DNA from: Ulva prolifera | Taxonomy: Eukaryota > Chlorophyta > Ulvophyceae > Ulvales > Ulvaceae | Direction of reading: 5' to 3' | Length of the DNA: 64,000 nucleotides | NCBI GenBank assembly: GCA_023078555.1 | Contig: CM041198.1 | Span: forward strand, 4,201,354-4,265,353 | Part shown: one piece after another, positions 1 to 64,000 of the stretch | How the letters are laid out: the number at the start of each line of letters is the position of its first letter | How positions within the stretch are numbered: position 1 is the first letter of the stretch | Translations under genes and position numbers: made by a program | Notes under the pieces: generated by a model | Told to the model about the DNA's origin: nothing | Seen by the model: the letters and a program-made list of their open reading frames with translations, nothing else | Database searches by the model: none

Positions 1-110
1 GGACCCTCATCCCCGGCCACGGCGGCATCCTCGACCGCTTCGACTCGTACGTCTTCACCGGCGCCGTCGTGTACTTCTACATCAAGTGCCTGCCGCTGCT
101 CGGCGGGTGA
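1..110 (+). CDS. Phosphatidate cytidylyltransferase (CDP-diacylglycerol synthase), C-terminal exon only
   Basis: The window opens inside an open frame (codons begin at base 3) that ends at TGA 108-110. The 35 residues include PGHGGILDRFDS, which matches the end of the CDP-diacylglycerol synthase signature (HGG, hydrophobic, x, D-R-hydrophobic-D). A hydrophobic stretch follows (YVFTGAVVYFYIKCLPLLGG), as expected for the last membrane helix of this enzyme. The family makes CDP-diacylglycerol from phosphatidic acid and CTP in the ER, mitochondrial or plastid membrane, feeding phosphatidylinositol, phosphatidylglycerol and cardiolipin synthesis. The compartment cannot be told because the N-terminus lies outside the window. 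The family call is firm because the motif is very specific. Confidence 0.85.
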   Translation, partial: TLIPGHGGILDRFDSYVFTGAVVYFYIKCLPLLGG

Positions 111-2067
111 CGCGGCTGCAGGCGCGCATGCATGCGGCGCATGCACGCGACGGGATATGGTGTGGCGTGGGGGTCTTCCAGGTGCGGTGTGGCGCACGGC
201 CGCAGCACGCAGCGTGCGGAGCACGGCGGCAGGACGTTCAGGTGGAGGTGTGAAGAGAGAGATAGCATGCAGCGGCGATGTTTTGGGTGCGAAGCAGTGG
301 CAGCGGCTCATGCCCGGGTCAGAGAGGGGTCGGGGTCCGTCCGACTGTCTGCCTGCCGGATTGGGGGGGCGGGTTTCAATTGCGGCTGGCACCACAGGGA
401 AGGGCTGTCTGGCTGCCACGAGTCTGTGGGGCCAGCCCGCAGCGACTGGTGACCGGTCCTGTCTGTGGGTGCCAAGTGCGCCGTGTGTGCGGTGCTCGAT
501 GTGTTTTTGGCGTGCCAGTGCGGCCGCATGCGTGACGTCAGGCGCCGGGGCGGCGCAGCGCCCCGGTTCTTTTTCTAGTGCGAGGTTGTGAAACAATGCT
601 AGGCGCAGGGTGTAAGGATGGAGCCGTTTGCATGGAGCCTTTTGCACCCAGAAATTGTGCATGCTGTCGGTGAGGTGGCATGGCGTCGCCTTGGCAGCTG
701 GTTTCTAGAACCCGATTTTGGAATCTGTTGTGCCCATGCACCTGCTCAACCCGGGGAATCGCTTGGATTTCAGGGGTCGATGTCTGATGCCAATGCCGCC
801 GGGTTACCTCGTTATCTCGAGTCCTGGAGCTCTGCGCTGCTGTGTTCCTGCTGTGCCAGCCAGCCTAGCACTGCCTGGCACTGTTACCTGAGCACGTTAG
901 TTTAATAAGGCAAACGCCACAGGTTGACGTCGGATTTCGACTCAGTAACTCTATTCGTTATCTCGTGTGAGCTTGACCCTTTTGATCCCCATTGCATCAA
1001 TGTCGCTGCACTTGGGGGTCCTCCCGGCTCGCGCCAGGTTTGCAGTAGCGGACCTACTTGCACAGGGGTGCGTACTGATTCGTGTACTGTCAGATCGGAC
1101 AGCCCGGTCACATTGTAGCATTGGGATTGCAATCGCATGTGGTCGAGCTGCGCTGCGTTCTGTCGGACTGTTGTGGGGAGCCTGATAATACCTGGCTGTA
1201 GAGCAGTCGACATGTGGGCTCTTCCAAATGGTAAGCTGCACACACAAAAAGAGTCGCCAGGCCCAGTTCACACGCAATGCTTGTGTTGGATTTGCTGTGT
1301 GCACTGAATTGGTGTGGACAGAGTCTGCCTTCCTGGCATGATGTGATCACAGCAAGTGTGCAGTCCATTGGGGCAACATCATTCATGCACCGTCTTCCCC
1401 AACCTCATGTTGCACAATTCATATGAGTCATGTGTCCCATGGTGCTCTCCCTGGTCGTTGCCTTTGCGCTGGATGTGCCGTGAGCTCACTGAGCGGCTGC
1501 CCCCTGCACAGCGAATTGGTCTGCAACATGGCCTTGGTCTTCGCTGCATGCACTTACGACACGGCGCTGTGAACAAGCAGATCGAAGACATTGCAGGAGG
1601 TCAGTGGTACTGCACTACGCGCATGCGATCAGCTTACGCTTATTTCAATCCCGCCGCGGTGCGGGACACATACTGCCGCTGTTGCTGCGAGCGTGGCGAC
1701 GTGCTCCAGCGGTACATGCGCCTGTGACGCACAAATCGGGTGTCATCCAAATCGGCTCAGCCTGGCTCGGACTTGCAGTCAAGCAGGGCTCGCTTTGGAA
1801 AGGACTTGATGCCTGTATGTGCCGCTACACAGCCACAGCAAAACATCCGGTTGACCTCCCTTGTGCTGTGTGCCCAGGCCTTGTCATATTGCTGTGACAC
1901 AATCTGTGGCCTTACGACTACAAAAGCGCACGGCAGAACAGTGAGACAGGACACTTCATTGGGTAGCGGCTGTGCAGCTTTCGTTGGGCTTGATGGCCCG
2001 GTACACGGGCTGAATTGTGTCCGGCCAAGAGTTCGTACATAATTTGCGTCCGCCCGGGTGCTGCACA
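111..2067. other. Intergenic: 3' region of the CDP-DAG synthase gene and upstream region of the P4H gene
   Basis: No exon with GC-rich third positions and matching splice sites was found here on either strand. The open frames present are short and mutually overlapping, and none resembles a known protein. The 3' UTR of the preceding gene and the promoter of the next one must lie here, but no poly(A) signal or TATA box stands out. Confidence 0.6.
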
Positions 2068-4818
2068 ATGAGTGCTTCTTGGCTACGACATCTAATTTTC
2101 ATTTGGTCTTCATTGTTTACGTTTTGTAATGCGGCGGATCAAGGTAAGTGTAAACGTAGATGGTTTGCACTGGCCCCGTTCTGGCTGACCCACAACTGCG
2201 CTTGCGAGTGTGCGCAGATGAGCATAACGAAGACCTTATAGGCTGGAGAGGTGACTCGTTTGATCCGCAAAGCGTTTTCGGGCCAGGCTACGGTTCCGGG
2301 TATGTTTCGTCAGAGCGCGCGTCCGACGCCCAAGCTGTGGCAACACAAATCGTCCGAGCTGCCAACCGGTGTTGATTATAATTTTGTTGTAATGCGCTGT
2401 TTGTGCCTTGTGCGACAGGCATATGGCTCCGCTGTGCAGGCCTGTGAAAATATCGGATCGGCCACTGGCTTTCGTCTGGAAAAACTTCATGACGCGTGAG
2501 GAAGCCAAGCACGTCGCTCAACTCGCGGCCCCACGATTGCGTCAGTCACTGGTGGGGGATGGGCAGCAAGCCGATGAGGTGTGTAGCCACTCGACAGCAG
2601 TGCAGGTGGTCCTACACAGCCAGGCAATGGAGTTCATGCCGTGTAGAAAGAACAGCAGTCCCCGCATACAGAACGCAAAATGGTCATAGAATGTGTTACA
2701 CCAGCTTCGGGACAGAAAGTGACACTCCCGCGGCCAAGGGGCATTCATTGAGGACATTGACATGTTGCCCTGTACAAGCATGGACGTGATGCATCACTTG
2801 CAGGCCCTCCGTGTGTGTGCAGATCCGCAGCAGCTATGGCATGTTCATTCCTCGCTACTACGACGAGACCATCGCCGCCATTGAGGATCGGTTGGCCAAG
2901 TGGACCGGACTCCCACAAGTTAATCAGGAAGAAATTCAAGTTTGTTCACCGCACTGTCTGAATGATCCTGGACATCTATGAATGACCTGTACATGCCTGT
3001 ACATACACCTCATGTGAATACCTCACGTCGTCCAATGACATACCATACATGCACAACACAGCGGCAGACCTGATAGAGCAAGCATCTACCAAACTGCTAG
3101 AGCAAGCGCTACGCAAGCCAAACGCAAGCTGGTGTTGATAAGGTATTCAGCAGCACAGGCACAGGAAGCATCAACACCGCTCCTCGTGCCATCAACATTG
3201 CTGCTGGAAGCCAGCCTGAGCCAGCAGCTGCTGTTGCAAATCCAGTGCTGGAAGCAGCTAGCCTCCAATCCCTCCCCAGTCTCTCGAATTTCCTACCACC
3301 TTGGCAACACCATCACACTGTATTGTACAGCGGGTACAGACATGGGCCTGGGCGGAACCATCATGCTGTAGTCTGCTTCTGCATTCACACACCATGCTCT
3401 ACACCGCCACATGCTGCATCAGTGGCGTTATTCCAGTGGTCTCAGTGATCTGAGATACTGATGTGCAGGTGCTGCGGTACTCTCCAGGCCAGAATTACAA
3501 GCAACACATGGACTCCAACGGCCGCATGGCCACAGCCCTCATCTACCTGACCGGTGCGCCTATGCGTGTGCTCTGCCTCCACTCCCAGCTGCACAGTATT
3601 AAAGCCCGAGTGCAAGCGACTGCATGCCAGAGCAACACAGCAGACTACACATCGCGGAGGCGCCAGTGTCCTCTTGTGGATATGGCTAAGTAAACCCACA
3701 TCTACTTTACTCTGCACTTGCTCTGCCCCCGTCCCTAGCCACAACCGCCGCCGCCGTGCACGCCGCCCATATTACTGCACCGCCAGCAGCTACTGCAGCC
3801 CCCTTTCCTCTGCACACTACTGTGTAATACGCCTGTGCAGCGTGGAGGCATGCGGGCTGGCTGCTCAAGCGTGTTGTGTGCTGTCAGATTGAGCAGGTGT
3901 GATCCAGTCACTTTCACGTCGTCGCTCGGTATTCCGCCATGCAGCCTCCAGCCCTGCAATGTCGGGATGCTGCACCTGTGCCGCACACCTGCCCCCGCCG
4001 GCACTAGTAGCTCGACACAAGACAGTGCAGACCACACCGAGATGCGCGCGCGAACGAGCCGGCAGGCTGTGCACAAATGATGAAATTGTTGATCATCAGA
4101 ACTCTGATCCCAACAAAGATGGTGATGACGTGGGGATGGCCGGCCACACATGCTTGCATGCAGACACATCAGAGGGTGGCGAGACGGCGTTCCCGGCCAC
4201 TAAGGACGCCCAATGGGCCGACATCGCACTCAAGCCGAAGGGGCTCAGCCCCGACTGCGCGGAGGGCCACGTCGCGGTCAAGCCGGAGGTCGGCACCGCG
4301 CTCCTCTTCTACTCCCTCCCCCCCGGCGCCGAGTCCAACGATACCCTGCGCACGGTCGATGGGTACTCCCTGCACACGGGGTGCCCCCCCGCGGAGGGCC
4401 AGGTCAAGTGGACGTCGACTGTGTGGTTCCATTACGAGCCGTTCCGGCCGGAGGGGTTCTCGACGGAGATCCCGAAGCCGCCCATGCCGGACCCAGCCGT
4501 CTGCGAAGACCTTGACTCGAACTGCAAGATGTGGGCCGGTGCGGCCCTGCTTCCTCATACCGAGCAGTGAAGAGCCCTGCGACATCATTTCACCATGGAA
4601 CGGGCTCTGCTGCGTGTGCAGAGCGCGGGGAGTGCACGGCCAACAAGCCCTACATGGTCGGCGCCGGCAGCGCCTTTGGCCACTGCGGTGTCTCGTGCGG
4701 CAGCTGCACACAGTGCGACGCGGCCGACCACGCCTGCCTGACGGCCAACCGCGAGCGCCTCGGCTACATCGGCGACCTCGAGCCCGAGCTCGCGCAGCTC
4801 TTCCCCGACTCGCCGTAG
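2068..4818 (+). CDS. P4H: Prolyl 4-hydroxylase (2-oxoglutarate/Fe(II) dioxygenase) with C-terminal ShKT domain
   Basis: Seven exons join in frame: 2068-2143, 2218-2299, 2419-2578, 2823-2939, 3469-3553, 4164-4538 and 4622-4818 (1092 nt, 363 aa). The ATG at 2068 gives a hydrophobic leader (LRHLIFIWSSLFTFCNA) typical of a signal peptide or anchor. The catalytic core shows RSSYGMFIPRYY, the iron-binding HxD as H158-M-D160, the EGGETAFP strand, the distal His in SLHTGCP (H244), and Lys255 in GQVKW for 2-oxoglutarate. The tail (CEDLDSNCKMW onward) carries the six-cysteine ShKT pattern ending CGVSCGSC, common in plant and algal P4Hs. Family knowledge places it in the ER/Golgi, hydroxylating proline in secreted or wall glycoproteins. 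All phases match at the six introns, so the exon model is strong. No catalytic residue is missing. Confidence 0.93.
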
Positions 4819-6576
4819 CTTCCACACCCGTTTCAGTTGGGCCATTTCAAATGGGCCATTTGCCTCGAATCGAAAGGGAAGCATGCACAGCGAGACATAA
4901 ATTTTCTGGGTGAATGGAGTTTCTTGGGCTTGTATATAGATTCAGCGCGGCCGCAAGGGGTTCGCACAACCCCCTCCTGGCTCCCGATGGAGGAGCACAC
5001 ACACGAGTGCACAGTGAATAACCTGTGTCCGCTGCCGGCCACGAACTACCATCCTGGGGTGTGGATCAGGCCTTGAAGGGGCGGATTGATTCGTGTCACA
5101 ATGGCGTCGAATGAGTGCTGTGCTGCCATCATTTGGTTGACCAATCGTTGAGTCTTGTAGATCAGAGCTTGCGAGCGTTGCATGCTTGGCCGATTCAAAC
5201 GCTGAGAGCGTATAACACATCGAGTGTGTTGCAGTCGTTGTCTTGTAATTTTCTGAGGGTGTAATGCTAACCGTTTGTGTCAGCCAGCGGGCGGGCTCGT
5301 CGGGTTGCTGTTGGGTGTGACATGCCCGATGGGTGGGCCATGCCATGGCTACAGCTCTTTTGTGCCGCTGCAGCAACAGAGTCTGGCACGAAATCGAGCA
5401 TGTGTCTAGTGCGAAAACGTGTAAATTGGAGCTTCCTCTGCATCGTCACCATCTGTGTCAAGCTCGATTGTTGCCATACATGGATGGACTTGCTGTGCAT
5501 GGTTGTGCATTACGGTGGGGTGGCTGGCTGGCAGCTTACGTGCTTTTGTCAGTTACGGATCAACAGAGACCGAGGTCGAGAGACTCAATGAGACCGATCC
5601 AATTTCGCTTCTGACACTGTGCACCCAGGTCCTCGTCTGTTCCACAGGTGTACATTGATGTACTTCCGGTTGTAAAGTCCATGCCTGTCTATTGTCTAAT
5701 CCCGCCACTCAGCATTGGTGTTATACATTCTAATGCCCATTGACATACTATGTACAAGTATTCATGCGCGACGACGCCTCCTCAAAATCTCGTCATTCCT
5801 GGACACTGGGAAGGCAGATGCATCACACCCTTTAGGACACTGTAACACATGTGTTCGCACAGGCACATCAGTTTCTTGAGGTTGCAGCTGAATTGTGCCT
5901 CTCAAGACAGATGCCAACCCATTCGAAACACCACCAACAGAACAGCACTGCGCTGTTGCAATCGCCATGGAACCTGTCACCAGGTCTCCATGGGGCAGAC
6001 CCGACTTGAAAAGATAGACTCTATGTACCAGGCACATGCGCCTCGGGTCGTGCTTCATGGAAGAAGGGCTATTACTGGACAGTTCGTATCGTAATGTTGC
6101 GTTCTGCTGAGGCGTCCTTCCCGTTGTGCATCTTTGGTGGACCTTTAGAGCGCTTGACAGATCTGATGTAGTTCATCTATGCAATAGAAAGTATTAATGA
6201 CGGCTGATTTGAAGTTCCAGAGACATGATGTCAAGTTCAGGGACACGCGAATTTATCATGGCCTGTCTGCTGTCGATTCGGTATGCTGCAGCGCTCTGCT
6301 GCTTATCACCTGGGCCACTTGAAACCACTACCGACGATGAGGATTGTGGGTCATAGATATTTGATGGGTCAGGGATCTATCTTCGGGAACGGCGTCGTTC
6401 GAAGGGAGCCAAGCCGAATTGGCTTGTAAATCGCGGACCGCACGCGTCATCTGCAGATGCTGCATCAACGAGCAATGTACGCACCGTGATGTACATCGCG
6501 CTAATCAGCGACTGTCTGATTTGGATGTGCTGTTAGCTTACAAATTCTCGTACGTGCCAGTGTGTTTGAGCAGGGC
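4819..6576. other. Intergenic / 5' region of the coiled-coil gene
   Basis: No supported exon. A possible short first exon of the next gene is 6225-6280: two adjacent ATGs, 18 codons, then a GTATGC donor. It cannot be joined in frame to the likely downstream exon, so it is not called. The remainder holds only short overlapping frames without family resemblance. Confidence 0.5.
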
Positions 6577-7070
6577 TTCCCAGCGGTCACCGGCGAATTC
6601 TTTCAGAACTCCGCTGGATCGACCGAGTTGGCAACACAGCCGTCTACGAAACCCGTATCTCCTCAAAGTATCGTCAGTGAAGCTCTTGCGGCCGTCGACG
6701 GCCACGCCGCGGCTCTGTCAGCCCGGGGAGTGTTCTCACCAAGCGTCAATCAGCTCCGTGCCCGTGCAGTGGCACGAGCCGGCATCTGTAACGCACTCTC
6801 GCCATCTGCCCTCTCTCGCTCCACGAGGACGTCCAGTGCATGTCTTCCCAACACCGCAGGCCAGAGTTGCACTCGGCACCCAAACCCAGCTGGGGCGACC
6901 CCTCCAGGGATCGCGAATGTGGCCACACCACCATGGGCCAAGAACCGGCCAGGGACAGCTTTGTCCCGAATGCCTTCTCGAACAGCCAGTCGGCTGAATC
7001 GAAGTCTGACTACCTCGTACACCACCGCGTCTGCGATCACGTCTGCTCTGCAGGCTGCAGAAGCAGACGT
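6577..7070 (+). CDS. Putative upstream exon of the CCDC87-like gene
   Basis: This open stretch follows a possible acceptor (TTTGAGCAG at 6576) and encodes a Ser/Ala/Thr-rich, mostly polar segment including SVNQLRARAVARAGICNA and MPSRTASRLNRSLTTSY. Third positions are moderately GC-rich. The only donor that ends it in the phase required by the next supported exon is a weak GTCCTA at 7071. The start codon of the gene is therefore unresolved, and this exon is a suggestion only. Confidence 0.3.
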
Positions 7071-7358
7071 CCTAGTCATCCAACACCCCCCCCAGGCACG
7101 CGCATGCCACGCAATCACTGCTATTCTCCACACCTGGGCGCCTCTCCACACGCATGCGTAGCCTGTTCTCTCCACAAAGTCAATGCGCCCGCTCCTGAGG
7201 CCGCATGCTTGCACAATCCCCTCCTCCAAAGCATTCACTGGCCGAACAGTGCCCGCATTTGTCACCCGCGCAGGTTGGCAGCGCACAACCCAGGTCCATC
7301 CAGGCTGCCTCAATGCATACAGGACAGCCTGAAGCTGCAACGGCGCCCCATTCCACAG

Positions 7359-10300
7359 AAGAGCATCGTGCGTTCAAGCGAGTCCGCCCACACACGGCGC
7401 CTCGACAGCCGCCCGCACCTCGCCTTCACCCCCGCAGTCGACATCGACACCCGCGGGAGCGACCTCCGCTATCCGCAGGCCCACGCGTCTCCGCCGCGCA
7501 CACGGCGGCCGTCGTCCGCGACCCTCCGCACGATGCGCAGCCTCCGCGCGATGCGTGTCGCGAGCCAGATCCGCCGGCCCGACACCGCCGCCTCCCCACA
7601 CCCGCACGCGCTCGAGCTGCGGCGCAAGCAGCACTCACACCTCATGCGGCACCGCCGCGCAATGCTTGCGGCCCTGCACGCGGACGAGCTGTTGCAGGAG
7701 GTGGGGCAGGGGTGGCCGCCGCACGACGGCAACGCGGACGGCGCGAGCCTGTCGGGGGCTGTGGGGACGGTGCCGCCCAGCCAGCACGTACGGAGCGCTG
7801 CGGCGGTGAGTTCCCTGCACGGCACGCACGCTGTGGTGCTCGGCGGGTGGGCGCGGCCACATTTCACAGTTCCTATTCTCGAGCCCTGGGGTCCTGCACT
7901 CCAGCCCCAGCCTTGCACTGCAGCCCCCCCAGGACATTGACCATGCAGGGACAACTGATGCCCCCCGTATATCAGGTGCCTGAACCTGTGTCAAATGTTC
8001 ATGAATGTGCGCTGCAGCCCCTGGTGCGGTCCGCGGCTGAGGGGCATGTCCGATGCACGGGCCAGAGGTGCGCAATGAGCCCCAACGGCACGGCCGCGAG
8101 TGCGTCGTAGCACAGTGCCGTGTGGCACCTACACATCAGTCTGACCATGATCAGGGGCAGGCGCATCTCCGGAACATGCCCTGCAATGAAGCTCCGCAAT
8201 GCAGCCGCTGGCTCCATGCGCAGCGCTGTCCACTGCAATGCGGCTGTGTCCGTCAAACCCATCTTCAGAGACGCGGCTGTCTCCACGCAGGTGGCTGCCG
8301 AGCTGGAGGCCGCACGAGAGGAGCTTGCGGCCGCCACCCTCGCCGGAAAGCTCCGCCTCGCCTCGACCGCGGTGCCGGTGCGTGGCCCCCCGGCGCCCGG
8401 CGCGGAGGACTCTCCAGAGGGTGCCCCTCGGGAGGGTGGCCGCTTCGCCACGCTTCTGTCCGAGGGCCGCCGCTGCCCCGCGCTGCGGGCGGTGATTGCG
8501 GCGGCGGATGGGGACAACAGCGAAAGGGGCGAGGCGCACACCATACAGCTGCTGAAGGAGGTGCGTATATATACAGTTCTTCACTGGCAGTGTGGTTCGT
8601 ATCGTGTTGCGGCGGCGTCGGCGTCAAGTAGTTGCTGGAACATCAGAGCAGCACAGCACAGCACAGCGTTGCCCGGCAGCCGGGAGCAGGGCTCTGGTTC
8701 AATGATCATCTCCTCAGTGTTCGGCTCAGTGTTCCGGGTGAAACCGCCCCACTGACATTGGCGGGTTCGGAGAGGTGAGGCGGTTCGGCATGCATGCTGC
8801 GTGCAATGTAGCAAATCATGTGCCTTCACCTCACGGCACCTGGGTCCGTGAGGTGTCCAGACCTAACGGCGGGGGCCTCTGCTCCGCTGTACCTGCCCAA
8901 GTGCCCAGCCGTGACCGTCTAGCCCTTCGTGACGAGATGAGTTCGACCAGCGCAATGCTTTGCGGGCGCCGCGGCGTTGCGGGCGGGCGTACAGAAGAGC
9001 GTGAGTGGGTGGTGTGCAGGTGTGGACGGCGGACCGCGCGGCCGGCGAGTCGCGCTCCGCGGCATTGCTGCGCTCGCTGCGGCAGCTGCTGCGGGAGAAC
9101 ACGGAGCTCATGCATGAACTATGCTTGCCTGCGCCGCGCAAGCGCTCCCGGCGGCTGCATGTGCGCCTCTGGCAACCCTCCGCTGCGCTAGTGTAACGCT
9201 ACATCGCCTTGGCAAGCGGTACCCAGACACTGTAGATGGCTCTCTCTGCCATGCGACGCTGCGCAGCGCAGGGTTTGGAATATTTCTCACGGACGGTCCA
9301 CCGCGCAGCGTGCTGCGCTTGATATCGGCTGTGTAAGCTTAGCCCAGTTGGCCTCGCTAGGTGCGGAAGGTGGCCATGGGCCAAAGCGACCACAACCAAA
9401 CGCAGTCCGACTTGCACCCTCCCTTTGACCCAACCATAGACGCTGCAGAGCACTCACCATCCACAGGCACATCTGCAACTATGCATGCATGCGATTTCTG
9501 TCAGGCGCTAGAGGGTGCAGGCAGGCGACACACTGGGGAAGGCGGTCGCTGCCAGTGCAGGCGACGACGCCGCCACAGCCTCCCCTGTGCCACTTGCGGC
9601 CGCGGATGCCGAGCTGCCAACGCACTGGCCCCATGGCATCGGCGTCTTGCAGGAAACCGGGAGCGGGCCTCTCAGGTGCGGCTGTTCACACACCCGCAAC
9701 TGGCCACAGTGCCGAAGCCGGTGAATGTGCAACATGCTTTGCGTGGTTTTTGTATCCTGATGGTCTGTGTAGTGTGAACCATGCTGGGCTACGCCAAAAA
9801 GGTCGTGCCTCTGAGAGGTGTAGTGCTTGTGCCAGTCAATGCCCGTGGCGCGTGCGTGTGCAGTGGCAGCCTCTTCTCCATGCATGCTGCCGTATTGCAC
9901 TCTGACTTTCGTTTGTGTAATGGTACAGTTACTTTTAAAACGATATGCAATGGGCACAACGACGTCTACGTGTTCACTTCCAAATATATCCAAGTTGGGA
10001 GTATAGTGGCGGGCTGGGGTTTATACAGAGATGCTTACAGGGCGGCCAGGAACCTCATGGGTGACGCCGACGCGCACACTGGCGCTGAAGATGGCGGGGA
10101 CCACCTGCTCACCACCTTCCACCCCACCTCAGCACCATCCGACCACGGCCAGAGCGCCGACGCGGCAGCCGCCAACGTGGCAGCTGGCCCTGCAGCGTCC
10201 GACTCTACAACGGCGCCGCAGAGCAACGGCACTGCCCCTCGCCTGCCACCCCAGCCGCTCAGCACCTCAGCGCCGCGGACGGTGTCAGGGTCTGCAGGGA

Positions 10301-11691
10301 CCGGCCGGGGCCCCCGCACCGCGACCCCCTCCACGCCAGGCGGGCCCCCAGCGGCACGCCCCACCGGACGTGCTTCCGAAAACGCGCCGTTGACGGCCGT
10401 GGCGGGGTCCGGTGGGAGCTCGGGCGTGAGCGGTGATGCGGCCACGAGCGCGGCTGCGCCAGTTCCGGGACTGCGGGTGCGCTGCATGAACGCCATGCAT
10501 TTTACAGTCTCTCTGTGAGAGGTCACCTAGGTGGCCTCACCTCGGCGATGTGGACATATGGCATCCGAAGGTGGGTGTTTGGGGCGGGAGCCCGGCGGCT
10601 GCCTCCGGGTTGGGCGCATTGTCTACGCATCATGTACATGCATGCACTGCCATGCCATTCAACGCGCCATCACCGAGCTCGCCAGAGGCGCCCACCGTGA
10701 GTCATGCTGCGCACTCAGGCTGGGCCCACATTGCGAAGCAGCAGGGATCGCTCGGCCGGACACGCCGGCCCCCAACCACGGGGCCTGGGCGCGCCAAACT
10801 GCGCCGAGTCGGTGTGGCCCGGGGCATCCTGGTGGTCCGTTTCGCTTGCAACAGGAAGGCCTGCCGGGTCGCTCCCACCAGACATGTGGCTTCTGGTGCG
10901 CCTGCGCCCTCTTGACGTTTCCTGGTCGCGTCTGTTCAGGCGCTGCTGGGGGTGCTGGACACGACGACGCAGCGCGAGCGCGACGCGGCGCGGCCGCCGC
11001 CGCTGCCACCGCCGCCGGCGGCCGTCGCCGCAGATTTCACGGCACGCACGCAGTGGCGGCTGCTGCGCGTGTGGGCCTCCCTGCACATGCCCGCGCTGCA
11101 GCGGCTGGAGATGCTGGTGCAGTTCACGGAGTGGGGCTTCTCGGAGCGCGTGGAGGGCGTTCTGGATGCATGGGAGCGTGCAGCCGCGGCCGTTGCTTGC
11201 CGAGAGGATGTCCTTGGGGACCTGGAAGCCGTGCGGCCCGGCCCCCCGCACTCCTTTGCCTCTCCCGCACGGAACCTGCATGGATGCATGTGTTATGGGC
11301 GTTTGCAGCTGCGGTGTGGCTGAGTTCTCATGCGGTTCCCACGTGGCACCGTGCCTCTCCGGCTGTGTCCGTGACATGCATGCGTGTACCAGCTCAGGCA
11401 CTGACGGATCTGGTTGTGCTGCAGATCAAGCGGGAGGCAGAGAAGGCGACACCCAGCGTGGCGACACTGCATGGCAGCTCCAGCAAGGCGAGGCAGCTGC
11501 TTCTCGTGACGGACTGGGTGCATGAAGCTGCGAGGAACCTGGTAGACACAGCAGGAGCAGTCCTGACGGTTGCAGGGCAGCTGTACCCGCCCGCATCTGC
11601 ACTCCGGAAAGCGACTTTGGCGGTGTTCTGCGAGCGGATGCAAGCGCGTGCGAACGAGGTGGGGCAGGAGGCCACTGGACAGCAGCCCTGA
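7359..11691 (+). CDS. Coiled-coil protein resembling CCDC87; 5' end incomplete
   Basis: Seven exons join in frame: 7359-7805, 8291-8560, 9020-9160, 9521-9675, 10041-10476, 10940-11230 and 11425-11691 (TGA). Five of the six donors are GTGCG type. The product is rich in charged helices, e.g. LELRRKQHSHLMRHRRAML, VAAELEAAREELAAATL and LLRSLRQLLRENTELMHEL, separated by Ala/Pro/Ser linkers. The region QWRLLRVWASLHMPALQRLE through REDVLGDLEAV, followed by LHGSSSKARQ and VLTVAGQLYPP, recalls the C-terminal part of the animal CCDC87 family (RE-x-x-L-x-x-LE, then a GSS segment, then a VT-x-x-G-x-x-Y segment). That resemblance is from memory and is weak. CCDC87 is a sperm/cilium-associated protein, so a flagellar role is only an inference. 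An extra short exon near 10640-10690 (frame reading AIQRAITELARG, donor GTGAGT at 10696) is possible. Confidence 0.6.
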
Positions 11692-13781
11692 GCCTGGAAG
11701 TGGAACGTCTGCATTAGCGATATTTATGTTGTGCCCGCTTTAAAGGCCTCATGCTGCTGCCAACATGGGCCAATCTAAGAGCAGTCATGCTGCTTGGACT
11801 GCATCTGAGCCTGAGGCGTGACTGAGCAGATGCTTGGAAGCTCATTGAAGCAGGTGTCACGGTTTCTGCATTATCATGCGGGCATGGCAATGGATCCATA
11901 CACTGTTGGCTGCGCAGTCACCATGGACAACGCACACCCATGAACCTGATGGGCTTTGGTGGAAGTTCTACACCAAGGTCACTGTTCGTGAGGCTAGCTT
12001 GGAACGCAAATCACACGCGCATACACGCCGACACTATCGACATAGCCTGCCTACGCTCACTTAACAGGTGGCCGGTTCTGGGCCCTGATAGGGACGAGGT
12101 ATTGCCATTCAGCAGCTGTGTTTGATCAAAGCATAGGCAGCTGGAACGCACAACAGCATCCTGATATCACTCAAGCTACAAGCTCATCCCGTTTGTAATT
12201 GGATCCGGCTCTATTTTTTTCCAGGGCCAGAGATGCGATCCATCTGGCCCGGACGTCGAGCTAGCTTTCATGTGTAGCAAGCAACCCACTGATAGCGCCC
12301 CATCGCAACAAAATCTTCACAGGTAAACTAAATATGCAAATCCTATCTTTCAGCAGAAAACTCGGCACCGAAATTCCGTTTCATGTTTCCGACTGGGATC
12401 GGTAGAGCTGGCTCGACGAAGCAACGACAGCAAACTCGAGTACGAGCTGAACGAGGCAGACCTATACTGACCCGATAGCATCAGGTCATGCAAAGGATGC
12501 TTCATGGCGTCAATGCACCTGCCCATGGCAACGGCGAGAGGAACGGAGGCTGTGTGAAAGGGATGGTGCGCCAAATTGGCCACTGTTCTCTAGAATAAAA
12601 ATTTTGAGCCAGTCAACATTCACAGCTTCTGGAAATCGAGGACAACGATGACATCAAAGGAGACAGCCGGGTACTTGTAAGCACGGGTGTTCACCGCGGC
12701 CCGCCTCACTGTATCGTTGGTGTGCCCCGTGTTGCTTGGCAGATAGTGTATAGCACGAACCAAACCATCCCAAACAGACCCACGCGAAGAGGAATAGATG
12801 TGCCTGTATGGCAGCCTTGCACAAGCAACGCCATGCACAGCTGAACCAAGCCAACGCTTCTCCACGCGCTGACCTGTCGAGTGAGTCGACTTACCGAGGC
12901 CATGCGTTCGAAATGTGCACGTCAAAGGTTGTCGTGAAACCCTTCCAGCTGATTCACTGTGCCAGTAAAGCCCTCTCCCAGCTTTCGGGAATATCTTGTT
13001 TCGTTGAAGCGAGGCCCTGTACCCAATCCACAGACTGTGTCCGACATCTGCGTTTATGGCCACGTCAAAGCCGAGGACCGAATATTATCGTGCTAGCCGC
13101 CTGAACAGAGTAAATCTGCGGCTACTTGATCGTGTCATCTCGCGTCCATAACTGGTGCGCTCCTTGTAGCTCCAGGGACGCTCTTTCGCAAGTCTCGTGT
13201 TGGCGCAAGCAAAATTCTAGGGGGTGACAGCGCAGCTGAGCACGTCTGCTGATGTTGCTTTTGAGTTGCCACAGTCTTTCGTATTGGTAGCCATTTGTGC
13301 GGGCCTGTCTGTGGGGTGTGACACTGACTCGCCTGGTGTATTAGCCATCATCGCGACGCTACTTATTGAAAGGCGTAGCAATGTGCCAAAACAATAGTTT
13401 ACTGAAGTTATGAGCCATGCTGGACTGCTGCAATGCCTGGGATTGCGGCCGCGACATAGGTCTTTGCGGAGCAACCGGGACACGAACTCCTTCAGCCATC
13501 AACGCCTGGCATGTCGCACTGCTAAAACCTTCCGCTTTAAGATGCTGAAATACGAGTTGATATATCGATGAAGGGGCCAGATGCACTTCGTTCCCTGTCT
13601 CGGCTGGAAGCACACTGATTCACTACTGTGCTCACCGTCGTACGTCTTGCATGCGCAGTTTTCCGACTTCATCAACGATCATGCGAGACATGCTGCACAC
13701 ATTGACGCTATTTCTGCAAGTATGCAGCTTTGCTGCGTGTGTCCTCTGATCGTCTTGGCGTCTATACAGGTCTGCTCCGCC
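11692..13781. other. Intergenic region before SLBP
   Basis: No gene could be supported. The longest frame (minus strand, 12620-13063, 147 codons) has unbiased third positions and no recognisable motif. The SLBP promoter and any 5' UTR exon should lie at the right end. A CAG at 13769, just before the SLBP ATG, could be the acceptor of an intron in the 5' UTR. Confidence 0.5.
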
Positions 13782-16576
13782 ATGGGAACCAAAGCACCGC
13801 TGCAAGAACGTCATCTTGAGAATTTCAACATGTCTGCTATGGATGCCGAGTGGAGGAGAGGCGGCCCTCAGGCAGATACATCTACGCTAAAATCCACGAT
13901 GCACTTGTCGGTCAAGACGGAACGCGAAAATAGCGGGAAGAGATCGCGCGACCCACCACCAAAGCAGAATCTAACTGCCTCTTCAGCCGGGCCCAGCGAC
14001 AGCAAGAAATCTCGCGGATTGCCTGCCCCAGGGAAAGGCAGCAAGAAGAAGCCTGCTCCTGCTCTTCCTCCAGGCAGGCCGCACCTAGCTCGCCGTGTGG
14101 GTGGTATTGCGCCGAACGGGAATCCACAGTGCTGGTATGCTCCGCATGAATCGGAGGTGGATCCCCATAGAATCGCGCAGAGGATGAAGCAGGTTGAGTT
14201 TGGCAAGAACAGTGCTGGATACAAGGCTTATGTCCTTGCTGTGCCGCGGTGCGATTGTGTTACTTCTAATGGCTTCTATCATCGCTGAGAAGCACATTAC
14301 CTGATAGCATTGCCTGTTGCGCCTGTGTGTGATTATATGTGTTCCCCGAAACCACAGAGTACCACAGAACAAGTCCACGTTGTCACCCGGACGGTGCCAT
14401 TCAGGGACCAACGGCGTGGTGATGATCCTCAGACACCTGATGTACGGACAAAATGCTCCAAACGCTGCTTTGATGGACTGTTGCGTTCTTGGAGACGGCG
14501 ACTGCACCGATACGACCCGCCTGAGGACACTGCAGATGCCAAAGACGAATGCAAGACAGAGAAAGATGAAGCTGCATCACTCGTGTGCCCAAGCAACACA
14601 GCCACGTTTGGTGATGCAAACGGGGTGCGAGGTGATCCTGAGGGTGACCTTGATGTGCATGTGAGGAGGTCAGGCAGCCCAGATGCAGCATCATTCGCTA
14701 CTCCTGGCACTCCCGCATCCATGGTGAGGACTTTTGCTTGCTTCTGTGTTTCGACCATGATATCCATTGAATCCTCATTGTTGCTGCCGTGCCAGTGGGA
14801 ACATTTCTTACATGGGATGCTGTATGTAGGAGCCTGTGCCATGGGAGGAAATCGAGAAGATGAGCCTATGCTCTCCACTGTGGGGTGATGACAAGGACTC
14901 AGACATCTCAGAGCCTGACTCGGGTGACCGTGTGACTATCTACACGAATGAACTGTCGCCCACACCCAGCGAGCTCTACTGCATGCAGCAGGTATCCTTC
15001 TCTCACGTATGCGCTGCTGTTTTGAAAGCTGTGTCATGTCTCAAGATGTGTCAAGTTTGCCACAATTTGCGGTGGACTCCAGCTTGCTGTGATTCTGTCC
15101 ATCACAGTAATGATGATCTCTGTTACACTTGTCTTTATTATTTGAAATGAACTTGCTGTGGTCAATGATGTACGGCGGCAGAGTCATGGTTGCTGTCAGT
15201 TGCTTGAAGCTTACTGTCGGTTTTGGTGGTATATTCGGGCGTTGGCGTGCATGCATCCCCAGGCTACTCAAACCTGCACTTAAGACACTGCCGAGACGAG
15301 GTTCAGGCATTCCGGGCGTTTGCCGGTTCCAGGCGTTTGCCAATTCTGATTGCTCGGTCATTGCAAGGTTGTTCCTCTTCACCGAGAGTGATTGGATCTT
15401 GTGACTCGTAGACAAATTTCAAGTTAATGTTCGGTGGTGTCCAAATCTGACCGGTAAGGTGTGGCATTGCAGGCAGAGAACCAGTCAGAATTATGGGGAA
15501 CGCCACGTTCGCAGCTTTCGATGCCCGCGGTGTGTCTCGATCCTCCCTCTTGATATTCGGCTTGCCCACTAATGCTGTCTAATGTGCTTTTGTTAAAGGT
15601 GTCAGCCTGAAAACATTCACCTCTTCTCAAGTGCCTTCCAATCGGCCAAGATTCCCATACATGTTGATTTCCAGCTCAGGTGCTTGTATGAGCTTGTACT
15701 TGATACATTCTGGTGTTGTGGGCCCCGTGCGAATGAGCAGTGACTCAGTAGTTCAGGCCGACTCACTGGATCGTGGTGACTTTTGCAGTCAAACGCACCG
15801 CACAGTCAGCATTCATGTATGTTGTCTGACAGTTCATCAATCTGCTCATTATCTGTAGTAGTTTCCGAATGGTAGCGTCATTCAGCTGCTTATACACAGG
15901 GATGTGGGCATGGTGCATTCCTTGCCTGGCCTGCAAGGAAGCATGAACTGAGTCAGGCTGCAGCAAAGTCCTTCGTGTAGACACCTCAGCTATACACCTG
16001 CCGATGTCCGCCACGCTAGATTTCTGACCATGCTCGCGCGTGGTGCAGGGTCCATCAGAAGAGCGAGCAGGCACTCCCAACTCGCCTTACAGCCCATGGG
16101 CACCATGGGGTAATGCTAAAGGATCGTTTGCCGATGCGTTGCGCAGCCCTGCTGGTCTCCTCGATTTGGATGCAGCCCCACCTGGAGCTATGCCGATCCC
16201 CACCAAGGGCTTCAGCATCCCTTCGAATGAACCTGCCAACACCGCAGCAGCTACTGCGCCGCAGACAGGAGGAGAGGACGCAGCTGCGGAGGTGCCAGCT
16301 GATCCCCCCGCAACCTTCGGCGCCGCGTTTGCCACCGGGGCACTGCGCAGCTTTGGGGGCGCTGCTGGGCGTGAGCCACCAGCGACTGTGGCGTCATCAT
16401 CGTCGCTCTTTGGGGCCGGCCTGCAAGCGACCCGAGTTGACCCACCAAAGCTCAGGCCACCAGTATCCCTGCTTTCGCCTGAGCCTCCTGCATCCCAAGA
16501 CCTCCTAGCTGACATGGACCTAGAACCAAACGGTCAATCCATTTCAATGCGTGCGATGCCTCAGGATGGATCGTAG
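13782..16576 (+). CDS. SLBP: Histone RNA hairpin-binding protein (stem-loop binding protein, SLBP)
   Basis: Four exons join in frame: 13782-14248, 14405-14723, 14830-14991 and 16049-16576 (491 aa). The RNA-binding domain spans about residues 125-197: DPHRIAQRMKQVEFGKNSAG, YKAYVLAVPR, DPQTPDVRTKCSKR, then LLRSWRRRLHRYDPPED. It follows the animal pattern (QKQINYGKNT-AY-x-x-Y-x-x-x-VPR, HPRTPNK, SRRSWD, LHFWDPP). The family binds the 3' stem-loop of replication-dependent histone mRNAs and drives their processing and translation in nucleus and cytoplasm. The N-terminal 120 residues are basic and polar. The last 230 are Pro/Ala/Ser-rich, with NSPYSPWAPWGN near their start. Departures from the animal consensus are HPRTP read as DPQTP and SRRSW read as SKRCF. 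The start is the first ATG after a CAG; an upstream exon cannot be excluded. Confidence 0.9.
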
Positions 16577-17869
16577 TCATGTGGCTGCGCATTATTCCAG
16601 GTGTGCAGAGCCTATAGTGTGAGTACACACTGCCACAGTGCTCTGCCACAGCAGTGATCTCCTTCGAAGCTGCCTCAGAGTCTTCCCAGAACAGTGCATG
16701 GCTGTTGATAAGTTGTGCTGCCCCAGAGGCAAAGTGCAACAGTGTGTTGCACCCTTTGTAACCTCAAGGCTGATTCTGCTGCATCATTCGAGCTAACTCG
16801 TTGGTGCAAGCCTTTTGTTCAGCCCACATTTATGCCCAAGATATGCTAATTCTATGTGCAACCAGACTGTCTGCTGGTGATATGCTAATTCTAACTGCAG
16901 CTGTCAGCCGGTCGTTGTTGCATCAATGCTGTGTGTTCAACATACTTGTGCTCGCTCGAGCGAGCAGCAGCGCGCAATGACTTGATGAAAGTGTGTTTCA
17001 GATTACCCAGCTGTGTGTGGTTGGCACCGGCAACATCGCAGGCTGCCGCTTGGTGTGGATGAGGTGTGCCGCGCCACTAAATGTACACGCCCAGCTCGTG
17101 TTGAAAGCATCCGGAGACCTCCAAATATGAGCTCAATTGGCGCGTGGAGCAACCGCGCCCGAGCTGTTAAGCGTCATCAAGTCTGGCTAGCACGCACATG
17201 CGGCCGGTGAATGACGGCCCAGGCACGCATGCGATGCATACACCATGAGAGATATTATCGTTATAGATGCGACAGCGCTGCTTGCGTGCTATTGCGGCAT
17301 AGCAGCGGCCTGGCCGTGTGCACCCTCGCTTCGTTGTTGCGCAACAAATGTACAACGGTCTGAGGGCTGACATCGAGGTGATAACAAGCGCCCAGTCGCG
17401 CAGAGGAGCTGCGGTGCCGCTTCACGGCTGCCTCACTGCCTTGATCGACACTAAACATGACCTGCATGCAGCCAGCCAGCCTGCCTTGTTGGCGTGCGCG
17501 GTCGCCGTTTTTGCGGCCGACAAAGCTTTTGGGGTAGACAGCTGTTCCAGTCGAGTGGGCGTATCCTGGTGTCACTCTGCACAAGGTGACTTGGCGTCGC
17601 GCATATGTCATCGGGGCAGCCTGTCATCGTCACCCCGTTAGCCACAGCATTTTACGCTCGGCGCCGAAGCAAAGTAACGCTCGCTCATCAGACCCGAATA
17701 AGACGGCTGCGCCTCGTCTTCGCGGCTCAGTACCACGCCGTGTCTCTCAGAAGTCTTGCATCTTGATTTGTGCACATGGGCAAAACGTGTTAGCGTTCTG
17801 GCAAGGGGGCCGTGCCAACACACACAGTGTCGCCTCTCAGAGCACAGCACAGTCTGCGCAGCTGCAGCA
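16577..17869. other. Intergenic region between SLBP and the ABCG transporter
   Basis: Nothing coding is supported. A 15-bp phrase (GATATGCTAATTCTA) occurs twice about 40 bp apart near 16840-16895. The rest is unremarkable sequence with short frames on both strands. Confidence 0.5.
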
Positions 17870-26459
<8,590 letters not shown>

Positions 26460-29414
26460 CGCCGCGCCGCCTCCGACATTGCGGGGAACAGGGATGCAAA
26501 AGGGAGGGGCAGTGACAGGGAAGGCTGGTTTGTGTTGTATCGGCCGCTGTCAAGCTGTCTGTGCAGACGTCAAAGTGTGCAACCAAATGCATGGGTTGCG
26601 CCGGCTGGTGTGTAGATTGTGAGATTGTCAAGAGTTGTGTCAGCAGGAAAGGCTTGAAGCCGTGGGGAGGGGCCGGGGGGGGGGAGACTGCAGCCGTGCT
26701 GTAGCCGCAGGCTTGGCGCCGCTTTGTGGCTGCGGGGGCCACCCACCGCCTTGGACACGGGCTCTGGCCTGCAGCGTTGGGTATGTTTGAAGAGGTCCGT
26801 CGTTGGCCTGGAGAGTGGTCGGTAGTATCCCAAAAAATCGTTTTTATTCAGGAATGTTCAGTTAGGGTGTCAGTGCCACAGTGCATGAACTGGTAGGTCA
26901 GCACCAGATTGACTTGAAAGCCATGACGTTTTGTGTGAAGAATGGATGTAATGATGTACCCCACCTCTTTGCGCAGCAGCCCCCTGATGCAACAGATGCC
27001 GCAGACTGTTGCTGTTTGTGCTACAGATGCCGCAGACTGCCATTGTTTGAGCCTGCCACTGATAAAGAATCATGATGAATGGCTGCGGCACCACAGGCAT
27101 AATTGCCTTCATGCATGAAATACCAACCTCACAGAAGAAAAAAAAGGTATGCTGTGTGGCACCAAACCGGGAGTGCCAGTACAGCATGCCCGTACAGGTA
27201 GCACAATACAATGGGAAGGCTGCATGGCTTCATTCCCATCAACTCATCTGATTGATCCACCAAAGCTAAACACTCCATGCTGCACTCTATGCTGGCCTGC
27301 ATGAAATATCATATTTCAAATAGGCCATGGAGTGGCCAACAGCGCCCTGGTGGCCATTATCTGATGAGCATAGATGGTCGGGAGGTGTCCATGCTTAAGG
27401 ACCACCCCACCATGTGGACTGTATCATCATGTAGCCATGCTATTTCATTGTGCTGACCAGCTGTGGGACATGCTCAACAACCTACAGTGGTGGTGCAAGG
27501 ATGCCATGAACTCAGCCACAGACAAGTATGATTGTAGCACAACATCAGAGCCAACAACTGAGTACGCTCAGGTACAGACAGGCATGACTCTGGCTTAACC
27601 TCAGAGCCGACCAAGGTGGATGATGGAAGCTAGACAGTGCATGAGTAGCATTTGTTGGCAATGCAGCTGCAGCAGTTGCTTCTGTTCATCCTTTTGTAAT
27701 CACCAGCCCAGTCAGCCAATGACCCAACTTGCACTGGACAACAGTCTCGAGCATCGTGATGCGGGCAGTACTCGTGCTGGGATGCGAGCGTCACCACAGC
27801 GGAATGGACCGGGTAATCACCAACGTGTAAAAGGTGCGTTATTGTATGTGTGATGGCATAGACATATCTATTGGGCCATTGCCATCTCCGGAACCCGGGA
27901 CCAAGTTCTTGAAGTCACTGCGGTACGCCATAGTCAATCACGGCTCCATTCACACCGAAATTCGTTGTTGACATCAGACATGATGTGATGCAACAAACTG
28001 TCATGTATCCATGACTCCAGCCGCGCTCTCACGAGTGCGTTTTGGCCTTGCTCGCATTCGGCCCGAACATGCACCGCAAGCTCGTCTGGTGCAGCTTCAC
28101 TCATTTAAGAAAAATAATTGCCACGGCAACATGTCAACTACTGAACACCTTCGTAATGGCTCTCCAGAGTGCGTACATGCAATGATGATGCGATGCGTGC
28201 AGCTGCGCAACATCAACATGCACACATGGCGTCAGTGCTACATGTACAGCACTGTGAGACCCGCGCGAACATGTTCTTCTATAGATATTCATGTCCCTAC
28301 CAGTGCGCTTGTGTACATCTTTCATGAAGGGTATGTTTACGACCTTAGCGCAGTGTCCTGAAGAGGTCGCAGCGCCGCGGGTCCTGGGATGTTTTTACAG
28401 CTGTTACGCCACACGAGGGCACCTCTGGTCTAGATGAACTCTCTCAAGTCTATGTCCTTGCGAGAACGCATGCGTCTACTGCCCCGCGCTTGATCCGCAG
28501 CGGCTTCTCAAGATTCCCAGGCTCTGGCGATGTAGTGCATCGGACATTGGTAGATTTGGGCCTGCATGTATTTCGCCCATCCCATATGAAACACGGAGTT
28601 GCTAAGCATGATCAAGAGCAGGCGTGTCAACAATGCGTTGGCGTGCTTGGCCACAAGTTGGCAGGATCCTTCATTCAAGGGTGGGCTGATGGCTACACCT
28701 CTGATGCGTGGGATGGCACAAACGCATCCCCAAGGCTCCATACACCTTGGAGTGATTCGAGTCACTTGGGTCATCAGGTCGTTAACGGAGCGGTGGACAC
28801 AGTGACCTAGTGGAGATGGGTTTACGTGTGAGAGCACATATCTCTGAAACATGGTGCCTCTGATCCCCAAATGGTTCCGCAAGCAGCTGATTCCAAGCTG
28901 ATAGCAGGCAGTCACTTTCAATCTTCCATGTCCTGCGATCGCTTGACTCATTGCTCCTGTCATCCCTTAACTCGTTTTCCGCTGCTAGCATGATGTGCTT
29001 GCTGTCTTTGCCTGTTGCTGTCTTGGCATGTGGCACACTGCGTTCAGTACAGCTCTGTAGCGCTGGTCCACATTCCACGCATGCGAGACTCTCTCTCAGC
29101 ATGCAATGAGTCCATCAGCATGACGACCAGCAGTTCTCTGGCTGTTGTGGGCTCATGTGTACGACGACGCCAATGCCAGCCCCCACCAACATGTCATTCG
29201 TCCATGCTGCATGCATGGCAGTCATGCGTGTCGTAAGGTCGCAGTACGAGCAGCAGGCAGCATCGCAGGAAACGACGCACAGCAACAAAGCGAGGCACAG
29301 ACACACTACAGCCAATCCCCAACGCGGAACGACTCGGCAAGGCACTGCAGCTGGCCACGGCAGTCATGCGTGTGCAACCAAGCGCAACAGCGGAGCTGTA
29401 TAGTCGCATGTTCA

Positions 29415-29452
29415 GGCCACGGCGCCGTGGCCCCGCAGAGCGCTCTGCGGGG
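29415..29452. repeat. Two adjacent perfect palindromes (18 bp and 22 bp)
   Basis: 29415-29432 is an exact 18-bp palindrome with half-site GGCCACGGC. 29431-29452 is an exact 22-bp palindrome with half-site CCCCGCAGAGC. They overlap by two bases. Both are G+C-rich with no spacer at the centre. Confidence 0.95.
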
Positions 29453-30338
29453 CGACAGCATGACCATGGCTTTCCGTTGGCGCTTCTGAGTCACCAGCAC
29501 AGCCCGACACACGCACCCAACACGCAGCACTGCTGCAGCTGTCATGACTGCGGGCCGCACACCAGGACAACATGGCCGCACGCCCTGTGTGCTCATGCGT
29601 GCAGCTCACCCTCCCCCGCAGCCAACCCGGCCGTGTGCCGTTCCTCGGGGCTGTCCAACAGCACCCCTGCCCCACCATTGGCCCACTCGACGAAGGTCCA
29701 CCTGGGGGTCAGTGTCGCATCAGCGACTCGTCACCGCCTTGCAACGGTCGGTGATATATATATACCCCATGCATCGATATCCTGAGAGCTATCCTAGGCA
29801 TTCGTGTTGCCGTCCCATTCGCCACTCAGGACGCGTCATCCCAAGCCACTGCATGCAGCTTCAGCTGTTTGAGCCACAGCCTCAATTGAGCAGCCTGCGC
29901 CATGCTCACAGCATTCCAGGCTGACACGAACTTTCTTTACAAAACAAACACAACAAGTTCCGTGAGGTTGAAGCTTGTGCCTGCCCCACATAGAGGACTC
30001 GTTTCTGGAAACTGCGGTGCATGTTTGGGCGGTGTGAGAATTACAATGGCGCTTTCTTCATGCCAGCCACAGTGGCGCAGCCCAGGAATACATTCCCCAC
30101 GAGATTTCGGTGATCACTGGAAAACAGCAACACAAACCAGGTTCTGCTCTCAGTGACAGCGCACGGCCGCACTTGATCGTGGACTCGAATCCCTGCTCGC
30201 CACTGACCTGTTGGAGGCGAACACAGCCTCACGAGCCCTGCCCACGCCGGAGGTGAATGTGTGAGGTCGATTGTTCACCACCGAGAATTGGTGTATGTTT
30301 GCGTTTTGGTGGGTGGCGCCTCACACACCACAACAAAA

Positions 30339-30374
30339 CATCTCAATGAGGCATCCGGATGCTTCATTGAGATG
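30339..30374. repeat. 36-bp near-perfect palindrome
   Basis: The arms CATCTCAATGAGGCATCC and GGATGCTTCATTGAGATG are complementary except for one G-T position. As RNA this would be an 18-bp stem with one wobble pair and no loop, so it is more likely a DNA palindrome or the core of a small inverted-repeat element. Confidence 0.9.
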
Positions 30375-31062
30375 GCGTTGAAGCGGTCACGGTTCAAGGG
30401 AATGCGCTGAACATTGTGAAGAGGCCATGGTCAAGAGACCATCCTACAGGCGCGCTGCCCGGGTGGTACGGGGAGTGTTGCATTCGGGCCCTGGCCCCAC
30501 TGCCCGCGTTTTGTTGGGCAGTGTTTGGGTGCCACCCGCAGGGTGCACTCGTTATCATGATAACCAGCCGGGCATATGCACCAGCCGGGCATATCCCGGA
30601 AATGCCCTCAGGCTGCTTCGGTGCAGGGGTTGGCAAGTGCGTGAGTCACAATCAAAATACACCGATCGAGGGACTCATCGGGCCTCCTGAACTGAACGAG
30701 GTGGCGTGTGTGCGTGTGTGTGGCAGCGCGCTCCGCGGAACACATTTCGCTGATGTAGCACGCAGAAGCAGCTGCGCCTGCAACAACAGCTGGCACGTCC
30801 CAGTATGCGGATCATCATGATGAGCCGTGCGGCCTGAAGATCAGTGCCCGGGGTGACACTGTGCCAGGGACGGGAAGCCCTTAGCAGGAGCACAGCGAGT
30901 GGAGACGCTCATGGTACATGCTTCTCATGCAGGCCTGCATGTCAGTGGCATTGTTGACTGTAGACGAAGCAGGGGCATGCATCATTGGCTGCCTGTGGCC
31001 ACTTCCAGAGTTGCAGCTTGTGGTGGGCGGGTCCAGCAGCCAAGTGCACCTGATAAGAACCG

Positions 31063-31640
31063 TTGTATGTATGTATTGACAACAGACAGAGGCCGGGCAT
31101 GCAACCGGTTCCAGGAACCACTCACGAATCCACATATGTATGTACAGTTACAAAGGACAGAGGCCGGGCATCGAGCCGTTTCTCGGAATCCACTCGCAAA
31201 TGCACTCACTCATGCTGCGTACGGTCGTCCTTAGGGGGGTTCCCAGGTGGTTTACCCCTTCGGTATATGTGGTCCCGTTAACTCAGAGTTGTCAATGTAC
31301 AATAGGATACGGCTCAGTAAATTCAGATTTACTTTACTTTACTTATTCATGGCACCAGGCCGGGCACAAGCGCGTACCACAGCCCTGCCGGTGATTCCAG
31401 CCAACGATTGAAGCCCCGCACGGAGCACAATCGCATTCCCGTTGCACAACGCCACACTCAACCGGCGCAGAGCATTCGTCACACACCAACCTTGGTCCAC
31501 CACGCCACACCGAGTCGCAACCTCCGCCAGTAGATTCAGGTGATACATAGCAGACTGTCCCAAGCGATCATGCGTCTCATGCGACAACGGCATAAAACTA
31601 TATGCATCAGGGTCAAACGACAAGCATTGCGTTTCTGCAC
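31063..31640 (-). mobile_element. LINE (non-LTR retrotransposon) 3' fragment: end of reverse transcriptase ORF plus 3' UTR, interrupted by a SINE-like insertion
   Basis: On the minus strand a frame from about 31640 to the stop at 31339-31341 reads AYSFMPLSHETHDRLGQSAM, then HLLNLL-type helix residues, NALRRLSVALCNGNAIVLRA and LAGITGRAVVRACARPGAM. This matches the C-terminal end of reverse-transcriptase ORFs of LINEs in algae and protists (PLS-x-E-T-x-x-RLG, then RELS-x-x-L-x-x-GN). After the stop come two diverged copies of a tail containing CCGGCCTCTGTC and ATACATACATA (31063-31138 and 31139-31213). The element is 5'-truncated, as is usual for LINE copies. The 131-bp insert at 31214-31344 is listed separately. 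Confidence 0.7.
31214..31344 (+). mobile_element. SINE-like element, copy A (5'-truncated), inserted in the LINE at its stop codon
   Basis: This 131-bp block is the reverse complement of blocks at 51110-51258 and 57588-57735, sharing e.g. GGTTTACCCCTTC, GTGGTCCCGTTAACTC and ATAGGATACGGCTCAGTAAA. Its plus-strand right end is a short TTTAC repeat tail. It is flanked by ACTCAT (31208-31213) and ATTCAT (31345-31350), a plausible 6-bp target duplication with one mismatch. The second LINE copy at 32.5 kb has continuous sequence across the same point. Confidence 0.7.
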
Positions 31641-31790
31641 GTCCCGCACCACCACAGCACCCCCGTCCTCCCGACATCAACCACCCGGCCGCAATTATCA
31701 GCATGCGCAGGGGTTCACAATCGACACATCCCCTGTGCACAAAGTGTCATGTGGCGGCATAAACATGATGTCCCCCAGCTTCTCTCGGGC

Positions 31791-32119
31791 CTACATCCCG
31801 AGCACCTCCTCCAGCCGCTCCGCCTGTGCGGCAGCAGCCTGCACCCCAGGCCCTGCCGCACCGTGGCCACCTCGCACCGCCACCGCCGCCGGCGCCGCAG
31901 CCTGCGCGGCGTCCGGCGCGGGTTGCCCCACATGGGCGCTGCGTCCAGCATCGGCATCGGCGGCCTGAGCAGCCGTCGGGGCCGCAGGCGTCGGCTCCGC
32001 GGGCAAAGTCGCCGCGCGCGAAGGGCCCGAGACTGGGGAGGCGGGCTGTGGCGGGTCAGGGCCCCCCCCGGGGGGGCGGGCCCGGCGGGCCAGCACGGAC
32101 CTGCCGCGGAGCATCTGCA
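31791..32119 (-). CDS. GC-rich possible exon, unknown
   Basis: This segment is far more GC-rich than its surroundings. On the minus strand it follows a good acceptor (GCGTGCAG ending at 32120) and gives an open Ala/Pro-rich frame that finishes QAERLEEVLGM and a stop at 31791-31793. About three quarters of third positions are G or C. The plus strand is also open here, and no partner exon could be identified on either strand. It could be a stray exon, part of a retroelement, or noncoding. Confidence 0.25.
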
Positions 32120-32473
32120 CGCCGCGCATGGACGAACGGCGTTGTGCGCGGGATGCGCGTGGATGCTACACATGCGTGGGACCCGATCTCGCGCCATCGT
32201 TTTTCAACGATATTGTGGTGCAAAGTCAAGGTCCCCGACATCTGTGTGCAATACATCGCGTGGTCAAGATCATCAATCCACATATGCATGTATACATGGT
32301 TCATTTGTTGCAATCTGTTATACAAAGACGCAGCTGCAGAGGCCGGTGGCACCGCACGCAACACGCGCACGACTCGAACCGGGTCACCGAGGGAATACCG
32401 GAACGCCGCACATGCAAGCCACCACCGCCATGACATGCACGCCACACCATATGTATGTATGTTATCATTGCAG

Positions 32474-32600
32474 GTATGGCTGGTCGGGCTGTGGTGCGAA
32501 TTCGTGCCCGGCCTAGTGCCATGAGTGAGTGAGTGGGGTTGCGAGATGACTCAGGGAATCGGTTGCCCAGCCTCTGTCAATTGTAAATACATACACACAA
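32474..32600 (+). mobile_element. Second LINE 3' end, strongly 5'-truncated, opposite orientation
   Basis: The plus strand reads GMAGRAVVRIRARPSAMSE and a stop, matching the last residues of the LINE at 31.3 kb (GITGRAVVRACARPGAMNK). It continues directly into the same 3' UTR (GTGAGTGAGTGG..., CCCAGCCTCTGTC, AATACATACA). Only about 20 codons remain. It is uninterrupted at the position where the 31.3 kb copy carries the SINE-like insert. Confidence 0.7.
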
Positions 32601-35600
32601 CGTCATGCAGACGCTGTTGTTCTCCAATACCACCAGCACACGCACACATCTCCCCTGGTTGTGGCCAGCGGTGCTACCTGCCTTCCTTGCTTTGTCCTTG
32701 TCACACACGTATCTCCGCACACCCACAGTTCGGCGAGGGCCGGCGGCCGCTGTGATTTGTGGCTTTGGTGTGCTTGTGCGTTGCCCTGGCGGTGCTAGCA
32801 GCTTCTCCGACCTGGTCTTTGTAACACACACCCGCATGCGCGGCAGCCACACACGCACGACGCCATCCCCGCCCCCCCGTTGTCGTTGTCTTGCCATCTG
32901 TCACCTGCAGGACAAGATCGGAGAAGCAGGTAGCATCGCAGAAACAGCGAGCGACTCAAGAACAGGGTCATCATCCCAACACCGGCCTCTTCGACTTTGT
33001 CCTTGTGACACACCCGCATGCGCCCACCCCACGCCAGCACACCCTGGGTGGCCTGAGCAGACCCCACCACACGCATGGCCAGACTGAAAAACTTTCGCGG
33101 TTTGTGTGGATGAAGGCATGCACATGCACAAATCATCCCAATCATACATGGCCATTGGCAGTGGATGCTATGCTATGGCTGTCATGCCATGTGATGTCAG
33201 GAATGTTGCAGCTGTGATGTGGATATGAGTACTAATTCAATGCATGCAATGTCCCAGTCTTCACAGATGTCAATGACCCTATGGAAATGTGTTTGTCTAC
33301 CTTTTAAATTGGTGTGATCATGCACGTATACATTCCCACATGTAGATCAGGGCCTTGCAAGCAATCATTCGAATGGCCACAGCTACCAACAGGTAATGCA
33401 CTTGCCTGCAAGCACGCCGCAAGGCAGCCCACATGGCAATTATTTATATTTGTCATAGAACCACCACAACACTAATTTTGGCCAGCTGAGCCTCAGCGGA
33501 CGCTTGCGGCCCCCAGCTGCAGGCGCTGACATGACAGACACGGCACTTCATCGGATTCATAGAACGCACATGCTTTGTGGTCACCGGGCCTGGCACATCA
33601 GGCAAAAAAGTGCACAGAAATAACTGCATAGTTCCATGCAGCCATTCACCATGTCGACAGCTCAGTAGTTCAGGAGGTCTCGAAGTCATGTTGACGCGCG
33701 AGACCACCCGCACGGTTGCTGCTGGGGAACATGAACAAGGCGTCAGATTTCCCAGCAGACGCAGAAAAATCATGTCGATTCCGATCACCGGGACAGACCC
33801 GTCCGCAGTTCCTCAGACCTGGCTGTTTCGACCTTGGTTTGCACACACCGAAGTGCGAACCATCAGTGCAGCCTGCAAACTGCTCCGTAGCATGTCCTTA
33901 GCAACCAAGGTGCGCAGCGGAATTACACAGAGCGGTCTGCGCATGTCCTGATCAGGCGTGACGTCTACAGCTTGAGGTGCGGCAACAGGGAGGTCATGAC
34001 ATGTAAACAGCCCTGGGCAGCATCAGCTGCAGCACCATGCCCCCCAAGGCGCCTGGCAGTAAAATCATGGCTGTTCGGTTGAACGCATACAGAAGAAGAC
34101 GGAAAGGAGGCAGGAGGTGCAATGTGCACAGGCCTATCTGGTGGTTCTGTGTGGACCGGAACGTTGGGAAAGTGCAAAGACACAAACCAAAGAGACGAGG
34201 AAAACGACCAGCGACCACAACAGCAGCCGGAATCACATCACTGAATGCCACCTACGGCTATGCACGAGAAGCTCAAAGAGAAAAGTACTCATGATCGTGA
34301 AATCCCTGAGAGCTCCTGCTGTGCTCACTACTGCCGGAGCCATTTTGACCAGGCGCCATTAGAGCCTGCAGCCGAGTTGTGCATCCAGCAAGGTCGCAAG
34401 CGACACCGTTAGCGATTATGAGAAGCTAACGCAGCACAGCGGGACCGCCGCGACACATCTCGGCGTCTACTGGATGCCTTGCGTTGACCTTAGTCAGCAT
34501 GTGCACATACTTCCACTGAGTCCACCCGCAGAGCAACTAGTGAAAGTTGTTGTTTGGCGTTAAGGGAAGTATATAGCCGATTCGGACTTCCAGCGCACGT
34601 TGGTCCGGCGGGCGCAGTTCAATAGGTGCACTGGTGTTATCATGTTCGAGATTTGAGGACCGATTCCCAGCAAGTTTCGTACAGGTGCACACCCGGCATG
34701 CCCATGTAGCGAAAGTTATACAGCTGTGAAACCGGCTCCCGCGCGCCTCGCAGTCACGCCTGTCCGGAACTTACACCGGTTCCCAAAACTGTGGCAGGAC
34801 TGCCGTGAAAACTGTGCATATGTCATGCATCATCGTCATCATGCTTCATCGACCCCAACGATGGTACTGTGATGCACGTGTCAACAGTAGCCGACGGGTG
34901 GCGCAGGTGGATCACTGACTGTAGCTGCCGCGCAGCAGCACGTTGACGTGCATTTATGTTGGGCGAGACGAGGCTGCATAGCATTGGAAAGCAAGGTGCA
35001 GGCTAGATGTGGCGACACGCTCAAGCACGGCGCATCCCTGAACTGTTCCGGTTAGATCATGGCAGATCGAATTCGGAGCAGGGCTGGTCGAGCGCTCACG
35101 AATGCACAGCTTTCCCAATGCAGAGACACATTGCAATGCATTTTGCGACACCCTCATGACACCCTCGTCTAGGCAACTGCAGGGCCCAGCTGCTCAATGC
35201 CGGCCTGCATGCCAACAAACTTGCGAGCCAGCTTTGAATTCATGATTCAAATTCACGTAGCTTCGTAGACTTGCACGGAGCTCTGCGAGGCCTGCTCACA
35301 GAGACGTCCATTTTTAGGTCAAAATTCGGTCAGTGTTGGAGGTGTCTCATGCCTTCGTTCGTGAATCCTCAGCACATGCGAAAGATCGAACCTGGGTCCA
35401 CACGTCTGTCTCTGCATCCACACGGTGCACGGATTCTGAACACACCACCTGATTAGAGAGGCGCCATTTGTGCTGAAGTTCAGATGAAAAATCAGCCTCT
35501 ATCGCAAGCATGTCAGCTCTGAACTGTTACTGCGACTTGCAAGCAAACCAGATGGCCGCGTGTTACGGACGCGCTAACGAAAGCAAGATCGCACACAGAG

Positions 35601-35935
35601 CAGCAAGTTGCATGTGTTTGTGCGATGTCAACAATCTGGAACGGTGGCCTCCACAACCTGCACCTGAAATCTGCCGACAAACCACACTCAATGGATACCT
35701 GGTTCACATTATCACCATTTCATGCTGGGTGGCACAACGATGTCATAGTTTGAGAAATCCTAGATCACCCGAGCTTCAGGCCCCATGGCGATGGCTTCGT
35801 CCAAAGCCAACATCTCTCTATCATTCTTCGATGTGGCTATCTTCTTGACGTTGTGCAGTCACGCCCTCGTTGTGGCACCCATAGCGCTGGAGGGAGACAG
35901 CTGCAGATAGCGGTCACGGGCCGGCTCTTGCCAAC
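32601..35935. other. Gene-poor region upstream of the DDHD gene
   Basis: No exon could be supported. One plus-strand frame (34037-34294) is Arg/Lys-rich but lacks codon bias and homology. A minus-strand B-box-like phrase (GGTTCGAGTC) lies just to the left near 32358-32370 without a matching A box. The promoter of the DDHD gene should lie near the right end. Confidence 0.45.
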
Positions 35936-38900
35936 ATGACCGTAGAGTATTCCGACCCGCTCGAAGCGAAGTGGTACTGTGATGATGGCTTGCGTACGTC
36001 CTTAGACGGTGCGCTCTCTGTCACAGTCTTTGAACGACGTGCATGGTTGATGACAGGGCGATCGCTCACAATGCAATTCACGGCCCGACAATTCAAAGGA
36101 GCAATCACCTGCAGGCCTTCAGCTTCCTCTGAGGAATGAGCTGGTCGCATTGAGCGACAGAGACGCTGCTGCGCTTGAAGCGGCATACAGGTGCGCCACG
36201 CTCAGCTGCCAATTTCATACAGGAAACATATTCTCCTAGATGCTACACATTTGCTGCTTGATTTTGGTGACACGCGATCTAGCGGTGTTACTGTCGTCAA
36301 GTGTGGAGCTAAATCACGGTCACCCATGCGGATGCGCAGGCAAGCCAAGCACGCTCTGTGCCGCACGCATAAAAAAAAGGACGAGCGTAAACTTAATTCG
36401 CTGACTGTGGTGTCCAACTGCTTTCCCTTCCCTGTGTTCTACCAGCACTGCATCGGTGATCGATGTTGCCCATGCCCGTCGCTATGACCGTCCGTGGTGC
36501 TGCACAGGAAACACCCAGAACAGTACATTGCCGAGTGGAGGCGTAGTCATGATGAGCGTCTGGCCCACCTGACGGAAGCGGACCAGTCCGGCAAGTTTGC
36601 CTCAGTCCAGGCCGACCTGGAGCCTCAAGGGCCGATTCTCAGGGATGGCTTCTTCGAGGCGAACGTCCGGGCATGTCACATGTATCCCATCTACTGGAAG
36701 GATCAGCCCAGGGCGCTCTTGCGAGGCACATGGTTTGTCGAAGCTGGTGGCCTTAAGCGAGCGCTGTTGCCTCTGCCATGTGCAGCAGCTCTCGTGCTGG
36801 AGCATGCCTGGCAAAGCGGGTGCGTTCCCCATCTGCGCGCTGCGACGGCAGCGTCACCCAGGAAATGCCGAACAGCATGGCATATCTACTTGTCAGGCGC
36901 ATGTGGCATGACAGATGCGCCTGGCACCACTCCCACAATGCAGGGGCATCACCAGCATGTTGACCTCCCTTAGACCATGCGCACACGGCAGCATGTTGAA
37001 CAAGCCAGCTCAGAATATCCGACACGCCCAGCTCTGATGTAAACTACAAGCATCTGATGTTTGTAGAGGCTTATGGCGTCCTCTCCTCGCACTGAGGCAT
37101 CACGAGGTGGTCATTGGGCACAGCTGTGGTGGCCAGTTCTGTTGAACATCGGACGTTATGAATGCAGCATGTGGAACAACAAAGCATGGTAGCAGTAACA
37201 AGGTGGTCATGTCCCTGGCCAGCACAGCATCCTGTGAATAGGTCTGGAGTGCATGGTGGTGTCAAAGAATTGCAGTGCCAATGCAGTGTCACCCACGTCG
37301 GTGTCCATGACAAGACACAGCACGTTGTGTTGCGACGTGGTGGGCTATCCTGGGACTCCTTTGGGACAGCCCTTCAGGTTACAAAGGCTTGGTTCTGTCA
37401 TGCCAGAGCTAGTCGCGCAGGTCCATTTGCAGCCAATGTGTGGAATCAAAGCTATGTCTTGTGTGGTCAGAGTGTCGCCAGAGTCTCGTCAGACCAAAGA
37501 GCAGGCCCCATCTACTGATCCATGATGCCACCGAGGTTAGTCCAGTCATGGTCGTGTGAGTGTTGTCCTGTTTCTCAGCTGTGTTGGGAAAAACTTCGGG
37601 ACAGGTTATTTTGTCCCGATACCCGTGAATTTGGCAGCTGTGAATAAGGATCTCTGGGCGGCGTCATGCAGCCCAATGGTAGGCAGACCTCACAGTCACC
37701 ACTCAATCATTGTGCAATCAGGCACTGTGGCACAATCGGGCACTATGGATTATGCTGTGCCATGTGCAGCATGTGGTGAGGACAATCACGGCATAGCGAC
37801 GGTGTGTGAAAATCGCCATGCTTGGAGTTCCCAGCACATGTGGGTGTGCATGCCACCCCGCAAAGCACGGCAAAGCACAGTCAGCATGCTGTGTCTCTGT
37901 AACAAAGCACACCTATGCAAGCGGCAACGCATGCCGGCCATTGCAAACCAGGAGCGCTCCCTGATCAGCAATGCTGTGCTGCCACCTTGCTGTGTGGCCA
38001 CCGGCGCCAGCCCCTGTCTCGAAGCTGTAGCTCCTTTATGTATCGGAGCGTGGCAATCCAGTGCTTCTTGTCGGGGGCACCAGCGCATCGGCATGCGTGC
38101 CCGCTGCGGCAGCACCGGCGTGAGCCCTGCCTTGATGGCAGCGCCTCCGTGCACTGCTGCTGCCGTCACAGGCCGTGCCGTGTCTTTGCACCAGGACCCA
38201 CGCATGCAGGCGCACGGCGAGGCCGCCCAGCCCGGCCGGCACGCACTGCGCCAATGCAGTGATATGACTGCTGTACCACGGATTCCCACACGCCCGCCTT
38301 TTCCACAGGTTTCCACCGTCGTACAGGTCCTCCTTATCGACCGATGTGTCCTTGGCGGCTGGCACGGTGTGCCCAAGGCGGTGGTCGCGCGCAGTGTTCT
38401 GTGCAGCACACCCCCGTGAATTTCCGCTCATGCGCCGAGGGCCACGCGCACGTGTGCACCGGCGGAGTGAAGCTGCCAGCTCCGCACCACACTCACATGC
38501 ATGCACTCTCACCCAGGGCAATGCGCCCCTGCTTCACGAGGACCACGCCGGAGAGGCAGCCAGCGCTGTGGCAAATCCATGCACCCCCCCACCAGAAGTG
38601 GAACACTGTGCACGCACCCCCTCAGTGTCACTCCCCACACAACGGCGCCCAACACTATGCATCCCGCGAACACCGGCTCCTCAACCAACGCACTCCCGCA
38701 CACACTCGACCATCCCCGCCACACATACAGTCGCCCCCGCGTGGCAGGCGCTGCGGCGTGCTGCTTGCTACGGATCGTGGTCAATCTCTGCATGCTGCTG
38801 CAGGGTGTTTGACCCCGGCCAGGCGCCGCACACGCGGCAGCCGGAGGGCATCGTCGCCGCCAGGGTGCACCTCGGCGACGCCCTGACGCACCCCTACGAC

Positions 38901-41900
38901 GCCCTCTTCTGCTCCCGCGGCACGGCCTACCTGTGCGCCGGCAGCCCGGCCGCGCTCGCCAACCCCCGGTACGCGGTGCGCAGCGGCCAGCCGGGCATGC
39001 GCCTGCGGCGTGGCTACAAGCGCGCCGCCGACGGCGCGGCGCCGCTGGCGTCGGGGGGCGTGTGCGGCTGCTTCTCGCAGGTGAGGCTCCGTCTGCGTGT
39101 CTGTGCATGTGACAGTTGCCGCTTCTGTGGGATCCCGCTGTTGTCGCTGGGGAATATGTTGGCTCCGTGGTGGGCGAGGCTCAGCACTGCCGTGCGAAGG
39201 ATGCAGCTTGTTCTTGGGCGTGTAGCTGCGCCACCGCAACAGCTGTCGCGTGTGCGCTTCATGCTGTGTGGGCGCTTGTCCCAGGTGCTGCCGGGGGGGG
39301 GGGGGTACATGCCATCACACGCGTGGGTGTGCAGCCTTGGAGTCTGGCAGCTGAAGGCTGCCTTTGCTTGCATGCTTCTGCTGCTGCTAGGCCAGCCTGT
39401 CGGTATGATCGTTGCAATGGACCTGCCCTGTGACAGCGGCAGCTGTTTCGGTGGATGGCTGTGAGTGGCTGGAGTGCTATGTCTGTGGCCGTGCATGTGA
39501 TGCCCTGATGTCCCCTCGCACAATCATTGCAGCATCGCATCTCACGCTGACATGTGTGATTATGTGGAGTGTAGTGTGCTCTTGGGTCAAGTCTAATTCA
39601 AGTCACACGATTTCTTGTTTTGTTTTGTCGGCTGTGTGCACATGGTGCCACATGCTGCCCAGAGTTGCAAGTGCCACATGCTGCCACATGCTGCCACATG
39701 CTGCCCCGAGTTGCAAGTGGCATTTGAGGGGCGTTTGGTGGTGCAAGTCCAGGCCTGGTGCAAGCCGCCTGCCTGGGAACAGGCAGCTGCTCCCACCACA
39801 GCAAGTGCCCCACAGCCTGGCAGACTGTCATCATCTCTCGTGATTATGGTGTTTCTGGTGTGTCTGGACGTCATGTGTTGCTGTGAAAGACTGCTGTGGC
39901 TGGGTCGATGATTATTGTACTCACCATGTATCTCTGGCATGCCACAGATGTCTGAAGGTATGTGTTGTGACGTTGTGCAGTGGCCACATCATGGACCTGC
40001 CACAAGTGCCATGAACCAGCTGCGCTAGACCATTGCTGCTTTTGACCACTGCTGCTCCATCATGACATGCCATGACACATCAACACAGCTGCATAACTGC
40101 TTTAGTTTTATTTTGAATTACTGCTAAGGGTGCAATCCTATCTGATACCAGATGGTTGTGTACAGTGATGAGATTGTATCTCTTCAGTCTGCCCTGTGAG
40201 AACGTGATGATGCAGCTTCATCTCTCATGCCGCTGCACCTGGCGAGCATCTTGCGCGTGCATCATACGTTGCACTTTTGAACGCTGCTCTGGTCTATGAC
40301 CGTGCGCTGCATGCTGTGAACCATTCACCGTGTGCATGCCCCGTGCGCAAGCTGCGACACGCGGGCTGCCTCCATGCATGCGCCTGTGCCTCAACCTTGC
40401 GCCCACACTCGGCTGTCCAGAAGACTGTGAAGAGATCACGCTCGGCGCTTGGGGTGGCATGCATGCGACTGTCGCCTGATGCGTAAGCTCACACCTGTAG
40501 ACACCGATCCGCGAGCTTGAGTCTGCACACGGCTTCCAGGTCAAGCGTCATTTATCGCCGCCGGCGCAATCACACATCTTTTACACTCAGGCGTGCGTGC
40601 TGTCCTGACGCTGCTGCCCTCATGCACGCTGCTCCGGCGATGAACAGCTTTCTCTTGCACTGTACATGCACATGGCGGCCGCGAGTGGATTGGGGGTCTC
40701 GACCGGAAGACCTCCATGAGTCCACGGGACTCGTCACGACACCACAATGACCACTAGCTTGTCGAGCATTACGACATCCACCCTTGCATGGCTATGTAAT
40801 GAAGCATACGGATACATCCGTTGCAGTCTGCAGTCTGGTTGCGGGTGTGTGCTTACCGCAGTTAGCTGCTTGAGCGCAGTTCAATTTGTCACCCTATGAA
40901 GTATGAAATACAGGCAGGGGCAGTGCTGACGCGGCGCCCCTCACTTTGTCGCTCAAGCTGCACAGTCCATTCCCTCTTTCAGTACACACATTTCGCTGAA
41001 AAGTATTGAGGACGACTCAGCCGTGGCATGCAGGGCGTGGACGCGACCTCCGACAGCGGCCCGCTGCTCGCCGGGCGCCACGCGGACAGCCGCGCCGCGC
41101 TGCCGCCGCTGCCGCAGCCGCCGCCGCGGCACGTCGTGCTGCTCGTGTGTGGCGTGAGTGACCAGCGCGCGGACGTCGAGGACCTCGGGGAGGCCGCGCA
41201 GGCGCTGCAGGCGCGTTTGAACGCCCTTGTGGACACCATCCCCGACGAGGTCGGCCGCGGCATGCTGCACGTGCTCCCAGTGGAGTGGCGCCGCAACGCC
41301 AGCCTCGAGGTCCGCCCCGCTCCACGTGCATGCATACGTTCTGCGGATGTGCATCGGCACCCTTCGCACAAGGAAAAAAGGGCGAGACTGTCTGCCGTCT
41401 TGATGTGGCTCTTGCATTGGTGTGTGCATGTCAGCTTATGTGGCGGAGTTCATCTGGTGTGCAGGCGGACTACATCGGGCAACGCGAACTCACCCATGGG
41501 GCGCGCAAGGTTCGTGAGATCGCGCAGAGGACATGCATGGAGGCCGCGTGGTACCTCGCGCCGGCGCGTGCGCAGCTCCTCATCGACAGCGTCGCCGCCA
41601 CCGCCAACGCCACCGTGCTGCGCTTCATCCGCCGCAACCCCGCCTTCTGCGGCGGCATCTCCGTCGTCGCGCACGGCATCGGCTCCGCGATGGCCTGCGA
41701 CCTCCTCGCACACCAGCCCGCGGCACCGCGCTCCGCGCTCGGCCGCGTGCTCGCCGCGCGCGGCGGCTCTTTCGCAGCCGCGGCGGCAACGGCGGCTGCG
41801 CCGCCGCCGCGGCCGCCCCGGCCGCCGTCGGCGCGGCGCGGCAGCGGCAGCGCGCGCAGCGGCCGCGCCGCGACGCGCATCGCCGCGGTCGCGGCGCTGC

Positions 41901-44900
41901 AGGACTACAACGCGCAGCGCTTCGGCGAGTCGATATACAGCGGCGGGCTGTCCGGCTCCGGCGCATCCTCCCCGCAGAAGCGGCTGCCTGCGGCGGATGC
42001 GGAGGAGGTGTCAACTCCGAAGCGCGCCGCCGCGGAGCGTGACGGCCACCCGTCCAATGCCCCGGAGACCCCCGCGATCTCCCCTCCGGAAGTGGACGCT
42101 GCTGACGCTGCCCCAATTGGCGAGGCAGGGCCCAAGTCCCGCCGGATCCGCAGTGCAAACCCGAACCGTCAGCCCGGTGCGCCGTCAGGGCACCCTGCAG
42201 TCCCCGTTCTACCCTTCCAAGTACGGCAAGACTCGGCGATGGGGCACCCCGCGCACGCAAACCCTGGCGAGGTTCCGAGCTCTGGCAGCTCAAGTGCGAG
42301 GCCGTCGCTCGTCGGGGAGTGCTCCCTGCGACCGTCCAGCCTCGGGACTACGAACGACGGGATCTCAGTCAGCGGCTGGGGCGCAGATGGAAGTGTGTCG
42401 GTTGACTTGAACCCTGAGAACCAGGCCGCTGCAATCACCCTGCGCCTGCCGTCAGACCAGTCGAGCGCCGAGATGCCCCCGCCAGAGGGGCCTCCCACCG
42501 ACTCGGCGGGAGGTGGCGGGGGATTCATGTGGCTGTCGCCGCGGCAGCCGCGCACGAACTGGCGGCGCAGCCGCATCCCGAGCCATGGCGAGAGCCGCGC
42601 CGGCAGCAGCGGCAGTGCCGGCGGCTACTACACAGCACACAGCACGAGCGCCGGCGGTAGTGTTGGGGGCAGCCTCGGAGGCAGCCTCTGGGGGAGCGTT
42701 GGGCAGCCGCTCGGCGAGGGCCGGGAGCGCTTCGAGGAGATGCCCCCGCACGGCTGGCGATCCCACTCGGCGATCGAACCCTACAGCGCCGCAGACGGCG
42801 ACACCGCCGTGAACCCTAGCAGCATCAGCGAGACCGGCACGCTAAGCCGCGCGGCCGCGGCGGCCGCGGCGGAGGCTGCCTCCGCCCCTGACACCGACGG
42901 GGAGCTGTTTCACGATCCGATGGTCAGCTTCCCGACCCCGCCTCGTCACAAGTCGCACCCGCGGCCGGCCCCCGCGTCTCCAGAGTCTCCTCTACTGCCT
43001 CAGTACCGGTCAGTGGAGGCGGCGCAGCGGCCGCGCCGCACGCACAAGGAGGACGTGCGCGCGCACGACGCGACCGTGACCGCCGCGGCAGCGGACAGCG
43101 AGGAGGACACGAGCTCCCGGGAGCTGGAGGTGCTCGGCAGCCTGGCGCTGCGATCGTGGGCCGGTCGCGAGACAAGCGTCGCGACGCAGAGCACGCGCGG
43201 CGGCCCCGGCGGCGGCGACCAGCCGGGGTCGCCCCAGCACGCCACAACATCGACGACCACCGCCGGGACGATTTCAACGACCGCTGGGACAACGGCCGTC
43301 GAGCTGCGGTCTGATGCCGCGCCATTCTGGAGCGGCAGCGGGTGGAACAGCGCGATGTCCTCTGGAGGCGCGCGGCTAAACAGCGCGGCTGGGGGCGCAG
43401 CCGCCTCGCAGTGGATGCCGATGCATGACGTCGCGGACTTCCAGCGGTCCCGGGCGGAGGTTGTGGAGGTGCAGGGCAGCCGAAGCGACGCGGCTGTGGG
43501 TCGGCCGGGGGGCGAGATCGAACGCCCCGCCGGGGCGCCCTTTTCGTTTGCGCGAGGTTTGGATTCCCCCGCTCGCGGCAGGCCCCCCGCGAGTGCGACG
43601 GCGGAAAGCGACTTGCAGCGCTCCCGCAGCAGCCGCGGGGAGGCGTTGCGGCCGCCGGCGACGGCTGCACCAGCTCCTCCAGCGGGGCCGCGGCCGCCGC
43701 CGCTGGCCCCGCTGTCGCCGGTGTCCCCGAATGTTGCCGCAGTGTCGGCGGTTCGGCGGCGCGGGGCGGAGCCGCAGGTTGCGGAGCGGTACCAGCTGGG
43801 TGATCTGCAGGTGCGCACGACGGCCTTGCGCTGAGGACTGAGCTCCGGGATCAGGCCAGTGTGCTTAGGCTGCTTCCTTGTCTTGCTGTTGGCACTGTGC
43901 ATGTACACAATGGCAGTCGTGCCAGAGGTTACATCGGCCACTGCTGGCCGCGGCATGTCACACAGATGCTTGATCCTCCGACAAAACAGTGTCCCCTTGT
44001 TCTCAACAGCGTGTTTGTTCCTATGGGTGTCTCATGGTCACAGAATTCAGAAGTTGGTACCACAGCCTAGTATCGACCAAACCCAACACGCGCGAGCATC
44101 CGGGCCGTGGTGCAGGAGATCGAGGAGGTGCCTGGCACGCCGACCGACGGCAGCTTCCTGCCATCCTCCCCCGGCTGCGCCGTGGCAATCGACGGCCTTG
44201 CGGCGCGCCGTATCGCGCTCGCCCGCTCCCTCTGGCCTGGAGCACAGCTGCAGGCCCTCGACGCCACCCACCTCTCGGCCGAAGAGGCCGCCCCAACCTC
44301 CCTTGCTTACCCGGCACGCCTCTCACACTTCCATACGGCAGAGGGCCGCTGTCTTGTCGCTCCAGGCAGAGCATGCGTAATGCATCCCGGCAATTCGTCT
44401 CATGCTCACGCATTTGCTGAGCTGCGTTTTGCCCGAGCACAGCACAGGTACCCTGAGAGTTCACATCGTTGTCTGCGCTGACACTCCTCGTCTTCCCAGC
44501 ACACAGCATGGTGTGAACGCGCGGTCGTGGCGCTGTGCAGGAGCTGTGCTTTGAGGTGGACAACTTCATCATGCTGGGCTCCCCAGTCGGCATGTTCAAC
44601 GCGCTCAAGGGCGTCAACCCAGGCCGTGGCCGCACCCTGGGTTCGCGCAATGCGTCACCTCTCTTCCCCCACAGCCCCACCGCCGGGCTGCCCCTGTGCA
44701 AGTGCGCGCGACCCCTGTCTGCACCACGTGCGCACGACACTCGCACTTGCTAGCAGTGCATGGCGAGAAACACCTCCGCAGGCCATCACATCCCTTAGCC
44801 CCTGTTCTGCTCGATGTCAATGGCGCAATCCCATGCACGCGTTATTAATGACGTGTCGGCCGTTGTCTGCAGGAGATGGTTCAACGTGTGGCACCAGCAG

Positions 44901-47900
44901 GATGCTCTGGCGTATAGGGTGGAGCCGCTGCTCCGCCGCAGCAGCCACAAGCCGCTGCGCTTGCCGCGAAACAAAGGCTCAGCCGCACCCCGCCCCCGGC
45001 CACGCGCACACAGCCCCGCGCCCCGGCCCCCCACAACCCCCCCGGCCACGGAGGTATGTTGCGCCATCCTCCGCACGTTCCCATGCTGCTGCACACTCAT
45101 TGCATTCCGGGGGGGGACCTCCCAGATGCCAGAACACGAGTAGCTCTGCCACGGATGTCTCTGACTCGAAGGGGTCAGTCAGAAGGGTAGGATCGTGTCA
45201 CGTGTTCAGGGACGGACGGCGTCGCGCGCGGAAACCCTGGTTGATGCGCTCCTGGGCGCCCCGGTTCTGCCGACGCCCCCTGGAAGTCCAACAGCGCTCG
45301 TGGAGCGGCCGCTGCCGTTCGCCGCGGCCGTCACGGCCATGGTCGCTGGAGACGGCCGCGAGAGCAACCTCAGCACGCCCACCTCCCGGCGCCGCTCCGC
45401 CGCGGAGCCCGCGTTGACCAGCCCCTCCGGCTCGCTGTCCCCGGCATCGCGGTCCCCTTTCGCGATGCGGCCCCGCGCCGGGAGCGCCCCCGGCTCGCGC
45501 GCCAGCAGCGCACATGGCTCTCGCTCGCCGAGTGCCGGGCGGACGCTCTCCGGCCGCCGCTTGCAAGGCGGCCTGCCGCCGAGCGGCCGTGGCAGCGCGG
45601 TCAGCTCGACGTCGTCGTTCACAGACGCGCCGTCCGCACGCTCCGCGCGTGGCGCTTCGCTGCCGCCGCTGCCCGCGGCGGATGCCGCCGCGCTCCGCGG
45701 CCGGCCGCGGCTGCGCGGGCAGCACCCGCGGAGCTTCGCACCGCGGTCCTCCCCTGCGCGGCCGCTCGCCGGCCGCCGGCGGCCCGGCTCGGCGCGGGCG
45801 GCTGTCGGCCGCAGCCGCCTCGCCGCACAGGCGGACCGCAGCGACTCCGTCACGCCGGACCCCCGTGTCCGCGCGGAAGCTCAGCTCATCCTCCAGGAGC
45901 AGCTGCGGAAGCACCTCGGACTTGTGCAAGAGGAGAGCATCGAGGACGCCCTTCCACTCGGCGCAGGGTTCCGCACTCCCGGCAGCTCCCCGGGCGGCGC
46001 GGCACTCACCCCCGGCCGCTTGCCGCCGATGGACCCTGACGCGGTCAACGAGGCCGTAAGACGGCTCGCGCTTATCGGCGGCGCGCCGCCTGTGGATATC
46101 GACACCGCGCAGTTCGCCCAGCGCGCACAGCTCGCCTCTGCCGGCACGTCTCCAAGCCCTCGGCACGAAGTCGACACCCGAGAGTCCAGCCCCCGCGCGG
46201 CGCTGGACTTCACGCGGGAGCGGCTCTCCCACGGCACTGTCAGCGCGCCCTGCACGCTCGAGTCGGTGCCGCTGATCGACCCGGCGGAAGCGCTCACGGC
46301 ACTTGCGCAGCGCAACAACGCATCGCGTCACGAGGGTGCGGCCTCCGTCATCGACATGCATGGGGACGGCCTTTCGCCTAGCATGCATGAGACAGCCACG
46401 ACCGCCACGGCGACGATGGACGACGAATTCGGCACCGGCAGCGCGACAGGGGCCCTCGCGGGCGCAATAGTGGCTGCGGCGGTGCGCGCATCGGACCCGC
46501 AGGGTGCCTCGTACGACCTCGAGACAGGGTCCGGCCCGTCGACGGACTTGTCTCTTCACCACGCGCACCACGTCAGCGGCAGCGACGCAGAGGCGGATGC
46601 TGCTGTAGCCGCGGCAGACGCGGTGCTGCAGCGCGAGGAGGAGGCCGTTCGGGCGGAGGTGGAGGGGATGTCTCCGCCCGCCGCGGCCGCTGCAGGGGGG
46701 ATTTCTGACTCTGCAACGTCGACGTCGCTGATCCTGCCGCCACCCCGTGCGTGCTCCCCCTGTTACCGGTGCCTGTGTTTTTTTGGGAGTTGAGTGTGAG
46801 GCACTGCTGCTGTTGTGGCTGCTGCGCTACATCACCCCGCTGATCCGGTTCGCCCTGGTCAGTTTTCTCGAAGGCGCCGTAATGTTCCATCGCGCGGACT
46901 GGATTGTGCAGGGTTTCCTCTTGGGACCGCTGCAAGCCAGGACCCACCGGCGACGACCCTTGAAGAGGAGGCAGAGGCCCTGCAGGCGGGGGAGACCGCC
47001 ATGGAGGCTCCCACGTCGACCCCGCGCGAGGTGCGCCCGGCCCTCTTGGTGCACCCCCCTCGGCCTCTACCGCCGGCGGTGGCGGCAGCATCTGCCGCCT
47101 CGGACCTCGACTCCGCACGGTCGGACCCGCCGTTCTTCGCGGTGAACCAATCCGACTGCGTGCCGCTGTGGGAGGGCCCTCCCACCTCCCGCTCCCACTC
47201 CTCCTCTAGGTCGTCCGGCCTCAGTGGACTCGTCCCGCCCCTCCTCCTCCAGCGTGTCCGCCGCCTCTCCCCCCGCCTTTCCCCCCGGCCCCCCTCCGGT
47301 TCCTCCTCCTCTTACCCCTCCCGCCTGCCCCGCCCCCGCTCCGGCCCCCAACGCGCCGGCAACGGACCCCTCTCTCGCGGCCCGAGCGGCCCGGTCAGCC
47401 TGCGCAGCAGCGGCGCCCTCAGCGCGCGCAGCACGCGCAGCGCGGTCACGCCGTCAAGCTTCGGCGACCGCGGCCCCTCCAGTGCCACCATGGACACCTG
47501 TGCGTCGTCCTTCAGCCACGGCGGCGGCTGTGGCGCTGCGATCTTGGTGTCTCCGCGCTCCTCCGCACCATCTTCAATGTCATCGACAGCGTCGAGTGGC
47601 CTCTTCAAGATCGGCCCACGGCACGTGTGGCTGCCACAGCCGGGATCGGCGGCCGGTGTTGTGGGGGGACGTGGGCTGCCTCTGCCACGTGAAGAGGCTC
47701 AAATCTGGGTGTCGCAAGGGCGCCGCCGCAGCGGCCGACGTGCGGCCCCCTCTAACCTCGCCTTTTTTTTTTTGTCGTCCAAGTCGTGCCTGTCGCTACC
47801 CGGCCTGCTGTCTCTCCATCTGATCGGCTGCACATGTGGCCACCCCGCCCGCACTTCTTCGACATATTTCGCTATGGCCTGCCTTTGCCGTATGTTTCAT

Positions 47901-50020
47901 CGAGCATGGGCTGGGCTGGGGTGCTTTATGTATTCATTTATGCATGATTACTTGCCAATGCTGCTGCCAAGCCTGATCTCATGGAAATACAGGCTGAGCA
48001 ACTGTTGTCCCAAAGGGGCCCCCCTATCTAGAGATAGGGAGGGGGGGCCCACAGTTCATCGCAACAGGCAACCTGAGGTCAGACATCGTGTACAGGTGAG
48101 CAGCGGCTCCTGATGGGCTCCCTGTCGGACAGCTTCTCCGGCGACCTCCCGACCGCCGCCGAGCTGCTCGGCCCGCAGCCCCTCCCCGACCCCCCCGGCG
48201 GCGGCACCGGCCCCCAGTACACCTACGAAGCCGCTATCCCACCGCTGCCGCCGATCTCCGAGAAGCACTCTGCACGGACTGTGTACGCTGACTCTGTCGT
48301 AAGCGCACGCGATAGCGCACGCGAGAGCGCTCGCGCAGACCTAGCCGCGCTGCCCCCGGCTCCGGTCACCGGAACCCTAGAGACCGCGGCGGCCTACACC
48401 GACCCCTTCGACGGCCTCCATGAGTCCTCCCCGACAAAGCCCCTGCCCAGCCTCGGCTCGGCACGCCGCGGCCGCATGCTTGCCGGGGAGTCCGCCGCGG
48501 GGTCGGGTGCGCGTGAGAGCAGCCCAGCCGCAGTGTCCCTCTCTCCTCCGGGTCCGGGCCCATCCCGCCGCGGCGATCACGATGAACAATCCGGAGCTCT
48601 GGAAGGAGAAGAGGCGGGGTCAGACTCGCCAGGGTCTCCGCCGCCGATCAAGCGGCCGCCAGGGTACTACGCAGAGATCATGCAGCGGGGGCGTGCGCCG
48701 GTGCGGTGGCCACCTGAGGACACGGTGGAGGTGTTTCGCGCCGACGAGGCGGAGCTCCTGGACGGCCACTCGCAGCTCTCGGCAGACCTCTCAGGGTCCT
48801 CTGACAGCTCCGGCGACGAGGGTGGGTGGCTGGAGCCACAGCAAGGCGGCATGGTGGGTACGGGGGACGCACCGCTGCAGATCTGGCAGCGACACACGCT
48901 CGAGGACGTTCCGGAGGATTCCGCGGAGCTTGGGCACGGCGCGTCACATGGGGCGACGTCCACTGCGCCACCGTCGGGGGGGGACCGGCCGGTCGGGGAG
49001 GCGATCACTGGGGCGATGTCATACCAGGGGCCAGAGCTGAGGCTGAGCGGCGTGTCTTCACGGGTGTCCGCACACGTCGGGCTTCGCAGCGTGCGGCCAA
49101 CCTCGGCAGCGCCGGACCCGCGCCGCCGCCGCGCGCTGCGGCACAAGTCGCCGCTCCGGCGGCTGACGTTCTGCCTGTGCGCCCCCACCGACAGCGGCTT
49201 TGAGGCGTTCTCGGACGAGCTGCCGCCGCCAACCGGCGCGCCCCAGCTCGGCGCGCTGGCTCCGGCGCCGCGTGCCCTCCTCGCTGCACCCGAACCCGTC
49301 GTGAGCTGGGCAGGCGGAAGGCAATCCCTCAGCCACGCTCCCCGGGCAGTCGCCGTGCCGCCGCTCCGGCTACTGGAGCCGCGGTCGGCCGTCGTGCCGC
49401 TAGCTACATCTCAGCAGGCTCACATCGGCGTTGAAGTGGCGCTACAACGTGTGCCGATGCGGCATTCGGTCGACGTCGCGGCGTTGCGACGCGTGCCGAG
49501 CGGCGGCCGCCCCGGCTCCCCGGACACCGACCCCTTCATGCGTACAAGCAGCGGCAGCTCCGGCGTCAGTGGCAGCCCGGCCGGCGATCTCTTCGGCTCG
49601 CCCCTGCACGCGCCAGGAGTCGCAATGGAGGCGCGAGGCAGGTCCACAGCCCCTCGTGCCGCGCCCGTGCGGCCGGGGCCGGTGTCCGTGCCAGGGCCGA
49701 TCGCCGAGGCGACCGTGCCGGCGCAAATGCATGCAGAGAGTGCCAGTCTGCAGTCGGTGCGGATCGGGGTGGTGGCGGAGGCGCCGCCGCGTGGTGCTGC
49801 GCTCGCGCGTGGCCGCCTGGACTTTGAGCTGCGCCGTGACGTGCTGGATGGCAAGTTCACGCGGAGGCTGCGGCCACAGGTGGACTACTGGGGGAATAAG
49901 GACCTCGCCCTGATGATCTGCCGGGCGGTGCTGGGACGAGATGTCATGGACGGGTGTGAGTATGAGAGTGCGGCGGAGGTGGCCGCAGGTGGCGTGATGT
50001 TCCCAGACCCCTGTGCGTGA
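35936..50020 (+). CDS. Giant DDHD-domain protein (PA-PLA1 / SEC23IP family), probably catalytically inactive
   Basis: Exons: 35936-35993, 36115-36190, 36508-36819, 38804-39080, 41034-41309, 41465-43810, 44116 to about 44376, 44541-44701, 44873-45053, 45210-46746, 46912 to about 47650, and 48104-50020. About 2,700 aa; family members are usually 700-1,000. The N-terminus has the family pattern (LSDRDAAALEAAY, MYPIYWKDQPRALLRGTWFV, MRLRRGYKRAA). Next come RHVVLLVCGVSD and ISVVAHGIGSAMACDLLAH, which align with the VHGIG and GHSLGS lipase motifs but have Cys280 and Gly404 in place of His and the nucleophile Ser. The DDHD domain follows in pieces: CFEVDNFIMLGSPVGMF, RWFNVWHQQDALAYRVEPLL, and far downstream RLDFELR with YWGNKDLALMI. 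Ser/Pro/Ala/Gly-rich insertions of hundreds of residues separate them. Family members hydrolyse phosphatidic acid or act at ER exit sites. Ends of the seventh and eleventh exons are uncertain. Confidence 0.82.
39646..39720. repeat. Short tandem repeat, 10-bp unit TGCCACATGC
   Basis: About four to five copies of TGCCACATGC/TG lie in the intron between exons four and five of the DDHD gene. They are interrupted and flanked by two copies of GAGTTGCAAGTG. Confidence 0.85.
48015..48050. repeat. Imperfect inverted repeat just upstream of the last DDHD exon
   Basis: GGGCCCCCCTATC and GATAGGGAGGGGGGGCCC pair around a four-base TAGA centre. In RNA this would be a stable hairpin in the last intron, about 50 bases before the acceptor at 48103. 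Confidence 0.85.
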
Positions 50021-50188
50021 CGAGGCTCCGCTGTGGACGGCGTGGGCTGTGCGTGCGCCCGGTGGGCATGCGAAATAATGTCTGGGTCTGTGGTTGCAGT
50101 GATGTTGTGGAAACGGCAGGCGTGTTTGGAGCGGCCTTGTTGTTCTGGGCTGTGGGGAGTTAGCCAGTGCTCGGCGGCGCCGGCACTG

Positions 50189-50235
<47 letters not shown>

Positions 50236-51077
50236 ATTGGCGGCCCTCATCCCCGTCAGCTCCTAGTCGCCCGTGGCGTTGTGTCCCCGCACGGCGTCTG
50301 GGCCCATGCAAAAGTAGGCATGGGAGCCCCGGGCCGTTGCACTTTCCGGTATTTGTTCGGGATTCAATCAGGGAGACATTGTTGATCAGTTGTTCACATC
50401 TACAGCTTGCCCGATGGGAGGGGCCTCTCCCGCGGGAACCTGCGGGTCAGGAATTTTAGATGCAGCGCTGGGGCGGGACCGTCTGCAGCCTGCCGCTTCC
50501 GGTGCTGGGTCAGTGTTGTTTGGTTTTGTGTGCAGAAGCTGGGACATTCCATCCTCAGAGTATTGGATTAATCGTGATTCATTCAGCCGGATTGAGCCGC
50601 ACGGCCACCGACACCGCAGGTGCCGTCGCAGCTGGCTGAAGCTGTGTGAATATGCTGCCGCTGAGACCAGGCAGTGTCATGTGGCAGAGTTGAGTAGACG
50701 GTGCGACGGCGGCTGTGCATGTCGCCAGACCATCTCACTGCCGCAGATTTGGTCAACCTCGTGAAAGTTGGCGGCGCGTGCTGCCGGAGCATGCCCCGGC
50801 GAAGGACAGTCTGTGGAGCCTGAGCCAACAGATACATGCCTGCGGGCACCACAGGATGTGTAAATTTGATCTTCATCAGAACACGTTCAAGGCACAGTGT
50901 TTCATGCCACCTGCAGCCACTACTGACTCACGTGTGACCCTTACGCCACCCTCTCATGCTCTACTGGTCTGCAGCTGTGAAAGCCACATAGGTTTCACAG
51001 GTCTGCAACTGCAGTCACCGCGAGAACACGCAAGGCCTTCAACAGGCTGCTGTCGCCGTCGTTCATTTGCGCGTCCA
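50021..51077. other. 3' region of the DDHD gene and spacer
   Basis: No further exon is supported after the TGA at 50018-50020. A GTGCGTGAC string at the stop codon could act as a donor, but no convincing downstream exon exists. The stretch includes the TG microsatellite listed separately. Confidence 0.5.
50191..50232. repeat. (TG)21 microsatellite
   Basis: A perfect TG repeat of 42 bp starts 171 bases after the DDHD stop codon, probably in its 3' UTR or just beyond. Confidence 0.97.
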
Positions 51078-51394
51078 CCCCGGCTCAGCTGATTGAGCAC
51101 AGTCGCCTGAAAAGTAAAATCTGAGTTTACTGAGCCGTATCCTATTGGACATTGACATTTCCGAGTCAACGGGACCACAAATGCGGAAGGGGTAAACCAC
51201 CTGGAAACCCCTCTCAGACGACTGTACGCAACTCACAGGGCCTCCTCCTGTGCTAAGCGAGGTGATCATGGCCATTTCGATTCCCTAAATCGCACGCAGA
51301 ATCGAACCTACGACCTCCCGAAACGGAGGGGGTAGCTTTTAATCCTTCCTCAACCCATTGGACTGTGCTCAGCTGATTGAGCACAGTTGCCTGA
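51078..51394 (-). mobile_element. tRNA-derived SINE-like element, copy B, with tRNA-like head
   Basis: Read on the minus strand, 51394-51285 resembles a decayed tRNA: an A-box/D-arm (GTGCTCAATCAGCTGAGCAC), then a T-arm with B box GGTTCGATTCT. Next come a linker and the body shared with copies at 31.2 kb and 57.6 kb (51258-51110, including GGTTTACCCCTTCC and GTCCAATAGGATACGGCTC), then a T-rich tail. The A-box phrase recurs beyond the tail at 51082-51109, giving a 28-bp direct repeat with one mismatch against 51367-51394. A tRNA-like head, a conserved body and a short-repeat tail is the standard SINE layout. It is unlikely to be a working tRNA because the T-stem and acceptor do not pair well. 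Confidence 0.65.
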
Positions 51395-52008
51395 CCCAAG
51401 CTTTGAGTCTTTTGGGGATCCAGGAACCCTGTCTCTTTTTTTTAACATTAGCCCTTCGACGCCCGACTTGAAGGGAGTGTCAGTAGATCAAGATACATGG
51501 TCTCCTGGCGCCTGGAATCCGCGGGCAATACTGTTGCTTTGTGACTGTGAAAGGCTGGTGCCTTGAGGTTGAGGCATGTTTTGCCTGTTTGTGCCAATAG
51601 TGGGGTCCAAATTGACCAATTAAGCCTCAATAAGAAGCTACTGGGTACTCATGGCCGCCATCACTGCAGCCAATGCACTTGAATGTCAATTTCAGGCTGT
51701 TGTGGGGCTGCCTGGAGCAACGCCGGTTCTGCCATGTGCAGCCTCTGCCAAATCCACCATCGTATGTGTCTCATGTCTTCACGATCAGTACTTCCATCAC
51801 CTCGCAGCCCTAAAATCCGTAATCCCACGACTTCGACGGTCATGCTGCCTGATCACTCATTCGTTTCGCGCCAAGTTGCATCCGGACCTCCGGAATTCAA
51901 TTAACATATCAGTTGTTTCCGTGAAATTCATTGCCGCTGATCTCGCGTCGTGCTGAATATAAGTACGCTCAGTACCTTCTAGCTCAGTTTCGGCGGGCGG
52001 CATGATGC
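51395..52008. other. Spacer between the SINE and the hAT remnant
   Basis: No gene is supported. An open frame at 51651-51956 may include decayed N-terminal hAT sequence, but no motif is convincing. No terminal inverted repeat of the transposon was identified. Confidence 0.4.
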
Positions 52009-53640
52009 ATGGTGCTGACGCGAAAAGAGCGATTGTGGCAGCAACCGACTGAACCCACAGCGAAAGAGGTGCTAGGGAAGCAGCTGCACACTTTGTGTGA
52101 CTCTACCAAAAGAGCTGGTATCAGCAGCTTGCTGTCACACAATTATGTATCGGTCACAATGGATGGGTGGAAAAAACGAGGCAGAACCGGGAGCACCACT
52201 AATCACTGTCAATATGTTGCTGTCTGACGGCGGGGCTGGATTCTGGAAGGTGTGAGCGTTGTTCTCAAATCATACTACTGCCGTATGTGTATAGCGCTGT
52301 TGCAAGACATGTGAGCAGACTGGCCACAAGCCCAAGCTGCTACATACATACAGGTCATCAACGCCGGGGCACCTATCAAGGACTCTAGCAGGATCATGCA
52401 ACAGCAGCGGCCGCTGAGCTGAAAGATGTCAGCAGTGGCACAAGGGTGATAGGATTCGTGATGGACTCGGCGTCTGCAACACGAAAGGCATGTGAGATGA
52501 TGCAAGGGGAGTGTGAGGAGCAGGCGACAGCGGCTGCTTCCCTTAGCGGGGCTGGCAAAGAGTCCGCCTTGGGGCCTCTGCTACTGCTGCAGCGTGCTTC
52601 TCACACTCTGCCACTCCTCGTCGAGGACGTCACTGCTCGTTTTGCTTGGGTCACAGACGTGTACGACAGTGCCAACACGATATCCGAGACAGTGAATAGC
52701 AGTGTATCTGCTAGCAGATCTGGGATCAGTACGTTAGGGCATGTTGGAGTCTGGATGTGCCACCAACGGCCATCCAAATGAATGAAGAGACTCACTTTGA
52801 ATCTTGTCACTGGTGCTTTGGTCTTCCACAGGGCAAAAGTGGTTGCGCCTGTGAAAGCTATGTGCATGTCTGCCGAGTTTCAAGAGATGTCTAGTACGTC
52901 TATTCCCGCGCCCAACTTGATTGACAGTGACTTTGTCTGATGAGGAGAATTTCAGATAGTGAGGTGCCCTTGTCCAGGTGCTGATGGATCCGATCGTGGA
53001 TCAGATGCACAGAGTAGAATCACATGAACCTTGACTGTCAACAATGCTTTCCGCTGTGAACAGCTTGTTGGAGCATGCTTGTGAATTCAGCGAGAATTAC
53101 CCCGCTCTAACCTGCACGAGAGATGTGGCAAACATTGCTGACATTTGCTCGTCTGACGATGAGTCGGGCTTGGTTGAAAGTCTTGTGTCCGTGTTCGAAA
53201 GGCGTTTGCATGTCTTTTACCTCACAGACTGCATGTGTGCTGCACACATGCTAGATCCGGCCGCCTTTGTGACGCCGAACGAGGGTGTGTCTTACAACCT
53301 ACCTTGGCAAAAGATCACCGATGGTGGGATCACAAGGTTCACGGACGAAGAAGAGAGAATGGGTGGTGAATCAGTTCTTGAGCAAATTGCAGACACTGCG
53401 GTCCCAAGGAACGTCTTTAACGAACAAAATGGATCAGCTGAATGCTAGGAAGTGTGTGGTCTCAGTTCAAGCACTTGTGCATAGGAGAGATCCATGGTTG
53501 AGTTTTCTGTCAAGAAACTTCCCAGAGCTATCTGTGGTTGCTGAGAAACTTCTCTCCATGCATGCCACAGCTTGTGCATCGGACAGGAACCTGAGCTAGT
53601 TTGGCTGGTTGTACGATACATCGCGCAGCTGATTGCAGGT
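52009..53640 (+). pseudogene. Decayed hAT-family transposase (DUF659 type)
   Basis: Fragments in order match a hAT transposase. PTAKEVLGKQLHTLCDSTKR then YVSVTMDGWKKRGR (52.0-52.2 kb) matches the DUF659 start. VIGFVMDSASATRKACEMM (52.45 kb) matches the VVxDNAxNxxxA strand. HTLPLLVEDVTARF (52.6 kb) matches the CAAHCLNLLLxDI region. FERRLHVFYLTDCMCAAHML followed by DPAAF (53.2 kb) matches the late catalytic region, and HATACASDRNLS / FGWLYDT (53.57 kb) matches the C-terminal dimerisation motif (S-x-ER-x-WS-x-FG). The pieces lie in different frames. In-frame stops interrupt the dimerisation motif (TAG at 53597-53599 and a TGA downstream). It is therefore an inactive copy unless unrecognised introns remove the stops. 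Confidence 0.75.
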
Positions 53641-54598
53641 GAGCACTGCTGATAAATGGTGTTTGTTGCAAAGAATAAAAATGCTTTTGTGCAAGGCTAC
53701 AATGAAGAGGTATTGCTAGCATAGATGAAGGTGTGCCCTTGAGGGTGCGTACAGAGAGGTCCAACCGAGCGAGCGAGTGTTGAAAAGTTTAACGAGCAAT
53801 ATAGTGCAGTGCATGTCAGAGAAAAGTGATATATACATGCAACAAGCAAGGACAACCTCGCAGCTGGGCACAGCTTGCAATCACCCATGGCATCATGCAT
53901 GCATCGGGATCAGCTTATCCTTAGCCAAATTCTGTGTCACCCTGCATTAACGCTTGCCTGACACTCTATCATATTCATAATGGCTATCATATTCATAATG
54001 GCTGCCCTATCCGTTCGCTCATTTCTCTAGCATCTTACCCTGATGAACGAGACACCCTGATCAGCCAATCCACAGCCAATCCACACTCGCTATCACAATA
54101 CGGCTCGCCACCATCTGGGTGCAGAGTGTGCTTGTTTCATTCACTATCTTTGTTTATCATCTCTATAACTCCGTCAAAGCAAGAAGATCATAGCAGCCTA
54201 ATCTCTGCTGTGTGCATCTGAGTCTATTTCAACACCGGCGTGGCTTTCTGTCAACATTCCAGCCAGGGCCGAGGCTGCACCGTCTCACATCTGCAGGCTG
54301 TAGCATCATCTTGCCCAGCTTGCCGAGGCTTCTGCCCAGGGGGGAGCAGTCGCTGAACACGGTATGCCACAGCAAACGACACCCAGACGGTCACCGCAGC
54401 GAGGTCAGGTTGCTCCGGCCGACAACGCAGTGCCTGCAACAGTGGGTGCGACACGGCTAGTGCACCACAACGGCCTGCATGCCCCTGATGGACATCAGAT
54501 GGTCGTGGCCGAGAGCGGGTCAAGAGAAGCCAGACCCCTCGCAGCAGAAGCCCCTAGCGCGCGAATGCGGGCGCGTGTGGCGCGTGTGAGAGGCCGCA
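53641..54598. other. Spacer; 3' flank of LRRC40 (minus strand)
   Basis: No gene is supported. The LRRC40 3' UTR should lie at the right end, transcribed leftward. The interval contains the 18-bp tandem duplication listed separately. Confidence 0.5.
53968..54003. repeat. Perfect tandem duplication, 2 x 18 bp
   Basis: ATCATATTCATAATGGCT occurs at 53968-53985 and again at 53986-54003. Confidence 0.95.
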
Positions 54599-57500
54599 TC
54601 ACAGCGGCAGGCGGCTGTGCAGGTACTCCAGCAGCGCCGGGCTGCCACGGTCCAGCACGGACCGGCGGATCGTGCGCAGCATGTTGCCGTCCACGGACAG
54701 CGTGCGCAGGCGCGGCAGCAGCGCGAGCTGCGGCGGGAGCGCCGTGAGCGAGTTGTTGCGCACCGCGAGCTCCTCGAGCTCCGGCAGCGCCTCGAGCGGC
54801 GGCAGCGGGAGCTCTGGGATCGCGTTGTTGTCGAGGCAGAGGCGGCTCAGGCTGGCCAGGCCGGCGACCGCGGCGGAGGGGAAGGCTGCGAGGCCACAGG
54901 TGTCGAGGCACAGGGCCTGCAGCGCCGTGCACGCGGCGACCGGGGACACCTCCTGCCCGACGCGGCTACACCCTGCACCCCGCCTGCTGTGGCGACGAGT
55001 CGTGAATGGCGGCGGCGTATGGGTGTTGGGGGGTGCGCACGCAGAGTGACTCTGGCAGCCTCGCCGACACGGCACTCCGTTTCCTCCCCAGCACAACAAA
55101 CGCGGCACAGCACAGCGCCATGTTTGTGCCGGACTCCAGAGCGCTCTGAATCGCGGGAGAAATACTGTGCATGCACCGAGAAGAGAGATGGCGCATGGGG
55201 TGCATGCGTACAATGCATGCACACCATGCGCGCCGCCTGCAGCGCTGCATGGACCAGTCAGGGTCGCACCGGAGAGGTCGAGGAGGGTGAGGGAGGGGGC
55301 GCAGCAGGCGAGGCCGCCGGGGGGCGGCGGCGGCAGCACGCGGTTGCCGCGCAGCTCCAGCCGCAGCAGCGCCGGCAGGCCGCCGTCGTGCGCGGGCAGC
55401 GGCCAGGAGCGCAGCTGGTTGCGGCAGAGGTTGAGGGCGGTGAGGCTGCTTAGTGCGGCGAGCGCGGGGCCCGGCACGTGCTCGAGGGCGTTCCGCGACG
55501 CGTCCAGCGAAGTCGCGGCCTCGCCTGCACCCCCGGCTCTCCTTGTCATGGTCCAACACCGTGCTCTGCGATACGCACCGTGCGCGCTGGTTGCCGTCAC
55601 AGGCATTCAGAGAACGGCCAAACAGCGATCGCCATCTCGCGGGCCCATGCCGAGCCACGCTGACGCACTGGCCGGGTGCAGCTGGAGAGTCAGTCGTTTG
55701 TGGCAGTTCTGCTCGATGCTACAGCTACCGGATATCCTGCCTCCCCAAGCCAATGACGGCGACGGGCCAGTCTGCAGTCGCTGACGCAGGTGGGGCATGA
55801 CCGCGCGCGGCGTGCCCCTTGCCTATAGAGCCTGTCCAGCCGTCAGCAAGACCCTTCCAAGCGCTGTCTCCAAGCGATCCATACTGAAGCCTGCTGCCAC
55901 ACTCACATGCTGCTGGGCGCAACGCATGCGACCTTCATTCACAACAGCATGATAAAGACGGCCCGCGATCAGCCAGGCAGGTCCTGGCATCCATGGGAAT
56001 GCAGCGCCTCCAAGCGTAGACGCCCAAGAGGAAGGATGCAACAGCCCGGCCTCATCAGCGCCCAGGATTACGCCAGATTGTAAGCTCAGGCAGTGACGCA
56101 CCGACTGCAAAGACTTCCTCCGGGATCTCCTTCAGGCCAAGCCCAGCGAGCAGAATCCCTTTGCCGCCGCCCGTCCCACCGCCCTTGTGCTCATGCATGC
56201 TGCCGCCGGGGCCATGCACGAACACGCGCGTGCCGTCCTCCGCCGCCTGCGCCTCCGCCCGGCACTGCACCGACAGCTGCGTCGCGGCGCGGCGCGCGAG
56301 GTCGGACCCTGACAGCCCCCGCGACATCGCGGCGCCGGCCGAGGCGCCGCCGTGGTCTACCGCTGGCGCGCCGACCGCCGTCGCCCCGCCCTCGGTCGGC
56401 TCCTGCATCCGCAGATGCTCCAGCAGGCGCGACACCGGCCCTGCATGCATGCACTTTATGCATTGTGCAGACAGCGCTGACTCGCACAAGCATCGGAGTC
56501 ACCACAATGCGTGACAGAGCGATCATCTCACGCTTGCTCCTGCGGCGGCCGCACCTTCACGGACGGCGCGGGGGATGCTACGCATAGGGTTGCCAACGAG
56601 CGGCACAGCGCGCAGCGTGGTGACACGGCCGAGGCCAGCGGGCAGCGTGGGGAGGTCGTTGTTGCGCAGGTCGAGCAGGCGCAGCGCCGGCAGCGTGAGG
56701 ACGGCGCCGCCGAGGGCCGCGAGGCGGTTGTCGTGCACGCTGAGCTCCGCCAGCGCGGAGCATGCTGCCAGTGCGGCCGGCAGCGTCTGAAAGCGGTTGC
56801 CGGAGATGTCCAGCTGAGCGAGGGAGGTGCAGGCGGAGATGCTCGCCGGTAGCTCCTGCAGCAGTTACGCGTGACCGTCTCACCTCTGATGTGTTGCGCC
56901 CGCTCTCATGATGCGTACGTATGCATGCATGCACGATCACACGGCCATGTCCATTCGGACATTCGCGGCTGCGGAAACAGGGATTGGACGAGGCTCCCAA
57001 GCCACATGCTGTCGCAGCATCGGGCTGGTGCCACAGAATGACGACACGAGTCGACTCGGACAGAGGTGACGGGCAAGCGGCAACACTTGACGACCCGGCA
57101 TCACCACCAGCATGATGAAATGCGGCAGAATGCATGGCCGCTTCGTCAGTCCACGCCACACCAGAATCATGGCCGTACAGACCGGGCCGTGTGGTCCGCA
57201 GGTGTGCAACGGCGGAGACATGCTGAACACGATGTGCATCCAGGCGGCAGAACTGCCCGGGTGGTGCGCACGACATGCATGTTGCACAGTCACCAGCGGC
57301 GTCCCGGGCCAACAGGGACAAGCCCGCGCCCTAGGCTGGGCACGATGGCTCCAGGCACGCTACTGTTTCACATGAGCGGCTCACCTGGGGATGTACCATG
57401 CAAGAACCCGCGATCATCTCAATCACTGCACGTGCATCGCTTGCAAGATCGCCCCTGCAGCCGTGCCGCGAAAGACCATAAACGATGCCCAGGGACGGGG

Positions 57501-59610
57501 AGACAAGCCGTGCCGATGTGATCGTCCTGATCGTAGGCACTATCTGGCAACATCATGCCTGCTGGATGCATGTGGGCAATGCAAGCTAAAGTGAATTTAG
57601 ACTGACTGGACCGTATCCTTGAGAGGACATTGACAACTCCGAACGAACGGGACCGCATGCCGAAGGGGGAGACCGCCTGGAGTCCCCCGTCACAAAACTT
57701 TACGCGACTCACAGGGCCTCGTCCTGGGCGCAAGCAGGTAGAATGCAAGAAAGGGCCCACCTGGAGGCGGTTGTGGGCGACGGACAGCGTCACCAACCGC
57801 CCGCACGGCAGCAGCACCCCCTCCGGCAAGGCCTCTAGTCGGTTGCCGCTCAGATCCAGCTCCGTCAACGCCGCCGCGGCTGCACAGCACGCATGCGTGA
57901 CCTCGCCAGCACGCATGCGTGACCTCGCCAGCACGCCCGCCGCAGCCCGCCTGCTGCGTGTTGTACAGCGGCAGCGCAGGCTCAGCCCTGGGCTGCTCCA
58001 GCGATCAGCATGATATCTTACCGGATTTCAGGAATAACCGCACAGCCCTGGCGGTGGACCTGTGCTGTGCCTTCTACAAGTCAACGAATGTATATGCAGC
58101 AATGGCAGAGGGCGAGGAGGAGCTGCATGGCCCAACGCACCGGCAAGGGCGTTGGGGGGGATAGTGGTGAGGGCATTGCTGGCGAGGGAGAGTGTGCGCA
58201 GCCCCGTGGCATGCGCGAGGCCGGGGGGGAAGGCCGCGAGCACGCACCGCTCCGCGACGACGGCCGCGAGGCCGCTCTGCGAAGTTCCTAGCGCAGCCGG
58301 CAGCGCCGCGAGGCTGGGGTTGTCCGAGCACTCGAGGCGCACGAGGGCCGCGAGCGCGGCGACGGATTCTGGAAGCTTCCGGAGCCTGCGGCAGACAGAG
58401 GTGGCATGATGTCGCAGCGTGGAGTCTTCTGGTAGTCGGTGAGAGCAGCAGAGTCCACTCTCGCCCACGAGGTGAGTGACTGGGAGTGTGCGAAAGAGAT
58501 GGGGTGGGGGAAGAACGACACGGGATCGATCCAAATCAACACAGTGTGTGCCTGCCCAAACAGGAGGTCTGCTGCAAGCCTGCATGCGAAGGCAGCACCT
58601 TGCATCCGCAATGGCAGCACAAAATCAAACAAGCAGGGCAGACAAGCACTGATGCTGCAAGAAGGGCAATACTGCTGCGGCAACAGTGCTTGGAGGAAGG
58701 CACTCTGATGCATAGACAGCTGGAGGCACAGCCTGATCAGACGCTGAAACGGTGTGCTCGCTTAATGGAACGGCAGCGCCTGTCGCAGTGGCAGCATCAA
58801 CAGCCTGAACTTACGCCAAGATGAGTGCGTGCTCATACATTCGGTCGGGCTGCGACTGACACAGCTGGTGCTGTGTCAGCGGAAAGCTACAGTGGCAGGC
58901 ACTGGTAGCCAGCAGAGGCTCCCTGTGCCTGGGAACACACTGGCCCTACCCCAGGTATGGCAGCTGGAGGCACAGCCTGATCAGACAGTGTCATCGAATG
59001 TAGTGTGCCGTCGCGCTGGTCGTGGTGAATTTGTGTAGCGTAAGCATGCCAACCTGTTCTTGGAAAGGACGAGGGAGCGCAGGTCCAGGAGGCCAGAGAT
59101 GTTCTCTGGTAGGTGCGTGAGTACGTTGTTGCTGAGATTGAGGACGTTCAGCTCCTCCAGACAGAAGAAATCGGGTGGAACAGTCGAGAGCTGATTGTGC
59201 TGCAGGACCACACTCTTCAGTGCCTCCACGCTCCACCAGGAGGTCTGGCTGTCCTCCAACTCAACTGCGCTGTCCCACACAGCTTGGGGAACCTATACAT
59301 TTTGAACGTAAGAGCAGCCCTTACAGCCGTTTGCAAGGCCTGGCACTGACCCAGCGTCATTCCGGATGCTTCATCGCGGAGCAGCCGTGATGGCATGGCG
59401 TCATCCCGACAGATCGGGACTGCATGACGTTTTTCACACAACGACGGGCTGCAGAGCGGCCACGACGAAGCGTATGAAAGTTTCTGTGCGAGCACATGAT
59501 TGAGGCACGCGAGAACTCACCGTGGACAGGTCGCAGCTCGACAGGTCGAGCTTTCCCGTCGCTCGCGATGTAGCAATCCGATGATTGACAGACTTATGCG
59601 ACGCATCCAT
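54599..59610 (-). CDS. LRRC40: Leucine-rich repeat protein LRRC40
   Basis: Eight minus-strand exons join in frame: 59610-59521, 59292-59054, 58385-58141, 57879-57761, 56855-56555, 56440-56102, 55524-55270 and 54972-54599 (1962 nt, 653 aa; human LRRC40 has 602). The N-terminus ATSRATGKLDLSSCDLST then VPQAVWD and a WW pair match the LRRC40 start (SGQLNLS-x-x-x-L, VPxxVW, WWE). Typical LRR units follow (ELNVLNLSNNVLTHLPENIS, ELDLSGNRLEALPEGVL, LRLLDLRNNDLPTLPAGL). Exon 5 ends with LVGNPMRSIPRAVREG, exon 6 is a Gly/Ala-rich linker, and the protein finishes GNMLRTIRRSVLDRGSPALL then EYLHSRLPL, matching the RxxxxxGTxxxLEYLRxRI end of animal LRRC40. LRRC40 is widely conserved but poorly characterised. 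It probably acts as an intracellular scaffold; no catalytic motif is seen. Confidence 0.9.
57588..57735 (-). mobile_element. SINE-like element, copy C (body only), in intron 4 of LRRC40
   Basis: This block aligns base for base, with scattered changes, to 51110-51258 in the same orientation: GACCGTATCCTTGAGAGGAC, AACGGGACCGCATGCCGAAG, then CGCGACTCACAGGGCCTCGT. The tRNA-like head is absent. It begins 26 bases after the exon 4 donor of LRRC40 and lies in the same orientation as that gene. Confidence 0.75.
57886..57929. repeat. Perfect tandem duplication, 2 x 22 bp
   Basis: The unit at 57886-57907 is copied exactly at 57908-57929. It lies in LRRC40 intron 3, immediately upstream (minus strand) of the exon 4 acceptor. 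Confidence 0.95.
58717..58986. repeat. 26-bp direct repeat, copies about 244 bp apart
   Basis: The 26-bp phrase beginning CAGCTGGAGGCACAGCCTGA is present at 58717-58742 and identically at 58961-58986, within LRRC40 intron 2. Confidence 0.95.
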
Positions 59611-60251
59611 ATCGATGATCTAGTGTGACAGTGGATAGTGAACCAGACAGAAGCTCGAATATGCGCGCCCGGAACGACGTCTCCGCGGGTCAACTGTGCC
59701 TCGGTGCCAGTCTTGGCAGCATATCACGAAAGGACAACGAGTCGAAGGTGGGTATGGGCAGTCAGGGGGTCATCGTCAATGGCCTCGGCCACGTGAGGGT
59801 TGCGTTGACTGTATCTCCTTTGTTCCTCATCCTCGCCGATCACTTCAAGGCGTGTCCGACGGAATGATGTATGCATGCGATACTCAGCCAGTCCAACGAG
59901 ACACATCCGCCATGACAGCCGGGTCAGTTACATTTCATGCCGGCCGGTCATCCGCAGCCCTGGCATCACTGAATGCTCTGGTACACTTTTATACTTCATG
60001 TGACGGGGCCATACGCGGTTTATGTTTCGTATTGGCCTGAATAACCTTCAAACGGGTACCACCGGATCTTATAGGATAGTCATGCGGGCTTCGGGACACA
60101 ACGCCACAGTGAGCTGCACAGAATGATAGTTGCTGAGACGTGCAGATGCCTGCTAGTTGCTTCGCAGCCTGCATAGCAGAACTGCAATGGTTGCAACTCA
60201 CCAAGGATTCTTCGTACAGCTTAAACTTGCGTACTGATCCCAGCTGCGAGT
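59611..60251. promoter_or_regulatory. Divergent intergenic region, LRRC40 / LRR protein gene
   Basis: These 641 bp separate the start codons of two genes transcribed away from each other. Both promoters must lie here unless untranslated exons exist. No TATA box or repeated motif could be assigned. Confidence 0.4.
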
Positions 60252-63133
60252 ATGCCAATCGTTAGCCAGTCTTTCAAGAATGTGGTGACGACAGGCGTCA
60301 GCGCAGCGCCTGGGGAGTTCGACGAGGCTTTCGCAACCTGCTTCGAAGGCCAGTGGCACAGCATCCGGTCCGGAGAGGTCCCAAACACCGCGGACCAAGC
60401 CTGCGACAGTCCAACTGAATTGAGTTCATCTATTACCAAGGTATGAGCAGATCTTGTGGCGGCATTCTGTCGCCCACAGCTTAGGATGTCTGTAGCAGCG
60501 AAACGGGCTGACGCGAGTCCAAACAATTCTCGATCAAGGTGCATGAAATGGATAACATAATTGAATTATTTGTACAGAAGGGCCATCCCAGAATTCAGAG
60601 GATCCAGATCGTTGCCCCGACGGGGGAAGAGCTCGATCGACTGAGGCAAGCTGTCGAGCTGGACCGTGAGCTGCTGGCCGTGCGCAAGCAGCTACTGGCT
60701 GTAGAGAAAGAACGTTGCTTTTTCTCTGCTTCAGCGCTGGGCTTAAGTCCTCGTGCAGAGCAGCCGTATGACGTGCATAGTTACCATGTTGGCGATCGAA
60801 GCGCAGCCTTGTCAGAAGAGCACGTGCGGACGTGCACTGCATTCGACGAAGCTGTGCTCACAATGCGACGAGGATATTCTCTCGAGGCCGGAGCAGTGGT
60901 CCATAGCATGGCAGAAGACCGCTGCGATGCGCATGGCATGCCTCATGAAGCCCTTGGCATCAATTGCCACGCTGCGGTACGCACGTCCATGACCTCCATG
61001 AAGGCACTCTTTCCGTGCCGCTGAACTGTTGCACAAATCGACCTGCATGCTCGAAGCTGGCAGGGCATACTTTTTCGCCTCGGCGACACGCGCAGCCACG
61101 AGCCGTCCGCTTCGCAAATGGCGTCGGCCCGTCAGCAGCGATCGCCAATCCATCCCAATTCATCGTCGTGATCGAACCTGCGTTTTCACAACGTGTTCGC
61201 ATCTTTGTGTCAGCTCGCCGCCCTGTGCACAAGCGCTGGCGAGAATGCCCAGACGATGGTATGGGCGGCACAGCCGAAGGCATGCGAGTGCAGACGCAGA
61301 CAAAACTCCACACGGTTTCAGCTCACACGGCCAGGTACTGCTGATCTTGAAATACTCGTCCCATCAACCTGTGTAGGGATTGACCGGTCCGAGTGCTCTG
61401 GCTGCTGTGTACAACCTTGGAGCCCCATGCACATGTCTGCACCCGCATCACACGTCAAGCCTCACCAGCGCAGCATGCCATGCAGAGCTCCAGCAGGATG
61501 ACACCGATGGGAGCCGCGTGCTTTGTGCCGCCGTTCTTTGCGGACCACACCTCCACGCCCGCGGCAGCCGCTCCCCCCGACCCTGGGCGCCCGCCAAACA
61601 CCCACGGCGGCGATCCACCGTTCGCCGCGCCGCGGGCCGGCCTGACGACCCTCCCCACGGTCCCCTCTCACCACCTCGACATGCCGTCTCCGCGGCCGCA
61701 GGTGCCGTTCCGGAGCATAGACACCGCCGACGAGCCTAACCAGGCCAACAACACAGCCCCCCTCCCACCCGGGCCCTCAGCAACGGCCTTCAGCAACGGC
61801 AGCACGACCTCCGCATCCTACTCCTCCGCGTTCCACCTGCGCACACACCGCACCTTCAACTCGGAGCCCGCGCCGCGCACCCGCCGCAGCAGCACCTCTA
61901 GCCACTTCCCCCCCGTCCCCAGCGCCGATCGTGGCTGTGCGGAGGTGTCCAAACTCTCCCGAGTCTTCCGCACTGCCATCCACTGCCTACCCCCGGGGTC
62001 AGCCATCATCGACCATGCGCACGTGTTGGCGGCCCAGGCCGGGCCCAGTGCGCATGCCATGGCCACGAGCGCCGAGCTTGGCTGCCGCCGCAGTGTGGCC
62101 GATGCCATGCCATCTGTAGACTATGCGGCGTCCGGGGGCCACGGGTCCGGGCCCCTCCAGCCACTCGTGCCGCACGCCGCACACGAGCCCGCCTGCCTGC
62201 CGCCGGACGTGCCGATCGTGGACCTGGCGGACGTGGAGGCCGCAGTGCGTGCGTACGAGATCCAGAGCTCATGCATGGACGACATGCATGACTGCTCGTC
62301 AGAGATCAAGCGCGGGCCCCCTGGCAGCCGAGAGGTGTGTTTTCCTGTCCCGCCTCAGTGCGAGCTCCTGACCACCTGCCTGTGAGTGTGGTGCTGAATT
62401 CCCTTGAGTGTCCACATCCATACCGTCCATGCACACATATTTTTTGGTCGCATGTCTGCTCCGAGCCTGGCAGGAGCACGGTACCCTACACTGTCGATCT
62501 CTGCGTAGCAGTGCGAAGGCCTGCTGGCGCACCAGGGTGAGGCTCTGATGCTGTCTGCTGTGCTTGACGGTGATGTGTCCGATGGACTTTCCGTGGCTGG
62601 CACACAGGGGTGCCTCCAGTGATGGTGCACCCGCATGACTGACGCTCTTGCAGAGCAACGCATCATCCGCATCGGCCTTGTCACAGGCATGGCACGCGCA
62701 GGAGGCGGGTGGCCAGCAGTGCCTCGAGCTGCTGCGAGGCGCGCACCTTCGGCCATGGAGCGTCACCGCCGAGTCCGTCTTCTCGCGCCTCCGCAGCCTC
62801 TCCATCAACCACACCACCGGCCACGACTACTGTGCCGCGCTCGCGCCGCACCTAGAGGCGATGGCCGGGCTCAAGTCCCTCGACATGTCGAACACGGAGC
62901 TGTGCGCGGCGGGCGCGGCCGCGCTCGCGCCGCGCCTCCCTGGCCTGCGCTCGCTCAAGCGGCTCAACCTGTCGGGCAATCGGCTGGGCAGCGAGGGGGT
63001 GCGGGCGCTCGCGCCGGTGCTAGCGCGCCTGCCGAGCCTACGCCAGCTGGACATCCGGGACAACGGCGTCGCAATGCATGCGCTGCATGAGGTTGAGGCC
63101 ATGCTGTCGGGGGATGTTGTGCTGCTGTGCTAG
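60252..63133 (+). CDS. Protein with C-terminal ribonuclease-inhibitor-type leucine-rich repeats
   Basis: Proposed exons: 60252-60440, 60539-60976 (start could be 60581), 61474-62334 and 62654-63133, all phase 0, about 655 aa. The C-terminal exon has at least three LRRs of the RNI type (LEAMAGLKSLDMSNTELCAA, LKRLNLSGNRLGSEGVRALA, LPSLRQLDIRDNGV), with the N-x-L-x-x-x-G-x-x-x-L-A spacing seen in NLRC and RNI proteins. The third exon is Pro/Ser/Thr-rich and probably disordered. The second exon contains a charged helix (TGEELDRLRQAVELDRELLA). The last two exons are well supported by codon bias and phase; the first two are AT-richer and less certain. No enzyme domain is visible, so a scaffold or binding role is likely. 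I do not recognise an ortholog. Confidence 0.65.
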
Positions 63134-64000
63134 GAGAGGGTGGGGGCCGCGCCGCGCAGCACACTGGGATGGCCGCAGCTGCCGTGAGCCTGTTTGTGAG
63201 GTCGCAGCAGCCAGGGGGGGGCGGGAACGCCATTCACAGGCAGCCGCCATGCCAGCGCCGTGCGCGCGTTTCACCCCGGCCTTCTCGACCCGACTTGTTC
63301 TCTGGAGTAAGGATTTTCAATGCTGTGGGTGGGCATGCATGCCAGGCATGCATGTACGTCTGCTCACGCGTGACCACGTGGTACATGCGATAATTGCGTT
63401 TGATGCACGCACATGGATTGTACAGCGCTAGAGCCCTACAGCGTAGACTCTAGCAAGGGGGGGGGGCAGGCTCGAGTGGCGGGCACGCGGTGTGCCGCGC
63501 TTCATCCCCCGCGAGAGGCATTCTGGAGGGCAGATTGGTGCAGCAGATGTGGCTGCAGCACTGCATAGCACGAGACCCCTTTTCTTCATATTTTCGGCAT
63601 GCGCGTGATTTGCTGAGGGGAGAGCATCGGTGGGAGCGGCCGTACTGCTGCGACCGCCGCCGGTGACTTAAGAATGGATGTGAGTTTCGTCGGGGGCCAT
63701 GAATTTTCAGTGTTTCGCCGCCGTTTTTCCGGGCGGGTGATGCGTGTGAGCCATTTGCTTTGACATCTTTCGATCATGGCTTGCTTTGGTCCTTTTCTGT
63801 GGATTTCTTACCAATGCTGTCATGCAGCACAGCTGCGCCATCGTCGGTGGCGGTTCTTCAACAATCTGTAAAACAGTTGCGCGCATGGTCATGCAAGTTG
63901 GCATTTATTTAATGCACTGGTGTGGAGTCTCTGAGGGCTGTCACCCCCAGAGTTCCGAGGCCTGTCACCCCCAGAGTGATTCCCTATGAATGGTGGACAC
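63134..64000. other. 3' flank of the LRR gene, no further gene seen
   Basis: Nothing coding is supported to the end of the window. The last 65 bases hold a 16-bp direct repeat, CTGTCACCCCCAGAGT, at 63938-63953 and 63962-63977. Confidence 0.5.

Follow-up and report, generated by a model that had tools for sequence, protein, structure and literature searches.

A DDHD-type phospholipase homologue of Ulva prolifera altered at three presumed active-site positions is probably a pseudo-lipase

Plant SGR2 is an active intracellular phospholipase A1 (iPLA1), in which an N-terminal WWE-like region is followed by a GxSxG hydrolase and a DDHD domain. The same order is supported by fly PAPLA1 in the accessible part of PMC5395975. 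Active lipases carry the DDHD domain, and so does the Nir/RdgB lipid-transfer group, where its action is called still unsettled in the available portion of PMC7990853. That portion reports that neither DDHD1 nor KIAA0725p is active without D, D and H, describes the DDHD quartet as a predicted divalent-metal site and not a catalytic triad, and presents the PITPNM/Nir proteins as known for lipid transfer. It further states that DDHD together with SAM binds PI4P, and that the p125 DDHD domain binds weakly acidic lipids. SEC23IP/p125 (iPLA1-beta) is a family member for which the accessible text of PMC9031518 gives no detected phospholipase activity, and its GxSxG is reported as kept in the portions available of PMC10689277 and PMC9031518.

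The stretch of DNA analysed here (the window; 64,000 nucleotides) corresponds to C3:4201354-4265353, + strand, C3 being contig CM041198.1 of a genome of 88.9 Mb in 44 contigs. This genome has 38 matches to the chlorophyll a/b-binding family, and the best of them matches 644 distinct PDB chains, of which 60 were listed and most bear the name of chlorophyll a-b binding proteins, in keeping with a photosynthetic eukaryote with a green-type plastid, probably a green alga. It carries, on the + strand from about 36.5 to 50.02 kb, a gene homologous to the DDHD/intracellular phospholipases A1, hereafter W. The gene model was built from the genomic sequence, and its 5′ end and the borders near 36.8, 43.8-44.5 and 45.05-48.1 kb are provisional. 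The parts of W are as follows, with tblastn values referring to its paralogue P, which is described below.

36500..36835 (borders approximate), + strand: N-terminal exon with the YPIYWKDQPRALLRGTWFVEAGG region; tblastn against P 1.0e-28, 43% identity
38804..39080, + strand: second conserved N-terminal exon (VFDPGQ...LRRGYKR...GCFSQ), with AG acceptor and GT donor; tblastn against P 1.2e-7, 32% identity
41034..41309, + strand: lipase-core exon with VCGVSD (VHGIGQ in P) and LPVEWRRNASLE, from translation and alignment with P
41465..43810, + strand: exon whose nucleophile-elbow region extends to 41719, with a stop-free low-complexity insert of 697 codons behind it
44209..44325, + strand: conserved block RIALARSLWPG..., exon ends provisional; weak tblastn match to P (E 0.012, 45% identity)
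44541..44701, + strand: start of the DDHD domain, ELCFEVDNFIMLGSPVGMFNALKGVNPG; Pfam DDHD 3.5e-8
44873..45053, + strand: DDHD domain, RWFNVWHQQDALAYRVEPLL; Pfam DDHD 7.2e-7
45168..46740, + strand: middle insert, an open low-complexity stretch of 524 codons where a DDHD-splitting insert is expected; transcript membership assumed from the open frame
48161..50020, + strand: last exon with the C-terminal part of DDHD; start provisional, frame open from 48077, stop codon at 50018-50020

Both core exons (41034-41309 and 41465-43810) are in open frame, each preceded by AG and followed by GT; the first translates to ...RHVVLLVCGVSDQ...LPVEWRRNASLE and positions 41465-41740 of the second to ...GGISVVAHGIGSAMACDLLAHQP.... 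The YPIYWKDQPRALLRGTWFVEAGG region is presumably the WWE-like part of intracellular PLA1s. The Pfam WWE_2 profile matches the N-terminal region of W at E 0.12-0.21, below the cut-off, with no match for P, and genome-wide it gave no match anywhere, controls included. The joined core of W matches Pfam DDHD (PF02862) at 1.4e-25, with 91.4 bits vs 122.3 for P and a cut-off of 28.3; both exons of the first DDHD half exceed the cut-off, and the last exon covers profile positions 212-257 at E 0.0038, below the curated cut-off. Scanned with Pfam at a threshold of E 0.1, the long inserts, three in all, revealed no lipid-binding, partner or SAM domain, and the middle one had no hit of any kind. Matches of the single exons 41034-41309 and 41465-41764 to DUF2267, TIR_3, DUF3208 and CsgF are unrelated and below the cut-off, and were set aside as chance.

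Several features lie beside or across the gene. A GT-repeat run, in frame as VCVCVCV, is found at about 50185-50235, shortly past the stop codon of W. Open pieces on the + strand at 52006-53445 are taken here to resemble the remains of a hAT-type transposase; a Pfam scan of two of them returned nothing down to E 0.1. An open frame of 542 codons at 45201-46826 on the − strand runs antisense to the 542-codon frame of the middle insert, which GC-rich codon usage probably explains.

The intact second DDHD paralogue whose possible presence the original prediction had raised does exist. This gene, P, lies at approximately C3:11855043-11860555 (11.855-11.8606 Mb) on the − strand. A Pfam DDHD profile search of the genome returned three matches at two loci, W and P, so that P is the sole other DDHD locus found in the 88.9 Mb by a search that scores best candidates only. 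Searches with the nucleophile exon, the RGTWF region and the C-terminal piece of P each led back to W and P, at a single place in either gene, and nowhere else. The motifs of P read VHGIGQ, AYSLGS, FHPFDPVAYR, RLDFQL, RAHFCYW and KHEDVAL, and they are intact at all positions lost in W. Identity between the two genes by tblastn block is 43% in the N-terminal exon, 32% in the second, 48% in the nucleophile exon (5.8e-36, a joint E for two stretches) and 45% in the C-terminal piece (W 49814-49954, 4e-12), and 137 of 282 residues are identical over the joined core (49% protein identity). The conserved blocks follow the same order, and a long open insert follows DLLAHQP in both; the intron at 44702-44872 of W is absent from P. 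Two splice borders, that of the intron which follows LE in the first core exon and the acceptor preceding ELCF, are common to both genes and point to a duplication at the DNA level and not to a processed copy. An Abhydrolase_8 match to the joined core of P (0.002, below the cut-off), which W does not have, was given no weight. Upstream of P, within C3:11860001-11868000 on the − strand, is an open stretch of 257 codons that presumably resembles WD40 repeats.

Set against P, W has changed at three positions of the presumed active site, which fall in three exons spread over 8.7 kb, the last lying 8 kb downstream of the first two.

41148..41150, + strand: first loss, TGT (Cys) where P has the His of VHGIG; read from the codon
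41675..41677, + strand: second loss, GGC (Gly) where P has the nucleophile Ser; read from the codon and the alignment
49877..49879, + strand: third loss, CAG (Gln) where P has the presumed DDHD His; RPQVDYW in W vs RAHFCYW in P

The first two had been described already by the original prediction, and its codons are those read here: TGT within VCGVSD (GTG TGT GGC GTG AGT GAC, 41145-41162) and GGC within AHGIGS (GCG CAC GGC ATC GGC TCC, 41669-41686). The VHGIG motif is presumably the oxyanion-hole strand. AHGIG (41669-41683) stands where P has AYSLG, so that a GxSxG (or AxSxG) nucleophile motif is not present at the elbow of W. The change had been presented as GHSLGS becoming AHGIGS; the replacement of Ser by Gly stands, but the initial Ala is no sign of loss, since the elbow of P also begins with Ala (AYSLGS) and Ser to Gly is therefore the informative change. 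Both of the two independent losses claimed were recovered; the count was too low, the His to Gln change at 49877-49879 being a third.

The third position depends on how the DDHD quartet is placed. Motif order was used, taking the D of HPxD, the D of RLDF/RIDY, the H of AHFxYW/FHASYW and the D of HED/STD, by which P reads D, D, H, D and W reads D (WHQQD), D (RLDF), Q (RPQVDYW) and D (GNKD). All three Asp residues of the quartet, the first of them encoded by GAT at 44901-44903, are thus retained in W, as is the His of WHQQD. We infer this assignment, because the PITPNM stretches that carry the last three motifs are not significant by themselves; the placement of the DDHD His rests on the significant alignment of W with P (4e-12) together with motif order.

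Could the losses be errors, the wrong exon having been aligned or the bases being wrong? The gene model rests on the assembled sequence, which leaves some opening for this, but the nucleophile exon of W is 48% identical to P across the motif itself, the searches with P pieces each found a single place in W and a single place in P, and errors would be needed at three sites in three exons. We find this explanation scarcely credible. The original prediction had regarded the alignment as secure because the surrounding family residues PVEWRRNASLE and SAMACDLLAH are intact; both are present in W, and the identity of the nucleophile exon and the above-cut-off DDHD matches of the downstream exons bear out that judgement.

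Loss of catalysis in W is well supported, as judged from sequence. It might be argued that W is still an enzyme with another nucleophile or other chemistry, be it the Cys of VCGVSD or a scheme based on Asp; it does retain the three DDHD Asp and the WHQQD His, and the pocket may survive. This is very improbable: Ser and the presumed DDHD His are both gone, the nucleophile has been replaced by Gly as in PITPNM1, and D, D and H are given as essential in DDHD1 and KIAA0725p in the accessible portion of PMC7990853.

Whether W is maintained was approached through its frames, its composition and its conserved columns. The inserts of 697, 524 and 618 codons contain zero in-frame stops, whereas 2000 random sequences per insert, matched in dinucleotide frequencies, had means of 8.3, 4.7 and 9.7 stops and were stop-free in 0, 14 and 0 of 2000 cases. 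Since openness itself guided the choice of inserts, and the antisense strand of the middle one is open as well, the first and last weigh most. GC3 is 0.85 over 558 codons in eight conserved blocks (range 0.66-0.98), the total GC of the five assumed introns being 0.56-0.59. Single blocks have 0.98 (38805), 0.95 (41034) and 0.91 (41465), but GC3 falls to 0.66 for the first block and to 0.74 for 44209-44325. A drift calculation, which considered substitutions only and no indels, at ten rates between 0.02 and 1.0 per site, with a transition bias of 2, near intron-like composition and ancestral codons AGC, CAC and CAC, gave a joint chance of at most about 2.5e-4 that the three catalytic codons change while no stop arises in the 553 conserved codons; including the inserts (2325 codons) it is at most 8e-6. 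Across 130 columns compared with PITPNM1, W is identical to P in 35 of the 50 where P equals PITPNM1, vs 36 of 80 elsewhere (one-sided Fisher p 0.004); the 15 of 50 common columns at which W has changed fit relaxed constraint as well. W matches PITPNM1 in 40 of the 130 columns and P in 50, which suggests that constraint on W has changed or is weaker.

These results bear on the alternative that W is a dying gene, in which catalysis was lost, selection ended and the frame is open merely because the loss is recent. W has diverged somewhat further than P from PITPNM1, and its Pfam DDHD score is the lower of the two. Three catalytic changes without a stop in 553 conserved codons or in three inserts are nonetheless hard to reconcile with drift on the calculation above, and coding-type GC3 persists in most blocks. 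We therefore favour, on these properties of the sequence, a maintained coding gene rather than a decaying one and regard decay as unlikely, although the drift test leaves room for a pseudoenzyme that died very recently. A non-enzymatic role preserved over time, and not a recent knock-out, is what the original prediction had proposed; the loss of catalysis now extends to three sites, and preservation is upheld indirectly by the open frames, GC3 and the drift calculation.

W is thus probably a non-hydrolytic pseudo-lipase that still makes protein. Put more fully, we think it likely that W is an intact protein-coding iPLA1 paralogue in which hydrolysis has been lost and the alpha/beta-hydrolase and DDHD body kept for a non-catalytic role, most likely as an acidic-lipid-binding scaffold or sensor, or as a modulator of P. 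In falling order of likelihood, W would hydrolyse no lipid; it would be under selection for a non-catalytic job; at an internal membrane, its DDHD body may bind acidic phospholipids, namely phosphatidic acid and phosphoinositides; and it might regulate, or compete with, its active-looking sister P. By analogy with Nir2/PITPNM1 and SEC23IP, it could act as a trafficking scaffold or lipid sensor, with the long low-complexity inserts possibly serving as partner-recruiting tails. A more far-reaching version is put forward tentatively, as a possibility we would not yet bet on: W may be a long-kept algal pseudo-phospholipase that arrived on its own at the Gly-for-Ser state of Nir2 and then passed from DDHD to DDQD, becoming a lipid sensor or partner that controls P, in which case this one replacement would have turned DDHD proteins into non-enzymes on at least two occasions.

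The original prediction had named ER exit-site scaffolds as the model for such a role. SEC23IP belongs to the same broad family and is without detected PLA1 activity in the accessible text of PMC9031518, but its GxSxG is retained according to the available part of PMC10689277, whereas W has lost the Ser, and no SAM match is found at W or P. A SAM_1 search of the genome gave two matches, on contigs C5 and C1, none of them beside the DDHD of W or P. That W is specifically an ER exit-site scaffold like SEC23IP is therefore quite unlikely.

Searches outside the genome added little. Scans with the W/P alignment yielded 135 pattern matches in viral contigs and 57 in a collection of non-eukaryote genome contigs, none confirmed in either, and the P DDHD piece had 8 in viral contigs, again none confirmed. 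Against the genome contigs the same piece had one confirmed locus of 163 matches (a Brevundimonas MAG, 19 residues, 5001-5057); six ORFs of at least 100 aa are listed nearby, but the match falls within none of them and was attributed to chance. In the PDB, three glutamyl endopeptidase matches to the core of W were weak (E 0.28-0.53) and not used, and the C-terminal piece of P alone matched no chain at E 10. As a separate observation on PDB searching, the two best chains among the matches listed for a light-harvesting protein at C5:1088359-1088862 are long LHCI (9vfj) chains of 620 and 1048 residues; they align with it over 2 and 6 stretches, and chains of ordinary size rank below them. Among the titles listed by a literature search none concerned an algal DDHD pseudo-lipase, which is no measure of absence from print.

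Comparison with the active iPLA1s DDHD1, DDHD2 and SGR2 reveals the same order of WWE-like region (putative in W), hydrolase and DDHD; W differs from them in having neither a nucleophile Ser nor the presumed His of the DDHD quartet. The best PDB matches to the cores of both W and P are two PITPNM1/Nir2 chains, with PITPNM3 matching P, but not W, at E 1. The DDHD region of PITPNM1/Nir2 and PITPNM3 (PDB 9c37, 9jyx, 9c38) aligns with W from the nucleophile exon onward. At the nucleophile column PITPNM1 has Gly, as does W, whereas P has Ser; the Gly state is therefore already known in the DDHD superfamily. To our knowledge PITPNM proteins have no hydrolase activity. In weak stretches the PITPNM chains have FHASYW where W has RPQVDYW, the motif string of PITPNM3 being RIDY, FHASYW and STDV. 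W nevertheless does not look PITPNM-like, as its N-terminal RGTWF exon is common to P and LNS2 has no match at W. LNS2 (PF08235) has only two matches in the genome, both at C3:4095647-4096567, which places them upstream of W by about 141 kb. The PITP domain (PF02121) has no match in the genome and none in controls either. The LNS2 locus, on the + strand, may be a lipin; the first of its two pieces scores 3.4e-37.

With one paralogue intact and the other triply disarmed, a cell would have a natural separation of the catalytic from the lipid-binding or scaffolding role. W shares with PITPNM1 the residue at the nucleophile position, and the Gly state is now seen in a phospholipase-type gene. The value of the finding hinges on orthologues and expression, and is modest unless the state proves old and kept. 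As far as sequence comparison goes, PITPNM1/Nir2 is a nearer precedent than SEC23IP for the replaced nucleophile of W, and W is a modest further example of an already known pseudoenzyme phenomenon.
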